DNA of 64,000 bases from Promethearchaeota archaeon (GTDB lineage Archaea; Asgardarchaeota; Lokiarchaeia; Sigynarchaeales; SOKP01), in assembly GCA_019058515.1 (NCBI GenBank), contig JAHPYY010000199.1:24190-88189 (forward strand). The letters run 5' to 3'. The notes below the pieces were generated by a model, which was not told where the DNA came from, did not search any database, and was given only the letters and a program-made list of their open reading frames with translations. This document shows, piece by piece, positions 1 through 64,000 of this stretch (positions are counted from its first letter, which is position 1; the number at the start of each line of letters is the position of its first letter). The translations under genes and the position numbers were made by a program.

Positions 1-184
1 AAAACACTATAAACCAGAAGATTCCTAGCCATCCTAAGGGTTCCTGTTCTAGCGGAAGAATCGTATCGTATATAATTTGTATGCACCACGCAATAAACGA
101 AGTCAAGAATAAGGGCCAAAAGAAGATCACTTTGGGGTAATTCCGTAAAATAACTTTATCGGTTTTGTATTTATTTTCAGGCAT
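1..184 (-). CDS. Partial membrane protein, N-terminus only
   Basis: An open minus-strand frame starts at an ATG (complement of 182-184) and runs off the left edge, giving 61 codons. The first ~18 residues are polar and basic (begins MPENKYKTDKVILRNYP). They are followed by a hydrophobic stretch (FFWPLFLTSFIAW), a short polar loop with TILPLEQEP, and a second hydrophobic stretch starting GWLGIFWFIVF. This is the pattern of a polytopic membrane protein with a cytosolic N-terminus. I do not recognise the family. The coding quality and the promoter-like AT-rich upstream region (185-289) support a real gene. Confidence 0.6.
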   Translation of the reverse strand, partial: MPENKYKTDKVILRNYPKVIFFWPLFLTSFIAWCIQIIYDTILPLEQEPLGWLGIFWFIVF

Positions 185-289
185 AAAAACAAACCATTAT
201 TTTTATTATGTTTTAGTATTAAGTAAAATTCGGTTAAATAATATATGGGGAATTTCATTTAAAACTTTATATAATATCCAAATTAGATT

Positions 290-1042
290 CTAATAATAAG
301 CACCCAACGAAGAGATCATTTGGTAGGATAGTGCGATTTGTTGATTTCCAGAATCGCTAATTCCCATGTGTCCTGGGAGGAGATATTTGACATCTAATTG
401 ATTGACTAAATTAATAGATTTCTTAAGATCTACGAGAGATCCTCCTGAAAAATCATATCTTCCAAAACTTCCGCCACAAAATACGAGATCTCCGGGAATT
501 AATATTTTGTTCTTTTGGTCATAGTAGGTTACGGATCCTAATGAGTGACCAGGAGTTTTTATTATTTCAAATTCAAAATTATCACCAATTTTAATATTAC
601 TCGATTGGTCTAGTTCAATAACCTCAACAGGAACGATGGAAACTCCGAACATACTAGCAGATATCCCTAAATTATCAGGAAAAATTTTATGTTCTAAACC
701 CCTTTGAAGAATATTAGCTGTATCTCCAAACGCATAAATTTTAGGGGATTTATTGTCGAATAGTTTTAAAATAGAATACACACCAAGACAATGATCAACA
801 TGCTCATGTGTTAGAAAGATTTTAGTTATGTTCTTATAGTTTAAACTGTGTTGTTCCATCCCCTTGATTAATCCGTTAAAAGAGATACCGTTTCCCGCAT
901 CAAATAACGCAATTTCTCCTCCATGGCTCTCGTTAATTAATATATATTGATTGCAATCGAGCATTCCATCCTCTTTAAAATAGAATAGTCCCCTTAAAAC
1001 TTCCTTACCCTTCTTAATAGTATTTCTATTCGAGAAGAACAT
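290..1042 (-). CDS. Metallo-beta-lactamase-fold hydrolase
   Basis: This 250-residue protein is a full-length MBL-fold metallohydrolase of the glyoxalase II-like class. The dinuclear metal motif is complete: HEHVDH at residues 79-84, a second His in TPGHS (H166), the bridging Asp in PGD (D185) and a last His in PGH (H225). Such enzymes hydrolyse thioesters or related esters in the cytosol. The actual substrate cannot be read from the sequence. There is no signal peptide. The gene is divergent from the winged-helix gene at 1118, with only ~75 bp between them, so the two may share a control region. Confidence 0.88.
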   Translation of the reverse strand: MFFSNRNTIKKGKEVLRGLFYFKEDGMLDCNQYILINESHGGEIALFDAGNGISFNGLIKGMEQHSLNYKNITKIFLTHEHVDHCLGVYSILKLFDNKSPKIYAFGDTANILQRGLEHKIFPDNLGISASMFGVSIVPVEVIELDQSSNIKIGDNFEFEIIKTPGHSLGSVTYYDQKNKILIPGDLVFCGGSFGRYDFSGGSLVDLKKSINLVNQLDVKYLLPGHMGISDSGNQQIALSYQMISSLGAYY

Positions 1043-1117
1043 TGTGTGAGATCTCCAAAAACTTATTTTTAAAAAAAAACCCTAATTTTTAATTTTTCTC
1101 ATTATATATTTATAGTA

Positions 1118-1519
1118 ATGAAATCTGAGCTAAACCTAGACGATTTAAAGTCGAAAATTAAAGTCGGCTTGAAAATTTGGCTAGAATTTGAAGGTAATAA
1201 TATTCTAGGGTCAGGTTGGGCTAATTTACTGCAAAAAATCCACGAAAATATTGACGAAGACACAAACCAGAGTGGATCTCTTACAAATGCTGCAAGAGAA
1301 TGCGGTTATTCTTACAAGTACGCGTGGAACATTCTCAAAAGAATCGAAGAAAGAACAGGCGTTCCGCCGGTAATTACAGGGAAAGGTGGTCCAGGGGGAG
1401 GAGGGTGGATTAAATTAAGCGAATGGGGTTTATTTCTGTTAAATTACTATATTAAATCTGAAAAGCTTATCGCAAAAATAGAAGAAATACTTATTAATGA
1501 TTCATCTAGTAAAGAATAA
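1118..1519 (+). CDS. ModE-like winged-helix transcription regulator
   Basis: This 133-residue protein resembles the N-terminal DNA-binding domain of ModE/LysR-type regulators. A helix-turn-helix lies at about residues 52-80 (GSLTNAARECGYSYKYAW followed by ILKRIEERTG). A wing-like glycine-rich loop (GKGGPGGGG) and a conserved L-x-x-W-G helix follow. No molybdate-binding TOBE domain is present, so it is a stand-alone DNA-binding form, which is common in archaea. The ligand and targets are unknown. It is divergent from the MBL gene and may regulate it. Confidence 0.75.
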   Translation: MKSELNLDDLKSKIKVGLKIWLEFEGNNILGSGWANLLQKIHENIDEDTNQSGSLTNAARECGYSYKYAWNILKRIEERTGVPPVITGKGGPGGGGWIKLSEWGLFLLNYYIKSEKLIAKIEEILINDSSSKE

Positions 1520-1591
1520 ATAAATTTTAATTCAAAGAGTTATTTTCAATTATATTTCTATATAATAACTTCTGGTCAATCGAAAGTAAGA

Positions 1592-2020
1592 ATGGAAGGT
1601 ATAGATTTAAAAAAGTTTGTTAATCTTACCGTTAGTGAGGTTATGACCTCTGATCCAATGTATGCTACTCCAGATGATAAAATATCTGCAACAGAACTCA
1701 TAATGTTAAGGAAAAAAATTGGAGGGTTCCCAGTTGTTAACGAACAAAAACACAAGAAAATAATTGGCATTATTACACAAAGAGATATAAGATTGGCCAG
1801 ATTTGCTATATCATTAGAAAGTCCCAAAACGGTAGTGAAAGATCTAATGACTCCTAATCCTTTCGTCGTAAAAAAGAATGATACCTTATTTCATGCTTTA
1901 GAATTAATGTTTAAAAATGATATAGAAAGACTACCTGTAGTAAATGATAACAAAGAGTTAATTGGATTGATAAGTGGTAAAGATATCTTAAGAAAGATAT
2001 TTGAGCTTTCGAAATCATGA
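1592..2020 (+). CDS. Two-CBS-domain protein
   Basis: This 142-residue protein consists almost entirely of a CBS pair (Bateman module). CBS1 spans about residues 10-72 (starts VSEVMTSDP, ends near IGIITQRDI). CBS2 spans about 80-140 (VKDLMTPNPFVV to LIGLISGKDIL). CBS pairs bind adenosine nucleotides and regulate partner proteins. Nothing else is fused here, so it must act in trans. It follows the winged-helix gene by ~70 bp on the same strand, but co-transcription is not certain. Confidence 0.88.
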   Translation: MEGIDLKKFVNLTVSEVMTSDPMYATPDDKISATELIMLRKKIGGFPVVNEQKHKKIIGIITQRDIRLARFAISLESPKTVVKDLMTPNPFVVKKNDTLFHALELMFKNDIERLPVVNDNKELIGLISGKDILRKIFELSKS

Positions 2021-2142
2021 ATTATAACCCCAAAATAAAGTACAATAAAAAAGGTTATTGGCTAAAAATAAAATAAATTTAATTAAGAAAAATCTTATAT
2101 TATTAAAAAGAAACTAAAATAAAATCTTTAAGTTAAGGGATA

Positions 2143-3693
2143 ATGGCTTCGAATATAATAGGAACACCCATTATAATAGACATTGGTAGCGCTTATGTAA
2201 AAATAGGTTATGCTGGAGAAACTAATCCACGTTTTTGTTTTCCCTGTATAACTGGTACCGAAAAATATAAAGCAGTTATGTACGATGTTGAAGCTAGAAA
2301 CATATATGTTGGAGATGATGCCGAAAAACTAAGAGGAGTGCTAAAAGTCAACTATCCAATACAACGTGGTGTTATCATGGACTGGAACGACTACTACGAA
2401 ATTTTAAACCACATATTCTATTCTCTTTTGCGATTAAACAACGTTTCTGGACATCCTGTTTTGTATATAGAATCCCCTTATGTTCCAGCTGAAACAAAGG
2501 AATATATCGCAAGAGTTTTATACGAAACTCATGGAGCACAATATTTGATTATGATACCCTCTCCCATATTATCTTGCTTTTCGGTAGGGTTGTCTACAGG
2601 TTTAGTTGTAGAGAGTGGAGATGGAACGACATGGGTTACTCCTATAATCGATGGTCAAATGAACTATCAAGCGATTCAGAGAGTAAATTTAGCAGGAATG
2701 GATATTAGTAATAGTTTAAAATCTTTAATGATGCGAGAAGGAATAAATATTGCTTCATCAGCGGTAGAAGAAATTATTCGCGAAATAAAAGAGAGAAACT
2801 GCTACTATGTAATTGATCCAACTGATCGCCCTCCACATTCACATGATCAATATTCTTATTCCCTACCCGACGGGTCTACCGTAAATATTCCCACTCATAT
2901 TCTTCACGAAGCCCCAGAAATTCTATTTAATCCAAGTTCTTTTGGCTCAAGTTCTCCGAGTATTCCACAAGCGGTAATCAACTGCCTGCAGAGTGTAGAT
3001 AAAAGTTATTGGGGAGATCTTATTTCACAGTTGGTTCTTTCCGGAGGAAATTTCTCCCATCCAGGTCTTGAAGAGCGATTTAAATATGAATTAAACCACC
3101 ACCTTCCCCAACTTGGTAAAATTCCTATTGTATCAAACAAAAAAGCTACTAAATCTAAAAAAAATGAAAAGGAAATTAAAGGTGAAACTAAAAAGTTAAA
3201 AGACATGGAGATAACTCCCAAAACTAAGGATACATGTCCTGAATGTGGAGAACTCGTAGAATTAGAACCTGGAAAGGATCTATGTCCTAATTGTGGAGCT
3301 AAAATGAAACTAACTCAACTCAAGATTAATTTAACTAAAAAAGGATCAGAAAAGAAAAAGAGCACGCTCTTATGCTCGAATTGTGGGAAAGCTATAGAGG
3401 ACGAAAGCTCAATTTTTTGTCCGTTTTGTGGAAGTAATTTAGAACACCTAGACGAGGGTGAAAGCGGAAGAACAAAACTCTCAGATACATCATCCAGCCA
3501 GAATGGAACTAAAACCTCCGATGATCCAATAAAACTCTTGAAATTTTTTATACCCTCAAATCTACAATTCGCAACCTTCAGTGGTGCAGCTATTCTCGCG
3601 AGCCTACCATCCTTTCAACAACTATTTATATCTCATGAAGAATTTCTATCAGATCCCAATTTGATATATAGAGATATAAGTCAAATTTTTTAA
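2143..3693 (+). CDS. Actin-family protein with inserted double zinc ribbon
   Basis: This 516-residue protein is an actin/actin-related homologue. Phosphate-1 loop: IIDIGSAYVKIGYAGE from residue 11. Phosphate-2 loop: ESGDG at 158-162. Adenosine loop: LSGGNFSHPGLEERF at ~299-313. C-terminal actin segment: FSGAAILASLPSFQQLFIS at ~479-497. Residues ~330-460 are an insertion, lying where actin goes from the helix after the adenosine loop to the C-terminal segment. It holds a lysine-rich linker and two CxxC pairs of zinc ribbons (C365/C368 with C381/C384, and C411/C414 with C426/C429). By alignment to muscle actin, catalytic Q137 corresponds to Ser140 and H161 to Trp164. D154 is Glu and D157 is kept. 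Nucleotide binding is therefore likely, but hydrolysis may be altered. It differs from a canonical lokiactin and is better called an Asgard actin-related protein. Confidence 0.9.
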   Translation: MASNIIGTPIIIDIGSAYVKIGYAGETNPRFCFPCITGTEKYKAVMYDVEARNIYVGDDAEKLRGVLKVNYPIQRGVIMDWNDYYEILNHIFYSLLRLNNVSGHPVLYIESPYVPAETKEYIARVLYETHGAQYLIMIPSPILSCFSVGLSTGLVVESGDGTTWVTPIIDGQMNYQAIQRVNLAGMDISNSLKSLMMREGINIASSAVEEIIREIKERNCYYVIDPTDRPPHSHDQYSYSLPDGSTVNIPTHILHEAPEILFNPSSFGSSSPSIPQAVINCLQSVDKSYWGDLISQLVLSGGNFSHPGLEERFKYELNHHLPQLGKIPIVSNKKATKSKKNEKEIKGETKKLKDMEITPKTKDTCPECGELVELEPGKDLCPNCGAKMKLTQLKINLTKKGSEKKKSTLLCSNCGKAIEDESSIFCPFCGSNLEHLDEGESGRTKLSDTSSSQNGTKTSDDPIKLLKFFIPSNLQFATFSGAAILASLPSFQQLFISHEEFLSDPNLIYRDISQIF

Positions 3694-3805
3694 GCCAAAA
3701 TTGGTCATCTTTTTCAATTTTACATCCTTTTTCTAGTCGATAGATTTTAATTCTAATATAAATTTAAAAACAAAAGCTTGCGTTTGAGTACGAGGTTAGA
3801 CTCTA

Positions 3806-4912
3806 TTGAAAAGAAGATCACATTCAGTAATAACTATAACGCTCATCTGTTTGTTAGTAATTTCCGTAATTCCTTTAGGGTTAGCTAAAACCCGACAAAA
3901 TTACATAATTCAGTTTGTCAAGTCAACTCAACTCGATGAATTTAACGGATTTTCGAATTCTGTGATTGATAAAGAAGAAGTATCTTTCGAAGCGACAGCA
4001 GTAGCCTTAGAAATAATAGACCACTACAAAATACCCGAGTTGGAATTAAACATATCAAAAATCACAGCTAACTTAACTATGAAATTAGATCTTGCTTTTA
4101 ACCAGAGCAACATTGATATTTATAAGCTTTCTCACGCTTTAAAAGCTTTTTCATATCTTGATTACAATTTTACATCCATCTTGGAAAATAAAATAAATAC
4201 ATATCTTAACAAAACCTATCAATCAATTGGAGGATTCTCTCCAACTAATAGTTCTACTCAAATTAGCATGGCATCCACATTCTATGCAATCGAATGTTAT
4301 AGATTTATTAATAAATCAATACCAGAACCAGAGTTAATTAAGAACTGGACATTGGATTGCCTTAACCTAGATGGAGGATATGGTGGAAACTCAACATTAT
4401 CCTCAGCAATAAGCAATACATACTTTGCGATTAATATTTTAAATTTACTTGGATACCAAAGTGAGATTCAAAATAAATCTAAAACCATTGAATATCTAAA
4501 ATCCTTCTATTTTGATGAGATTGCTGATGATGTAAACTATGGTGGCTTTTTACCTAATGATGCTTCTAAAGATACACAGTTGAGTAGTACATATTTTTGT
4601 GTTCAGACTCTTGCTAACTTAAGCGAAATTATCGATAATAAGGATGATATCATTAGCTGGGTTTTGAAAAGACAAAACTACAGAGACGGGGGATTCTCTG
4701 ACATTAAGGACGGAAATATTATAGACTACTCGTCAATGAGCGCAACTTATTACGCGTTTGAAATTCTTAAAACTCTTAATCCCAATTTAGAACAGTTAAA
4801 TGAGGATGTATTTGCTGCAGAATTTAATTGGTGGATATTAATAATATTGTTCATAGTTATTGGAGCTGTGGTCGTTGTAGGATATTTTATATGGCGTCGC
4901 AGACAATTATAA
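3806..4912 (+). CDS. Secreted, C-terminally anchored alpha/alpha-toroid (prenyltransferase-like) protein
   Basis: This is a 368-residue protein. Residues 1-28 form a signal peptide (basic start, then a hydrophobic run ending LGLAKT). Repeats with the GGF/GGY motif of the prenyltransferase/squalene-cyclase toroid follow (for example GGFSPTNSSTQ, DGGYGGNSTLSSA, YGGFLPNDAS, DGGFSDIKDG), each followed by a Y-x-A-helix. A C-terminal membrane helix (~339-362) ends in RRRQL. The domain would sit outside the cell, tethered to the membrane. The catalytic residues of prenyltransferases or cyclases are not evident, so a binding or scaffolding role is possible. The start is TTG at 3806; no better ATG precedes the signal peptide. 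Confidence 0.72.
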   Translation: MKRRSHSVITITLICLLVISVIPLGLAKTRQNYIIQFVKSTQLDEFNGFSNSVIDKEEVSFEATAVALEIIDHYKIPELELNISKITANLTMKLDLAFNQSNIDIYKLSHALKAFSYLDYNFTSILENKINTYLNKTYQSIGGFSPTNSSTQISMASTFYAIECYRFINKSIPEPELIKNWTLDCLNLDGGYGGNSTLSSAISNTYFAINILNLLGYQSEIQNKSKTIEYLKSFYFDEIADDVNYGGFLPNDASKDTQLSSTYFCVQTLANLSEIIDNKDDIISWVLKRQNYRDGGFSDIKDGNIIDYSSMSATYYAFEILKTLNPNLEQLNEDVFAAEFNWWILIILFIVIGAVVVVGYFIWRRRQL

Positions 4913-5010
4913 TAACCAAAATACGATTGTTTTTAATTTAATAACTAACTTTTATAGCTTTTTAGGTTAATAATAATATTAATTTAATTACGAAGCTTTT
5001 GTTTTTTGAG

Positions 5011-5883
5011 ATGATTAAGGATTCTAAGAAAATTTTAGACGGTAAAGCGCTTTCTATATTGCTTAACGACGAATTAAAACAAAAAATTCAAACCACTTAC
5101 AAAAATACCGGTTTAAAGCCAAAACTCGCAGCAATCATGGTGGGGGACAATCCCGCTTCCGAGGTATATGTTAGAATCAAAAGGAGGACATGCGATGAAG
5201 TCGGAATTGAATCAACAGTTATAAAATTAGAAGAAAATTGTACTATTGATGAGTTAAAAGAGACAATAAAACAAGTAAATAATGATAACACTATTCATGG
5301 AATTATATTACAACAACCTTTACCAGAACGACTAAGACCTTATGTTTCCTTTTTAGTTGAGCTAATTTCCCCTGACAAGGATGTGGATGGATTCCATCCA
5401 CTAAACCGTGGAAAATTGTTTGATTACATCGAAACTTTAGCACCATGTACACCTAAAGGGATCATTAAGCTTTTAGATTATTATGGTATTGAATTGAAGG
5501 GTAAAAATGTAGCTATCATCAATCGGTCAAATTTAGTAGGAAAACCTCTAATTTTTATGCTTTTAAAAAGAAACGCTACGATCACAATATGCCATACATC
5601 GACGATCGATTTAGAGAGGCATTGTAAGCAAGCTGATATTTTAATAGTCGCTGTCGGCAAACCCAAATTCATTACGAAGAACATGATTAAAAATGGGGCG
5701 ATTGTTATCGATGTAGGACAAAGCAGAGTCGAGGGAAAATTAATTGGAGATGTTGATTTTGATGATGTATACGAAAAATGTGGCATGATAACACCTTCAC
5801 CTGGAGGTGTTGGTCCCCTTACAGTCAGTTTTCTTTTGCAAAACACATATATTACTTTTCAAACTCTAATAAGTAAAGATTAA
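5011..5883 (+). CDS. folD: FolD: methylene-THF dehydrogenase/methenyl-THF cyclohydrolase
   Basis: This 290-residue protein carries both FolD activities of cytosolic one-carbon metabolism. Visible signatures: the catalytic-lysine region YVRIKRRTCDEVGI, QQPLPERL, DKDVDGFHPLNRGKL, the nucleotide site NRSNLVGKP, ADILIVAVGKP, and the C-terminal TPSPGGVGPLT. Length is normal for the family. An in-frame TTG lies four codons upstream (4999). I chose the ATG at 5011 because FolD proteins usually begin just before the I-L-D-G-K segment seen here. Confidence 0.95.
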   Translation: MIKDSKKILDGKALSILLNDELKQKIQTTYKNTGLKPKLAAIMVGDNPASEVYVRIKRRTCDEVGIESTVIKLEENCTIDELKETIKQVNNDNTIHGIILQQPLPERLRPYVSFLVELISPDKDVDGFHPLNRGKLFDYIETLAPCTPKGIIKLLDYYGIELKGKNVAIINRSNLVGKPLIFMLLKRNATITICHTSTIDLERHCKQADILIVAVGKPKFITKNMIKNGAIVIDVGQSRVEGKLIGDVDFDDVYEKCGMITPSPGGVGPLTVSFLLQNTYITFQTLISKD

Positions 5884-5969
5884 TAAAAGTAATCCTCATA
5901 AATATTTACAATAATAACATTTGATTTTTAACTTAAGATACAGAAGCGATTAATTAAAACTACAAAATT

Positions 5970-6422
5970 ATGGCAATTTTGGAAATCGGAATTAATCTAG
6001 GGAATCGAAATCTTCTAGAAATCAAGTATTATGGATCATCTGAACAATTAGACCCTAATTTGAGAGCAAGCTTCCTTTCTGCTTTAGAGAGTTTTACTTC
6101 TGAGGTTTTTGGAGACGACATAAATGTGGTATCACTTGCATCGTATAAACTAGTTTGTTATAGCGAACCAGTATCTTTACCATCTGAAGATAAAGATAAT
6201 AAAGAACCACTACTCCATTATGCCATTGTAGAAAAAGGTACCGATGTTGATGTAGTTAAAGATCATTTAAAGGAAATACACCTTCATTTTCTTAACAGAT
6301 TTCCTTTAAATTATATCTTTTCGAAGAAGAAAAAGTATTTTAAGCAATTTTATCCTAGAATAGATGATATTTTAGGGGATCTTAAACTTAAAACGGAAGA
6401 CAGATTTAGATCAATTTTTTAA
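5970..6422 (+). CDS. Longin/roadblock-like small protein
   Basis: This is a 150-residue protein of predicted alpha/beta order. A strand region (LLEIKYYG) leads to a helix with DPNLRASFLSALESF (~28-42), more strands (VVSLASYKLVCYS and LLHYAIVEKG) and a helix (VVKDHLKEIHLHFLNRF). The order and several residues match the domain after the transmembrane helix of the giant protein at 56146, where the segment is YGTEEIDPELIGGFLSAVSSF. The pattern fits longin/roadblock-type folds, which act with small GTPases in eukaryotes; that assignment is by pattern, not proven. Its stop is only 24 bp before the GTPase start, in the same frame, so the two are likely co-translated. Confidence 0.6.
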   Translation: MAILEIGINLGNRNLLEIKYYGSSEQLDPNLRASFLSALESFTSEVFGDDINVVSLASYKLVCYSEPVSLPSEDKDNKEPLLHYAIVEKGTDVDVVKDHLKEIHLHFLNRFPLNYIFSKKKKYFKQFYPRIDDILGDLKLKTEDRFRSIF

Positions 6423-6446
6423 TGGTTTAATGAGAGGTCGTGTCTA

Positions 6447-7628
6447 CTGAGTTCTAACATTGGTCCAGAAGCGCAAGCGGCTTATCAAAAATATCTTGAC
6501 GCTTCTACTCTTTCTGAAAAGATTAAAAAGTTAGAGGATTTTTTATCTTTAGTTCCTAAACATAAAGCAACAGAGAAAATCGTTGCTTTAAATAGATCAA
6601 GACTCGCAAAACTTAAACGCGAACTTGAAGAAAAAAGACAGAAACTTAAAAGCGGTAAAACTGTAAGTCCCTTTTCGATAAAAAAAGAAGGCATTCAAAT
6701 AATTTTAATTAGTCAATACCACACACCAGGAGTAGGAAAGACTTCACTACTTAATATGCTGACAGGTGCAGCAAAGGATAAAATTGGCAAATTTACTGAA
6801 TTGCCTGAGATTGGAATTTATAATTACGAGCAAATTAGATTCCAAATTGTTGACATGCCAGCATTAATGGAAGATGCAGCTTTAGGTGTGGGAAATGGAA
6901 AGGAAATTTTAGCACAAATTCGTGCATGCGATCTCCTATGTTTATGCATCGATTTGTCGAGAGATTATCACTCTCAAATGAGTATGTTATTAGAAGAGCT
7001 AACAAAAGCAGATATTAGGATCAATGTGCCACCTCCTCCAATTGAGATTCAAAAAACTGGTTCGAATAAAATACAAGTATTTTTTCTAACAAAAGAAGCT
7101 CAAGAATACATGTACCTTACCGAAGAGATTAAGGAAATAATTAGAGAAACAGGGATTAGAAACGCTATAGTAAAAGTATACGGAAGGATTAATTTAGATC
7201 AAGTTATAGACGTTATAAGCCCCTCGATGGTATATTTAGATACTATTATTTTCGGGACTAAAGGAGATTTGTCTCATACAGAAAATAGCTTTCTAGAACT
7301 ACAACAAGCATATTCCGATAAATTTCCGATTATCATAGGTATTAGTATCCCAAAAAAAGAATTTCCAACTAATTTTGGGGAAATCGTACTCAATTTTCTA
7401 AAAAAAATAAAAGTTTTTACTATGAACGCGGGAAGAGTAGCAGAGAAACCTCTTGTGATGGATGAAAATTGCACCGTTAAGGATGTGGCTCTTAGAGTCC
7501 ATAAAAGCTTCTATGAATTATTTGATTATGCGATTGTTATACGGGAAAGTGCAAAACAGAGAAAAAAAAGAGTGGGCATTGACTATGTGTTGAATGATAA
7601 CGATATAATCGAGCTTCATTCCATTTAG
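6447..7628 (+). CDS. DRG/OBG-like GTPase with TGS domain, non-ATG start
   Basis: This is a 393-residue DRG-type GTPase: an N-terminal coiled region (~10-75), the G domain, and a C-terminal TGS domain (last ~75 residues, starting near VMDENCTVKDVALRVHKSF). The first ATG is at 6756, but the frame is open from just after the upstream stop (6420-6422). It encodes the N-terminal helices and the P-loop HTPGVGKT (residues 92-99). No ATG, GTG or TTG precedes the P-loop. CTG at 6447 follows a Shine-Dalgarno-like GAGGT at 6434-6438 with an 8-nt spacer. G1 has His in place of the first Gly, G3 is DMPA in place of DxxG, and G4 is TKGD. GTP handling may therefore be atypical. DRG proteins associate with ribosomes or RNA. 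Confidence 0.8.
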   Translation: MSSNIGPEAQAAYQKYLDASTLSEKIKKLEDFLSLVPKHKATEKIVALNRSRLAKLKRELEEKRQKLKSGKTVSPFSIKKEGIQIILISQYHTPGVGKTSLLNMLTGAAKDKIGKFTELPEIGIYNYEQIRFQIVDMPALMEDAALGVGNGKEILAQIRACDLLCLCIDLSRDYHSQMSMLLEELTKADIRINVPPPPIEIQKTGSNKIQVFFLTKEAQEYMYLTEEIKEIIRETGIRNAIVKVYGRINLDQVIDVISPSMVYLDTIIFGTKGDLSHTENSFLELQQAYSDKFPIIIGISIPKKEFPTNFGEIVLNFLKKIKVFTMNAGRVAEKPLVMDENCTVKDVALRVHKSFYELFDYAIVIRESAKQRKKRVGIDYVLNDNDIIELHSI

Positions 7629-7630
7629 AG

Positions 7631-10291
7631 TTAGCCTATTTTAATTTTATCAACAATTGTGGGAATCTTTTTGAGTTCAGTTATATAGGCATCCTGTAAA
7701 GTTTTATCTCCTTCTATAATGTTTCCGATACTCTCAAAAGCGTAAATTAAATTCTCCAAATAATCTACTAAATCTCCTTTAAAGATTAACAATTCGTATT
7801 CTTCTCGTATAAACTCACATATTCCGTTAATATCTAGATTTTTTTCAACACGAAGATTTAATATAATTTTTTCAAAATTTTGCCTTCCGCAATCACAATA
7901 AGGACTGTCATCACAGGCGCAGTTGAAGATATCTCCCGTCCATTTGTAAATAAGATTTACCAATTTTTCGGAAAATTTCTTCCTCTTCTTCACATATTCT
8001 GCATTCATTAGCGATAAAACACTAGCGGAGAAAAAGTTATTGGAAAAGTATTTCATATTTACATTTCTGGAGAGATCCGCAACTACCTTTTTGGATAAAT
8101 ACACATTTTTAAACGGTTGGAGTTCTAAGGCTATATCCTCAAGTTTTTTATCTCGATGTTTCAATTCTTCTATAATTGTTAAAGCATGGCTGATTGTTAA
8201 AAAAGATTTAGCTATTGCTCTTCCCAAAAAAGTAATTTGGTATGTGTCAGAAATGATTTTTTGAATAAGCTTAAATTTTATAAGCTCCTTAATAAATAGG
8301 TCTAGGTCATAATTGCCATTGATTAATTGATCGTTAAACCTTTGAATATTAGTAGTCATTATTTCATCATTAAAAATAGAGATGAAAGCGAGAAGTTCTG
8401 TCTTAGCCTTATCCTCATTTGGTTCAAGTTCGAAGTCTTTTATCTCTCCGTTTAAAAGCCTTATAGCTACATTATCCTCCGTTTCTTTAGATTTAGGATT
8501 ATAAACCTTGCCTGGCTCTATTAATAAATAGGCTAATCCTATCTTATGCTTTCCTAACCTTCCCGCTCGTCCTAGCATCTGCTCAAATTCCGCGACGGAA
8601 AGAATCTTTATCCCCATAGACAAAGACTCGAAAATTACTTGTTTAGCCGGAAGATCTACTCCAGCGGCTAGGGCGGCTGTAGCAACGACGCCAACTATCT
8701 TTTGATTTTGAAATTCCGTTTCGATTTGTTTCCGTTCATCGTAATTTAATCCTGAATGATATGGTTTTACTAGTATTCCCTTTCTCTGGAAAAAATTAGA
8801 CAAGTTTTCGCATTTTTTTCGTGAATTCGTAAAAATTATCGATTGTCCTTTAAAACCGTAATCGGATTTTTGAGAAAAAGCGTTTTTAACAATTTTATAT
8901 ATTGAATTTCTTTTAAAATCTTCATTTACGCACAAAATCAAGTGTCGTTCTATTGGGACTGGTCGATTAGAGTATCTAATCAATTTCGACTTTAATTTTT
9001 GAGCTAGAATTTCAGGTTCTCCAATAGTAGCGCTTAAATAAATAAATTGTGCTCTAAGACTTACGATTTTTAAACGGGAAATTAAGCCATCCAAGATAAA
9101 ACCTCTTTCCTCATCAGCAAGAGTTTGAATCTCATCGATGACAATTGTTTCAGTCAGGGCAAAAGTTTTCATATGACCACTTCTTAACAAGCTATCGATA
9201 GCTTCGTATGTTGCAATAATTATTTGGGCTTCCTCTAATTCTTTTATATCAGTGCTTTCTACGCTCTCAAATAGAGATTCGCCCACTTTCTTAACTATTT
9301 TTAAGCCAAGTGTGTTATACTTCTTCAGAAACTCATCTGTTCTTATGTTTGCTAAAGCCACGATGGGGACTAAGTACAGCATTTTAGATGCTTTATTTGC
9401 TAGTAATTTTGAGACTCCGGAAATTTCACCAATTAGGGTTTTTCCCGAAGATGTAGGAGACATAATCAATTGGTCGGAATTTTCAGACAAAAGTCCTTTG
9501 TCTATTGATATTGCTTGAACAGGTAGTAGTTTTTTTATCTTAAGTTTTAAATATCTTTCTTTCAGTTTTGAAGGAATGTCTAAATCTTCTATCCTGACAT
9601 TTTCGTATTTTTTACTGATTTTCTGGCTTCTCTCAACATCATATAATGTTAATGCTTTGTTATTTATTGGGTTAAAGTCGTTTTTAAACGAAGAAATGAC
9701 TTTATCAACGCTTTTAAATTTTAAAATCAAGTGAGAAAAGAAATTTTTTAATTTTGGATCTATTCTATCATTTAACATTCCCAACTTCTCAATATGCTTA
9801 AATAATTCAACTTTTCCACATTCAGCACAAATTATTCTGTGTTTATATTTGATTTGCTCTTTTTTATCCAACAATGTAAATTTTTGGTTTATCAAACACT
9901 CTTCACATAAAGTAAGATACAAGACTTTATTCTTGTCAAATTGAAATGCGTTTAACATTTTTAGTATGAGTTGAGTTTCTTTCTGTTTAGCTAGTTGTGA
10001 GAACACCACGAATTGATTTTCATCAGCTAAAATAAATTGCCTCATTAATTTCGGATCTAAGGGCATTAAGCCTCCGTCTTTTTGAATTTTATCAAACTTC
10101 AGCGGTCTAACCTTTTCTTTGAAATCTAAACCAAATATTACCACACCTTTAAAAAATGGGTCGTTAATATAAGAAAATGATTTCTTACTCTTCTTTAAAT
10201 CCTTAATGTAGAAAAAATTCACATTATACTTCGGTCCACTATCACGCGTTTTGTTAAAAACCACGAAGTGTTCTTTGTTGGTTAATTTCAC
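7631..10291 (-). CDS. Ski2-like DEAD/DEAH helicase, DUF5814 type
   Basis: This is an 886-residue superfamily 2 helicase. Motif I is SPTSSGKT. Motif II is DEIQ, where Ski2 helicases usually have DExH. Motif III is LSATIG. A motif IV region FTNSRKKCENL and motif VI QMLGRAGRLG follow. The N-terminal ~200 residues hold a CxxC pair set (CEEC, later CAEC), likely a zinc knuckle. A second Cys-rich segment lies near the C-terminus (CACDDSPYCDCG). This arrangement matches the archaeal DUF5814-containing helicases. The role is RNA or DNA unwinding, and the precise substrate is unknown. It is convergent with the GTPase gene, with 2 bp between the stops. Confidence 0.88.
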   Translation of the reverse strand: MKLTNKEHFVVFNKTRDSGPKYNVNFFYIKDLKKSKKSFSYINDPFFKGVVIFGLDFKEKVRPLKFDKIQKDGGLMPLDPKLMRQFILADENQFVVFSQLAKQKETQLILKMLNAFQFDKNKVLYLTLCEECLINQKFTLLDKKEQIKYKHRIICAECGKVELFKHIEKLGMLNDRIDPKLKNFFSHLILKFKSVDKVISSFKNDFNPINNKALTLYDVERSQKISKKYENVRIEDLDIPSKLKERYLKLKIKKLLPVQAISIDKGLLSENSDQLIMSPTSSGKTLIGEISGVSKLLANKASKMLYLVPIVALANIRTDEFLKKYNTLGLKIVKKVGESLFESVESTDIKELEEAQIIIATYEAIDSLLRSGHMKTFALTETIVIDEIQTLADEERGFILDGLISRLKIVSLRAQFIYLSATIGEPEILAQKLKSKLIRYSNRPVPIERHLILCVNEDFKRNSIYKIVKNAFSQKSDYGFKGQSIIFTNSRKKCENLSNFFQRKGILVKPYHSGLNYDERKQIETEFQNQKIVGVVATAALAAGVDLPAKQVIFESLSMGIKILSVAEFEQMLGRAGRLGKHKIGLAYLLIEPGKVYNPKSKETEDNVAIRLLNGEIKDFELEPNEDKAKTELLAFISIFNDEIMTTNIQRFNDQLINGNYDLDLFIKELIKFKLIQKIISDTYQITFLGRAIAKSFLTISHALTIIEELKHRDKKLEDIALELQPFKNVYLSKKVVADLSRNVNMKYFSNNFFSASVLSLMNAEYVKKRKKFSEKLVNLIYKWTGDIFNCACDDSPYCDCGRQNFEKIILNLRVEKNLDINGICEFIREEYELLIFKGDLVDYLENLIYAFESIGNIIEGDKTLQDAYITELKKIPTIVDKIKIG

Positions 10292-10426
10292 ATTTGTATT
10301 TAATCGGTTAGTGATTGTATAAATGTCTCAAAACAATTCAATTTTGTGATTATATTAAAATTAGAGTGGAACGAAATAAATCAAGGAAAAATCTAATTAA
10401 CTGAAAAATGATAGAGGAAATTTATA

Positions 10427-10618
10427 TTAAAAACCAAAAACACTTTTAATTTTGTCGTAAACTTCCTTTATTTGTCTTAATTTCGCTTCGTCTCCTTGAT
10501 TTAGGAAATGTTCGACCCATTGGGCGAGTCCGCCTTGTTTAATTCAAGAGAGCGTTGATCTCTCTAATTTAATCCAATCAAGGAAATATTGAGCGGCTTG
10601 CTTATCTGCTTCTGACAT
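10427..10618 (-). pseudogene. Small ORF interrupted by an in-frame TGA
   Basis: A 63-codon minus-strand frame runs from ATG (10616-10618) to TAA (10427-10429), with a single TGA at 10544-10546 (codon 25). Both sides look coding: MSEADKQAAQYFLDWIKLE before the stop, and IKQGGLAQWVEHFLNQGDE onward after it. Tryptophan is present elsewhere as TGG, so general reassignment is unlikely. The likeliest reading is a nonsense mutation in a small gene; selenocysteine or a sequencing error are alternatives. The rest of the 10292-10736 gap is AT-rich, with no other feature seen apart from a purine-rich leader before 10737. Confidence 0.5.
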
Positions 10619-10736
10619 TGTGTTGGGATAATTTCGAATTGAAATGTTTTTATATATTTTATAATCTTAATAAATATAAAAATTGCGATATCGAAAAATT
10701 ACAATATTAAACAACTTATATAGGAAATGAGAAGAA

Positions 10737-11693
10737 ATGTCAGTAAGAATTAAAACTCCGAATTTAGACGATATATTCGAACGATGGAAACAGAGTGCTG
10801 TAAGAAAAGATAGAAAAAAGATGGAGAAGGAATTTGGAACGAAAGGAGCTGTTTTTTCCCTAGATGCGATTAGTGCAGCAGAGTATGTTAAAGATACTCA
10901 AAAAGAAGCCGCCATATATTTTTCAATTAGGAAAACGACTGGTGGTCCAAAAGAGACAAAAAAGGAAGAAGTCACGGTTGATGCGACTAAAGTTAGCAAG
11001 GAAACTTACTATTCCTTCAAAGGCTCCAAAATACATAAAGAAAATTGGAAAGGTAAGCTAATTGTTCCCATTTACGAGACAATTTCTCCCGTTGCGTGCA
11101 AAACCTGTAAAGGAAAAGGATTTAACGAACCTAAATGTAAAGATTGCAGCGGTTCAGGTAAAATCCAAGAAAATATCGAGGTTTTGGTTGGAGAGAAGCA
11201 AGATAAGCAGAGAAAAACCTTCTCCTATCCCTGTGGAACCTGCTATGGCACCGGTAAGTTAAGAGAACATTGTAAGGACTGTGACGGGCATCAATACCAA
11301 TACAAATACGAGACCAATCCCGTCCCTTTTGAAACGATAGTAACGGGAATACCTGTACTTCATAGTAGTGCAAAGACTAAATATGAAAAAGAAATTGAAA
11401 AAGATTTACACGAAGTAATTGAGGATGTCGAAGGTATCAAATTCAGTGACTTTAAATCCTTAGAACAAAAAGCTGAAGCATCCTTAGGGTATTATAACAA
11501 AAACATAAAGAAGACTATCTCTACTGCGAGCAGTGATCATAAAAACTTCGAAAAAGATAAAGACACTTCGATTAATTCGCAAATACATCTTTTTCCAATG
11601 ATTCAATTGATGGCTGAAACTAAGAAAGGTTCAAAATTCGAAGTGTATTCTATTGGATCTGAAAAAAAATTTATGATATTCTCAAACTTTTAG
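10737..11693 (+). CDS. DnaJ-type zinc-finger protein lacking a J domain
   Basis: This is a 318-residue protein. The central part (~120-185) holds four CxxCxG units of the DnaJ cysteine-rich type: CKTCKGKG, CKDCSGSG, CGTCYGTG and CKDCDG. There is no HPD-containing J domain and no G/F region. The N-terminal ~110 residues are unrecognised and the C-terminal part is lysine- and glutamate-rich. DnaJ zinc centres bind unfolded protein, but whether that applies here is unknown. A purine-rich GGAAATGAGAAG precedes the ATG. Confidence 0.75.
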   Translation: MSVRIKTPNLDDIFERWKQSAVRKDRKKMEKEFGTKGAVFSLDAISAAEYVKDTQKEAAIYFSIRKTTGGPKETKKEEVTVDATKVSKETYYSFKGSKIHKENWKGKLIVPIYETISPVACKTCKGKGFNEPKCKDCSGSGKIQENIEVLVGEKQDKQRKTFSYPCGTCYGTGKLREHCKDCDGHQYQYKYETNPVPFETIVTGIPVLHSSAKTKYEKEIEKDLHEVIEDVEGIKFSDFKSLEQKAEASLGYYNKNIKKTISTASSDHKNFEKDKDTSINSQIHLFPMIQLMAETKKGSKFEVYSIGSEKKFMIFSNF

Positions 11694-11718
11694 AAAAATA
11701 GTTTATTTTTAATTTTCC

Positions 11719-11727
11719 TTTTTTTTT
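11719..11727 (+). terminator. Poly-T terminator after the zinc-finger gene
   Basis: Nine consecutive T lie 25 bp after the stop of the 10737 gene, preceded by other T-rich stretches. Archaeal RNA polymerase terminates at such tracts without a hairpin. The convergent kinase gene ends at 11737. Confidence 0.45.
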
Positions 11728-11736
11728 GAATTATAT

Positions 11737-13245
11737 TCAAGTTCGATATTCTGGTAACAAAATGATGAAATTGCTACCCTTTGAACGATCGCCTTTATAT
11801 CTATCCTCAACCCAGATTTTACCCTGGTGGATTTCTATAATTTCTTTAACTAATCCTAGTCCTAGCCCAATCCGGTTATAATTGTAGTGTTGATTGGAGA
11901 TGAAATTAAAAATAGAAGATTTTTGTGGATCACTAATCCCTATTCCATTGTCAATTACCTCCACTTTAACATAACCAATGTCATTTCTATATTCTTTTGA
12001 CAAACGTGTTATAATTTGTTTAACTTCACTATCATTGTACTTAATAGCGTTAACAAATAGGTTACTAAACACATCATAAAGGAATTCGTTGGATTGTATT
12101 ATGTAGTCAGTTTCAAATCCCTGATAGATAACCTCAATATTCTCTTGTCGATAAGTCGGACGCTTTTCCTCTATAGCATCCTTAATTATATCGTTTAAGC
12201 GCTGAGGTATCAACGAACTGCTCATATCGTCTAAGGCAGACAACTTTCTTACATTTGTAATGAGATTTGCTCCACGTTGAATGTGATCTTTTATCATTTC
12301 AAACATTTCAACGATTTCTGGAGGATGGGATTCGATATTTTTTGTCAAATCACTGCTTATTTCAACCGAAGTTAGAATGCCTTGTAAAATATTTGAGATA
12401 TCGTGCGCAAATAAATCCTTGTAAAATTCAGCCCGATTATATGCTTTCCGGTACTTTTGTTCTGATTTCTCAAGTGCTTCTTGAGATATTATCCTCTCAG
12501 TAATGTCTTCATAAGTACATAATATTCCAATAACTTTTCCTGAATCTGAATGCAAAGGAATTTTATTGGTGTCTAACCAAGCTTTTCTTCCATCAGCTTG
12601 GAGTTGTGGTTCGATTATGTGATATTCAGATTTGTCTGTAGCCATTACGAGTTGATCGATTTCGTAAAAGGATTCAGCTTCAGTTTTTCTCCAAGGTAAA
12701 TCATAATCGGTTTTTCCAATTATATTATTCGAGACTTCAACTCCAGCTACTCTCGCGAAATTTCGATTGCACCCTAAATATTTAGAATTTATATCCTTCC
12801 AACAGATTAATTGAGGGATATTGTCCATTACTAATTGAAACATCTGACTATTCCTTCTAAGTTCCGTTTCAATTTTCTTCTGGTTAGTAAATTCTCGCAA
12901 TATGCACAATACACAATTCGTGAATTTATCGCTTTCAATAAGAGAGAGGCTAATTTCACCAATAAACGATCTTGACATTTTAGAAATAAACTTATATTCG
13001 ATCATTTTAAGAACATCTCCCTGAATAACGCGCTCCAAATCCTTTATTATTTCTTTTTTTTCACTATCGTCGAGAAAGTCGCTAATATTGGTATTCTGGA
13101 GATCCTCTTTATTTGCACATCCAAATAGTCGATAGCTATTCTCAGAACATTTTAGGATTCGACCATATCGATCTAATATCAGAACAACATCTGGAAAAGA
13201 TCCTAATAGAGTGTCTAATATGTTTTCTCCAAAACTTTGGTTCAT
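11737..13245 (-). CDS. PAS-PAS sensor histidine kinase
   Basis: This is a 502-residue cytosolic sensor kinase. PAS1 covers ~8-120 and PAS2 ~132-250. A coiled linker leads to an H-box (FAHDISNILQGI, ~275-290). The HATPase domain follows, with N-box NLFVNAIKYND, a DNGIG loop and GLGLGLVKEII. There is no signal peptide, transmembrane helix or receiver domain, so it senses an internal signal and must phosphorylate a separate partner. No response regulator is encoded next to it. Confidence 0.88.
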   Translation of the reverse strand: MNQSFGENILDTLLGSFPDVVLILDRYGRILKCSENSYRLFGCANKEDLQNTNISDFLDDSEKKEIIKDLERVIQGDVLKMIEYKFISKMSRSFIGEISLSLIESDKFTNCVLCILREFTNQKKIETELRRNSQMFQLVMDNIPQLICWKDINSKYLGCNRNFARVAGVEVSNNIIGKTDYDLPWRKTEAESFYEIDQLVMATDKSEYHIIEPQLQADGRKAWLDTNKIPLHSDSGKVIGILCTYEDITERIISQEALEKSEQKYRKAYNRAEFYKDLFAHDISNILQGILTSVEISSDLTKNIESHPPEIVEMFEMIKDHIQRGANLITNVRKLSALDDMSSSLIPQRLNDIIKDAIEEKRPTYRQENIEVIYQGFETDYIIQSNEFLYDVFSNLFVNAIKYNDSEVKQIITRLSKEYRNDIGYVKVEVIDNGIGISDPQKSSIFNFISNQHYNYNRIGLGLGLVKEIIEIHQGKIWVEDRYKGDRSKGSNFIILLPEYRT

Positions 13246-13359
13246 TCTATTACAATTTCAGAGGAATTTTTTGAGTATAATTGGTTACATATTTCAGTTA
13301 AAATACTAATTATGTCAAGATAATTTTAATGTTTGTATAAAATTTAAATCTATATTTCG

Positions 13360-13638
13360 CTACACATTCCCTATCTTAATTATGGACTGATTATTAGTTA
13401 ATTCAAAGACTAAGTTTTTAATTATCTGGTCTGAATCATTAACATTTAAATTATTTAACCGCTTTTTTAAGGAATTTTCTAATGTATTTTTAAGATCAGT
13501 ATAATTTATACGAAATATTGGCTTAAATGGACCTAACTCGTCTTTAATCGAGAGTTTTATTAATCCGCGTGCAGCAGGAGGACTGATTTTAATCTCCGTT
13601 GACAATATATTCGCTAAATAATGAATTATTTCGATCAT
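13360..13638 (-). CDS. Small unknown protein, downstream partner of a membrane protein
   Basis: This is a 92-residue protein with no recognised domain. It is predicted to be mostly helix plus a short strand region, and it is polar (for example NYTDLKNTLENSLKKRLNN). Its ATG overlaps the stop of the membrane protein gene at 13635 by 4 bp, so the two are translationally coupled and probably work together. A cytosolic regulatory or adaptor role is inference. Confidence 0.6.
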   Translation of the reverse strand: MIEIIHYLANILSTEIKISPPAARGLIKLSIKDELGPFKPIFRINYTDLKNTLENSLKKRLNNLNVNDSDQIIKNLVFELTNNQSIIKIGNV

Positions 13639-14441
13639 TGCTCCGCCTCCATTTCCTGCTTGATTTTTGAGATTAAATCATCTTCAGATAACTCCAAAAC
13701 ATCCTGATTTTCGATCCTAACATAACCATTATTTAAAATTCTTTTTAACTTCTTAGGCATTATCCAGACGATTGAAAATCCTAGTCCAAAAATTAACGAT
13801 TGTATTGAAAGTACAGCATAGACGTTTATACTTGATAAATAAGATGGATTCCCAATAGGAATGTTCCAAGGAAGAAAGATAGGTAATGCTGGCTGAAAAC
13901 TCATGATAACCGATACATAGATGATAACTTTATATCGAACCTTAATCCATGGTTCTAAATCAGCATTTTTTACTTTTCTGTAAGCTTGATAAGTTGAATA
14001 TGTTAACCAGTTAAAAGTGATAAATGTGTAGATTAAATCGTTTACTATTTGCAGATAATATGAAGTTGGATTCATTTCTATTGTGTAATGAATATCTAAT
14101 ATGATTTGAAAAACAGAAAGCATAATTACGATAAAGAACACCACTAACTTCCCATTTTTTCGATCTTTATGAAAAGTGAGGTTTGTGAAAATGACAAGAA
14201 AAATAAAACCTATCGATACAAGAATTTCCTCGAATGTAGAACCAAGACCTATAAAGAAATTTCCAAGAAATCTAAATGATACAAGAAGAAATCCTATTCC
14301 AATAAATATTAGGTTCAAAAGTTTTAATTGAATTGTTCGGATTATGAAATAGATACCGCAGGTAACCATTGAAATTATAAAAAGTATAAGAAATGAATTG
14401 AATAATAAAAGTAAACTTATTTCAATCATTCGATATCTCAT
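13635..14441 (-). CDS. Seven-TM-like membrane protein
   Basis: This is a 268-residue polytopic membrane protein with about seven hydrophobic segments (~8-35, 40-60, 68-88, 98-117, 130-150, 168-190, 208-228). A cytosolic tail of ~40 residues is rich in Glu and Asp (ends EMEAEQ). No catalytic motif is visible. The layout of seven helices and a cytosolic tail, with a coupled small partner at 13360, resembles sensor-type membrane proteins, but the family is not identified. The histidine kinase lies downstream on the same strand. Confidence 0.65.
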   Translation of the reverse strand: MRYRMIEISLLLLFNSFLILFIISMVTCGIYFIIRTIQLKLLNLIFIGIGFLLVSFRFLGNFFIGLGSTFEEILVSIGFIFLVIFTNLTFHKDRKNGKLVVFFIVIMLSVFQIILDIHYTIEMNPTSYYLQIVNDLIYTFITFNWLTYSTYQAYRKVKNADLEPWIKVRYKVIIYVSVIMSFQPALPIFLPWNIPIGNPSYLSSINVYAVLSIQSLIFGLGFSIVWIMPKKLKRILNNGYVRIENQDVLELSEDDLISKIKQEMEAEQ

Positions 14442-14571
14442 ATATTTTTCAAATTATATTCTCTTAATCATTGAATCTATTAATAAAGTTGTTGTTTTTA
14501 GGTTTTTACGATTTAGTATCAAAAAAAGAAGAGTATTAAGATTTATTTACTCATTTTTTTTTTAGTTATTT

Positions 14572-15303
14572 ATGCTAATTAATCCAAAAGTTACCAAACT
14601 TATTATTTTCAACGCTGGGGGCGGTATTGTCGAAAGAGAAATCAAGTTGAGCGTTACTCAAGGGATTAACGAGTTCCAGATTGAAGATGTTCCTGCAAGT
14701 TTCGACCCTAACTCGGCAGATATAACCCTAGAATATCTAAATTCAGCGGATGAAAAAGCAATAACTTTACAGCAAACTATTGTAGCACTTCCGGACATGA
14801 ACTACTCAAATAAAATAATCGAGCGCGAAAAATCTGCTGCGAACAACATAATTAATTACGCAATTGATTTTACTCGAGAAATGCGAGAAAAAGTATCTAA
14901 TATTTGCGAGTCCAGTTCTTATCGAACCTATGCGGATATGAAAGGAATTTTCGACTTTATAATTAAAGCTGAAACAGTTGGAGAAGTTTTGGTCAAAATC
15001 ACCTATTTTATAAGCGACTTAAGAATAAATTGGCACACATCTATACAAGTTAATATTGGAAACGACGGTGAAAACGCAGAAGTAGAAGGGTTCATCATAG
15101 TTGACAATAAAACAGGATTTTCGTACGAGAACGTAGAATTAGGTTTCGCAATTTTTGAATTACCTAAACCCTCAAGCTTTGCCGCAGTTCCAAGATTAGA
15201 CGATATGGAATTTCAAGAGCAAGAGTTCCCTGCAGCATTAAGGCAAGAAATAAGCAGAAGACCTTTAAAGAGAACTCAGAGATTAAAAAACTTAATGATG
15301 TGA
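14572..15303 (+). CDS. DUF4139-like beta-sandwich protein, first gene of a pair
   Basis: This 243-residue protein resembles the N-terminal part (DUF4140) of the DUF4139 family: an N-terminal strand set (KVTKLIIFNAGG, ending near VPASFDPNSADITLEYL), a helical middle (~90-130), then strands starting near ITYFISDLRINWHTSIQVNI. The family is structural or unknown. The next gene starts 7 bp after its stop and looks like the remainder of the same fold, so the pair may be a split DUF4139 protein. No signal peptide is seen. Confidence 0.55.
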   Translation: MLINPKVTKLIIFNAGGGIVEREIKLSVTQGINEFQIEDVPASFDPNSADITLEYLNSADEKAITLQQTIVALPDMNYSNKIIEREKSAANNIINYAIDFTREMREKVSNICESSSYRTYADMKGIFDFIIKAETVGEVLVKITYFISDLRINWHTSIQVNIGNDGENAEVEGFIIVDNKTGFSYENVELGFAIFELPKPSSFAAVPRLDDMEFQEQEFPAALRQEISRRPLKRTQRLKNLMM

Positions 15304-15310
15304 GGAAAAA

Positions 15311-15973
15311 ATGAAAGCAACAGTCCCAAGTCGTAAAAAAATTAAATTAAAATGGTTCAAAACTAATTGTATAATTTCAATTGAGCGAGAAATTGACATT
15401 CAATATGAGCCCAGTAATATTACTTCAAATAAATTAAATAGAGACACGATTGTGCAGTATGTTTTGCCTAAGGAAGATGATTTACTGAATAAAGATATAC
15501 CCATCAACTCTCCGATGACGCTTTACAAAAATAACCTCCCTTTTCTTTTCTTAAATACTTCAAAAAGTTTAGGTACGAAAATTATATCCGAAGATATGAT
15601 CGACGACGATGTAATTGTGGATGACGACATTGTTAAGGTACACGAAGGAAAACCGGAAGTTACCTTTGAAGATGCTCGAGATCCTAAAGAACATATCGAA
15701 GTGAGAACGAGATATGATAATATTGCGCGGAAAATTACAATTGAAAATAAGTTAGAAAATACCATCACCATATCGGTTAAATTTAAGCAAACCAAAGATG
15801 TCGTTTTTATTAAATCGGAACCCGAACCTAGCGAAATTGAGGAGCCAATCTTTAAATTCCAAGTATCTATTCCGCCCGAAACAAAAAAACACATTTCACT
15901 TGAATTACAAGCGAAGATAATCACTAGAACCACTAAAATAAAACCCGAATTTATCAAGAGCTTGAAGAGATAG
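15311..15973 (+). CDS. DUF4139-like protein, second gene of a pair
   Basis: This 220-residue all-beta-type protein follows the 14572 gene in an operon, with a GAGGAAAAA ribosome site just before its ATG. The C-terminal third (ARKITIENKLENTITISV, then FKFQVSIPPETKKHISLEL) matches the immunoglobulin-like end of DUF4139 proteins, where modelled loops and a lipid- or protein-facing strand occur. A very acidic segment (IDDDVIVDDDIV) sits in the middle. No enzymatic motif is seen. The two proteins probably form one complex. Confidence 0.5.
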   Translation: MKATVPSRKKIKLKWFKTNCIISIEREIDIQYEPSNITSNKLNRDTIVQYVLPKEDDLLNKDIPINSPMTLYKNNLPFLFLNTSKSLGTKIISEDMIDDDVIVDDDIVKVHEGKPEVTFEDARDPKEHIEVRTRYDNIARKITIENKLENTITISVKFKQTKDVVFIKSEPEPSEIEEPIFKFQVSIPPETKKHISLELQAKIITRTTKIKPEFIKSLKR

Positions 15974-16043
15974 ACCCCAATTTTTGAATTTTAATTTCCA
16001 TATTAATTACCTTTTTCTTTAATTCTTGTTTGAAATAAGTATT

Positions 16044-16820
16044 ATGCCTGAGTTAGCAGAAGTTGAGCAACTCAAAAATTATCTACTGAAATGTTGTATA
16101 AACAAAACCATAAATAAAGTTCTTATTCGTGACGAGAATTTTCTTGAAATTTCAGAAACAGAACTAAATAAAACTCTCAAAAACAAAAGGATTGAATCTA
16201 TTCAAAGACATGGGAAATACTTGTTTGTGGACATAGGTAATAAATTCATTGTTTTGCATTTTGGTATGACAGGAGATGTACAGACATTTAAGAACATTAA
16301 GAATGAACCAAAATTTAGCAAAGTACTTTTTAAGTTCACAGACGGTTCGTTTCTTTCGTATATATCGATAAGGAAATTCGGAAAGATTCTCATTACCAAT
16401 AATGCTGAACAGTTTATTGAAAACAGAAAATTTGGTCCCGATGCTTTAAAAATGAGTTTAAACGAGTTCCAAAACGCTTTGAAAAGGAGAAGTGCTTACA
16501 TTAAATCGACATTAATGAATCAGGAAGTTATTGCAGGATTGGGAAATTTATATTCAGATGAGGTATTGTATCAAAGCAAAATTTTTCCTAAAAAGAAAAC
16601 CAATCTGTTAACTAAAGATGACATAGAAAATTTGTTTAATTGTATAAAGTCTGTGTTAAAAGTCGCTATTGACAAAAAGGGGCATTTAGAACAATATCCT
16701 CAAAATTTTATAATTCCTCACAGAGATTTAGAGGAAAAATGCCCAAGATGTAATGGAATACTTACAAGGTACGAGATTTCAGGAAGACATGGATTTTATT
16801 GTGGAAAATGTCAAAAATAA
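16044..16820 (+). CDS. Formamidopyrimidine/endonuclease VIII-type DNA glycosylase
   Basis: This 258-residue protein is a Fpg/Nei-family base-excision glycosylase/AP lyase. It begins MPELAEVE. The catalytic Pro must follow the initiator Met, so the ATG at 16044 is the start and an in-frame TTG at 16026 is not. Other features are the H2TH region with NQEVIAGLGNLYSDEVL, and a C-terminal zinc finger CPRC to CGKC. It excises oxidised bases such as 8-oxoguanine or oxidised pyrimidines; Fpg versus Nei cannot be settled by eye. Confidence 0.93.
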   Translation: MPELAEVEQLKNYLLKCCINKTINKVLIRDENFLEISETELNKTLKNKRIESIQRHGKYLFVDIGNKFIVLHFGMTGDVQTFKNIKNEPKFSKVLFKFTDGSFLSYISIRKFGKILITNNAEQFIENRKFGPDALKMSLNEFQNALKRRSAYIKSTLMNQEVIAGLGNLYSDEVLYQSKIFPKKKTNLLTKDDIENLFNCIKSVLKVAIDKKGHLEQYPQNFIIPHRDLEEKCPRCNGILTRYEISGRHGFYCGKCQK

Positions 16821-16829
16821 GAAAAAAAA

Positions 16830-17687
16830 TTAAATTCCTCCCAAAAATAAAGCTAAAATTTGAAATAAAATACTTATTTTCAATAATAATCTGACTCGCT
16901 TTAACGATCTTATTTTTAAATCGATATTGTAGGTATAAAACAATGTAATTAAGAGGATAGCCACATAAATCATCAATGGAAAGAAATAGAGAAACATATT
17001 TATTCCTCCGAATACAAAAGGTAAGATTAGAAGTAGAATCGAACTTAATTCCATGGTAAGCATAAAATTCCTTACTTTAGATGAAAAACTAAGTATCTCC
17101 GGATCATCGGGATCTCTAACTATTTCTTCAGTCAAATGGTTTTTCAAAAAATCTCTAATGAATTTTAGGAGAAAAATTCCAATGAATATGAAATAACCAC
17201 TTACAAGTAGGTAATTCATATTAATTAGAATAGCATACAAAATCGGAATTGAAAAACTGACACTTGGTACTAAAGCTTTTGTGTATAATGCGTGGCGTTT
17301 ATTCTCGGTCATTTTGTATAACCCAATCCAAAATAACCCAAGAATTACGATTAATAAAGGACTAGCAAGTCCAAGGAAGTCAATTGCACTATGAATAATT
17401 GTTAAAATCAACACAATAGAGTAAATAATCACCATCATTATTAATATTGGCTTTCCTGATATTATTTCGATACGTTCCTCGGAAGACTCGCGCCTTTGAA
17501 TATATTCTAACACTAGAAAGCTAGTCAGAGTGATTAATCCAACTATAATTGACCCAAAAATCATGTTATCTGTGAAGATGCCCAATCCTACACTGCTCTT
17601 GGCAAAAAATAAGCAAATGAGGAAAATGATAATACTTTCAATTATCTTGAGTGGTTTAACTAAATCTATTACTTTTTTGATGCTCAT
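16830..17687 (-). CDS. Polytopic membrane protein, unknown
   Basis: This is a 285-residue protein with about eight to nine hydrophobic segments and short polar loops, the longest with EYIQRRESSEERIE and LTEEIVRDPDDPE. No transporter or enzyme motif is recognised. It follows the 681-residue secreted protein on the same strand, with 14 bp between the stop of that gene's neighbour and its own start, so an operon is possible. Confidence 0.55.
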   Translation of the reverse strand: MSIKKVIDLVKPLKIIESIIIFLICLFFAKSSVGLGIFTDNMIFGSIIVGLITLTSFLVLEYIQRRESSEERIEIISGKPILIMMVIIYSIVLILTIIHSAIDFLGLASPLLIVILGLFWIGLYKMTENKRHALYTKALVPSVSFSIPILYAILINMNYLLVSGYFIFIGIFLLKFIRDFLKNHLTEEIVRDPDDPEILSFSSKVRNFMLTMELSSILLLILPFVFGGINMFLYFFPLMIYVAILLITLFYTYNIDLKIRSLKRVRLLLKISILFQILALFLGGI

Positions 17688-17701
17688 AATATTCAGAAGC
17701 T

Positions 17702-19747
17702 TTATGGTGTATAATTTCTATTGTTTAATTCAAAATCTAATTCTAAGGTTTGAGTCCCGTACTTTATTTCAAGTTTTAGAGTGTTAAACTCTTGATAGCA
17801 ATATTTATTGTCGTGCCGTTCGTAAGGACCAAGATCAATTTCATTTCCATTAACTGTAAGAGGAGCGTCCCAAGAAACGGCTACTTTGCCCCTAGAAGGA
17901 GAGTTATACTGTACTTCATATCCCAAAGGAGCTTGAAGCACGCTTAATGACGACGATAAAATCGATTCCATGAAGTTTTCAAAAGAACCGTATTGCTCAA
18001 TATCACCAAGTTCGACAATATATAAGTTTTTTTTACCCATAGAACGTAATTCATAATCAGAAACCCACACCGTTGGTTGAAGAGAATATAAGGCTACATA
18101 ACTATCAGATTTAGAACCAAATGTCCATCCATCGCGCCGTTCTACATCATCAAACGCCCATTTTGGAAAGTAAGCATGAGTGTAGGGGCGATATCCTAAG
18201 ACAATCGAAATTAATTCAGCTTCAAGCGGTTGCACAGCTCTATCGTATTGAATTATACCTACATTTTTATAAAGTGTCGCTCGAGGGTTCCACCCCCCAG
18301 TAAATTCCTGAGGGCTCACTCCTCCTGGAGAGCTAGTATATACATATGCATACTCGCTTAAACTTGCTTGCCAGATATGTTGTTGAATACCATTCATGCC
18401 TTTATGATGATCTTGCGCTCCAGATAATTGATAATATGGAGTCCGATATGTGTAAGTATTGACCGTTTCTAAGCACACTCCTCGAGTAATATCGCTTATA
18501 AATTCGGAATATTCGCTGACAGACATACCTCTTACAGCAGAACCTATGTTAAGGACATCGAGAAACAATGCGTCGTTAAAGATTAACCCGGGATCTAACT
18601 CGTATTGGTTCATCAGTTTCAGTGTAGCGTCTAAAACCAACGATTCCGCAGGAGCGGACATCAACCACCAAAACATAAGATCATTTATATCTTCATATCC
18701 AAATCCATACTTTGGTGCTTCGCTCACATCTATACTGTTTCTTTCCCTGTGTTCGTGGCTGTTTTCGGCGTTTTTTGCGATATTCTCTAAGATTGGGGGA
18801 GGTACATAACGCTCGCTTGTAGCTAGAGCCACAGCGGCTCCATTACTTCTGTCCTCGGGATTATGATATCCAATCCCTAACATAACCCATGCTGGTTCAG
18901 ATGTTGAGTCTCGAGAGGGGAGATCGTCAATACTTTTTCCTAATTGTTTATTATCCTCGGTTCTACCGTGTGTGGTTGCGTAGATGCCTTTAAAATAATT
19001 GTTAGCGAAATCAAACGCTATGATATCAAGAAGCATCGAAGCTCTTACAACTATATCTTCATGCTCTGAAAAATCTACCAAATTCAATAGAGCAGTTAAA
19101 TCTAATCTGAAGTAAATATTCGAATGCCATTCAGCAAATCCAAATTTAACCTTCCAATCGATCCACTGATTTATAAGGGGCATAGCGTGGTCAATATGGT
19201 CTTGACCGGTCATTCCAGAATTGTTAAAAGTTTCCAAGGGGTATAATTGACCAGCCAGTAATTCTGCAGTATGAAATAATATCATGTGATTCTCCGTCCA
19301 AAAATACATCTTGTCTTTTCCTGGTTCTGTAAGCCAATATTTAAAGTTTAAAACGGTGCTTTTTATCTTGGCATTCATTTCTTCTGAAAGCACATTTGTA
19401 ATTCGATTGAGGTACATGAGCCTTAAAAGAGTATTCATATCAAAGTCAGAGGTATCTTTATATGAGTTAACTTTATCTAAAGACTCCTCAATACTATCCT
19501 CATCAACGGGTAATCCAAGATAAACTTTTGCTGGTTGAGCCCCAAGACTCGAAGTTTCAATGGATCCTAATAGGTATTCCTGTTTTCTTTGTGAGAAACC
19601 TGGTGTTGCTATGATATCTGAAGGAATGGGTTTCATCTTTTCTTGAAAACCAAACACTTTTACCTGATAAGTCTGATTTAGTATATTGGAAGTTAAAGGT
19701 AGAAGGAATAAGGAAACGAAAATTACAATTTTAATCAACTTTTTCAT
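17702..19747 (-). CDS. Secreted 681-residue protein, polysaccharide-lyase-like architecture
   Basis: A clear signal peptide (MKKLIKIVIFVSLFLLPL, ending near residue 26) precedes a long helical half (to about residue 420) rich in aromatic and His residues, for example NHMILFHTAELLAGQL, AEWHSNIYFRLDL and SGAQDHHKGMNGIQQHIW. The C-terminal half is beta-rich (HAYFPKWAFDDVE, DSYVALYSLQPTVW). A helical toroid followed by a beta-sandwich is the layout of heparinase- and hyaluronate-lyase-like enzymes. I cannot name the family or confirm catalytic residues. It probably acts outside the cell on a polysaccharide (inference). Confidence 0.5.
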   Translation of the reverse strand: MKKLIKIVIFVSLFLLPLTSNILNQTYQVKVFGFQEKMKPIPSDIIATPGFSQRKQEYLLGSIETSSLGAQPAKVYLGLPVDEDSIEESLDKVNSYKDTSDFDMNTLLRLMYLNRITNVLSEEMNAKIKSTVLNFKYWLTEPGKDKMYFWTENHMILFHTAELLAGQLYPLETFNNSGMTGQDHIDHAMPLINQWIDWKVKFGFAEWHSNIYFRLDLTALLNLVDFSEHEDIVVRASMLLDIIAFDFANNYFKGIYATTHGRTEDNKQLGKSIDDLPSRDSTSEPAWVMLGIGYHNPEDRSNGAAVALATSERYVPPPILENIAKNAENSHEHRERNSIDVSEAPKYGFGYEDINDLMFWWLMSAPAESLVLDATLKLMNQYELDPGLIFNDALFLDVLNIGSAVRGMSVSEYSEFISDITRGVCLETVNTYTYRTPYYQLSGAQDHHKGMNGIQQHIWQASLSEYAYVYTSSPGGVSPQEFTGGWNPRATLYKNVGIIQYDRAVQPLEAELISIVLGYRPYTHAYFPKWAFDDVERRDGWTFGSKSDSYVALYSLQPTVWVSDYELRSMGKKNLYIVELGDIEQYGSFENFMESILSSSLSVLQAPLGYEVQYNSPSRGKVAVSWDAPLTVNGNEIDLGPYERHDNKYCYQEFNTLKLEIKYGTQTLELDFELNNRNYTP

Positions 19748-19881
19748 AAGAACTCTACTATTCTAGAATTGAGGTATAAATTATTGTGAAATATATTATA
19801 ATTTCGAGCTTATCTTTTAAAAAGATTCTGTATTTCATTTGAATCTTGGCTTAAGAAATGAAACTGTGAAATTTGCAAAGG

Positions 19882-19929
19882 TTTATATAAGTTGCAACTT
19901 ATGTTTAGTTTGAAATATAACTTCAAACT
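19882..19929 (+). promoter_or_regulatory. Promoter with two inverted repeats before the ECF S-component gene
   Basis: A TATA-like TTTATATAAG at 19882-19891 is overlapped by a perfect 16-bp palindrome ATAAGTTGCAACTTAT (19887-19902). Five bases downstream is a second inverted repeat with perfect 8-bp arms AGTTTGAA/TTCAAACT around a 7-bp spacer (19907-19929). The transporter ATG is at 19957. Such dyads over the TATA and start region are typical repressor sites; the factor is unknown. Confidence 0.55.
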
Positions 19930-19956
19930 TATATATCATTCCAAATATGAAAAATT

Positions 19957-20574
19957 ATGGAAGAAAAAACTGAGATGTCCGAAGATAGGGGATCAATTAT
20001 TAAGAAACATTTTATTGGATATCTTTTACCCACGAATCCACTTTCTATAGCGATAGTAGGCATTTTTGGGGCCCTAAATTGTGTATTAACTATGATGATT
20101 TCAATTCCAATCCCTGCAACACAAGGATTTATAAATATTGGGGATGCGGGAGTTATGATAACTGGTCTAATGTTTGGACCATTGATAGGGGGCTTAGCTG
20201 GAGGGATTGGATCAGCATTGGCTGACATTTTCCTTGGTTATACAATTTACGCACCGGCTACTTTGGTTATAAAAGGTTTAGAAGGATTTTTAGTCGGATT
20301 AATTGCAAATCCAAGGATACTCAAATCAAGGTTTACCTTCAAGGACATATTAGCTATTCTGGTAGGAGGCTCGATTATGGTACTTGGTTATTTTTTGTAT
20401 GAAAGTTTATTTTTAGGATATGAATTAGCTTTAGTGGAAGTATTTCTAAATGGAGTAATACAATTTGGAATCGGTGGAGCAATTGCGATTGTTTTTATCG
20501 TAATCGCTAGAAAGAACATTATTGAGAGTCTACCGCAAGTATTCGACAAGATTTTCCTGGTTGAGAATATCTAA
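19957..20574 (+). CDS. ECF transporter S (substrate-binding) component
   Basis: This is a 205-residue membrane protein of the ECF S-component type: five to six hydrophobic segments with FINIGDAGVMITGLMFGP and GGLAGGIGSALADIFLGY, the helical pattern of vitamin-binding S subunits (HmpT/ThiW/RibU-like). It needs a shared energising module (EcfT plus two ATPases), which is not in this window. The substrate is unknown but likely a vitamin or precursor. Regulation by the two inverted repeats upstream is likely. Confidence 0.82.
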   Translation: MEEKTEMSEDRGSIIKKHFIGYLLPTNPLSIAIVGIFGALNCVLTMMISIPIPATQGFINIGDAGVMITGLMFGPLIGGLAGGIGSALADIFLGYTIYAPATLVIKGLEGFLVGLIANPRILKSRFTFKDILAILVGGSIMVLGYFLYESLFLGYELALVEVFLNGVIQFGIGGAIAIVFIVIARKNIIESLPQVFDKIFLVENI

Positions 20575-20594
20575 AGATATTAGATGAGAAACTC

Positions 20595-22025
20595 TTAAAG
20601 GAGTGTAATTAATATATCCAATGCATCCAACACTTTTTTACCACTGTCAGTTATGAAATATAGAACATTCTTACCATCCCTTTTGCGAAAGATTAATCCT
20701 TTGACTTCCAACGCTTTAAGGTGTTGGTATATCGCTGCTAGGCTAAAAGATCCAATTAATTCTTGGATTTTTGTTCCAGTGATTCCCTTCACACTTGAAA
20801 GCGAAATTTGTGAAAGAATTTTTAACTTAGTGATTATTATCGAACCTTTTCCAGCAGTTTTAGCTTGGGAAGATATAGTCTCTAAAATATAAGGGGCTTT
20901 TAAGCCGCTCCCAGTAATTATACAAACTATTAAATCATTGGAATCAAAATTATTTTCTTGATTAAGTTGATCTACTGCTGCGAATGTTAGTGCTGACGCA
21001 GGTTCTGCGAATATGCCTTCTTTTCTAATTAACTCATCAATTGAATTAACAATAGATTCTTCTGAAATCGAAACTACCGTACCCTCACTTTCTTTAATTG
21101 ATTCAATGGCCAATTCCTTAAACATTGGTTCTTTTACTAGAACACCAGAAGCTATGGTTTGAGAGTGTTTCTTAGCGGAAGTTCTTCGCTTTATATTCAG
21201 AAATTCACTCACAATTGGAGAGGATATTTCTGACTGCACTCCTATTAATTTTGGGATCTCTTCAATTATTTCTGCTTCGTTAAGCTCCTTAAATCCCTTC
21301 CATATACTAACTAGTAGTTCACCGCTTCCCATTGGGACCACTAACCAACTGGGAACCCTCTTTTGGGTAAATATTTCATAAGATATTGTTTTTTGGGCTT
21401 CCATGGTAAGAGGATTGAATTCTGGAGTACATTGATAAAATAAATCTAAATCGTTTCGTCTCCTTAGGAAAGCAATTGCGTCATCAACTGTTGCTCCCAC
21501 TTCTTCAATATCAGAATTGTAGGCAATCATTTGAGCCTTTTTTCCCGCGTCTATTTCTTTTGGGACGATATTAAGGCAAGAAACATTTTCAAGGGAAGCG
21601 TATGCCGCAATTGAGGCCCCTTGATTACCATTTGACGCACAAATTACCTTTTTAAAGTTCCAACTTCGCGCATGCGAAATTAATAACGCTGCCGCTCGAT
21701 CTTTAAAAGAACTCGTTGGGTTCTGGGTTTCGTCTTTGAAAACTAAGTTCGACAAACCCAATGTTATTCCAATTTTTTCTGAATTTCTACTTATTGTCCC
21801 TCCCTCTCCCATAGTACTGCGAAAATTCTGTTCAATTGGGGGTAGAGCATAAGCAAAATCCCATATATTTCTTACATTTCTTTCAATGTCAAAATTTTTT
21901 CTAATTACATCAATATCAGGTATAAACCAGAGCAATCCATTACATTCTGGGCATTTGTGCTCAATTATCTGAACTTTGACTATCTTTTGACAATTTGAAC
22001 AGGTTAAAATTAAAGGAGTTTTAAT
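20595..22025 (-). CDS. Threonine synthase with N-terminal zinc ribbon and C-terminal winged helix
   Basis: This PLP enzyme makes threonine from O-phosphohomoserine. The PLP lysine lies in SSFKDRAA, ASNGNQGAS is the phosphate-type loop, and a Gly-rich site (PMGSGELLV) follows. The first TTG (21935) would leave out a zinc ribbon encoded just upstream in frame (CxxC at 9-12 and 25-28), standard at the N-terminus of threonine synthases. No ATG, GTG or TTG lies further upstream. ATT at 22025 sits 8 nt after an AAAGG site and is my suggested start, tentative. The last ~75 residues form an ArsR-like winged helix (LSSVKGITGTKIQELIGSFS region), a fusion that could sense or regulate. The family could also be threonine synthase-like. 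Confidence 0.85.
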   Translation of the reverse strand: MKTPLILTCSNCQKIVKVQIIEHKCPECNGLLWFIPDIDVIRKNFDIERNVRNIWDFAYALPPIEQNFRSTMGEGGTISRNSEKIGITLGLSNLVFKDETQNPTSSFKDRAAALLISHARSWNFKKVICASNGNQGASIAAYASLENVSCLNIVPKEIDAGKKAQMIAYNSDIEEVGATVDDAIAFLRRRNDLDLFYQCTPEFNPLTMEAQKTISYEIFTQKRVPSWLVVPMGSGELLVSIWKGFKELNEAEIIEEIPKLIGVQSEISSPIVSEFLNIKRRTSAKKHSQTIASGVLVKEPMFKELAIESIKESEGTVVSISEESIVNSIDELIRKEGIFAEPASALTFAAVDQLNQENNFDSNDLIVCIITGSGLKAPYILETISSQAKTAGKGSIIITKLKILSQISLSSVKGITGTKIQELIGSFSLAAIYQHLKALEVKGLIFRKRDGKNVLYFITDSGKKVLDALDILITLL

Positions 22026-22136
22026 TAGTAAAACCTTTAGTGAGTAAGTTTTGAATTGAATTACAACTGCTTTAATTATTAATTGCTTATAGTAGTAATT
22101 AAATTATTTGAAACAAGAAAATAGAGTTGAAATGAA

Positions 22137-23330
22137 CTAGGAATTTTTTGCAACAAATTCTTCAAACAGATTATAAACAGTTTCTAATAAGTCTAGTTTA
22201 GGTAAAAAGGTAAGTCTCATGTGACCTTTTCCGTTCTCGCCGAATCCTGAGCCATACACCCCACAAATACCTGTTTCCCTCAATAAATCAATTACAAATT
22301 CTTTATCCGTACTCCATTTTTTAAATTCCTCTAATTCTATGCGAGGGAATAGGTAAAACGCTCCATCTGCATTTGCGCAGGATATGCCTTCTATTTGACG
22401 CAATCTTTTATAAGAGTAATCTCGTCTTTCTTTTAGTTTTCGAACTAATTCTTTCGTGTGTTCTCCAGGAACTTTTAACACTTGTAAAGCAGCGTGTTGA
22501 GCTATCGAGCTAGCGCAAAGCCGGGCTCTTGCAAATTTAAATATCGCTTCTTTTAATTCACTTAAAATCCCATTAGGATCATAAAAATACATATAACCTA
22601 TTCTCCATCCAGTAACTAGATGAGCTTTAGAAAATCCATTCATACCTATTATCGGTACATCTTTAGATAAACTTGCTGGGTTAAAATATTCTTTCTCATA
22701 GGTAATTTGGTCATATATCTCATCAGAGATAATTGGGATGTCGTTTTCTCCAGCAATGTCAATAATTTCAGTTATTTTCTTTTTGCTATAGATTCCACCT
22801 GTTGGATTGTTCGGAGAACAAATTAAAATAGCCTGCGTTTTACTCGTAATTTTCTTTCTTAAATCCTCTAAATTCGGTTCCCACTGTTGATTTTCGTCGA
22901 GTTCATACTCAACCGGAATTCCGTTAAAGAATTTAGTCACATTGAGATAAAGAGGATAGGTTGGTCCAGGTATTAATAGCTCGTTCCTGTTTTCGATTAA
23001 CCCAGATAATATGAAATATATTCCTTCGGTTACCCCCGAAGTCACAATAATATCATCTTTTGAAAGGGTTATGTTGTTCTTATTGTTTTCGACTTCTGCT
23101 ACTTTCTCTCTTAATTCTTCTACGCCTAAAGAGTTTACATAATTATTATTTCCTTCTCTCGCTGCTTCAGCCACAGCATTCGTTAAAACAGCGGGTGTTT
23201 TAAAATCGTAGATAACGGGATCACCAATATTTAAGTGAAATACTCTCTTCCCAGATTTCTCCACCTCTTGGGCTACAACCGCAATTTCTCTTATTGCATA
23301 CTCAATTTCTTTTAATCTTTGCGTAACCAT
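22137..23330 (-). CDS. Class I/II PLP aminotransferase
   Basis: This 397-residue fold-type I aminotransferase is of the aspartate/alanine (AlaA-like) group. The N-terminal GDP loop (FHLNIGDPV), SPNNPTGG (172-179), SDEIYDQ and the PLP lysine K235 in NGFSKAHLVTGWR are present. R243 lies in the same segment. It transfers an amino group between an amino acid and 2-oxoglutarate or pyruvate. The substrate is not determinable from sequence. It lies upstream of the threonine synthase gene on the same strand. Confidence 0.9.
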   Translation of the reverse strand: MVTQRLKEIEYAIREIAVVAQEVEKSGKRVFHLNIGDPVIYDFKTPAVLTNAVAEAAREGNNNYVNSLGVEELREKVAEVENNKNNITLSKDDIIVTSGVTEGIYFILSGLIENRNELLIPGPTYPLYLNVTKFFNGIPVEYELDENQQWEPNLEDLRKKITSKTQAILICSPNNPTGGIYSKKKITEIIDIAGENDIPIISDEIYDQITYEKEYFNPASLSKDVPIIGMNGFSKAHLVTGWRIGYMYFYDPNGILSELKEAIFKFARARLCASSIAQHAALQVLKVPGEHTKELVRKLKERRDYSYKRLRQIEGISCANADGAFYLFPRIELEEFKKWSTDKEFVIDLLRETGICGVYGSGFGENGKGHMRLTFLPKLDLLETVYNLFEEFVAKNS

Positions 23331-23479
23331 TCAAAATCACATTCGCTTTCTGAAGTGATATAAATCAAAAATCTGATTACTTAGAAATATTAACTATAAG
23401 TATTAAAGTTAATAGAGTGGTATTAATGTGGGATTTTAAAAATTAAAAAAATAAAATAAAAAGAATGGTTGAGTTTAGT

Positions 23480-24265
23480 CTAGGGAAATCTCCCCCGTCT
23501 TCTCATAACTCTCCCAGGAATAGTACCAGCACCCATACCTGAACTATCGTGCAACACATTGTCAATAGAAATTACAAATCCTAATAAAATTCTCCTATCA
23601 GTCTCGTTATCCATGATTCTTAAGGCGTAAGTGTCCTTAAAATCGAAAAGTCCTCCCAAAAACATGTCTCGCCATTTATCGGCCTTTTCTATCTCTGCAA
23701 TAACTTTTCCCGTAGAGATATCTCTTAAGGTAAATGAAAACCCGAAGAAATCACCTTCTGCTTCATACCACCTATTTCCATTGGGATCTTCCAAATAGAA
23801 CTTAGGATGCATAAAGGTAACAATTTTCTTTTTAATACGAGCAATTAGATTTCCGTTAGCATCTTTTAAATCTTGGGCAAATCTTGCTGACATAAGTTTA
23901 TGATGAATTGTCGCTGAAATCGTTCCGTCAAGTTCTTGAAGCTCTATTCTTCTCCTTACACTAAGAATCACTCGTCTCATTTTACCTATGACCTGATTTT
24001 TTTCGTCAAGAATGTCTCCAGAACCCCAATCCCAATATTTTTCTTTTAAAATATAATAATTCCTATTTATATCAAATAAGCCCGATGTGCGATTATAATC
24101 CGAAATCACGGGAGCGGGTTTACTTCTAGGAACTACATTTTCCTTTTTAGCAGGTGTAGGAGCGCTTACATTTGATACATTATCAAATTTGAGCTGAGTT
24201 CCACATTTTTCACAGAACCTTTGCGACAAATTTTTAATTTCAGAACCACAAGATGGACAAATCAT
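23480..24265 (-). CDS. Zinc-ribbon LURP-one-related (tubby-like) protein
   Basis: This is a 261-residue protein. Residues 3-22 form a zinc ribbon (CPSC, then CEKC). A Pro-rich linker follows, then a ~190-residue LURP-one-related/tubby-C-terminal-like beta-barrel domain, with repeats of D-x-G-N/D-G-x-I type (SRRR region, LKDANGNLIARI, YLEDPNGNRWY). In eukaryotes this fold includes scramblases and tubby proteins, and in bacteria it is mostly uncharacterised. No transmembrane helix is evident. Membrane or lipid association is possible but inferred. Confidence 0.7.
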   Translation of the reverse strand: MICPSCGSEIKNLSQRFCEKCGTQLKFDNVSNVSAPTPAKKENVVPRSKPAPVISDYNRTSGLFDINRNYYILKEKYWDWGSGDILDEKNQVIGKMRRVILSVRRRIELQELDGTISATIHHKLMSARFAQDLKDANGNLIARIKKKIVTFMHPKFYLEDPNGNRWYEAEGDFFGFSFTLRDISTGKVIAEIEKADKWRDMFLGGLFDFKDTYALRIMDNETDRRILLGFVISIDNVLHDSSGMGAGTIPGRVMRRRGRFP

Positions 24266-24400
24266 TTTATTTTCAAAATTTCAAATTAGTTACGATCTAA
24301 ATATAATTGAGCTTTATATTACTTCCTAAGACCAATAATTAATTGGATTTTAAGAAAAAGAACAATTAAGGAATAGTAAATTAAAAAAATTTTCGAGTAA

Positions 24401-24886
24401 TTAACTTGTAATTTCCTCTGAAGCAAATGCGGAAACTATTTCACCGAAAAATATATGGTGAGGGTAATGGATGCTGCCACCAGATTTACAAGAATGCACT
24501 ATTTTACATTCGTAATTTAATATACAATCGCTTATCGTAGGAACTTTAACTCTTTTTCCTTCAATAATAACTAGTCCAGCCTTTGTAAATTTATTAGAAT
24601 TACGACCTGATATTGAGCCTGTAGTCATTATAGCGTGTTCTTTCTTACTGGAAGGAATATTGATAGTAAATTCTTTTACACCTTGAGTTAATAATTCAAA
24701 AGTATAGCGTGATGGAGAAACCGCTACAGTAATTATTGGAAGCATCCATAACTCTCCTATCGTTTTCCATTGTAATGCCATAACATTCGGAGTTCCTTTT
24801 TTATCCATAGCAACCATTAGTGCTACTTTTGACATGAATTTATCCATGTACTCGTAGGGTCTTATTTCAACTCTATTATTTTCCAT
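24401..24886 (-). CDS. Flavin reductase-like FMN-binding protein
   Basis: This 161-residue protein has the flavin reductase split-barrel fold. Recognisable features are an N-terminal VALMVAMDKKGTPNVMAL strand set, VSPSRYTFELL near the flavin site, KEFTINIPS and SGRNSNKF. It likely binds FMN and reduces flavin or acts with a partner oxygenase. It is close to the nitronate monooxygenase-like gene (71 bp apart, same strand), so they may be co-regulated. Confidence 0.83.
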   Translation of the reverse strand: MENNRVEIRPYEYMDKFMSKVALMVAMDKKGTPNVMALQWKTIGELWMLPIITVAVSPSRYTFELLTQGVKEFTINIPSSKKEHAIMTTGSISGRNSNKFTKAGLVIIEGKRVKVPTISDCILNYECKIVHSCKSGGSIHYPHHIFFGEIVSAFASEEITS

Positions 24887-24957
24887 TTACTCTACTCAAC
24901 TCAAAATTTTCCAATAATTAGGATTAGTAAATATCTTAAAAATAAAGAAGAAAAAAG

Positions 24958-25995
24958 TTAATCCTTTATTAATAGTCTTGCGTTAATCAGGCATTTTTCT
25001 GCGTTATTTACAATGTTATCGATTATGTAAGAAACCGATTCAATAGAATCAATTACTCCTATGCTTTGACCCAATAATACAGCTCCATCTTCAATATCTC
25101 CCTCGTAGGTCATCTCGTAATGCTTTTGGTCCTCAAGTGCTTTCTCAGGAGTAATCTGGGCTTCTAATGCCATTTTTTCTTCCTTGGATGTAACAACCCC
25201 ATGATGTAAGGAATAATTGTTTTTCCATAATCTGATTGGTCCTAATACTCCAGTCACCCAAATAGTATCGTCTGATTTAGCGGGTGGGACAATATTCTTG
25301 TATTTATCGTGAAACTCGCTTTCTTTTGAAGCAATAAACCTTGAACCCATTGCTATCGCTCCTGCACCCATTGTTAATGCCGAAGCTAATCCTTCTCCAG
25401 AAGCAAAACCTCCGCAAGCTACTATTGGAAGCTCAGGATATTTCTTCACCACTTGTTGAAGCAAAACTAAAGTACTTACTTTCTCGTACGATTGGTGACC
25501 GCCTCCTTCCCAACCAGTAACTACAATTCCGTCTACTCCTGCGCTAACGCATTTATCCGCAAGCCATAACGCAGGAGCTACATGAAAATGTTTTATTTGA
25601 GAACCGCTTTCTTTAAGTCTTTTAAATGCGTTATTTCGAATCATTTTCGGAGTACCAGCACTTGTGATTGCATAAACACATTGGTCTCTGATCTTCGTAT
25701 TCTTCATAATGAACTTAGGAATGAGTCTACATAATGTAGGAGCGTCAGGTTGCACTCTTGAGGTTCTAATGTTAAATCCGAAAGGTTTATCGGTGTGCTC
25801 TACAACATACTCCATGTTGTCTTTTAACATTTGCAAACTACTTTTATTAAATAGATTCGTATGGCTTAATACACCCAATCCACCCGCTTCTGAAACAGCA
25901 ACGGTTAAATCAGTCGTATAAAAAGGGCCCATAGGAGCCGCGATAATAGGGTGTTCTATCCCCAACAATTTAGTTATTTTTGTTTCTAACACCAT
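24958..25995 (-). CDS. Nitronate monooxygenase-family FMN enzyme
   Basis: This 345-residue TIM-barrel flavoprotein is of the 2-nitropropane dioxygenase/NMO family. Seen are an early PIIAAPMGPF, VSEAGGLGVL, GVDGIVVTGWEGGGH for FMN phosphate binding with His, and the second phosphate loop GGFASGEGLASAL with GAGAIAMGSRF. Members include enoyl-ACP-reductase-like and quinone-reductase-like proteins, so the exact activity is open. Located directly downstream is the flavin reductase-like gene. Confidence 0.88.
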   Translation of the reverse strand: MVLETKITKLLGIEHPIIAAPMGPFYTTDLTVAVSEAGGLGVLSHTNLFNKSSLQMLKDNMEYVVEHTDKPFGFNIRTSRVQPDAPTLCRLIPKFIMKNTKIRDQCVYAITSAGTPKMIRNNAFKRLKESGSQIKHFHVAPALWLADKCVSAGVDGIVVTGWEGGGHQSYEKVSTLVLLQQVVKKYPELPIVACGGFASGEGLASALTMGAGAIAMGSRFIASKESEFHDKYKNIVPPAKSDDTIWVTGVLGPIRLWKNNYSLHHGVVTSKEEKMALEAQITPEKALEDQKHYEMTYEGDIEDGAVLLGQSIGVIDSIESVSYIIDNIVNNAEKCLINARLLIKD

Positions 25996-26154
25996 TTTAT
26001 AAAAATCCTCTTTTCCTTCAATTTATAAAGAATTGTCTTGAGTAAAATAACAAGAGAGATTTTAAAAATTTATAAGGTTTTCAGTATCTTCACTCTTTCC
26101 TAGAATGTAATTGGTATTTTAACACTTTATAAGATTAAATTCATTTTGAAAAAT

Positions 26155-27111
26155 ATGAATCCTGTGTTAATTAGTATAGGAGAATTGTTAGTAGAAATAA
26201 TGAGGGAGGGAATTGATCTGCCTCACAGTAAGGTTGGTGAGAGGTACCTTGGACCGTTTCCTAGTGGTGCACCTGCTATTTTTATAGATTCGGCTGCGAG
26301 AATGGGGGCTCCTTTTGGTATAAGCACAGGACATATTGGTGTAATAGGAAACGATGATTTTGGAAATTCAATATTAGAAAAACTAAAGACTGATGGAGTA
26401 GACACTTCACAAATACGATTTACTAATCTTAGTACAGGTATAGCTTTTAATCAATACAATTCAGACGGTTCTAGGAAATTTATTTTCGCTCCTGGAGCAG
26501 CTAGAGAGACTTCTCCTAAGGATGTAAATAGAGATTATTTTGAAAATGTCAAAGCATTGCATATCACAGGAAGCGCTCTCGCAATTAGCGAAAATTCCCG
26601 AAAAGCGTGTTACACCGCAGTTAAGTACGCAAAACAAGCCAATCCTAATATATGTATCTCTTTTGATCCGAATTTGAGAGTGGAAATGTTAGATATTGAT
26701 ACAATTCTACAAATTTCCAAGCCGATCCTTGAGGAAACTAAAATTTTGCTACCTAGTGGTGAGGAAGCTGAAATGTTGGCGGGAACCAAGGATCCTATAG
26801 AAGCGTGTCAAGATCTGCTTGATAAAGGTCCAGAATACATTTTTTTAAAACAAGGAAAACTAGGATGCAAAATATTTACTCAAGAGAATCGGAACGGACT
26901 TAGCGTACCGAGTTTTGAAGTAAGAGAAGTTGACCCAACTGGAGCAGGAGATTCATTTGGGGGAGCTTTTATCGTAGGGTTTCTATTAGGTTGGAAATTA
27001 AAAAAAATCGCAAAGTTCTCTAATGCAGTTGGAGCTTTAAAAGCAAGTCATTTTGGTCCTATGTCGAACACGACTTACGAAGAAGTTATTAAGTTTATTT
27101 CAAATAATTGA
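26155..27111 (+). CDS. PfkB-family carbohydrate kinase
   Basis: This 318-residue ribokinase/PfkB-fold sugar kinase shows the N-terminal substrate motif (SIGELLVEIM, GPFPSGAPAIF), DPNLR in mid-protein, and the C-terminal signature DPTGAGDSFGGAF with its catalytic Asp (residue 266, counted from the ATG at 26155). It phosphorylates a sugar with ATP (fructokinase- or 2-keto-3-deoxygluconate kinase-like). An in-frame TTG at 26146 precedes the ATG by three codons and is less likely. It stands alone on the plus strand. Confidence 0.9.
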   Translation: MNPVLISIGELLVEIMREGIDLPHSKVGERYLGPFPSGAPAIFIDSAARMGAPFGISTGHIGVIGNDDFGNSILEKLKTDGVDTSQIRFTNLSTGIAFNQYNSDGSRKFIFAPGAARETSPKDVNRDYFENVKALHITGSALAISENSRKACYTAVKYAKQANPNICISFDPNLRVEMLDIDTILQISKPILEETKILLPSGEEAEMLAGTKDPIEACQDLLDKGPEYIFLKQGKLGCKIFTQENRNGLSVPSFEVREVDPTGAGDSFGGAFIVGFLLGWKLKKIAKFSNAVGALKASHFGPMSNTTYEEVIKFISNN

Positions 27112-27120
27112 TAACTTAAT

Positions 27121-29088
27121 CTAAGAAATGAGATGTAAGGAATAATTTTTAATATTTACTAATTTGTCTTCCTGAACTGAATTAAGTAGAAATCCCGGAG
27201 GTATCACAGATAATTTATCTGAAACGGGTCCTAAAGCTTGAACTTGAAAAACAAATGGCTTATTCACATCGTACCAAGACTGTAAGTTAAATACGTTATT
27301 AAAGTTATTTATAATTGACTGATAATCGTCTGTATAAACTTTGCATGGAAATTCTATGTATATTGGGGTAAAGTAAAAGCCCATCGTTATACTCTTTGCC
27401 TCTGTCTTTTTTGCTTCCTTTAATCGAAATTGTTTATTTGTGTGAGTATGTCCACAGAGGATTAAATCAACTTTCCGCCTAATTACATTATCTGATCCCG
27501 TCAGAATTTTTAGAAGCCTAGAAAAATGATACATAATAGTTTCGTATTTTAAAAGGACGAACTTATCAAGTCTAGGGCTACCCAGGTGTTTTTTTAGGTT
27601 ATCTTCGTAAAAATCTGACCATCTAAGTTTCCGTCTAATCCTAAACTTCTTTTTCAACGTGCGTTTCTTCCAAAAGCTTATATTTGGAGACAAAGGAGGG
27701 GTGTGCATAACTATTACGACTTTATCATTACCAGAAAGTTGAATATATTGACGTAATAGATCAATTTGATCGTCTTTTAATCCTTTTGTACTCGGTGCTC
27801 CTTTTAGAAGATCATGCAGACCTGCAACTGAATCTCGGCCCGTATCTAAGAATATAAAACTGTATTTGTTTCCGATTTTTACTCGATGATTCAAGTTTGG
27901 ATTGAATAGTCTCAGGTAATCTTCGACTAACCGCTTTTTCGAATATAGAGCTTTATAATAAGTAAAACTTTTAAGATCTTTATATCCTCTTACATCTTGC
28001 TGAGATAATCCGAATTTCTTTCGAATAATTCCAATTCTGATATTATAATGCCCTTTTCTATAATCGTGATTTCCAACAGTGGTGAATATAGGTGCATTTA
28101 TCTCTTTTTTATTGATTAATTCTTCCCTTTTAAAATTTCCTCGATTAATACCAAGAAAAATGTCGATTAGCACATAATAATTATTCGGGTAACTTTCTAA
28201 TCCTTTGGCTATGTCGATGTAATCTACTAAATCTCCTCCAAGAATAACAAAATCTACCTTGTTATCACTGACAGCCTCGTTGATATATTCAATGAACAAC
28301 CTCAAATTATAATTGAAATTATACTTAGCGTATCTAAGTTCGTTCAGTTTATCTTCTTGAAACCCCTCTTTGAAGATAAATTTTCTATTTAATATGAATA
28401 AGTCTCTAGAATGTCTCAAGAGTGGATTTTGGAGCCTTTTTTTTGCTTTTTCCTCCAAGAATTCAATTATATAATCATTTCTACTGGCTATGTGAAGATC
28501 AGAAGCATAAATAAACTTAAAATTAGCCCAATCCTTATTGAAGATTGCTAGACTATGGTAATTTACTTTTCTTTCAATTTTATTAGGAAGAACATGCACA
28601 ATATCGAACAATAGAAAAGATTTACCTGATTCCTTGATTAAAGTATTTAAGGTTCTTGATTTTCTTAACTTAAACTTTATTTTGTATAATGCTGTTCGCA
28701 TACCGAATAATCCCTCTATTTTCTCTGTAGATTTAAGTATATCCCATGATAGGCAATTATCCTCATCTAAAAATTTAAATTCCCTGAAATCTCGATTTTC
28801 CATTCTTTTTATTTCTAATATTTGAAGTGGAAATAACTCCCCCCTTCGATTGGAAAAATCTCCCTCATCTTTAAGTAAAGGTTGAATAAAAATGTTTAAA
28901 TGAAAATAATTTAATATTTCTTCTACATCTTGATAAGGCACTGCTATGACGAAAACATCAAAAGTGACCCTTTGGACAAAGTTATCGCCAGAATCCTTAT
29001 AATCCTTAAAGTTTATTATGCTAGGATTTCCAAGATTAGGTTTAATAATCGTTGGATAAGCTCCTTTTTTTATATCTAATAATCGCAT
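27121..29088 (-). CDS. Large calcineurin-like metallophosphoesterase
   Basis: This is a 655-residue protein with the full metallophosphoesterase motif set: ASDLHIASRND, LGGDLVDYID, TVGNHDYRKG, VVIVMHTPP and CGHTHTNKQ. There are ~200 unrecognised residues before the first motif. The catalytic domain is much longer than bacterial family members because of the N-terminal addition and insertions between motifs (for example after GNHD). No signal peptide is seen. It dephosphorylates an unknown phosphomonoester or diester in the cytosol. It starts 10 bp after the convergent end of the kinase gene. Confidence 0.86.
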   Translation of the reverse strand: MRLLDIKKGAYPTIIKPNLGNPSIINFKDYKDSGDNFVQRVTFDVFVIAVPYQDVEEILNYFHLNIFIQPLLKDEGDFSNRRGELFPLQILEIKRMENRDFREFKFLDEDNCLSWDILKSTEKIEGLFGMRTALYKIKFKLRKSRTLNTLIKESGKSFLLFDIVHVLPNKIERKVNYHSLAIFNKDWANFKFIYASDLHIASRNDYIIEFLEEKAKKRLQNPLLRHSRDLFILNRKFIFKEGFQEDKLNELRYAKYNFNYNLRLFIEYINEAVSDNKVDFVILGGDLVDYIDIAKGLESYPNNYYVLIDIFLGINRGNFKREELINKKEINAPIFTTVGNHDYRKGHYNIRIGIIRKKFGLSQQDVRGYKDLKSFTYYKALYSKKRLVEDYLRLFNPNLNHRVKIGNKYSFIFLDTGRDSVAGLHDLLKGAPSTKGLKDDQIDLLRQYIQLSGNDKVVIVMHTPPLSPNISFWKKRTLKKKFRIRRKLRWSDFYEDNLKKHLGSPRLDKFVLLKYETIMYHFSRLLKILTGSDNVIRRKVDLILCGHTHTNKQFRLKEAKKTEAKSITMGFYFTPIYIEFPCKVYTDDYQSIINNFNNVFNLQSWYDVNKPFVFQVQALGPVSDKLSVIPPGFLLNSVQEDKLVNIKNYSLHLIS

Positions 29089-29222
29089 AAGCTATAAAAT
29101 GAACTCTAGAGCACTAATTCGTACATATCAATAAAAATGTTATTAGAAAAATTTTATTGATCTTTATTTTCTAAATTTTGAATTTTAAAAAAACCTTTTA
29201 TTTATTAAAAATTCGAGAATCT

Positions 29223-30731
29223 TCAAGATTTTTCGTTAGTACCCTTAGATGTGGAATTAATCAAATACATTTTCTTGCTATAGAGGATTACAAGTGTGAT
29301 ACCAAATATTCCAATAATTAGGAACGGATTAGAACCTGGAATTGATAGAAGATCGTCAATCAAATTGCCGTCAGAAGGTTCCTCAGGTTCAGTAGGCTCA
29401 CCGCTAATTCCACTGCCGTGAATGATGATCCACCAATCGCGATTCCCATCCACATCACCATCAGGCTGAGGTTTCGGGCAACTGGAGCGAGCCCAATTTC
29501 CACTTGATAGTATTAATCTCTGATTATCAATAATACAATATTTACAGTGTTGATAGGTGAAATCTTCGCTACTCCATAACCCATCTGCTGTTAGGTTTTG
29601 AGTTAGATCTGAATTTGAGGGTATTCCCATTGTTGTAAGGTTGTACATTGTCCAGCGATTATATTTTCTTTCCAAATATCCTACTTGATTTTTTTCTAAT
29701 AATAGTCTTACATTTACTCCATGAGAAATCCTTTCTGCTAGGATATCAAGTAAATATGGTGAGGAGAATGTATACACAGACAAATCGATTGAAATTTCCG
29801 CTACGGAAAGGTATTTCGCAATTGTATTAAAACAATTATCTGGTGATGCCATTAGAGTTGCGTTCATTTTGCCTTCAAACATTTGCGTTTGAAGTGTTGA
29901 TACTTTTACACTCCCTTTTGGATCTGTTCTTTCCGTTACACATATAGATAGCGAGCTTTGAAGATGTTCAGTATCATCGTAATCTTCACACACACTCCAA
30001 TCGTGATCGAATAGGGTTTGGTAATAAGCTGAGACGGCGTTAGATTCAATAATTAATCCAGCTTCCCGATTATTTCTTACCGAAGTAGGTGACCAATTAA
30101 TAGACGATATTAAGACTACCTTTCCATCGACAATCACGCCCTTATTATGTAAAGTAAAGTACATAGGGACTTTTCCAGTACAGATTTTGACCGATATCCC
30201 GTTTGATTGGAAAACATCTACTGCCCCTTTCGAATCCTCGTCGTCAGCTATAATAACTCTAACTAAAACACCCCTTTGTTGCGCGTTAACTATGGCTTGT
30301 ATGATTTCCTCAAGATTCGCGTATATATACATTTGTTCGATGTCAAGAGTTTCATTTACGCTGTCTATTAATTCAATAATTAAATCTTCGGAATTGTCTG
30401 GAGAAAGCACGGGAGTAATCTTCATATCATCTTCTACTTCTAAAGGATCGAAGGGTTCATAACCACTGCCGTAGAGTTCTCTACTTTGAGGCTCCCCGAT
30501 ACCATCTTCAGAGAAATCGTAATTAGTTCCTAATTCCCAGTCATTGTTAAATAATTCGCGAAAATAATCAACAATTCCTTGAGCTGCCGCATCTTGATTC
30601 TTAAGAGATTGAGTTTCGCCATTGATAAGAAAATGAGCTTCATTTTGATTTCTGTGTAAATTCATTGTACAGAAGATAAGAAATGACATTAAAACTGAAC
30701 CAAAAACAAAAATTTGAGTTCTTTTCTTCAT
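29223..30731 (-). CDS. Secreted phospholipase D-like protein, membrane-anchored
   Basis: This 502-residue protein has a signal peptide (hydrophobic stretch ~8-24). Two complete HKD motifs follow: HNKGVIVD with SINWSPTSVRNNREAG downstream, and HCKYCIID with SSGNWA downstream. A C-terminal membrane helix (~470-490) precedes a polar tail. Phospholipase D-superfamily enzymes cut phosphodiester bonds in phospholipids or nucleic acids. The topology places the catalytic part outside the membrane, held by the C-terminal anchor. Confidence 0.85.
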   Translation of the reverse strand: MKKRTQIFVFGSVLMSFLIFCTMNLHRNQNEAHFLINGETQSLKNQDAAAQGIVDYFRELFNNDWELGTNYDFSEDGIGEPQSRELYGSGYEPFDPLEVEDDMKITPVLSPDNSEDLIIELIDSVNETLDIEQMYIYANLEEIIQAIVNAQQRGVLVRVIIADDEDSKGAVDVFQSNGISVKICTGKVPMYFTLHNKGVIVDGKVVLISSINWSPTSVRNNREAGLIIESNAVSAYYQTLFDHDWSVCEDYDDTEHLQSSLSICVTERTDPKGSVKVSTLQTQMFEGKMNATLMASPDNCFNTIAKYLSVAEISIDLSVYTFSSPYLLDILAERISHGVNVRLLLEKNQVGYLERKYNRWTMYNLTTMGIPSNSDLTQNLTADGLWSSEDFTYQHCKYCIIDNQRLILSSGNWARSSCPKPQPDGDVDGNRDWWIIIHGSGISGEPTEPEEPSDGNLIDDLLSIPGSNPFLIIGIFGITLVILYSKKMYLINSTSKGTNEKS

Positions 30732-30884
30732 TGTTATTCACAACTTTAAGATTTAATAATTTAGATTAATCCTTCTATTATAAATTTCTTGCGTCAAGTT
30801 TTACATCTGATTATTAATCCATAAATATATTAGCTGATTTAAACTCTGAAAAAAATTCAAAAATTATTGAGTTTATAATAAACT

Positions 30885-31593
30885 ATGGATGAAAGATTAT
30901 ACCAACCACATTTCACTTGTATTTTTGGAGAAAAGTACGGTAACGCGTTCAATTTTAATCAGATCGATTCGCTAGTGTGGCCGATTTTCATTGACATCGA
31001 AAAGTCCCAGGAATTGAAACACTTACTGAAACTCAAAAATAGTTGCAATAGGAATTTGTTTTATGTAAGGAAAATATCCTTAGGAGATCTATTAGTAGAG
31101 CTAAAATGTAGCGATATAGGGTTAGCTCTCGTACGGGGTATGGCTCTTAATAGGTATTATGGGGTAACTAATTATATTGTTGCTAATGCGGTTAAAAAGA
31201 AACCGAATTTCTTCAAAGCCATCCTTTCATACCCATTGGAGAATTAAACAAAAAAGCCAGATGAAATTCTAAATGACATTGAACAATTCAAATCTAAGAT
31301 TGATGTGGTTGGGATTGTGCTTTATCCATCGTTCACTAGGTTAGATCTGGCGGATTTAAATAATCCTACATTGGAAATACTACTAAAATATTGTAAAAAG
31401 GAAAACTTATTCGTCAAAATTGATATTGGGAAGACATTTTTACCCGAAAAACTATTTAGACTATTCGAAACCTGAAAAAATCGCTACATTTATATCTTTT
31501 CAAGAGAGAATTACGATTATTTTATCTGGGTTAATTTATCCCGAAGATTTTCTTAATTATTACCCTCTCTTAAAAATGTATAATAATGTTTAG
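30885..31593 (+). pseudogene. Decayed amidohydrolase-like TIM-barrel gene
   Basis: The frame from ATG 30885 encodes 120 residues to TAA at 31245-31247. It continues in the same frame with coding-quality sequence (TKKPDEILNDIEQFKS, then VVGIVLYPSFTRLDLADLN) to TGA at 31473-31475. The rest shifts frame (KIATFISFQERITIILSGL, onward to about 31590). The GIVLYP segment and the strand/helix pattern recall amidohydrolase-2 barrels. One nonsense codon and at least one frameshift make it non-functional unless sequence errors explain them. The next ORF may be its broken C-terminal domain. Confidence 0.6.
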
Positions 31594-32161
31594 CTTGAGA
31601 TCGAACCTCGTAATTTTAGAGGGCAAACTCCTACAGAATTCAACTGATTTAAGTTTAAGCCAAGTGCTTATAGAAGCTGATGAATTAAGTTCTGCAGAAA
31701 TGGAAAACCAATATATTATTTCGTACAATGTTAAGATGAGAAGCTATAGCATAACTCAATTACTCCACATTACGGAAATTATCAGAGATCTATTCAATAA
31801 AATTACTATAGATAAATCTACCGAATTTAATGGAGAATTAATGGTTAGAACATACCACACCACGACATCATTCATCGTCAATGAACATGAATATGGAAGC
31901 TACTTAGATTTACACTATAAATTTGCTAAAGAATCTGTCCAAGATACCTCGCTAACTTTACATACAGTGCGTGCATTGGAGAATAGGGCTGATTTTAACC
32001 ATTTTGACCACGATTTAGCAAGCAAATACGGAACCCGTCAATTAATAATCCCCATTGTCGATGTTAAACTTGAATTAGGGGGAATAGAAAACTTTTACAT
32101 CTTAGTGACATTTGGACCAAGAACATTTTCATTATTCTTTCGATTTCATTTATATAAGTAG
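31586..32161 (+). CDS. YjbQ-family-like protein, possibly part of a broken gene
   Basis: This 191-residue ORF shows the YjbQ/UPF0047 pattern: HTTTSFIVNEHE (His-Thr-Thr and Asn-Glu) and a late TFGPR (family motif D-G-P-R). Members include secondary thiamine-phosphate synthases; the exact function is uncertain. Sequence of coding type continues in another frame after ~32150 (LGKDYSLYFNEKPNKT), with further TAA codons, ending at 32265. It directly overlaps the decayed amidohydrolase-like gene, so it may be the C-terminal part of one former fusion gene. Confidence 0.55.
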   Translation: MFSLRSNLVILEGKLLQNSTDLSLSQVLIEADELSSAEMENQYIISYNVKMRSYSITQLLHITEIIRDLFNKITIDKSTEFNGELMVRTYHTTTSFIVNEHEYGSYLDLHYKFAKESVQDTSLTLHTVRALENRADFNHFDHDLASKYGTRQLIIPIVDVKLELGGIENFYILVTFGPRTFSLFFRFHLYK

Positions 32162-32265
32162 TAGAAAAGAATCCAGAATTGCATTAAGAATTGGAACAAA
32201 TTTTGGGAAAAGATTATTCTCTTTACTTCAACGAAAAACCTAATAAAACTGCCCTCCCAAGGTAA

Positions 32266-32660
32266 TCTAATAAGAGTTAAATAATTATATTAGCTTAATC
32301 ACGAGTGTGTAGGGTATCCTCGATTAAATCGTAAATAATAGCCCTTGTTTCTCTTACATTTTCATTAATACTAAAAATAAGGGAACATAGAGGATACAAT
32401 CATATATAAATTTATTCTTCTAAATTCTAACTTGTATAGAGAAATTCAAGAAAATATCAAAAGTTTAAATAAGTAAAACAGATATAATTCTTAACGATTT
32501 TTTTCTTAATGAGAATAAAATGAAATTTTCTTCAAAAAACAATTATTCAAATCAAGAATCATTTGATCAAAAGAAATTTCAAACTCAATAAAGAATAATA
32601 AAAATTTCATTCTAAGTAAAACTAAGTATAATTATAGGAAAACCGATTTCAATTAATACA
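32266..32660. other. Intergenic, no gene seen
   Basis: An AT-rich stretch between the decayed locus and the coiled-coil gene. I see no ORF of note, tRNA or repeat, and only A/T-rich promoter-like sequence toward 32600. A small AUG-initiated frame at 32520 is soon closed. Confidence 0.5.
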
Positions 32661-34100
32661 ATGACTAATGATATAGACGAAATCAGCGAGGAAAATAGTA
32701 AAGCAGAAAAGGAAGTAGAAAAAATCGACAAAGAGTTTTTATCTAAAGCAAAAAACTCAAGAGATCTTATTGATCAAAAATTGAGAACTTTCGAAGATAC
32801 TTTAGAGGATATCTCCGAAGAGAAAAAGGAAGAGAAAGAAGAAATCGTCAAAGAAGAAGAACTTAAGGAAGAAATCCGAGAAGCACAATTAAAACTTGAA
32901 GAATTAACAAAAAGAGTCGACGAAAGAGAAAATTATTTGTCAGCATTGAAGGGAAACATAGCAGAATTAGAAGAAAAATACAATAGAAAGAATGAAGAAC
33001 TTGAGAATGTCGAAGAGCGTCTAAAAATCACCGAAGAAAGCAGAGATAAGTTGGATGAAGAATACAAAGAACTCATAAAAAATAACGAACAATTGGTTAA
33101 AACCTACGAAAATCGGCAAGTCGATCTTATTGTTCTTACAGATAGCGTTAAAGAAAAAGTCACATTACAAGATGAGTTGCGAGCTCAAATAGCAAAATTA
33201 AACGAAAAAATCGAAGAGAATAACGGTTATTTAGATAAGCATAAAGAAGAAGTAGAAACCTACGAGAAGAAGATCAAAAGTTTAAAAGCTGAGATTGCTA
33301 CTCTGCAGGTTTCTATCGATAAAAGCAAAATAGAATTGGATCATTCTAACAATGAAATAGCCGCAAAAGAGGAAGAAAAGCAACTATTAGACGAACAGAT
33401 TGAAAAGAAAGAAAATCGAATTAAAATAATCGAAAAACAAGTAAGTGAATACAAAGAAGGATTTCCTGAAATGGAAAGTCAGATAAAAACTTACGAAGAA
33501 CTCATCGAAAAATATAAGTATCAAATGACGGAAAAACAAAGTGAAATGATTGAAATCGAGTCGCGACTTCAGGAGTTAACGAGAAGTTCAGATTCACTCA
33601 AGGAACATATTAAAACGAAAGAGAGTCTACTAGAGGTAAACGAAAAAACTCTCGATGAATTAGAAAAAAACATCGAAACCTCAAAAATAGAATATCAAGA
33701 ACGCGAAAACCGATTAGAAGCGCTTAATGAAAAATTAGAAGACATTCAGAAAGAAAATGACAAATTACAGAAATCAAATCAAGTGTTAGAGACAAGCATC
33801 AGTGATTCAAAGAAAATATTTCAGAAACTGAAATTAGATCTTGAAAGTCAAGAAAAAGAAATACGAGATAAAGAAAGCAGAATTCACAGACTAGAAGTAC
33901 TTTCTTTAATCTATAGGGCTTCAAAATTTTTCGGCGGAATTTTGATAAGTATAGGCGTCTTACTATTAATAGGAGGATTTGGATTCTTATTTGGATTATT
34001 AAATTTTGGAGAACTGAACAATTACATCATTTCAATCATCTGTTTTCTTTCAGCGGTTTTTACCATAATCTCTGGATTTTTCCACTTAGAAAAATCCTAG
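32661..34100 (+). CDS. Coiled-coil protein with C-terminal double membrane anchor
   Basis: This is a 479-residue protein. Residues ~5-415 are a near-continuous highly charged coiled coil (E, K, D, R heavy, no Pro/Gly breaks), with heptad leucines throughout. Two hydrophobic helices (~425-447 and ~455-475) at the C-terminus give a hairpin anchor, with both ends cytosolic. This is a tail-anchored tether-like design. It resembles golgin or SMC-like coils only in general shape, not by recognised homology. Its role is unknown; membrane-associated scaffolding is inference. Confidence 0.7.
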   Translation: MTNDIDEISEENSKAEKEVEKIDKEFLSKAKNSRDLIDQKLRTFEDTLEDISEEKKEEKEEIVKEEELKEEIREAQLKLEELTKRVDERENYLSALKGNIAELEEKYNRKNEELENVEERLKITEESRDKLDEEYKELIKNNEQLVKTYENRQVDLIVLTDSVKEKVTLQDELRAQIAKLNEKIEENNGYLDKHKEEVETYEKKIKSLKAEIATLQVSIDKSKIELDHSNNEIAAKEEEKQLLDEQIEKKENRIKIIEKQVSEYKEGFPEMESQIKTYEELIEKYKYQMTEKQSEMIEIESRLQELTRSSDSLKEHIKTKESLLEVNEKTLDELEKNIETSKIEYQERENRLEALNEKLEDIQKENDKLQKSNQVLETSISDSKKIFQKLKLDLESQEKEIRDKESRIHRLEVLSLIYRASKFFGGILISIGVLLLIGGFGFLFGLLNFGELNNYIISIICFLSAVFTIISGFFHLEKS

Positions 34101-34148
34101 TGATTGATTTTTATTTCAATTTTTTAGAAACATTTAACACGATTTGCA

Positions 34149-36020
34149 TTGAGTGAGAAAGAACAAGAGAAAGAAGAACTCTTTGGTGTAAGAGACGGTA
34201 TATTATATGGGATTGGATGTGGAATTGGAGGATCTGTATTCGTATTATTAGGGACAGGCATTAACCGAGCTGGACCAGGAGTTATTATAAGTCTAATAAT
34301 GGGTGCTATATTAATCCTCCTTACGGGATTGAATTACTCTGAACTTAGTGCGAGTCTACCCTATTCTGGAGGAGCGTATAATTTTAGTAAAGAAGGATTA
34401 GGAGGTTTTTTAGCTTTTATAATAGGTTTTTTTTTGTGGATTGCTAACATAGCTACTTGTTCTTTTTCGGCACAAGCTTTTGGATTGATATTGACGATCT
34501 TATTTCCCGCTATTACTCCTTTAGAACCTCTTATTGTTATAATATCCGTACTTTTCATGTCGTTTGTGGTGTTTCATACTCAAAAGCGAGCAACTAAGAC
34601 ACATTTAATTTTTACATCAGTGTTAATAAGCATTATAATATTTTACATTGTTTCGGGGTTATTTATTGCTCCGTACTCAAATATATCTGGTTATAATCCC
34701 TCGGTTTCTATCTTTTCTTTTGAAGCTTTTAGCGTTATACAGATGTTCTCAATACTTTTCATATTTTTCAATTCAATTACTTCCAACTTAGCGTACTTTA
34801 ACGCTAGTCTGAAAAATCCTTCAAAAAATATCCCTAAGGTAAACATCATAGCCATTTGCTTAACTTCTGTTATTTATATAATGATAACCATCGCAACTTT
34901 GGTTAATTTTCAAAATATATCCGGGAATGAAGCGGATTCCCCAGTGGTTTTAGCTCTTATTATGAATAACATATTAGGACCTGTGGGTTATTTTATAATG
35001 GGTATTGCATCGCTTATTTCAACAATAATATCAATGAATGCTGCTATAGGCTCAGCCGTTAGCGTTCTGCACGCCCTTGCAAGAGATAATTACATTCCTG
35101 AAAAGTTTAAAGAGATAAACAAGAACAATGTTCCTACTCTTGTTTTAATTACAACCACTGTAATTGCCATAGTAATGTCGTTTTTAGCCATAGTTTATGG
35201 CAATATTGGATTTACTGGTGAAATTACTACATTTATATATTTCTTTGCATTAGCGTTTGTTAACTTTGCGGCAGTTGCTCTGAGGTATCGTAGGAAAGAA
35301 CTAGCAAGACCTTTCAAAGCTCCTTTTTTCCCTTACTTACCCATTATTGCAGGGTCCGCATGTTTGATGTTAGCGTTTGTACTTGAGCCGCGCGCTATCA
35401 TTATTGGTTCGGTGTTTTTAACAATTGGGTTAGTTTATTATTTATTAAAGCTAGCAGATAGACATTCAATAATAATCACATTAGCAGGAATGAAGTTTTT
35501 AGCGGTATTAATTATTGGTTTACTAATATGGATTATCAAAAACTTTGGGATCTTAGCATCTCCAATAGTTGATTTTGAACTCGTTTTCGACCAACTTTTG
35601 ATGAGGGTTCTAATAGTAATCTGCGTTGTATCTATAGGGATTGTATTTTTGGATGTCGTTCCATTACGAGAGATAGTTATTTTTTTCACTAAAAAACTCG
35701 ATAAAGAGAAAGTAGCGATATCTATGGGAAACGCAAAAATTATCGAACTAAAAAAATCTAGGTTAAAAATTATATATGGGTTTGATATGGTCATTGGGAT
35801 AATCCAAATAGTATTTACTGCATTCATATTTATATTAGCAAGTTTAGTACTTTTTGATATCGTATCGATTAGTCAGATAAGTATTGGTACTACAGTTATA
35901 CCTGAAATTTCTAATGAATTTGTATTCGTGGGTGTTTTGTTTTTCTTGGGAACCAGTTTACTACTTAGCAGTTTCATCTATATAACCCTGTATAGAGAGG
36001 TTAAATCTTTAGGCATCTAA
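34149..36020 (+). CDS. APC-superfamily amino-acid permease
   Basis: This is a 623-residue membrane transporter. The first ~430 residues are an APC-type permease: VFVLLGTGINRAGPG with the helix-1 break, GGAYNFSKEGLGG, and ~12 hydrophobic helices. A second, less conserved stretch (~430-623) adds more hydrophobic segments around a short soluble loop. It probably imports amino acids or related amines by secondary transport; the substrate is unknown. The start is TTG at 34149 (MSEKEQEKEELFG). Its stop is ~50 bp before the PHP gene. Confidence 0.85.
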   Translation: MSEKEQEKEELFGVRDGILYGIGCGIGGSVFVLLGTGINRAGPGVIISLIMGAILILLTGLNYSELSASLPYSGGAYNFSKEGLGGFLAFIIGFFLWIANIATCSFSAQAFGLILTILFPAITPLEPLIVIISVLFMSFVVFHTQKRATKTHLIFTSVLISIIIFYIVSGLFIAPYSNISGYNPSVSIFSFEAFSVIQMFSILFIFFNSITSNLAYFNASLKNPSKNIPKVNIIAICLTSVIYIMITIATLVNFQNISGNEADSPVVLALIMNNILGPVGYFIMGIASLISTIISMNAAIGSAVSVLHALARDNYIPEKFKEINKNNVPTLVLITTTVIAIVMSFLAIVYGNIGFTGEITTFIYFFALAFVNFAAVALRYRRKELARPFKAPFFPYLPIIAGSACLMLAFVLEPRAIIIGSVFLTIGLVYYLLKLADRHSIIITLAGMKFLAVLIIGLLIWIIKNFGILASPIVDFELVFDQLLMRVLIVICVVSIGIVFLDVVPLREIVIFFTKKLDKEKVAISMGNAKIIELKKSRLKIIYGFDMVIGIIQIVFTAFIFILASLVLFDIVSISQISIGTTVIPEISNEFVFVGVLFFLGTSLLLSSFIYITLYREVKSLGI

Positions 36021-36069
36021 TACTTTCTATATTTAATGTAAATTAATCACCTCTTAATGAGGAAGTAAT

Positions 36070-36792
36070 TTGGAAAGTATAAAGATCAACCTGCACCTTC
36101 ATTCGAATTACTCTGATGGCAAAAATTCAATCGATTCTTTGGTAAAGCGAGCTGTAGAAAAAAATTTGAGGGCTATTGCTATTACCGACCATCTCAGTAA
36201 TTCTTGGAAAGCGAGAATTATACCCACTTTAAATAGTCAGACTAAACTTTCCAATTATCTTGAAGAGATAAGTAATGTAAAACAATATTTAAAGGATATA
36301 GGAGAGGATTTGTTAGTCTTTGAGGGGATTGAAATTGATTTAGACAGCGATTTAAGATTTATCACTAAGTTAGTTAATCCAAATAACTTCAAAGTTATTC
36401 TTCTTGAAGGTTTAGAGAGCGAAGAAGGAGTAAATTTTGCAAAGAATCTGATTAAAAACTTTAAATTTAATAATAGCAATTTCTTGTTTCCTCTTTTTGG
36501 TCTTGCGCACTTTAATCCACGACACTTCATCCACACAGATTATAGCGTAATTCTATCACTTCTCAAAGAACACAATTTATTTCTAGAAATAAATTCCAGC
36601 TATATCCAGTATTATTCTTCCAAATATTCACGGTTTTACAAGAAGATAAAAGAATTTAACGTTCCAGTTAGTATTGGAAGCGATGCTCATATGGTTAGCC
36701 GATTAGATGATTTATGGCCGTCGTTAGAGGTGATTGAAAATTACGGATTACAGAACAATTACGATGTTCTCGTCCAACGGCTTTTTGGGTAA
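36070..36792 (+). CDS. PHP-domain phosphoesterase
   Basis: This is a 240-residue PHP protein. Metal-binding motifs: HLHSNYSDG, TDHL, LAHFNPRHF and IGSDAHM. The length and order fit the histidinol-phosphate phosphatase-like or YcdX-like group; the substrate is unknown. The start is TTG at 36070. The next gene begins 7 bp after its stop, so they form a two-gene operon. Confidence 0.85.
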   Translation: MESIKINLHLHSNYSDGKNSIDSLVKRAVEKNLRAIAITDHLSNSWKARIIPTLNSQTKLSNYLEEISNVKQYLKDIGEDLLVFEGIEIDLDSDLRFITKLVNPNNFKVILLEGLESEEGVNFAKNLIKNFKFNNSNFLFPLFGLAHFNPRHFIHTDYSVILSLLKEHNLFLEINSSYIQYYSSKYSRFYKKIKEFNVPVSIGSDAHMVSRLDDLWPSLEVIENYGLQNNYDVLVQRLFG

Positions 36793-36799
36793 GGAAAAA

Positions 36800-37516
36800 A
36801 TGTGGATAATAGGTCATACAGCTTGTGCGTATTTATTAATTAAATTAGTCTATAATCTTAAAAAACAGAAGATAGGACCAAATTCAGTTATTTTTATATT
36901 TATTTTTGCAAATCTAATCGATTCATTACATTTTGGAATATTGAGGATTATGACTCATAATCTAATTGGTACATTATTATACTCAATTCTATGGTTATTT
37001 ATCTTTAAAAAATTAAAATTAATTATAAAAAACGATTATCCCGCTCTTCTCATTGCTGTATCAACTCATATTATCACAGATATTCTCTTTTCTAGTTATT
37101 ACTTATTTTTTCCATTTAAATCCACATCATATAGTATTTTTGGATGGAATTCGCCTGAGCATTTGATCGTTGGATCATTTATAGTGATTCTTTTTATTAT
37201 AGTCTTTATCCTTTCTGGAGATTTTCTGAAACTTAAGTTGTTTGTACGAGAAAAAAGAAAAAATTTCTTTAGTGAATTTTATTTAAAAAAAATAGTTAAA
37301 AAACAGCATTTTCCATTTTATTTGTTTATTGTATTTTATTTATTTCTTATTGCTCAATTCTTAATTTTCTTATATTTATTTATTAATGTTCTATTAGAGG
37401 GGATATGGTATTTCTGGATGTTTCTGATTGTCTTCGGTTTATTTTCTTTTATAATGAGTTATTTACTCTTAGGATCTAATTCTGATAAAAAAATAAGAAC
37501 CGAATTTATACCTTAA
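36800..37516 (+). CDS. Membrane protein, DUF457/YdjM-like metal-dependent hydrolase type
   Basis: This is a 238-residue membrane protein. ATG 36800 lies 8 nt after the PHP stop and follows a GGTAAGG site; an earlier in-frame ATG (36734), inside the PHP gene, is unlikely. The His pattern IGHTACAYL, then LIDSLHFG, THNLIGTLL and STHIITDIL resembles the DUF457 (YdjM-like) membrane hydrolase family. About five hydrophobic helices flank these residues. It may act with the PHP phosphoesterase. Confidence 0.6.
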   Translation: MWIIGHTACAYLLIKLVYNLKKQKIGPNSVIFIFIFANLIDSLHFGILRIMTHNLIGTLLYSILWLFIFKKLKLIIKNDYPALLIAVSTHIITDILFSSYYLFFPFKSTSYSIFGWNSPEHLIVGSFIVILFIIVFILSGDFLKLKLFVREKRKNFFSEFYLKKIVKKQHFPFYLFIVFYLFLIAQFLIFLYLFINVLLEGIWYFWMFLIVFGLFSFIMSYLLLGSNSDKKIRTEFIP

Positions 37517-37684
37517 TATAAAGTTTTATATGATCTATGTATAGGTATTTAAGCGTGAAATTGGTGTTTCACGAATTTTTTTCTTCTATAATCTCCTTCC
37601 GATATTAATTTTATCTCGAATAATTTTAAAAATTTTCATACCTTTGTTATTCAATGTCTTATTATTTTTTGAGTGTGAAAACAA

Positions 37685-38578
37685 ATGGTTAGTGAAGGAA
37701 TGCAGAGAGTTATCGATCTTCTTAAGACACAGGAAAAAGAAGCTTTAAAGAAAAGAGTGCAAGATTCTCGAGAAGGATTAGAGGCTTTGGGAAAATTAGA
37801 AAAAATCCCAAAGAATGTTAGTATTGTAGATGTAGATGTAAATGGAATTCCCGCTATTTGGATTAAAGCACCTAATGTTGAGGATGATAATGTGGTCTTA
37901 TACTTTCACGGCGGGGGGTATGTCGAGGGTTCGATTAATTCGCATAAAGGGTTAGGATTTAGGATTTCGCAAGCTGCTAAATGTAGAGTTTTATTGCCAG
38001 ACTATCGCTTAGCTCCTGAAAATCCGTATCCTGCAGCTTTGGACGACGCAGTGAAAGCATATAAGTGGTTATTAGATGTAGAAGGTCTTAAACCTGAAAG
38101 TGTTATTATCGGAGGAGATTCAGCAGGAGGAGGTTTGACTGCTGCGACTTTGGTTAAATTAAGAGATTTAGGAACATCCTTACCAGCAGCAGCAGTATTA
38201 TTATCACCATGGATCGATTTAGACATGACAGGGAATTCTCTTCGAGCTAAAAGAAAAGTGGATCCCTTTGTTTCGATTGATGAATTATTTTGGATGTCTG
38301 GGTTATATTGTGGAGAGGAAGACCCAAGGAATCCGTACATCTCTCCACTTTACGCAGATCTCAAGGGATTGCCTCCCCTCCTCATTCAAGTAGGAAGTGC
38401 CGAAATTTTGCAAGATGACTCAATTCGATTTGCAGAAAAAGCTAAAAAGGCAGGAGTTGATGTCGTGTTTGATATTTGGCAGGATATGATACATGTGTTC
38501 CAAGCATTCGCCCTTTTTGCTCCAGAAGGACAACAAGGAATCGATAAAATTGGAGAGTTCATAAGGAGGAAATTTTAA
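37685..38578 (+). CDS. Alpha/beta-hydrolase esterase/lipase (HSL-like)
   Basis: This 297-residue hydrolase of the hormone-sensitive lipase class has the oxyanion motif HGGG (75-78) and the nucleophile elbow GGDSAGGG with Ser146. A late Asp region (ILQDDS) and His (MIHVFQAF) complete the triad. It is an intracellular carboxylesterase acting on acyl esters. Plasmid or secretion signals are absent. It sits alone upstream of the Sir2 gene. Confidence 0.92.
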   Translation: MVSEGMQRVIDLLKTQEKEALKKRVQDSREGLEALGKLEKIPKNVSIVDVDVNGIPAIWIKAPNVEDDNVVLYFHGGGYVEGSINSHKGLGFRISQAAKCRVLLPDYRLAPENPYPAALDDAVKAYKWLLDVEGLKPESVIIGGDSAGGGLTAATLVKLRDLGTSLPAAAVLLSPWIDLDMTGNSLRAKRKVDPFVSIDELFWMSGLYCGEEDPRNPYISPLYADLKGLPPLLIQVGSAEILQDDSIRFAEKAKKAGVDVVFDIWQDMIHVFQAFALFAPEGQQGIDKIGEFIRRKF

Positions 38579-38595
38579 TTTTTTACAATAATCAA

Positions 38596-38603
38596 TTTTT
38601 TTT
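38596..38603 (+). terminator. Poly-T tract after the esterase gene
   Basis: Eight T residues lie 17 bp after the esterase stop, preceded by another T-rich tract near 38580, in the short gap before the Sir2 gene. This is a likely archaeal terminator. Confidence 0.4.
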
Positions 38604-38649
38604 CCGTCTAGAAATTATATTTTTATAGGAAAATCTTCTTAATCTCATT

Positions 38650-39399
38650 ATGCAGTTGGATGAAAGAATTGCACTCGCAGCAAAATGGATTATAGATTCC
38701 GAGAAATTGGTAGTTTTTACGGGAGCGGGAATTTCGACCGAGAGTGGTCTACCAGACTATAGAGGGCCAGATGGAGTTTGGACGAGGAGAGATAAGGGAT
38801 TACCCCCACCAAAATCACCTCCTTGGGACCAAGTAAAACCAAATTTAGGACATATGGCTATTGTAGATTTATACAATATAAATAAACTGGATTATCTTAT
38901 TTCCCAAAATGTCGATGGTCTTCACGCAAAATCAGGAATTCCTTTCGAAATGATGGCAGAACTGCATGGAAACATGTATTACATGAAGTGTTTAAATTGT
39001 CTTACCAAATACACCTTCGAAGAAGTTGAATGGGATAAAATAAGATATGGTAAAGGATATAGAACTGATCCAGTAAGAAAAGATCAGCCTAATTGCCCAA
39101 AATGCGCCGGTAGGCTAATTTCTAGCATAGTAAACTTTGGAGACCCCTTACCCGAAGACGAGTTAAATGAAGCTATCATCAGATCTCAAGAATCTGACAT
39201 TTTTTTTGTGGTTGGTTCCTCTTTAGTGGTAGTCCCCGCAGCTAGTTTGCCAGGAATGGCAAAAAGCCGCGGAGCAAAATTGATCATCCTTAATCAAGGC
39301 GAAACACCCTACGATGATGTGGCAGATTTACGCTTTTTCGAAGCAGTAGGTGAGGTTTTGCCTAATATCGTAGAGATCGTTAAGAGTTCGCTTTCGTAA
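38650..39399 (+). CDS. Sir2-family NAD-dependent protein deacylase
   Basis: This 249-residue sirtuin has GAGISTESGLPDYRG (NAD site), QNVDGLH, the catalytic His in ELHG (H106) and a zinc ribbon C114/C117 with C149/C152. It ends with a typical NAD-binding loop (VVGSSLVVVPA). It removes acyl groups from lysines and is cytosolic. In archaea, Alba is a known target; no alba gene is seen here. Classed as a CobB/SirT5-like type from the motifs, uncertain. Confidence 0.93.
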   Translation: MQLDERIALAAKWIIDSEKLVVFTGAGISTESGLPDYRGPDGVWTRRDKGLPPPKSPPWDQVKPNLGHMAIVDLYNINKLDYLISQNVDGLHAKSGIPFEMMAELHGNMYYMKCLNCLTKYTFEEVEWDKIRYGKGYRTDPVRKDQPNCPKCAGRLISSIVNFGDPLPEDELNEAIIRSQESDIFFVVGSSLVVVPAASLPGMAKSRGAKLIILNQGETPYDDVADLRFFEAVGEVLPNIVEIVKSSLS

Positions 39400-39431
39400 T
39401 AATCTGGAAAACATATTTTGAGAATCCAGTT

Positions 39432-41096
39432 TTATTGAACCATTGCATATATGTCTTTCCCCCGATCAAGTTGCTTTACCACTTGTTTTCCCTCTTTGTT
39501 CGAAAGAGACAAATTTATTTCAGCTGTTCTACTAAGAGAACCTGTAAAAATTAGTTGCTCGTCAGCGTAAATCGAGATGTTTTGACTTGCAAAGTTAGGT
39601 GGTGCGATTATTTTGACCTTTCCTTTCCTTACCTGTACATCGATGTCGATTCTCTCGCTTTTATATCTTGAGGAAATTTCGGGAGAAGTTCCATAATCGT
39701 CTAAACTCTTACGAGATCGTTTTCTTTTTGGAGGCTCTACGGGATTAACTACGATGTCTTGACCAAAAGAATATATTTCGTAAGCGAGCTGACCAGTTTG
39801 ATAATCCCGTACCTCTACCACTGGTCGTGCTAAATCTTTATCCCGAAAACCGTAAGGAACCTTGACGATCATAACGACCGTCAAAACTGTAGAAATATCA
39901 CCATCTTCTATAAAAATTATCGTATCAAATATGGACGGAAGCATTCCCAGTTCTATTCTGCCGATAAAGCGTTGAAGGGCGTCAATTGCCGAAGAGCTGT
40001 GAACGACTCCAACCATCCCAACTCCAGATAATCTAAAATCTGAGTAAATCTTGAAATCTTCGTACACCCTTACTTCGTCAAAAATAGTATAATCAGGCCG
40101 CACTAGCAATAGAATATCGGCTGAGTTTTCGAGACTTCCTTCTAACTTAGTATATTGAGTGATGGCAGGATCCACCTGTAAATCTCTTACGCTTTCGAGA
40201 GTTTTGACTATCTTTTGCTTTTTTAAATAGTAATTAGCTAGCGCAGCACAAAAGGTTGATTTTCCCGCGCCAGGAGGACCACAAACTAACATGCCTTCAG
40301 CTTTAGTCAACCTCAGCTTTAATCTTTTGGTCAAAGAATAATCTTCAAGAGTTAAACTTACTAAAGGCTTAACAGCGGTGATTTCTACTGAGTTTGAGAA
40401 GGGAGGTCGCGTTATTGCGATGCGGAATTCCCTTAATTGAGCCACTACTGCACCTTTCTTTTCAATTTCAATGAAAGAATGTTCGTCTTCTCTTACATGT
40501 TCGATTATTTCAAACGCAATATCTTCGATGAGTTTTACAGAGATGGGAGTTTCATCAACTTTTTCAAGTCTCCAATTTCCTGGTGCCCCCTTCTTCGCGT
40601 ATGGAGGTTGATTCCGTTTTAGATGCACACTCATAGTGTGCTTATCGAAGTAATCCAAAAGTTTTAGTGAAAGGGGTTGCTCTTCTTGAAACTCTTTTTT
40701 CTCTTTTACAAATATTACTTCTATACCTTCGAATTCTCCAATTTGTCCTTGAACTCTATCAGATGTAATTAAAACCGCGTTATTGACTTTTGCATCATCT
40801 CTAATAAGCGCATCGAGTTCGCCTCCAGGTGCCATTTTGATTTGTTCTCTACTAGGTCTTTTTCCAACAATTTCAACCGATATATTACCTTGATCGTTCA
40901 ATTCTCGCAAGTTTTTTAACACATTTAAGCCGTAAAATCCAAGTTCCTTGAGAACATTGGTTCTATATTCGATTTCTGCGATTACCACATTAGAGATATA
41001 GATGACTGGGTGTTCTCCTAACTCTCCATCTTCAATTAAAGTTAAAATTCGTCCATTAAAAATCACGGAGGTGTCGCACAAAAATTTATCGTTCAT
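39432..41096 (-). CDS. PIN-domain ATPase (PINc/VapC-type, PilT-like)
   Basis: This is a 554-residue protein. An N-terminal PIN domain (~1-135; D8, E41, D95, D113 as nuclease candidates) is followed by a linker, a PilT/VirB11-like ATPase (Walker A GPPGAGKST at ~273-281, Walker B DYTIFDEVR), and a C-terminal KH-like/TRAM-like strand region (~495-540). Conserved in archaea and often near tRNA-processing genes; RNA is the probable substrate. Its ATG overlaps the end of the EndA gene by 11 bp (41086-41096), so the two are translationally coupled. Confidence 0.88.
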   Translation of the reverse strand: MNDKFLCDTSVIFNGRILTLIEDGELGEHPVIYISNVVIAEIEYRTNVLKELGFYGLNVLKNLRELNDQGNISVEIVGKRPSREQIKMAPGGELDALIRDDAKVNNAVLITSDRVQGQIGEFEGIEVIFVKEKKEFQEEQPLSLKLLDYFDKHTMSVHLKRNQPPYAKKGAPGNWRLEKVDETPISVKLIEDIAFEIIEHVREDEHSFIEIEKKGAVVAQLREFRIAITRPPFSNSVEITAVKPLVSLTLEDYSLTKRLKLRLTKAEGMLVCGPPGAGKSTFCAALANYYLKKQKIVKTLESVRDLQVDPAITQYTKLEGSLENSADILLLVRPDYTIFDEVRVYEDFKIYSDFRLSGVGMVGVVHSSSAIDALQRFIGRIELGMLPSIFDTIIFIEDGDISTVLTVVMIVKVPYGFRDKDLARPVVEVRDYQTGQLAYEIYSFGQDIVVNPVEPPKRKRSRKSLDDYGTSPEISSRYKSERIDIDVQVRKGKVKIIAPPNFASQNISIYADEQLIFTGSLSRTAEINLSLSNKEGKQVVKQLDRGKDIYAMVQ

Positions 41097-41703
41097 TTCC
41101 CTCGATCACTACTTCTTCTATATTTAAAATCTGGAACTTCTTAACGCTGTAATAAATAGGTTTACTTAACCTATCTACCGTGGCTACTATTAAATCTTTC
41201 CTCGAACTCATGGCTACTCTAGAAATTTTATCTAAATCTCGCAATTCGATAGGGCTCCCTTCAAATACTGGATAAATTAAGAATTTAGCAGAATCTGTTT
41301 CGAAATCCGCCCCTCTTTTGTAAACTCGAAATTCAATTCCATCTCCATACCCCTCTCTGACAATGTAGCCTCTTTTTCGCAAATCCATATAGATAATGTA
41401 TCGATGCCACAATCTCGAATCGAATTTTGTAAAATACTCGAGAGCCATTTCAAAATCAAGTTGAGATTTTTCTTGGTTATTATCTTCCCACAATATGATT
41501 CGACGTCGTTCAATTAATAGTAGAACTTCCACAGAATCTAATACCAAAATCTTATCGTTACCCTCCTTTTGCTCAATAGATCCGATATAGGAATTATTAT
41601 AGAATTCCTGAATTCCACTAGGATCTGAAACAATGACTTTATCAGCCTTTAAAAAACCTTTTATTTGTATCTTTTCTGTATCGTCGGGCTTTTTTTCATC
41701 CAT
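41086..41703 (-). CDS. tRNA-splicing endonuclease EndA-like, lacking the catalytic His
   Basis: This 205-residue protein is the archaeal intron-endonuclease fold: an N-terminal domain (~1-85) and a C-terminal catalytic domain with GYGDGIEFRVYKRG. In M. jannaschii the triad is Y115, H125, K156 (spacing 10 and 31). Here Y128 and K169 keep the spacing, but position 138 is Ser. It may be a structural subunit of a heteromeric enzyme, as in (alpha-beta)2 types. A truncated paralogue is at 45242. Overlaps the PIN-ATPase by 11 bp. Confidence 0.8.
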   Translation of the reverse strand: MDEKKPDDTEKIQIKGFLKADKVIVSDPSGIQEFYNNSYIGSIEQKEGNDKILVLDSVEVLLLIERRRIILWEDNNQEKSQLDFEMALEYFTKFDSRLWHRYIIYMDLRKRGYIVREGYGDGIEFRVYKRGADFETDSAKFLIYPVFEGSPIELRDLDKISRVAMSSRKDLIVATVDRLSKPIYYSVKKFQILNIEEVVIEGNER

Positions 41704-42064
41704 TCTATATAATATTAAGATTTCTATTTTTAAAGAATTTGACTGTTAGAGATTTCACCTTAAAACAATCAAAATTCTGGTTGGAAAAACTAATGATCTC
41801 TGACAAGGATATCTTAGTACGTATTAAATAACTTAGGCTTTAATTTAATAACTCTAATTTTATCTTATTCTCCAATGTTCTTTAAATTATTAACTTATCT
41901 TGAATAAACGCATTAGAATTATTTCTTTTGATTTTATACATCCCCTCTCTAGTTCTAATACTATTTTATAAATTTATGAGAGTCATCATTGGTTTTAAAA
42001 TTAAATTACTTATTTATCTAATAAATATACAAGGAGAATCGTTTTAATAACAGGGTGGTTTAAT
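41704..42064. other. Intergenic gap, left edge of the interrupted island
   Basis: AT-rich spacer of ~360 bp between the divergent EndA gene and the interrupted GIY-YIG gene. I see no ORF, tRNA or clear inverted terminal repeat. A Shine-Dalgarno-like GGGTGG at 42053-42058 precedes the ATG at 42065. Confidence 0.45.
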
Positions 42065-44047
42065 ATGGCGAATTTACGTGGTGATAATCAAGAAATCATA
42101 AATAATAATGTTTCTCTAAAATTTCTTGAAAAATTTAAAGCTTATTTCAAGAATCATAAATTAGCTCCAAACTTTAACTATCTTAACACACAACAAGACT
42201 GGGCAGATCTATTTGAGATTCCCAGAAGTACTATAGGATATCATTTAACAGGTAAACGAACGATTTTTTCAGCTGAAACATACAACTAAATAATAGCTAA
42301 AATAAAGAAGTTATTTGGATTTAAAATTGTTGAACAGTTTAAAAATTATTATAATACCGAATTAAATAGACTTAAAGGAAATGTGAATATTGATATGAAG
42401 AATGTAATCCAAGCTGAAGTTGAAGACCTCTTATCTTCTGCCAAGATAAGTTTAACAGAAGCAAGGGATATTAAACCAGATTCTGTATTCCTGAATATCG
42501 ATAATGAAAGAATAAATGGATACAATTATTTATGTAAAGCATTATTTAACAAGTATTCTAATGATATAATATACGATCGATTATTAATGCATTCTCAAGG
42601 CTTGTTAGAATCTTTTTATTGTTCAGTAAAAAATATGATAACAAAAGCCGAGAAACAACATAAGTGCTCGACCAATTATAAAGGAACTCTTCAAAAAGAG
42701 ATTAATAACTACATTGATATTAGAAACGGATATTTAATTAAGGGGGATTTGGGTTTTGAAATAGCTAAAGCAAATAGAGAGAAATTTCTTTATCAATTTA
42801 TTATATATGAGTTAAAATGCAAGATATTAGAATATTATAATTTGCCTTATATCGGTTTTACTTCAGACATAAATGAGCGGTTAGCGACTCATATTTTCCA
42901 TTCTCTTGAACCGTTAAATCTAATAGATCGAACTTACAAGAATATTGTCCCATTTCAAAAAGCAATTAGAAAAGCTATCGAAATGGATCTTAGAACCATT
43001 AGTAATAAAATTCATGAAATCGAATTGATTAATTCAAGGACGACTACTGATAGTCCAATCCAAACCTTAGATGAGTTATATTTTTGGCTAGATTGCAAAA
43101 AGTCTAATTGGGAGTATTATATTTTAATCAATCATATAATTAATAGGGTAATTGCATATTATTTTTCATTAGACATACTTGAATTGCATAAAAGTAAACA
43201 CACCGTTAGGAATAGGGAAAAACATTACACCTTAAATTATAAACATAGAATCGGATACAGAAAAACACAAAAGCAAGTCAAGGGTACAATTTGGCCAAAT
43301 GGTCTTAATTCTGTTGTTGGGGGTCGTGGAGGAGAATCATATACAGATATACCAATTTTTGACATAGTTGCTATGTTTACTCTTGGATTTACAGAAATTG
43401 AAAAAATTACTGATATTTTGAGACAAGAGTATAAAAATCTTAAAAATGTTAGCTCTACCACTATTGGACGGCGTATAATCGAAGTTTTCGGTAGCAGAGA
43501 ACATGCATTAGATTTGTTTTTGAAACCTATAGTCTTGAACTTTATATTAGACGAGTGTAATTTTGAATTACAAGATATCACCAATATTTTAGGTTTTAGT
43601 CGCTTAGGTATGACTCTATATTTAAAAAGATGGTTTAATGGAGAAACATTTAGCCAAATTCGAGATCGTAATCGCCGAAGTTTATTTACTCTTCAAGAAT
43701 TAGAAATGAAGTATAAAATATCTATAGTTCAATGGGTTACATGGGCGTTATTTGGAACTAATCAGGAGATTATTAGTAAGAAAATTGGAGTGAGTATTAA
43801 GACCATTTATGAACTTTATCAAAAGATTTCGTTTATTTTATTTGGAAGTAAAAATTGTTCCTATGAACAATTTAAAAAGATCATAAGGAGAAAAATAGCT
43901 ATAAGGCTTTTAAAACTCGGCGTTGAGCCGAAACAAATAGTAGAAGAAGCATTTAAAATGGATGGAAGAAGTACTACAAGGAATTTGAAAGCTTGTTTTA
44001 ATAACATGGAGTATATTGAAATTTTGAAGAATTATTATAAAAATTGA
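42065..44047 (+). pseudogene. GIY-YIG/HTH nuclease-like gene interrupted by TAA
   Basis: A single frame from ATG 42065 to TGA at 44045-44047 (661 codons including both stops) is broken only by TAA at 42287-42289. Sequence either side is coding: SAETYN before, IIAKIKKLFGFKIVEQF after. The N-terminal part has a helix-turn-helix-like motif (IPRSTIGYHLTGK). A GIY-YIG-like element lies in mid-protein (IIY, then 13 residues, then YIGFTSDINERLATHI; Arg and His kept). The C-terminal half has several HTH-like stretches. This suits a mobile homing-type or selfish element. It is also a candidate for expression from ATG 42383 or 42395 downstream of the stop, giving ~550 residues. Confidence 0.6.
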
Positions 44048-44134
44048 TATAGTAAATTCGTAGACTTATTGGTATTTTTTGCTTTTTTCAAGTTTACCCT
44101 TAATTTTTCTATACTTATTCAATTCGTAAATTTC

Positions 44135-44870
44135 TTACTTAGTGAAATTATCCAAATACTCTTGCTCTTTTAGAAACTTTAAATAAGAAGAATCAGTAGT
44201 TTTATATCTCTTTGCAATGTGTTATTTAAATGCATCCCCAGATTTTGGAGCCTCAATATCCATCAATTTTCCAAGTATTTGCCATTCAAGATAATCAGGT
44301 AGGATGGATAAGGTATAGTCACTTTTCACCCACTTTTCAATATCAGAACAGAGAGTTTCAAAATCTCGTTAATCAATTTCAAGTAAATATAATTCAGTGC
44401 ATTTTCCATCAATTAAAATAATAGCTTCTTTACACCATAATTCAAGTGATATATAATTGTCAATTTTGTATGAATCAGAGGGAAATTTAATTCTTTTATT
44501 CAAATAATTGGTAATTTCTAATGCTAAATCATATAATTTTTGATTGATATTGTCTGAATTATTATATTCCCTAAATATTTCTAACGCTTTTTCATTATCC
44601 TTAAAAATCTCTAGAGTTTTTAGCGATTCAACATTTGACATTTTAATATAATTACCTATATCATCGTTATGATTGAGTTCAAATATCAAATTCCCCATTT
44701 TATACCAGCTAATTCTATTCCATACACCATCAATCTTCTTGATTCGAGGCGTTCCAATTTTATTTTCAATTATATCAGCAAGAATTTCAAAATCAACGCC
44801 ACCCTCCAATACATTCAAATTTAAAGCCTGATTCTCCTAATTCTTGGAATTTAACAACTCCAAACTTCAT
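44135..44870 (-). pseudogene. Unknown gene with a frameshift and in-frame TAA codons
   Basis: A coding-quality frame starts at ATG 44870 (MKFGVVKFQELGESGFKF). One extra base near 44818 moves it into the frame of a 149-residue ORF (44369-44818). TAA at 44369-44371 then interrupts it, yet coding sequence goes on in the same frame (RDFETLCSDIEKWVKSD...) to TAA 44222-44224 and again (HIAKRYKTTDSSYLKF) to TAA 44135-44137. No known family is recognised. Two nonsense codons plus one frameshift argue for decay. The gene is convergent with the interrupted GIY-YIG gene. Confidence 0.55.
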
Positions 44871-45241
44871 TTAATTTATACCAAATATTTGTTTTAGTCA
44901 CTGTTTTTAATCTAAATTAATATATAGAAAAATTGATTTCAATTTTCTTCAAATAATCTATAGCTTTACTCTCATTTATTTTACTCTAATTACTAATTTC
45001 TAAAAATAATTCTTGTCTTCTTTATTGTAGATACAACAAGATAATATCTTTTTTACTAATAGTGAATCAAAAAAATACGTTATTTTTTTATGGAAATATC
45101 AACAAGAGATCCTAAAATATATTCTACTATTCAAATTATATAAGGGCTTTTATTATTACACTTTTTTGAAGAACTACGTAATTTAAAAGTAATAAAATTT
45201 TATCCATCAACGAAAGGCGATTAGACCTTTTTGCATGGAAA
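44871..45241. other. Intergenic gap, right part of the interrupted island
   Basis: Very AT-rich with no gene seen. A promoter-like TATATATTAA (44922-44931) lies on the minus strand about 50 bp upstream of ATG 44870. On the minus strand this is also where the missing catalytic half of the truncated EndA copy should be; none of it is recognisable. Confidence 0.45.
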
Positions 45242-45511
45242 TCAATAGAATAAAAAATTTTGATCCAGCAGTTTCTTAGATTTATCGTTTTCTTCCCACA
45301 AAAGTATACGTTTTCTCTCTAATAAAAGTAAAATTTCCACAGCTGAAAGAGTTAAGACATTTTTCCCGTCTTCCTGAGTATCAATAGTACCAATAAAGGA
45401 TGTATTGTGAAATTCTTCGATTCCCTCTTGATTAGTTATTATAACCTTATCTTCCTTGATCAGTCCTTCTATTTGCGTCTTTTCAGCTTTATCTACGGCT
45501 TTTTCCGTCAT
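45242..45511 (-). pseudogene. Truncated EndA paralogue (N-terminal domain only)
   Basis: This 89-residue frame aligns over its full length with the first ~85 residues of the EndA-like gene at 41086. Shared pieces include KVI, EF, then S-[FY]-I-G-[ST]-I, VEILLLLERKRILLWE against VEVLLLIERRRIILWE, about half identical. It stops at LDQNFLFY, where the catalytic domain should start. The catalytic Y/H/K part is absent from this locus. It is likely a degraded second subunit gene, or the remnant of a rearrangement at the island edge. A free N-terminal domain product is possible but less likely. Confidence 0.65.
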
Positions 45512-45605
45512 CTCTTAATAATCTTAATCCTCTATAATTAATCAACTTATCTATATAAAACGAAAGTGGAAAATTTTTTGTTTTCTAAATATTTTTAAAT
45601 TAAAT

Positions 45606-46178
45606 ATGGAAGAGTTCAAGTTAAAATTAGAATCAGGACTGGAAAGCGCCAAAAAAATTGTATTTATGGGTATTGGGGAAGAGAAGTTAAGCGATGATGG
45701 AGTCGGACCGTATATTATTAGCGAACTTCTTAATTATTCAAACTCATATGTAAAATTCATCAATGCACACATTGATCCAATGAATAGAATAGACGATATT
45801 ATCGAATTTCACCCTACTCACCTTGTCCTTATAGACACTTGTACCTTAAATAAGGAACCTGGTACAGTTGCAATACTGAATCGATCAAGTATGCAGGAGT
45901 ATTTACCCATATCCACACATACGATTCCAATTCACATCGTTGTGGACCTTATCATCGAAAAATTACCAGATTTGAAGTCTTTTATGATTGGAATAGTTCC
46001 AGAGAGTTTAGATGGTTTTAAGACCTTAAAATTGTATAAAGAAAAGGAGTATTCACTAACCGAGCGAAGTGAAAACGAGGATTTACCATTTTTCGACTTT
46101 AATTTAACTGAAACTATTATGTATGCCGCAGATCGTCTTATTGAATTAATAAAGGAAATTGCAAAGAGATTTTCCTAG
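45606..46178 (+). CDS. Hydrogenase maturation protease (HycI/HyaD family)
   Basis: This 190-residue endopeptidase matures [NiFe]-hydrogenase large subunits by trimming the C-terminus. Seen are the N-terminal GIGEEKLSDDGVGPYI with metal-coordinating Asp, then HLVLIDTCTL, and the His region STHTIPIHI. No hydrogenase structural genes lie in the window, so the substrate is encoded elsewhere. Ends 4 bp from the small minus-strand ORF at 46182. Confidence 0.88.
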   Translation: MEEFKLKLESGLESAKKIVFMGIGEEKLSDDGVGPYIISELLNYSNSYVKFINAHIDPMNRIDDIIEFHPTHLVLIDTCTLNKEPGTVAILNRSSMQEYLPISTHTIPIHIVVDLIIEKLPDLKSFMIGIVPESLDGFKTLKLYKEKEYSLTERSENEDLPFFDFNLTETIMYAADRLIELIKEIAKRFS

Positions 46179-46181
46179 ATT

Positions 46182-46352
46182 CTATTTGCTATAATAATTG
46201 CTAATTAAATTGATAGTTTTATTAACAATCTCTTTCCCTTTCGAATCGAGTTTAGACTTAAACCTATCTAAAAATTCAATAGCACTTTCTGCTTTAACGA
46301 CTTCTTTTAAGTATTCTGAACCTTCTCGGTTTAGAGATCCGCCCCAAGCCAT
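46182..46352 (-). CDS. Possible small protein, 56 residues
   Basis: The frame runs from ATG (46350-46352) to TAG (46182-46184). The residues (MAWGGSLNREGSEYLKEVVK, then helical KAESAIEFLDRFKSKL) read as a normal short helical protein. It sits between convergent neighbours with little space. No ribosome site is clear and no family is recognised. Confidence 0.4.
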   Translation of the reverse strand: MAWGGSLNREGSEYLKEVVKAESAIEFLDRFKSKLDSKGKEIVNKTINLISNYYSK

Positions 46353-46413
46353 TAAAGTTGGAAAGTTTGCTTAATTTATTTAATTGACTTAAAGAGAGAG
46401 TTATATATAATTT

Positions 46414-47784
46414 TTATACTTGTTCAAATCTTGCTTGAAAGAATCTAAGGTATTCGGGTTCGAATACCATTTTTAATCCAGGAATGGAATCTCTCTTTTG
46501 ATATATATTGTTAATCGCTTCTGCGGTAAATTCCATATGTGTGTTAGTGTAGACTCTTCGGGGAATTGTTAATCGAACCAATTCTAGCTTTGGAAAAATG
46601 TTCTCTCCGGTTTCTTTGTCTCTTCCTTTGGAAACAGCACCTCGTTCCATGGTCCGAACTGCAGATTCTTCGTAGATAACAGCCGATAATGTCTGAGCAG
46701 GCCATTGTTCTCTTGGTATATGCGGAAGAAATTTCAGTACATTAATAAACACTGCATGACCTCCGATTGGTTTTACTATTGGGATGTTGTAATTTCTTAA
46801 CATATCACCTAAGTATCTAACTTGGTGAATTCGGTATTTTAAGTACTCGTACTGGGCACCTTCTTTTAGCCCTCTTGCTAGAGCCTCCATGTCTCTACCT
46901 GCCATTCCTCCGTAAGTATGCAGTCCTTCATATACAACGACCATTCCTCTAGTTTTTTGAAAAATGTCTTTATCGTGTGTAGCAAGGAAACCTCCAATAT
47001 TCACTAGACAATCCTTTTTTGAGCTGTAAATACAACCATCAGCATAGCTCATCATTTCGTTGAGTATATCTATTATTGGAGTATTAGCATATTCTTTCTC
47101 GCGCTCTCTTATAAAGTAGGCGTTTTCACTTGAACGTGTTGCATCGTATATAACTTTAATTTTATAATCGCGACACAATTCTCTAACTTTTCTTAAGTTT
47201 TCCATAGAGACAGGTTGTCCACCTGCCATATTCACATCCATTTCAACATTAACATAAGCGATCTTTTCAGGACCATGATCGTCGATTAACTTTTGAAGCT
47301 TATTAAGGTCTACATTTCCTTTAAATTGGAATTCGTTCTCAGGATCATGAGCCTCGTCGATAATTATGTCTGGCATATGTCCACCCGCTAATTCAACATG
47401 TACTTTGGAGGTTGTAAAGTACATATTTCTTGGAACGAGTTGTCCGTCACTTACAAGTGCCTGACTCATTAAATTTTCTGCTCCCCTCCCTTGATGAGTA
47501 GGAACAGTGTATTTAAAACCCAAGACTTCCCTAACCGCATTTTCTAGTGCGTAAAAATTCTTGCTTCCAGCGTAAGCTTCGTCACCTAACATCATTCCTG
47601 CCCATTGATTGTCGGACATTGCTGAAGTGCCTGAATCAGTTAATAGATCGATAAATACATCTTCAGAATCTAAAAGGAAAGTGTTAAACCCTGCCTCTCG
47701 AATAGCTTCCTTTCTTCTTTTTTCATCAGGTAATTTAACTGGTTCTATGACTTTAATTTTAAATGGTTCTACTGGTCCATTCAT
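46414..47784 (-). CDS. Tyrosine phenol-lyase (TnaA/TPL family)
   Basis: This 456-residue PLP beta-eliminating lyase belongs to the tryptophanase/tyrosine phenol-lyase family. Visible: THQGRGAENL, NVEMDVNMAGGQPVS, YDATRSSENAYFI, the PLP lysine in SSKKDCLVNIGG, and LVRLTIPRRVYT. The discriminating segment is MERG, which in TPL carries the phenol-binding Arg (tryptophanases have VEIG there). The predicted product is therefore phenol, pyruvate and ammonia from tyrosine. It is cytosolic. Tyrosine degradation for energy or nitrogen is consistent. Confidence 0.9.
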   Translation of the reverse strand: MNGPVEPFKIKVIEPVKLPDEKRRKEAIREAGFNTFLLDSEDVFIDLLTDSGTSAMSDNQWAGMMLGDEAYAGSKNFYALENAVREVLGFKYTVPTHQGRGAENLMSQALVSDGQLVPRNMYFTTSKVHVELAGGHMPDIIIDEAHDPENEFQFKGNVDLNKLQKLIDDHGPEKIAYVNVEMDVNMAGGQPVSMENLRKVRELCRDYKIKVIYDATRSSENAYFIREREKEYANTPIIDILNEMMSYADGCIYSSKKDCLVNIGGFLATHDKDIFQKTRGMVVVYEGLHTYGGMAGRDMEALARGLKEGAQYEYLKYRIHQVRYLGDMLRNYNIPIVKPIGGHAVFINVLKFLPHIPREQWPAQTLSAVIYEESAVRTMERGAVSKGRDKETGENIFPKLELVRLTIPRRVYTNTHMEFTAEAINNIYQKRDSIPGLKMVFEPEYLRFFQARFEQV

Positions 47785-48068
47785 GTAATTTCACATCTTA
47801 TTATAATGTTTAAAAATCTTTACTAATTTAACAAAAGCTTATCATACTGAAAAATATTCTTATATCTCTCGCCCATAACTTTCCCATTACGCAATTTCAG
47901 CAATTTTTTGGTAGTTTCCAAAACAAGGAACAATCCTTCAGATTTTCGCTGTGTACAATGAATAAATTAAGGTACAAAATAAGCCAAAAATGTGACAGGT
48001 AAATGCATATAGCAAAAGAGAAGCTATTTTGTAATATTATTCATACTAAAAATAAAATCTGAAAACCT

Positions 48069-49106
48069 TTATTTTTCGTAATATCTTTTAAAAATACGTA
48101 AAATTGCAAGACTTATCCATAACTGTAGTTCTTTAGTTTTGGAATTTTCACTATACTTATGAATTTTTGAGTAAGAATGTTTCCATAAGCCTGAATGCTG
48201 TTGTTTTTCGATAAACCATTCCAGTGCCTTGGTCACATTTTCATGATTCCGAGGAATATTAATAAGGGATAGCGAATCTAGCACAGATATTAGATCTGTC
48301 CACCAAAAAGGGTACTTAAATCTCACCCAGTTATCGGGATGTTTGTAGGAAGAATAATTATTTCTTTTAAAAAGAGATTTAGCGAGTAATAAGCCCGCTT
48401 TTTTAGCTTCTGATGAGGATCGATAATATGGATGTGTAGCAAGCGCTCGGATGACCATTCCCGTTCCTGCATGCCCAAAAGGCAATGCTCGATTAAAATC
48501 TTGGCGTGTGCCTACATGTTGAGTTGTTAATGCTATTCTTTCTTCTTTAGAATAGCTTCCCATGCATCCTGGACTTCCTATGATCCAACCCCCATCGTCC
48601 TGACGCATTGTAAGGAGCCATTGAATTATTTCTTCAACTCTTGGATCATCACCATAACCTGCTAAAATAAGATTAGATGTAATAATGCCATTATAATATG
48701 GAGCGTACTGCTCACCAATTATGCCCCGTATGTCCCCCTCCTCGGTTTGGCAGGAAAAAAAGTATTCTGCAGCTTTTTCCATACATTTATGCTCTATTGT
48801 GAGTTCATATTTATTAACTAGAATATTAGTGTGGCGAAATGTCTCCAATAGTTCATAGTTTTGTGCAGGATGTTTTGACTTATTAGGTGATGTTGATAAC
48901 CAATAACCCTTAGAATGCTGATTCTTGATAAGTTTCTGAACAATTGGAAGTTCCCATATTATAGATATAGGTTCAACATCATGATGTAACAAATCCCGTA
49001 ATGTAAAATACTTTATTGCTCGATTTTTTGATTCCAATAACGGAACAATAGGATTATAGTTAAAAATTTTCATCCAATCTAGTAGTTCCATTAATGAAAT
49101 CATCAA
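48069..49106 (-). CDS. Alpha/alpha-toroid (terpene cyclase/prenyltransferase-like) protein
   Basis: This is a 345-residue cytosolic protein. Repeated helical units with QDDGGW, GNIVT-type segments and TDLISVLDSL fit the terpenoid cyclase/prenyltransferase alpha/alpha toroid, for example ILAGYGDDPRVEEIIQWLL followed by TMRQDDGGWI. There is no DXDD acid motif of squalene-hopene cyclases, so cyclase activity is doubtful. It is upstream of, or in the same strand as, the GH20 gene (49178), with 71 bp between. The link to glycan degradation is inference. Confidence 0.65.
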   Translation of the reverse strand: MMISLMELLDWMKIFNYNPIVPLLESKNRAIKYFTLRDLLHHDVEPISIIWELPIVQKLIKNQHSKGYWLSTSPNKSKHPAQNYELLETFRHTNILVNKYELTIEHKCMEKAAEYFFSCQTEEGDIRGIIGEQYAPYYNGIITSNLILAGYGDDPRVEEIIQWLLTMRQDDGGWIIGSPGCMGSYSKEERIALTTQHVGTRQDFNRALPFGHAGTGMVIRALATHPYYRSSSEAKKAGLLLAKSLFKRNNYSSYKHPDNWVRFKYPFWWTDLISVLDSLSLINIPRNHENVTKALEWFIEKQQHSGLWKHSYSKIHKYSENSKTKELQLWISLAILRIFKRYYEK

Positions 49107-49177
49107 CCATATATTTTTTTCCTTATAAGAGGGAATAAAACTTCAAACATTAACTAATTAGGTAAATTAATCATGTA

Positions 49178-50647
49178 TTATTCAGTAAGTTTAGATATTC
49201 TAAACTTAAAGTCTGTAAAATCTTTTTTTTCCTTGGGAGACCATCCTATTTCTGATACGGCATAGATGCGCGGAATTATCTTTTCCCAAATATCCGACTC
49301 TTTCTTCACATATTCCGTCCATAGGCATGCCTCCAATCCCACAATGTTCGCATGATACTCAGAGTCCAAGTTATCGGGAATTGGGTCGTAGGTATAGGTT
49401 TTTTCCAAGGGAATTTTTGTCTCTGGAAAGTTCAAATATAACGCAGACATTTCGGACATTATAACCTTGCGATTCCTTTTAATCTCTTCTAATACTAAAT
49501 CGAAGTTATGGGTCCAATATTGAATTAAAGTATTTTTAACTAAATTTTCATTGACTACTTCGTTCCAACCAATCGGTACAACATTGTCTTCGGATAAAAA
49601 ATTAGAAATCTCATTTGTAAAGAAATGTTGAAGATCATCCTCACTCTTCAACCCGGTCGATTTTAGAAAGGATTGACATTTATCGCACGCTTTCCAACGC
49701 TTTCTCGGTACTTCGTCTCCTCCAATGTGTAGAAATTTAGATGGAAAGAGCTCTATAAATTCCGTGAGGACATCCTTTGTAAATTCGAATACTTTACTAT
49801 TTCCTATACAAAACACATCTTCAATTATACCGAATTTAGTACAGACTTCTATTTTTTGCCCTAAACAACTTAACTCAGGATACGCAGCTATTGCAGCTGA
49901 GGTGTGGCCAGGCACGTCAAATTCTGGAATAATATCTATATAGCGTTCGAGTGCATAATTAACGATTTCTTTAATATCTTCTTGAGTATAATAACCATTA
50001 ACTGGAGGTTGATCGAAATTTCTTCTAGAAATGTAGGTTCCACGACGTTTGGAGCCAATTTCGGTAAGTTTAGGATACTTTTTAATTTCTATTCTCCAGC
50101 CTTGGTCATCAGTTAAATGCCAGTGAAATTTATTAAATTTTAAAATAGCTAACTTATCCAATAACCTTTTAACTATATCCTTACCAAAGAAATGTCGTGC
50201 TTCATCAAGCATAAAACCTCTCCATTCAAATCTCGGAAAATCTTCTATTTCTAAACATGGAAGTTTTAAGACATCTTTTATTCCACTACGACAAGAAATT
50301 AAAATCTGTTTAAAAGTTTGGATTCCGTGAAATAATCCTTTGGAAGTGAATGCAGATAACTTAATTTGAGTAGGATTTATTTGGAGATTATAGTATTCTG
50401 GATGTTTATTTTGTACATTGTCGACTATATTCAGTGTTATATCTTTAGATATATTGTTTGATGTAGTATGGTTTTCAATAAGTTTTAGCTCATATCTTGT
50501 AAGATAGGAAATGTTATGTTTTAAGACATTAGCTAGACTTCCGCTCTTAGAACCATATCTAATTTTAGTAGCAAAATTAAGCTCATAGTAACCATCAAAT
50601 ATGTTGATTTTAACCGGTTTGGGGATAATAGGCAAATTTGAATTCAT
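49178..50647 (-). CDS. GH20 beta-N-acetylhexosaminidase
   Basis: This is a 489-residue family-20 glycoside hydrolase. An N-terminal beta domain (~1-130) is followed by the TIM barrel with EWRGFMLDEARHF, KFHWHLTDDQGWR, PEFDVPGHTSA and the catalytic pair D311-E312 in HIGGDEVPRKRW. It removes terminal N-acetylhexosamines through substrate-assisted catalysis. There is no signal peptide, so it acts on imported or internal glycans. Next to a DUF362 ferredoxin gene (30 bp gap). Confidence 0.95.
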   Translation of the reverse strand: MNSNLPIIPKPVKINIFDGYYELNFATKIRYGSKSGSLANVLKHNISYLTRYELKLIENHTTSNNISKDITLNIVDNVQNKHPEYYNLQINPTQIKLSAFTSKGLFHGIQTFKQILISCRSGIKDVLKLPCLEIEDFPRFEWRGFMLDEARHFFGKDIVKRLLDKLAILKFNKFHWHLTDDQGWRIEIKKYPKLTEIGSKRRGTYISRRNFDQPPVNGYYTQEDIKEIVNYALERYIDIIPEFDVPGHTSAAIAAYPELSCLGQKIEVCTKFGIIEDVFCIGNSKVFEFTKDVLTEFIELFPSKFLHIGGDEVPRKRWKACDKCQSFLKSTGLKSEDDLQHFFTNEISNFLSEDNVVPIGWNEVVNENLVKNTLIQYWTHNFDLVLEEIKRNRKVIMSEMSALYLNFPETKIPLEKTYTYDPIPDNLDSEYHANIVGLEACLWTEYVKKESDIWEKIIPRIYAVSEIGWSPKEKKDFTDFKFRISKLTE

Positions 50648-50676
50648 AAAATTATGGCTCCTTATGTTTTAGACTA

Positions 50677-51903
50677 TTACAGATTTAATATTACAAAAAT
50701 AATAATACTAAGCGAGAGCAAAACTATAATTAATCCTAATCCAAAATAAGAAAATAATATATTTTTAAAGAGATTTATTTTAAAGTCGACGGCATCGTAG
50801 GGACATAATTCAGCACAACAATAGCAGGTAATACAACGATTTCTGTTCCATTGAGGTGTATGTTGCTTCTTTTTTACATCTGGAGGATTAATTGCGTTAA
50901 CAGGACAGTTGTTCCAACAAGTTCCACACAGTCTACACTTTTTTGAATCAAATTTGACCATAGCTCTAAATAATGCTCTGCCAGCATACTTGGAGATAAA
51001 CTTAGGTAGAGGTACAGATATGGGGCGCATTCTGGGTAATTTAAATTTTCTATAAACATTTTCTATAGATTCTCCCAGAATTTCTATTTCGTTTAAATTA
51101 TTTGTACCCAAGTCTTTTTGCACTGCTTTCTCGAGATATTTGACTTGATTAGGATTAATATCAATGATTTTGCAAACAACCGTGTCTAAAGCTACTCCGT
51201 CAATCCCCGCTAAAATCAGGTCCATTTTTACTACTTCTCCGTTTGAAGGCCCTTTTCCCTCTTGACACAGATAACCGTCCACAATTGTGAGATTAGGTGT
51301 GAATGTAGAATATATATCAGATAAAGCAGCAGAAAACCTATCTAATAAAGCCGCTTGGGCGTGTGTTCTTGCCTTATTCCCTAGAATTAAAGTGCCAAAC
51401 ATATTTTTGATACAACAGGTTAGAGTACATTGCCAATGCGTCTTGATTTTAGGAATATTCACGATAAAGTCTACTTCATTAAATAGATTAGAGCTTATAA
51501 TCTCATTGAGTTCTAAAGGATTTTTTACTTGGTATGAATACCTTTCTGTCTTCTCAAAAGGTACACAAGTAGCGCCTTCTTCTTCGCATACCTTTAAAAT
51601 TCCGCTCACTTTCATTGCCTTTTCTGTCAAACCAAGACTTTGACCTCCCGACGAATCACATACATAAATTTTAGAGGGAGCGAATTGTTTAATCCATTGA
51701 ATGACTGCTCTTAGTACTTCGGGATGCGTAGTGGTAGCATGCTCAGGAGTCTTTGGCATTAATATGTTGGGTTTTATAAGGAATTTCATTTCTTTCTTTG
51801 TTATTAGGTTATCGGCATTTATTAGTTCTAAAGAGTTAAATACCGCACCGTTGATGTCATTATTTGAAATTTTTTGAATAGAGACTTTAGTTTTGTCAAC
51901 CAT
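50677..51903 (-). CDS. DUF362 protein with 2x[4Fe-4S] ferredoxin domain and C-terminal TM
   Basis: This is a 408-residue protein. The DUF362 part (~1-290) contains KPNILMP, TTHPEVLRA and IPKIKTHWQCTLT. A ferredoxin domain follows (CRLCGTCWNNCP and CITCYCCAELCP; eight Cys). A C-terminal membrane helix (~380-405) anchors it. DUF362 proteins are redox proteins of uncertain role, often tied to corrinoid or anaerobic metabolism. Cluster, anchor and strand position suggest an electron-transfer role at the membrane. Confidence 0.82.
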   Translation of the reverse strand: MVDKTKVSIQKISNNDINGAVFNSLELINADNLITKKEMKFLIKPNILMPKTPEHATTTHPEVLRAVIQWIKQFAPSKIYVCDSSGGQSLGLTEKAMKVSGILKVCEEEGATCVPFEKTERYSYQVKNPLELNEIISSNLFNEVDFIVNIPKIKTHWQCTLTCCIKNMFGTLILGNKARTHAQAALLDRFSAALSDIYSTFTPNLTIVDGYLCQEGKGPSNGEVVKMDLILAGIDGVALDTVVCKIIDINPNQVKYLEKAVQKDLGTNNLNEIEILGESIENVYRKFKLPRMRPISVPLPKFISKYAGRALFRAMVKFDSKKCRLCGTCWNNCPVNAINPPDVKKKQHTPQWNRNRCITCYCCAELCPYDAVDFKINLFKNILFSYFGLGLIIVLLSLSIIIFVILNL

Positions 51904-52183
51904 AAAGATATTTAATCTTGAATTTAAAAAAACATTATCATAAAATTAATTAATAGTAATTAAATCATTGTAGGAATTCTATCATATATTTCTATAAAGT
52001 ATAAATAGGAGAAGAGCTCACGAATAAACAGCTAGTTTATACGCATTTCACATATTAAAACTTAGTTAACCGTCTCTATATATTCAGTCAATAGTAGAAC
52101 ACCTTAAACTATTTATAAAATAAATATTTATTGAATTTATATTTTTAAAATTTAGAATTTAACAATAAAATAGTTTGATACAT

Positions 52184-55030
52184 ATGGAAAAATTAAAAGC
52201 TCACTCAACAAGCGTAGATGGCGTAATTAAAACGTTGAACACTTCAATGAAAAAAGGTTTATCAGAGAAAGAAGCGGGAATTAGACTTGAAAAATACGGA
52301 AGAAACGAATTAATTAAAGAAAAAGGGAAAACTGCCCTAGAGATTTTCATTGGTCAATTCAAGGATTTTCTGGTCTACTTATTATTCTTTGCTATTGTAA
52401 TATCGATTATAATAGGAGTTTGGGAAGCCTCTAAGCCAGGAGCAGAACTATGGTCTACGGAGTATACAGATGCCATAGTGATTGGTTCAATACTAATCAT
52501 CAACGCACTCTTGGGTTTTTATCAAGAATACCAAGCCGAGAGATCCTTAGAGAGTTTGAAGAAATTAGCACCGCATTTTGCTCGTGTAAGAAGAGATGGA
52601 ATTGTAAGAGAGATTGATGTTGAAGATCTTGTTCCTGGGGATATTATTCTGTTCGAAGAAGGAGATAAATTTCCTGCGGATGTAAGATTATACAAAGAAT
52701 TTTCCCTTCATGTGGATGAGGCAATTCTTACAGGAGAATCACAACCAGTTAAAAAACAATTAGATGTTGTCGATGAAAAACTTATTCTAGCGGATAGAAC
52801 TAACTTAGGTTATATGAACACGGTAATTACAAGAGGAAATGGGGAAGGAATAGTAATTGGCACAGGTATGCAGACAGAAGTAGGAAAAATAGCAGAAAGC
52901 TTACAAGAAGAGGCTATTGAGCAATCTCCTTTTCAAAAGGAAGTCAATAAGTTTGGAAAACTATTGGGCATTATCATTATCGTAATTTGTGTAGCAGTAT
53001 TCCTCACTGAACTAATTATCATTTTATTGACTGATAGTTTCATTATTTCTGAGTCAGACATAGAAGATATCGTATTTGCGTTTGAAATCTCTATTAGTTT
53101 GGCAGTATCTGCGGTTCCAGAAGGATTGATTGTAGTGATTACTGTCGTCAATAGCATAGGTATGAAAAAAATGGCAGATCGACATGCTCTAGTGAGAAAA
53201 CTAACTGCTGTTGAAACTTTGGGTAGAGTCAATGTAATCTGCTCCGATAAAACGGGGACACTAACAAAAAATGAAATGACCGTTGTAAAAATGTTTCTGG
53301 ATAACAAGGTGCTAGATGTTGAGGGAGTCGGATACAATATAACTGGTAACATTCTTGAAAATGAAAATCCGATTAATTTAAGTCCAACCCTAAAACGATT
53401 TTTGGAGGTATGTCTCTTTTGTAATAACTCCTCCGTAAATATAATAGATGAAAACACGGGTGAAGTATCTGTTGTAGGAGATCCAACGGAAATATCAATG
53501 AAAGTCTTAGCGTTAAAGGGGAAAATTGACGAGTCATTTGAAAAATTAGATGAGGTTCCTTTTGATTCAGACAGAAAAATGATGACGGTAGTAGGGAAGA
53601 GGGAAGGTAAGGTTCTCGCGTTCATTAAAGGTGCTCCCGACGTGTTAATGAGAAAAGCTTCTAAAGTAATAGTCAACGGAGAAATTAAACCTATTGATTC
53701 GCTAAAAGATAAAATTTTAACCCAGAACGAAGATTTCGCTAAAAACGCATTAAGAGTCTTAGGAGTGGCGTATAAAGAATTAGATTCAAATTACGATTTA
53801 AACAATGTCGAACAAGATTATGTATACATTGGTTTGGTTGGAATTATCGACCCAGCCAGAGATGAGGTAAAAGATTCAATCGTAGAAGCGAGGATGGCAG
53901 GAATTCGCACGATTATGATTACAGGGGATCATAAAGTAACCGCTTTGGCCATTGCTCATCAGATAGGTCTAACTGAATCCGAGGAAGCTATAACAGGAGT
54001 CGAATTGGAAGAAATGACGGATGACATGCTTCGAGAAAAAGTTAAAACTGTAGATGTTTTCGCAAGGGTAACTTCAGAACATAAATTACGGATTTTAAGG
54101 AGGTTAAAAGAGTTAGATAGAATTGTTTCAATGACGGGAGATGGTGTAAATGACGCTCCAGCAGTTAAAGGAGCGCATGTTGGGGTTGCTATGGGACTAA
54201 AAGGCACCGAAGTTACTCAAGAAGCTTCGGAAATGATATTGATTGACGATAATTATTCTACAATAGTTAATGCGATAGAAGAAGGCCGTGGAATATTTGA
54301 AACTACTAAAGGGTTCTTTCGATACATGTTAAGTACAAATTTTGACGAAATATTTCTTATACTCCTTGCATACATCCTAATGAAAGTCTTAGCAGGGATA
54401 TTTATAGGTCCTCCCGTTAGACCGATTCAAATCCTTTGGTTAAATATTGCTACAGATGGTATACCTGCGATGGTATTGGGACTAACGCCGACAGATCCTG
54501 ATGTAATGAAGCAACCCCCGAGGAAAGGATTCACCTTGATAAAAGAAATCAAAGGTCCTGTTTTGCTTCTTGGAATATATACCTCAATAACAGATTGTAC
54601 TTTGTATGTTGTTTTATGGGCGCTATTAATTCCCTTGTGGGCTCAAACGGGAAACGATCCGAATTTAACAATGGATTACTTGATAGCAGGTTCTGCTGCA
54701 AACGAATACGCCCTTACTCTTGTACAAACGATAATCTTCACCAATTTAATTATTTGTGAACTGCTCTTCGTATATACTTGTACTTCTAACGTAAAACCTT
54801 TTTACTTGTTCCCAAATAAGCATTTATTCTGGGCGACTGGGCTCTCATTGGTATTACAGCTGATTATAATCTTCACTCCTTTAGGATTAGTGTTTGGGGT
54901 AATGCCATTATATTATCCGGAATATTGGATTGCAGTAATTCTAGGGGCATTTAGCGTCTTCTTAGTAGATGAAATGAGGAAATATCGTTTAAGAAGGAAG
55001 TTGAAGAAAGACGGAAGCGCAATGATATAA
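52184..55030 (+). CDS. P-type Ca2+-transporting ATPase (SERCA/PMR1-like)
   Basis: This is a 948-residue P2A-type ATPase. The TGES loop, the phosphorylation site DKTGT (D355, from ATG 52184), the hinge GDGVNDAPA and ten-helix layout are complete. Ca2+-site residues are kept: PEGL in M4 (Glu309 equivalent), the M5 N-x-x-E (NFDE), and M6 N-x-x-T-D (NIATDGIPA). It pumps Ca2+ out of the cytosol. TTG at 52175 is possible but the ATG is preferred. Promoter AT-rich, with no regulator beside it. Confidence 0.95.
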   Translation: MEKLKAHSTSVDGVIKTLNTSMKKGLSEKEAGIRLEKYGRNELIKEKGKTALEIFIGQFKDFLVYLLFFAIVISIIIGVWEASKPGAELWSTEYTDAIVIGSILIINALLGFYQEYQAERSLESLKKLAPHFARVRRDGIVREIDVEDLVPGDIILFEEGDKFPADVRLYKEFSLHVDEAILTGESQPVKKQLDVVDEKLILADRTNLGYMNTVITRGNGEGIVIGTGMQTEVGKIAESLQEEAIEQSPFQKEVNKFGKLLGIIIIVICVAVFLTELIIILLTDSFIISESDIEDIVFAFEISISLAVSAVPEGLIVVITVVNSIGMKKMADRHALVRKLTAVETLGRVNVICSDKTGTLTKNEMTVVKMFLDNKVLDVEGVGYNITGNILENENPINLSPTLKRFLEVCLFCNNSSVNIIDENTGEVSVVGDPTEISMKVLALKGKIDESFEKLDEVPFDSDRKMMTVVGKREGKVLAFIKGAPDVLMRKASKVIVNGEIKPIDSLKDKILTQNEDFAKNALRVLGVAYKELDSNYDLNNVEQDYVYIGLVGIIDPARDEVKDSIVEARMAGIRTIMITGDHKVTALAIAHQIGLTESEEAITGVELEEMTDDMLREKVKTVDVFARVTSEHKLRILRRLKELDRIVSMTGDGVNDAPAVKGAHVGVAMGLKGTEVTQEASEMILIDDNYSTIVNAIEEGRGIFETTKGFFRYMLSTNFDEIFLILLAYILMKVLAGIFIGPPVRPIQILWLNIATDGIPAMVLGLTPTDPDVMKQPPRKGFTLIKEIKGPVLLLGIYTSITDCTLYVVLWALLIPLWAQTGNDPNLTMDYLIAGSAANEYALTLVQTIIFTNLIICELLFVYTCTSNVKPFYLFPNKHLFWATGLSLVLQLIIIFTPLGLVFGVMPLYYPEYWIAVILGAFSVFLVDEMRKYRLRRKLKKDGSAMI

Positions 55031-55032
55031 TC

Positions 55033-55041
55033 TTTTTTTTT
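55033..55041 (+). terminator. Poly-T terminator after the Ca2+ ATPase gene
   Basis: Nine T follow the TAA of the ATPase gene almost immediately, typical of archaeal terminators. No hairpin is visible. Confidence 0.5.
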
Positions 55042-55238
55042 ATCTATTCATCTTTTTATTAATATAACCTTTAATTATAGCGTAATAATTTTAATAGTAT
55101 TTAACAAGCTCTGTGTAATCTTGCTTGATTAACCTAAAACACAACTTAGATACAATAATTTTATATCTCTTTGGTAATTTTATTAAATATTTTAGAACGA
55201 ATAGTTCTCACTTCTAAATTGTCGAGAAGATTAATAAT

Positions 55239-55937
55239 ATGAATATAGCTGAAGTTTTAAAAAATAAAATTGAAGTTGGACAGACAGTGCTTACCGAATT
55301 CGAATCCAAAAACTTGTTAAAAGAAATTGGTATTCCAATTCCCAACCAAAAGCTCACTAATTCTAAAGAAAGCACATTAGAAGCCGCTGAAACTATTGGA
55401 TATCCTGTTGTACTAAAGTTAATGGCTGAAGATATCGTACATAAATCCGACACGGGAGCCGTTAAGTTAGGGTTGAAAAATAAAGACGAAATAGAAAAAG
55501 CGTTTGATGAATTAATGAGTATTCCTTCCGAAAAGGAAAAGTTAATATCCGTTCAAAAAATGGCGGATGAGCCTATTACAGAATTAATAATCGGGATGAC
55601 GACAGACGCTCAATTTGGACCAGCATTAATGTTTGGAATTGGAGGGATTTTAGTAGAGCTATTAGAAGATGTAAGTTTCAGAATTGCTCCAATTACGAGA
55701 TATGACGCCGAAGAAATGATTCACGAGATCAAGGGTTTTCCAATCTTAGACGGATTTAGAGGAAAACCAAAGGCGGATATTGAATCAATCGTAGATGTAT
55801 TAATGAAAATTTCTGAGTTAGTAACTACTCACGAAGAAATCTTCGAAATGGACTTAAATCCCGTTTTTATATACGAAAAAGGGTTAACCTGTGTGGATGC
55901 GAGAATAATTATAAAGCAACCCGAAACCAACGAGTAA
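55239..55937 (+). CDS. ADP-forming acetyl-CoA synthetase beta subunit (ATP-grasp)
   Basis: This 232-residue protein matches the ATP-grasp beta chain of ACD-type acyl-CoA synthetases: an N-terminal lid helix with LTEFESKNLLKEIGIPIP, KLMAEDIVHKSDTGAVKLGL, FGPALMFGIGGILVELLEDV and EMDLNPVFI. With an alpha subunit (CoA-ligase domains, not in this window) it makes ATP from acetyl-CoA or acyl-CoA. This is the typical energy-conserving step of amino-acid- or sugar-fermenting archaea, consistent with tyrosine phenol-lyase nearby. Confidence 0.92.
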   Translation: MNIAEVLKNKIEVGQTVLTEFESKNLLKEIGIPIPNQKLTNSKESTLEAAETIGYPVVLKLMAEDIVHKSDTGAVKLGLKNKDEIEKAFDELMSIPSEKEKLISVQKMADEPITELIIGMTTDAQFGPALMFGIGGILVELLEDVSFRIAPITRYDAEEMIHEIKGFPILDGFRGKPKADIESIVDVLMKISELVTTHEEIFEMDLNPVFIYEKGLTCVDARIIIKQPETNE

Positions 55938-56145
55938 TTCTTATTTTTAAATGGTATACAAGTTTATATACAAATATTTTTATATTCTTTTTATAACTGC
56001 AAGTTAGGTTTGCTTTATTTGTGATCGTCTCTAACGCAATACTGAGATAATATAAAGTTTATAAGTACTTTAAAGAAGAATATTAATTATAATATCACTT
56101 TTGTTAGTATTAATTAAAACTCAATAAAATTCGTTGGTTAAGAAT

Positions 56146-59100
56146 ATGTTAGAATCTCAAAGAGATAGGAAATTATATATTGGTATTATTATAACTCTAA
56201 TGTTTATGATTATTGGCGTAAATTTGCTATCAATTGAAAATACTTCACCTAATCCATTACTTGACGAAAAAGTGGATGAACCATCTAATCCATTTGACAT
56301 ATTTGACGAAAATAACCAATTAAAATCTTCAGATTATTCAACTGATTTTAACGGTACTGGAGACCAAACAAGCATTACTCTCCACCAATCTTATCATAAC
56401 ATTTCCTTTAACACGATTGTAAATACATCAATTGTGAATGGAAACAATTTTACAGTACCATGCCCGAACGATGCGAATTTTAATTCAAGCTATTTGTTAT
56501 TCAATATTACTGATATTACAGCACCTAATAAGATTATAATATATGAAGATGATGGATCTAATGGAGACTCACTTTGGAGTGATACACATGCCAGTTCCTT
56601 TAATATCACTGGTTCAGGGAATTTAGATAATGTTTCCGTATATCTTAATAATCCAACTGATGGGTTAACTTCTAAAATCGATCTCTTATTATTCACATCC
56701 AAATGGGTTGATGGTAAAAGCGAGCCAGATACTCAATATGGAAGCGACCTAGTCGTTGATGATGAAGTAACGGATTTTCTAGGATGGTATAATTTTACTA
56801 ATCTTGATACTTTTTTGAATGTTTCAAAAACAGAGAACAATACTTTTTTCATAGCATTAAGGTGTGATGATGTTGATATAACATATTGGGGTTGGGATTA
56901 CGATGGAAGTGGTTTATCTCAAGATGGGAAAAATGATACTATATGTTATGACAGAGACGGACCTACAACTTGGACATTAATTGAATATGATGTATTTGGT
57001 AAAGATTATGGAATTGACTTTAAACTTAAATGTGATTTTACTCCTATAAATTCAACCCCAAATCCCGAAGATATTAATTTAAGATTTAATAACAAAACAA
57101 TAAAAGGCTATTCTAATGTTAATGGAACAGGATATTGGCAATATAATCTTGTAAATGGAAGTGACTCAGGTGCATTAAATTACAATATAACTGCAGATTG
57201 GTGGGATGTAGAATGCAATATCTCTCAAGTTCAAGTAAATTATACTAAAACTAACCTTAAAGCTGAGACCAATTTTGATGTACCTTCAAGTGGAGCCAAT
57301 GTAGACTGGAACAGTACAATTACCGTTACCGATTTTGATGCAGATATAGCTAATGACACTTATCTTAATTTTACAGTACCTTCGTTTTGGGACACTAATT
57401 ACAAAATATACAATGGAACTAATGATGATCTTACATCGTCTTCCTCATATTGGGATTTGGGAAATGGATATATGCATATCCAGGTTAAAGACGCATACAA
57501 CGATACTTGGATCCTAAGTACACAATCCAACAATAGCATTAACTCAATCGATATGGATGTTGAAGGTATTCCTATTGTTGGTCAAAGCGTTAATTTCACT
57601 AATAAATTGCATTTCAACGCAACTATGAACGCTACTATTAATGATGATGTTGGAGATTTTAATATAAGCGTATTTAGCCCCGATTCATTTGGAAACACCT
57701 TAAATTTTACAGAATTGAATCAATCATTTACGGGGGGAATAGATATCTCAATTTTGAATTGGACGATTAAGAATAATGTTACTGAGTACGGCACTTTCAA
57801 GGTACAAATGTGGTGGAAAAACGGAACCTCTGTGGGATTTCGAGAAGTACCACTTACAATTTTAGGAAATACATATCTCTATTTGAAGGATCCACAAGAA
57901 GATCAAATTTTTAATTCGACAGACACCATTGAAATAAGCGTTCAATTTAACGATACGGGGTGGAGTCCAGAAAAGAATTTAACTGGTGCCACAGTGAGAT
58001 ACAAAATTAACGAAGGAGCTTTCAGTAGCGATAATGAGGATACAGTAGAATATTCAAATGGGATATATAATATCACTCTTGATTGCGATAAAGCAGGCTT
58101 TGTAAATCCAGGTATTAATAATGTAACAGTAGAATTATCCAAATCTTATTATAATAATTATACAAGAACTTTTAACTATGTTTTTCTGAATGAAACAACG
58201 GCAGCTTATACTAAAGAAGCTGGGTGGACCTTCGATGCTGATGACACCTTTAACATCACCGTACAATTTACAGATAAAATATCAACAGATGAAATACAGA
58301 ATGCTGATCTAACGGTCTGGGTAGGCACCACGGATTACACCTCGAACGCCAAGACGTCGTACCGAGCGGGAGGATACTACGACATCGAGTACAACCTTTC
58401 TCACTCAGAGTTCAGCAACTACGGGAACTTCTCGCTGAGTGTGGATGTTAACAAAACCTATTACAACAACGCCACAGGGGGATACAACATTAAGGTATTA
58501 GCAGCGACCACAGCAGCATATAGTAAAGAAGCAGGGTGGACCTTCGACGCTGACGACACCTTTAACATCACCGTACAGTACACGGATGACTTTTTAGGTG
58601 AAATATCAGACGCCGATCTAACGGTCTGGGTAGGTACCACGGATTACACCTCGAACGCCAAGACATCGTACCGAGCGGGAGGGTATTACGACATCGAGTA
58701 TAACCTTTCTCACTCAGAGTTCAGCAACTACGGGAACTTCTCGCTAAGTGTGGATGTGAACAAGACCAATCACAACAACGCCACGGGGGGATATGACATT
58801 AAGGTCTTGGGAGTGACAACTGCAATTTTCACTAATACTACTGGAGAAAAATTTTCATTTAAGTCTAGTGATCCTTTAAGAATAATAACTTCCTATAGCG
58901 ACGATGTACAATCATCTGGTATCTCAAATGCTAAAATAACGGCATGGGTAAACAATTCCTTAAATAATTACAACTACACTGCAAACGCCACAATAACAAC
59001 AGGAGCTCCAGGTTATTATTATACTGATTTCGAATTTATAGATTGGGAATTTGAAGGGTATGGGGAATTTACATTAAATGTAGAGATAAACAAAACAAAT

Positions 59101-62100
59101 TACTATAACCATTCTTATTCAGTAAATATTTTTGTTGGAGGTCCGAGTGCTGCGTCTTGTGATAAAGAACCGGATAAAGCTATTTATAATTCTAACGAAA
59201 TACTAAATTTAAGCATATCCTATAATGACACAGTAAAGATGGAGGGTATTGAAGATGCTAATATTTCTGTATATGTTAATAATAGAGCTAATCAGTACAC
59301 TGGTTTTGAATCGTTTCCGTATGGAAACGGATATTACAATGTGTCAGTTAATTTCACGGACAGTATATTTGATGGATACGGTCCGTTTAGTCTCATAGTT
59401 GATATTAATCAAACTAATTACGATAATTACACAATAATAAAGGATATCATAGTATATGGTGTAACATCTCCTTCATTTTCCAAAGAACCCAACTTGGTTT
59501 ATTTTAATTCTGGAGATACGCTTAACATCAGCGTTTATTACGAGGATACGGCAAAAACGCCAACTCAGGGAATTTCCGGAGCCGATGTTTATGTTTATGT
59601 AAATGAAAGAATCCCACAACAGTTATATACAGGATCTTCACCATTTGATTATGGTGACGGCAATTACAATATCACCATCGATTTTACTGACTCTTTATTT
59701 AACGGTTATGGTTCATTCAACCTTATTGTTGATGTAAATAAAACATACTACTATAATCACACTAGTGCCTTACTTAACATCGATATTACAGGTGAAATCT
59801 CAGAATTGTTTTTAAAAGATCCAGATCAAACTATATTCGATTCTGATGAAATTCTAACAGTTATAGCAAATTACGATGATTCTGAGAAAACTAGTCCCAT
59901 ATCAAACGCTAAAATAACTGTTTGGGTAAATAATTCTCTGAACACCTATAACTACACTAATAATGCAACCATCAATTATATATCAGGTAATTATGAAATT
60001 GGTTTTACTTTTACTGATTGGGAATTTCGCGGTTACGGTCCGTTTACGATTAAAGTGGAAGTAAATAAAACCAACTACGAAAACGCTACTTATACTGATG
60101 ACATATTTATTTTTGGAACAACTTCCTTCAATCTAATCTCGCCTAGTAATTATAGCTCGTTCATGGACGGTTCGGTTTTCAATATAACAGTACAGTTTGT
60201 AGACGATTCGATAAATACGCCTGTTCAGGAGGAAGCTACATTTAATTATACCACTCTAGGTGCATCTAATCAAGTAGATAATAAAATCTATTTAGGAAAT
60301 GGTATGTACAACTTAACCGTTTTCGTGAATGACGCTAATTTCACAAGCAAGTTTGGATTAGTGAATGTTACAATTGATATCTCAAAGCAATACTATAGAA
60401 ATAAGACAATGGTATTTGTATTTGATAGGCAGATTCAAACTACGATCTCTCCGAACACTATTTATACTCTACCCGATACATTTAGAGGTGATACTGTCAT
60501 ATTCACTTTTAATTACTCGGATTCGATGGGATTTCCAATTTTAGGAGCAAATTGGGCGACCATTGGTTCAGACAGCGGATTAAATCCAATCTTTGATGAG
60601 ATCAGTAATGGAAATTACACAATAACATTGAATACCTTAGGTTTAGATGTAGGCACATATAACTATGTGTTTAATATTTCTGCTACGGGCAACGAAACGC
60701 AGGTGATTTCACTAACTTTAACAATACTTCCTGCGGAGACTAATCTACAATTAGATTCATATGTTCCAACAATACCACTGTATACTGGTGCAAATCAAAC
60801 GATTGTATTTAGAATAAATGACAGTACCACAGACCAACCCTTGCTTTTCCTTACAACTAGTAGTATAACTGTGACTGATTCAAATGGTAATCCTTGGTTA
60901 AGAGGGACAGGAAACCATAATTGGACGTTATATGATTTCAATGGTGATGGAAATTATACTCTGCATATAAGTACAACCGGTTTAGGTGTGGGAACATATA
61001 CAGTTGTAATTTACATTAATCCAGGAACTAATTATGCAACATTCCAATTGTCAATATCTTTTACCATTAGAGGAAGTTATATGTCTGCGAATTTGATAAG
61101 TGTTGAAGGTCCAGATGGTGTTATTTCATCATTAAGCGAGGACATCTATAATTACACAACATTTATTGGTTCCGATATTACGCTTTCATTTAATTTAACT
61201 GAAGATGAGTTTGGAGATGCCCCAATTTTAGGTGGTGCTACTTATTCCATTACTTATGTAAATTTATTAAACTCCTCGGATACAGGAACAATTCTCAACG
61301 ATCTTAGTTTTGAATCCATAAACGAGAGTTACGGGTATCACAGTGGCATTTTAAACCTTTCTCATTCATTAAACGAACTTGGTTCATATCAATTAACCAT
61401 TAAAATTTCTAAATCTAACTACGTAAACACATCGTTCACAATTTATCTCAATATTGTAGAAAAAATCGAAGCAAGGATAGAACTATATAATGTACCTTCA
61501 GAAGTCACAGCTGGGCAAGAATTTATTATTCAATTTAGAGTATTCTATAAAAATGGTTCGGAATGGCTTCCACTAGCAGGGGCGGAGGTGGAATTAATAA
61601 CTAATTTAACCCTCAAAACAGGAGCAATATTTTCCAATTCCACGGACGAATCAGGAATCGTATCGTTTTCATTAGTAATTCCATCTGATGCAGAGAATTT
61701 TTCAATATCCGTCAACCTTGGCTCAAGTTACAAATTTGTAAGCGAACCAATCGAGATTTCCAATATAATATTAATATTTGCCAGTGTGATTGCGATAGAA
61801 ACTATAATTTTAATATTAATATTAATTGGATCAGTTTCAGCAGCTTCAGTTGGCGGTGTGGCTGTCAATAAATTTGTAATAGCACCTAAAAAACGAGAAA
61901 AACGCAGAGTACTAACGGAAGTTAAAACGGTATTTGAGGACGCAATTAACTTAGAGCACATTTTGGTACTTTATAAAGGAACGGGTACATGTATATTTTT
62001 CAAGTCGTATGGCACAGAGGAAATCGATCCAGAGTTAATCGGAGGTTTCTTATCAGCAGTGTCCTCGTTTGGTAGGGAAATGGTTGCTCAGGAGGCGTTG

Positions 62101-64000
62101 AATGAAATCAGTTACGGAGATAAAATGCTCTTACTTGCAGATGGTACATATATCCGAGTTGCGTTAGTATTATCAAAACAAGCTTCTATGATCTTACGCG
62201 CTCATCTAAAGGAGTTTATCGAAGCTTTTGAAAAGAAATACCAGGAAAATCTTCCAAAATGGAGAGGACAACTTAAATTCTTTAGAGACGCAGGAGAATT
62301 AGTAGATAGCATTTTAAATACCTCGGTTATTTTACCCCACGAATTAAAGTATGTAACCTCTGACATCAAGAAACTTAAAAAACCTCAATCTAAAGAACTT
62401 TTAAAAATAGCTAATGATTTGCTACAATCATCTGGTCGAAAATTTTTCTTTCTAGCTACATTGCTAAACGAAGCAATTGAAAAAGTAGGAAAAGGAACCG
62501 CAGAAATATTCATGGGAATAAAAGAATTAAAGGACACAGAGATCCTGAAACCAATTGATATATCAGCTATAGAACAAGTTCCAGTTTCGCAGCAAGAGGT
62601 CAATCTCATAACCCAAAAAGTTAGCGAATTAACAAGTTTGGCCGAAGAGGAGAAACAAAAAGTTGTACAAGATTTAATAAAAATGAACCCTTCGGAAAGA
62701 GAAATTTACCTCTCAAGTTTAACAGAGCAAGAAGAGATAGTCACCGCCCCCATTGAATCGAGAGTCGGAACTGCGACTATTAAAGACATAAAATCTGCTA
62801 AAAAAGCTATAAAGAAATTTAAGAACAAGGGCAAACAATTCACTAAAAAGAAGATCTACGATTATGCCAAAGAGAATTACCAAAACGCTCAGAAAGTAGC
62901 TGCAGATTGGGAGTTAAAAAAGGATTTTGACGAGATTGACGAGGAACTTCGATTGCTTTACAAGGTTGAACTCGATGAGACTCTAAAAATACGCGAAATC
63001 GATGCCAATAAGGCAATCAAAGATTCTAATTTTGATCTTGCTGAAGAGAAATACAAGGAGGCAATCACAGTTGCGAATGATATTTTCAAGCTTGGATTCG
63101 ATGAAATGACAGGTAAAATCGATGAACTAAAGAAAAAATTGAATGAAATATCCATTTATAAAGGTGAAGAAGGGGTACCATCAATTTCTAAAGCACCTGT
63201 TGGAGAAGAAATGGTAGAAGAACCCTCTCAAGAAATCCCAGAGACTTACGACGCTAAAGCTGCAAAAGTTGATATAAGAGAAATTAGAAAAGAAGCAATG
63301 TCAGCAAGAAAGGATAAAAATTACAGTAAAGCAATCGAGTTAAACGAAAAAGCACTGAGTATAGCTAAAAAATGGGAAGTGTCTGATCAAATTTACGAGA
63401 TAAACGAAGAAATTAGAAAAATCTCTCTTGAAGAATTAAGCGCTAGATTAAAAGATGTAAATAAGGACGCAAACAATGAGTTTAAGGGAAAAAATTACGA
63501 AGCTGCTAACAAACTATTCTTAGAAGCCGCATCCATCGCTTCAGAAATGTTTAAGCAAGGAGTGGCAGAGATGGATTCAGAAGTGAAGAAATACACTAAT
63601 AAAGCGAACGAGTGTAAGAAAATATTAGAAGAAGAGAAAGAACCAAAGGAAAAGAAACCTAAAGCTGAAGAAAAGCCCAAAAAATTCAAAGAAAAGCCAA
63701 TAGCAGAACCTGAAGAAGGGGACATTATTGTAAAGGACGCTAAAACTGCTAAAAAAGAAATCAAGATCCTTAGAAAAAACGCCCACAACGCTAGAAAGAA
63801 GCAAGAATTCTCAAAAGCATCTGAATTTTACCAGAGCGCTGTCAAGTTGGCAAAAGTGTGGGAGATCTCCGATATATTACCCGAACTTGAAAATCAAATT
63901 CGATTGAGTCTTATTGAAGATTTACAAATACAACTAAAAGACGCTGAAAGTAACGCGCAAAAAGCGGAGAAGCAACAAATTTACCCTGAAGCGTACGAAA
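56146..64000 (+). CDS. Giant surface protein, Ig-like repeat ectodomain, TM, longin-like and helical tail (partial)
   Basis: From ATG 56146 the frame is open to the window edge (2,618 codons so far, no stop). Layout: an N-terminal membrane helix or signal anchor (~10-29); an Asn/Thr-rich beta-type ectodomain (~35-1870) with about eight ~105-residue repeats between 57865 and 60430, each holding SKEPN-like starts, I-S-V and D-A-x-V-x-V-x-V patterns; a membrane helix (~1873-1905); a basic stop-transfer (KKREKRR); a longin/roadblock-like domain (~1935-2033); and a charged helical tail with at least three related repeats (QLAKEE/KAIELNEKALSI type). Glycosylation sites (N-x-S/T) are dense. It is probably an adhesin or S-layer-type protein with an internal signalling end. 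The C-terminus is missing. Confidence 0.85.
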   Translation, partial: MLESQRDRKLYIGIIITLMFMIIGVNLLSIENTSPNPLLDEKVDEPSNPFDIFDENNQLKSSDYSTDFNGTGDQTSITLHQSYHNISFNTIVNTSIVNGNNFTVPCPNDANFNSSYLLFNITDITAPNKIIIYEDDGSNGDSLWSDTHASSFNITGSGNLDNVSVYLNNPTDGLTSKIDLLLFTSKWVDGKSEPDTQYGSDLVVDDEVTDFLGWYNFTNLDTFLNVSKTENNTFFIALRCDDVDITYWGWDYDGSGLSQDGKNDTICYDRDGPTTWTLIEYDVFGKDYGIDFKLKCDFTPINSTPNPEDINLRFNNKTIKGYSNVNGTGYWQYNLVNGSDSGALNYNITADWWDVECNISQVQVNYTKTNLKAETNFDVPSSGANVDWNSTITVTDFDADIANDTYLNFTVPSFWDTNYKIYNGTNDDLTSSSSYWDLGNGYMHIQVKDAYNDTWILSTQSNNSINSIDMDVEGIPIVGQSVNFTNKLHFNATMNATINDDVGDFNISVFSPDSFGNTLNFTELNQSFTGGIDISILNWTIKNNVTEYGTFKVQMWWKNGTSVGFREVPLTILGNTYLYLKDPQEDQIFNSTDTIEISVQFNDTGWSPEKNLTGATVRYKINEGAFSSDNEDTVEYSNGIYNITLDCDKAGFVNPGINNVTVELSKSYYNNYTRTFNYVFLNETTAAYTKEAGWTFDADDTFNITVQFTDKISTDEIQNADLTVWVGTTDYTSNAKTSYRAGGYYDIEYNLSHSEFSNYGNFSLSVDVNKTYYNNATGGYNIKVLAATTAAYSKEAGWTFDADDTFNITVQYTDDFLGEISDADLTVWVGTTDYTSNAKTSYRAGGYYDIEYNLSHSEFSNYGNFSLSVDVNKTNHNNATGGYDIKVLGVTTAIFTNTTGEKFSFKSSDPLRIITSYSDDVQSSGISNAKITAWVNNSLNNYNYTANATITTGAPGYYYTDFEFIDWEFEGYGEFTLNVEINKTNYYNHSYSVNIFVGGPSAASCDKEPDKAIYNSNEILNLSISYNDTVKMEGIEDANISVYVNNRANQYTGFESFPYGNGYYNVSVNFTDSIFDGYGPFSLIVDINQTNYDNYTIIKDIIVYGVTSPSFSKEPNLVYFNSGDTLNISVYYEDTAKTPTQGISGADVYVYVNERIPQQLYTGSSPFDYGDGNYNITIDFTDSLFNGYGSFNLIVDVNKTYYYNHTSALLNIDITGEISELFLKDPDQTIFDSDEILTVIANYDDSEKTSPISNAKITVWVNNSLNTYNYTNNATINYISGNYEIGFTFTDWEFRGYGPFTIKVEVNKTNYENATYTDDIFIFGTTSFNLISPSNYSSFMDGSVFNITVQFVDDSINTPVQEEATFNYTTLGASNQVDNKIYLGNGMYNLTVFVNDANFTSKFGLVNVTIDISKQYYRNKTMVFVFDRQIQTTISPNTIYTLPDTFRGDTVIFTFNYSDSMGFPILGANWATIGSDSGLNPIFDEISNGNYTITLNTLGLDVGTYNYVFNISATGNETQVISLTLTILPAETNLQLDSYVPTIPLYTGANQTIVFRINDSTTDQPLLFLTTSSITVTDSNGNPWLRGTGNHNWTLYDFNGDGNYTLHISTTGLGVGTYTVVIYINPGTNYATFQLSISFTIRGSYMSANLISVEGPDGVISSLSEDIYNYTTFIGSDITLSFNLTEDEFGDAPILGGATYSITYVNLLNSSDTGTILNDLSFESINESYGYHSGILNLSHSLNELGSYQLTIKISKSNYVNTSFTIYLNIVEKIEARIELYNVPSEVTAGQEFIIQFRVFYKNGSEWLPLAGAEVELITNLTLKTGAIFSNSTDESGIVSFSLVIPSDAENFSISVNLGSSYKFVSEPIEISNIILIFASVIAIETIILILILIGSVSAASVGGVAVNKFVIAPKKREKRRVLTEVKTVFEDAINLEHILVLYKGTGTCIFFKSYGTEEIDPELIGGFLSAVSSFGREMVAQEALNEISYGDKMLLLADGTYIRVALVLSKQASMILRAHLKEFIEAFEKKYQENLPKWRGQLKFFRDAGELVDSILNTSVILPHELKYVTSDIKKLKKPQSKELLKIANDLLQSSGRKFFFLATLLNEAIEKVGKGTAEIFMGIKELKDTEILKPIDISAIEQVPVSQQEVNLITQKVSELTSLAEEEKQKVVQDLIKMNPSEREIYLSSLTEQEEIVTAPIESRVGTATIKDIKSAKKAIKKFKNKGKQFTKKKIYDYAKENYQNAQKVAADWELKKDFDEIDEELRLLYKVELDETLKIREIDANKAIKDSNFDLAEEKYKEAITVANDIFKLGFDEMTGKIDELKKKLNEISIYKGEEGVPSISKAPVGEEMVEEPSQEIPETYDAKAAKVDIREIRKEAMSARKDKNYSKAIELNEKALSIAKKWEVSDQIYEINEEIRKISLEELSARLKDVNKDANNEFKGKNYEAANKLFLEAASIASEMFKQGVAEMDSEVKKYTNKANECKKILEEEKEPKEKKPKAEEKPKKFKEKPIAEPEEGDIIVKDAKTAKKEIKILRKNAHNARKKQEFSKASEFYQSAVKLAKVWEISDILPELENQIRLSLIEDLQIQLKDAESNAQKAEKQQIYPEAYE
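58201..58821 (+). repeat. Near-identical tandem repeat within the giant protein gene
   Basis: Two units (58201-58512 and 58513-58821; about 312 and 309 bp, 104 and 103 codons) are almost identical in DNA, including the silent positions in the core. They are noticeably richer in G+C than the flanking repeats (codons AAC, ACC, GCC, TAC instead of AAT, ACT, GCT, TAT). Neighbouring units of the ectodomain repeat are diverged. This indicates a recent duplication or gene conversion. Confidence 0.85.

What the first reader, a model, noticed from the sequence alone, without database searches (positions are those of the whole stretch)
5970..6422. The same longin-like domain in a small protein and behind the TM of a giant surface protein
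The small protein (residues ~20-42) and the giant protein (~1955-1975, encoded near 62010) share YG-x-E-x-DP-x-L, FLSA and SF at matching spacing, then the same strand/helix order. One copy sits next to a DRG-like GTPase gene, the other just inside the membrane of a giant ectodomain protein. This could be a receptor-type use of a fold that in eukaryotes pairs with small GTPases.
Basis: partly seen in the sequence, partly recalled or inferred. Interest (0 to 1): 0.75.

Follow-up and report, generated by a model that had tools for sequence, protein, structure and literature searches.

The report
Membrane receptors with cytoplasmic longin domains

Summary
The 150-aa protein (5970-6422) and the segment just inside the membrane of the giant protein (about 61945-62328) are homologous (BLASTP 2e-6; profile-profile 1.4e-7). 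Both are predicted to have the eukaryotic longin fold (VAMP7, Sec22b, TRAPPC4, Fuzzy). A profile of the wider family finds Bet5 and MON1 in the PDB by sequence alone. The two are not a close pair. The small protein groups with soluble longins; a divergent DRG-type GTPase gene follows it in 35 of 35 lokiarchaeal loci. The giant groups with membrane-anchored longins: single-pass proteins (N-out ectodomain, one TM, longin directly behind it) and polytopic proteins with a C-terminal longin. The family occurs in 145 of 148 Asgard genomes searched. Lokiarchaeal longins, some fused to Arf-like GTPases, were already in print; I found no description of longins on transmembrane ectodomain proteins or transporters in the held library. 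The receptor anatomy follows from sequence and prediction. GTPase regulation by the membrane-bound longins is inferred only, and no small-GTPase gene consistently accompanies the receptors.

The parts
5970..6422 (+). Small soluble longin protein, 150 aa
6051..6095 (+). Helix-1 signature DPNLRASFLSALESF of the small longin
   Evidence: sequence; conserved in alignment A1
6447..7628 (+). Divergent DRG-type GTPase (MMR_HSR1, MMR_HSR1_Xtn, TGS), CTG start
   Evidence: follows the small longin in 35 of 35 loci
2143..3693 (+). Actin-family protein with C-terminal zinc ribbons, in the conserved gene row that leads to the small longin
   Evidence: Pfam actin 8e-72; gene order
3806..4912 (+). Prenyltransferase-type alpha-toroid protein with a C-terminal hydrophobic segment
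   Evidence: Pfam 2e-19; hydrophobic segment read from sequence; gene order
56134..63999 (+). Giant single-pass surface protein (2622 aa in the window, open at the window end; a near-identical relative, P0122, ends 37 aa further)
56179..56235 (+). N-terminal hydrophobic segment (taken as signal peptide), residues 16-34
   Evidence: hydropathy
56236..61764 (+). Repetitive ectodomain, residues 35-1877, 99 N-x-S/T sequons
61765..61821 (+). Transmembrane segment, residues 1878-1896, followed by a K/R-rich stretch
   Evidence: hydropathy
61945..62328 (+). Cytoplasmic longin domain of the giant
   Evidence: AlphaFold model mean pLDDT 78.8; aligned to solved longins over model residues 24-151
62026..62070 (+). 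Helix-1 signature DPELIGGFLSAVSSF of the giant longin
   Evidence: sequence; alignment A2
62401..63999 (+). Cytoplasmic tail; repeats read by eye as helical, weakly TPR-like (Pfam TPR_1 E 0.48, not significant)

Best explanation
Asgard archaea carry an expanded longin family that divides into a mostly soluble and a mostly membrane-anchored side. Supported by sequence and prediction: the giant is on the membrane-anchored side and has an N-out ectodomain, one TM and a longin directly on the inner face of the membrane. The same layout recurs in other Asgard genomes, and sister proteins put the longin at the C-terminus of proteins with 4-12 hydrophobic segments. The small protein is a soluble longin encoded with a divergent DRG-type GTPase. 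Inferred: the membrane-bound longins act as fixed docking platforms, alone or paired with soluble longins, that recruit or regulate Arf/Rag/Rab-like GTPases in response to what the ectodomain or transporter part senses or binds. Inferred: the small longin is the dedicated partner of the DRG-type GTPase and is not the receptor's partner.
For: Homology and fold. Family profile hits solved longins by sequence (Bet5 4.9e-7, MON1 1.5e-4, TRAPPC1 2e-4). Pfam longin models match some members (PF13774 5 of 40, PF19036 4 of 40 at E 0.01 or better). Five of 36 family members scanned carry an Arf-type GTPase domain in the same chain (L135, L136, L140, L144, L219); L219 is hit by the small-protein profile and by the giant-domain profile. 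One member carries a weak V4R match. Membrane layout: K/R after the TM exceeds K/R before it in 107 of 107 giants evaluated of 112 found, sequons 4.5 against 0.43 per 100 aa; 42 of 50 distinct domains have a single TM directly upstream by a strict rule. Inventory of three genomes: 54 distinct proteins, 36 soluble, 10 polytopic, 5 single-pass, 3 other TM layouts. Tree: membrane-anchored against soluble, 92/87. Longin-GTPase pair in 35 of 35 lokiarchaeal loci, 34 of them within 176 nt, and in L220 and L221 at 38% GTPase identity. A second small-longin paralog lies beside the polytopic longin gene in 5 of 7 loci looked at.
Against: No GTPase gene consistently travels with the single-pass genes: a loose motif screen of 36 fetched loci flagged 5 ORFs, of which only one was put through Pfam (L115, Ras-like); the conserved neighbours tested are an ATP-grasp, a Rad51-type and a phosphoglycerate-mutase-type protein. 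The DRG-type GTPase is not a small GTPase and lacks the first P-loop glycine. In 20 loci with more distant or second small longins the DRG-type gene is present in only 5. The profile A2, weighted to single-pass proteins, finds no longin in Pfam or the PDB by sequence; the link needs the wider family or the predicted fold. The Pfam longin matches looked at one by one (L135, L144, L219) lie below the curated cut-offs. Longins also serve as adaptor-binding domains in eukaryotes. No complex was modelled or measured. The soluble/membrane split is not in the tool's strong class, and two proteins without TM (L117, L120) fall on the membrane side.
Confidence: 0.55

Rival explanations
1. The membrane-bound longin is a sorting or adaptor tag: it binds coat-, ESCRT- or adaptin-like proteins, or a peptide, so that the surface protein is placed or internalised, with no direct GTPase regulation.
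For: Solved longins that match well include adaptor-bound ones (VAMP7 with Hrb or AP-3 delta-adaptin, Sec22b with Sec23/24). An Asgard ESCRT study reports longins together with Vps28-C and adaptin appendage domains (PMC11188069, passages seen).
Against: By sequence the family is closest to Bet5 and MON1, which belong to Rab exchange factors (recalled for MON1; TRAPP role in PMC10933270 passages), and five members carry an Arf-type GTPase domain.
Confidence: 0.23
2. The longin is only a dimerisation module that pairs two surface proteins or anchors them to a soluble longin; it carries no regulated output.
For: The central-helix region is the dimer element in the related roadblock fold (PMC10933270, passages seen), and helix 1 is, with strand 5, the best conserved element here.
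Against: Ten polytopic and five single-pass proteins use it in three genomes, a broad use for a bare dimeriser; this is a weak argument.
Confidence: 0.17
3. The resemblance is a chance motif match between unrelated folds.
For: Pairwise identity is only 25%, and neither segment matches a longin model in Pfam on its own.
Confidence: 0.02
4. For the small protein alone: it works with the DRG-type GTPase on ribosomes or translation, and has nothing to do with membranes.
For: DRG family GTPases act on ribosomes in eukaryotes (recalled); the pair is close and conserved; the small protein has no predicted TM.
Against: A second small-longin paralog sits beside a polytopic membrane longin in 5 of 7 loci.
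Confidence: 0.45

Closest known systems
Eukaryotic longins of Rab exchange factors (Bet5/TRAPPC1, Trs23/TRAPPC4, MON1, FUZ)
   Same: Same predicted fold and, for the family profile A4, sequence similarity to Bet5, MON1 and TRAPPC1
   Different: Those are not integral membrane proteins (recalled); here the domain follows the TM of a giant surface protein or ends a multi-pass protein
Longin SNAREs (VAMP7, Sec22b, Ykt6)
   Different: SNAREs have the longin at the N-terminus, then a SNARE motif, then in VAMP7 and Sec22b a C-terminal TM (recalled); here the order is ectodomain-TM-longin and no SNARE model was listed in the Pfam scans
Longins already reported in Lokiarchaeum (41 domains, five fused to Arf-like GTPases; PMC4917890, passages seen)
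   Same: Same kind of domain and same kind of fusion; this family probably overlaps with that count
   Different: The passages seen describe no transmembrane or ectodomain longin proteins
Roadblock/MglB platforms
   Different: Their alignments end at model residue 123-129, before the last helix (139-147) that the longin alignments include
DRG GTPases
   Same: MMR_HSR1, MMR_HSR1_Xtn (40 bits, cut-off 35.2) and TGS domains
   Different: P-loop and G3 motifs diverge; a better-scoring PF16897 protein exists elsewhere in four of seven genomes checked

Membership tests
Longin domain | Order b-b-a-b-b-b-a-a with two helices after the last strand | tested here: met
   predicted models; small; giant: (alignments to longins run to model residue 151)
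Longin domain | Sequence-profile match to known longins | tested here: met
   Met for the family profile A4 and at E 0.01 for 5 of 40 members with PF13774 and 4 of 40 with PF19036. Not met by the small protein or the giant segment alone, nor by profiles A1 and A2 alone
Longin domain | Domain at the protein's N-terminus, as in classical longins (recalled) | tested here: not met
   Met by the small protein and by 29 of 54 inventory proteins; not met by the giant nor by the 5 single-pass and 10 polytopic proteins. A feature of placement, not of the fold; the giant is not called a classical longin protein
Longin domain | Dimer platform that binds a small GTPase | not testable with these tools
   No complex modelling or binding data; GTPase fusions in relatives are indirect
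Roadblock/LC7 | N-terminal helix and a single C-terminal helix | tested here: inconclusive
   The giant's model has an N-terminal helix (residues 4-25) but also the extra C-terminal helix; roadblock chains align over fewer residues
Longin SNARE | SNARE motif after the longin and C-terminal TM | tested here: not met
   No SNARE-motif model listed in the Pfam scans of the giant and of 15 related membrane or long proteins; TM lies before the longin
DRG GTPase (neighbour) | MMR_HSR1_Xtn and TGS domains (DRG-type combination, recalled) | tested here: met
DRG GTPase (neighbour) | Canonical GxxxxGK[ST] P-loop | tested here: not met
   first glycine replaced (YHTPGVGKTS in the window), so 'divergent DRG-type' is the claim
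Rab exchange factor (TRAPP or Mon1-Ccz1 type) | Nucleotide exchange on a Rab-type GTPase | not testable with these tools
   -

The most novel reading that the evidence does not exclude
Asgard archaea possess a class of cell-surface receptors and transporter-like proteins that signal by a membrane-fixed longin acting directly on Arf/Rag/Rab-like GTPases: a single-protein link from ectodomain to GTPase switch that predates eukaryotic exchange-factor complexes, and next to whose soluble sister longins the eukaryotic Rab exchange-factor longins arose.
Probability: 0.4. Interest if true: 0.92.

Novelty: new variant of a known kind. Interest (0 to 1): 0.72.

Why it matters
A 2016 review (PMC4917890, passages seen) held that 41 longin-like domains in Lokiarchaeum do not by themselves indicate a trafficking role, since longins can regulate Rag GTPases without touching a membrane and no SNARE domain was found. 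A large branch of longins built into the cytoplasmic face of membrane proteins, present in many Asgard genomes, changes that: it gives named, testable membrane positions for longin function, and it offers the many Asgard small GTPases (109 counted in Lokiarchaeum according to the same review) candidate membrane partners.

Tried and rejected
Pfam on the two segments alone: nothing useful; the weak GSH-S_ATP hit (12 of 31 A2 members, best E 0.0012; 16.5 bits for the giant segment, cut-off 23) is taken as chance since the predicted fold is a longin. PDB sequence search with single sequences, A1 or A2: no longin listed. NCBIfam: nothing for either segment except a glutathione-synthase hit far below its cut-off.

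Looked for a small-GTPase gene near the membrane-longin genes: a loose motif screen of 36 loci (most with a single-pass gene; L079, L116 and L118 have a polytopic one, L117 a soluble one; L069/L112 and L079/L116 overlap) flagged 5 ORFs, of which only L115's was put through Pfam (Ras-like). Clusters of neighbours: Rad51-type (8 loci, one member tested), ATP-grasp (6 loci, one tested), phosphoglycerate-mutase type (5 loci, three tested). They look unrelated. Considered the small and giant domains as a matched pair: not borne out by the tree. Considered roadblock instead of longin: see membership test.

Distribution outside Asgard could not be tested widely: PF19036 rings in 0 of 14 control genomes, and among the 112 giants every source name that gives an organism is Asgard, many having no name and one being a subsurface-metagenome entry. 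The A2 profile is weighted to single-pass proteins, so the inventory understates soluble longins. In one search at most 23 candidates per genome were scored. The 60 loci are best hits of two searches and so lean to single-pass proteins. Of the 58 places fetched for the inventory, 55 gave an ORF that passed the filter; L151, L160 and L167 were dropped.

Literature searches for longins with TM or ectodomain in Asgard archaea. Papers seen as passages only: PMC10933270, PMC11188069, PMC9834061, PMC11291895, PMC4917890, PMC7997004, PMC6141808, PMC5847659. One paper asked for by DOI is not held, so its content is unknown to me.

Full report
WHAT WAS CHECKED. The window comes from a lokiarchaeal-type genome: the nearest named relatives of the small protein are mostly Candidatus Lokiarchaeota or Promethearchaeota, and the gene order around it matches 35 contigs labelled Lokiarchaeota or Lokiarchaeia. 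No whole genome is held for it. The small ORF 5970-6422 (150 aa) and the giant ORF 56134-63999 (open at the window end, 2622 aa in the window) are as described. A near-identical giant (P0122, 99% over the region searched) ends 37 residues beyond the window end.

THE SIMILARITY IS REAL. Two-sequence BLASTP gives E 2e-6 over 126 columns at 25% identity. Smith-Waterman 78 is reached by 0 of 2000 shuffles of the domain (maximum 71) and 0 of 20000 in a second run (maximum 66). Offering the whole giant puts the match at residues 1932-2077. Alignments of relatives of each (A1, 34 rows; A2, 31 rows) compared by hhalign give E 1.4e-7. Each profile finds the other gene as the only other convincing ORF of the window. 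The shared signature is DPxLxxGFLSAxxSF.

A FAMILY, NOT A PAIR. Searching the giant's domain in 18 lokiarchaeal genomes (18 of the 35 loci were used as handles) found copies in all 18, 10 to 37 each at E 0.01. The A2 profile matched 145 of 148 genomes of the phylum at E 0.001. The A1 profile matched 47 of 148 at 1e-6, some of these being cross-hits to other family members. In three genomes (G008, G085, G106) I fetched all 58 places that A2 matched. Fifty-five gave an ORF that passed the filter, and these come to 54 distinct proteins: 36 without TM (29 with the domain at the N-terminus), 10 polytopic with a C-terminal domain, 5 single-pass, and 3 with other TM layouts. Five of 36 family members scanned carry an Arf-type GTPase domain in the same chain (L135, L136, L140, L144, L219). 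L219 is matched by A1 (1.1e-9) and A2 (4.8e-18) and thus bridges the two halves of the finding. A profile of 40 members (A4) finds by sequence alone Bet5 (4.9e-7, and 2.5e-6 for a second sequence), MON1 (1.5e-4), TRAPPC1 (2e-4) and, weaker, Trs23 (0.03) among solved structures; rows above E 0.1 in that list also hold unrelated proteins. Single members match Pfam Longin (5 of 40), Fuz_longin_1 (4), Intu_longin_1 (2), Clat_adaptor_s (2) and Sybindin (2) at E 0.01 or better; those looked at one by one (L135, L144, L219) are a little below the curated cut-offs. Fuz_longin_1 itself matches 70 of 99 Asgard genomes (36 with a match above the cut-off) and 0 of 14 control genomes.

THE RECEPTOR LAYOUT. 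Of 112 giants found by the region search, 107 could be evaluated; 5 lacked the motif or a TM in range. In 107 of 107 there are more K/R in the 25 residues after the TM than before it, and N-x-S/T sequons are denser before it (means 4.5 and 0.43 per 100 aa). The window's giant has 99 sequons in 1842 ectodomain residues and 2 in 726 tail residues. So the ectodomain is most likely outside and the longin inside. Among 60 fetched loci with 50 distinct domains, 42 have one TM directly before the domain (gap -1 to 15 residues, K/R after above before in 42 of 42). Four of the six rows labelled 'poly' (L083, L100, L061, L109) also have a TM just before the domain plus one further hydrophobic segment, two (L063, L064) are truly polytopic, and two (L047, L088) show no TM in the ORF. 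Among 12 loci from other Asgard genomes (L206-L217), nine (L206-L211, L213, L214, L216) have a TM within 40 residues before the domain, L212 has one about 110 residues before, and L215 and L217 show none; five of these ORFs are cut by the end of the stretch (L207, L210, L211, L215, L217). TM calls rest on a plain hydropathy scan. Polytopic members show 4 to 12 hydrophobic segments; of the ten, two match MFS transporters in Pfam, one of them below the cut-off, and none of the others matches a credible family. One polytopic type is well conserved (290 proteins found, the 120 listed 67% identical or more over the region).

HOW THE BRANCHES RELATE. A tree of 47 domain rows (46 different) divides them into a membrane-anchored side (12 single-pass, 11 polytopic, 2 without TM) and a soluble side (18 soluble, 4 GTPase fusions), support 92/87, not in the tool's starred class. 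The labels need 5 changes against 23.1 in shuffles. The giant is on the membrane side and the small protein on the soluble side, with a long branch. So the two genes of the finding are distant cousins.

THE SMALL LONGIN AND ITS GTPASE. The row actin-like protein, toroid protein, FolD-like gene (name recalled from sequence), small longin is present in 33 of 35 loci; the other two (L006, L035) begin near the longin. The helicase-like gene (recalled) follows in 33 of 35 (not in L009 and L029, which end soon after the GTPase). The longin-GTPase step is present in 35 of 35, with 7 to 176 nt between them in 34 and 934 nt in one. The loci were found by similarity to the small protein, so they sample its close relatives. 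In 20 further loci with more distant or second small longins (L220-L239) the GTPase gene is there in five: L234-L236 (57% identity) and L220, L221 (38%); in the other 15 it is not. The GTPase has MMR_HSR1, MMR_HSR1_Xtn and TGS domains, a P-loop lacking the first glycine, and DMP and TKGD motifs. Of seven genomes searched with PF16897, G003, G010 and G106 have two matches, G144 has one that is not the longin-linked gene, and G008, G001 and G085 have only the longin-linked one. A second small-longin paralog lies beside the polytopic longin gene in five (G005, G003, G001, G008, G125, the last cut by a contig end) of seven loci looked at, not in G141 or G010.

MECHANISM. Supported: homology, predicted fold, membrane layout, family size, gene pairing. 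Inferred: that the membrane-bound longins are platforms for small GTPases. Reasons for: the nearest sequence relatives with solved structures are Rab exchange-factor subunits; relatives carry GTPase domains in the same chain; the central-helix region is the dimer element in the related roadblock fold (PMC10933270, passages). Reasons against: no consistent GTPase gene partner next to receptor genes; longins elsewhere also bind adaptors. The small longin most likely serves the DRG-type GTPase, which is also an inference.

NOVELTY. Longins in Lokiarchaeum (41 domains, five fused to Arf-like GTPases) and in Asgard genomes in general are in print (PMC4917890, PMC10933270, PMC9834061; passages seen). 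In the held open-access library I found no description of longins behind the TM of ectodomain proteins or at the end of transporters. Most subscription papers are not held, nor are bioRxiv preprints in general, so this is not proof of absence.

CHANGES AFTER CHECKING. Counts for the neighbour screen, the more distant longin-GTPase loci, the inventory and the Pfam cut-offs were made more exact. Since these add results against the reading, the confidence of the best explanation went from 0.58 to 0.55.

Noticed in passing
L122:6808-7875: A 356-aa protein with seven predicted hydrophobic segments and a C-terminal longin; no Pfam family. A seven-TM layout with a GTPase-platform fold at the end deserves its own look.
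   Followed up: partly
L015:7715-8686, L029:7740-8726, L030:7712-8710, L031:7709-8719, L032:7709-8719, minus strand: In these five lokiarchaeal loci a gene of about 330 aa after the DRG-type GTPase has an N-terminal region similar to the giant's longin; L030's has no Pfam match.
   Followed up: partly
window 6447: The GTPase appears to start with CTG, where 34 orthologs have TTG, ATG or GTG; a GTG just upstream is out of frame.
   Followed up: partly
window 2143-3693: Actin-family protein with C-terminal zinc ribbons, in a conserved gene row with the small longin and the GTPase.
   Followed up: no
L139:2947-5460 and L123:7489-10128: Longin-like domains in one chain with RelA/SpoT plus TPR, and with a carbon-nitrogen hydrolase.
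   Followed up: no
G003, G010, G106, G144 against G001, G008, G085: The first four genomes have a better-scoring DRG-type GTPase elsewhere; in the last three only the longin-linked one was found.
   Followed up: partly
L162:7420-8397: A 326-aa protein with an N-terminal longin followed by one hydrophobic segment: the longin-then-TM order of longin SNAREs, without any Pfam match.
   Followed up: partly
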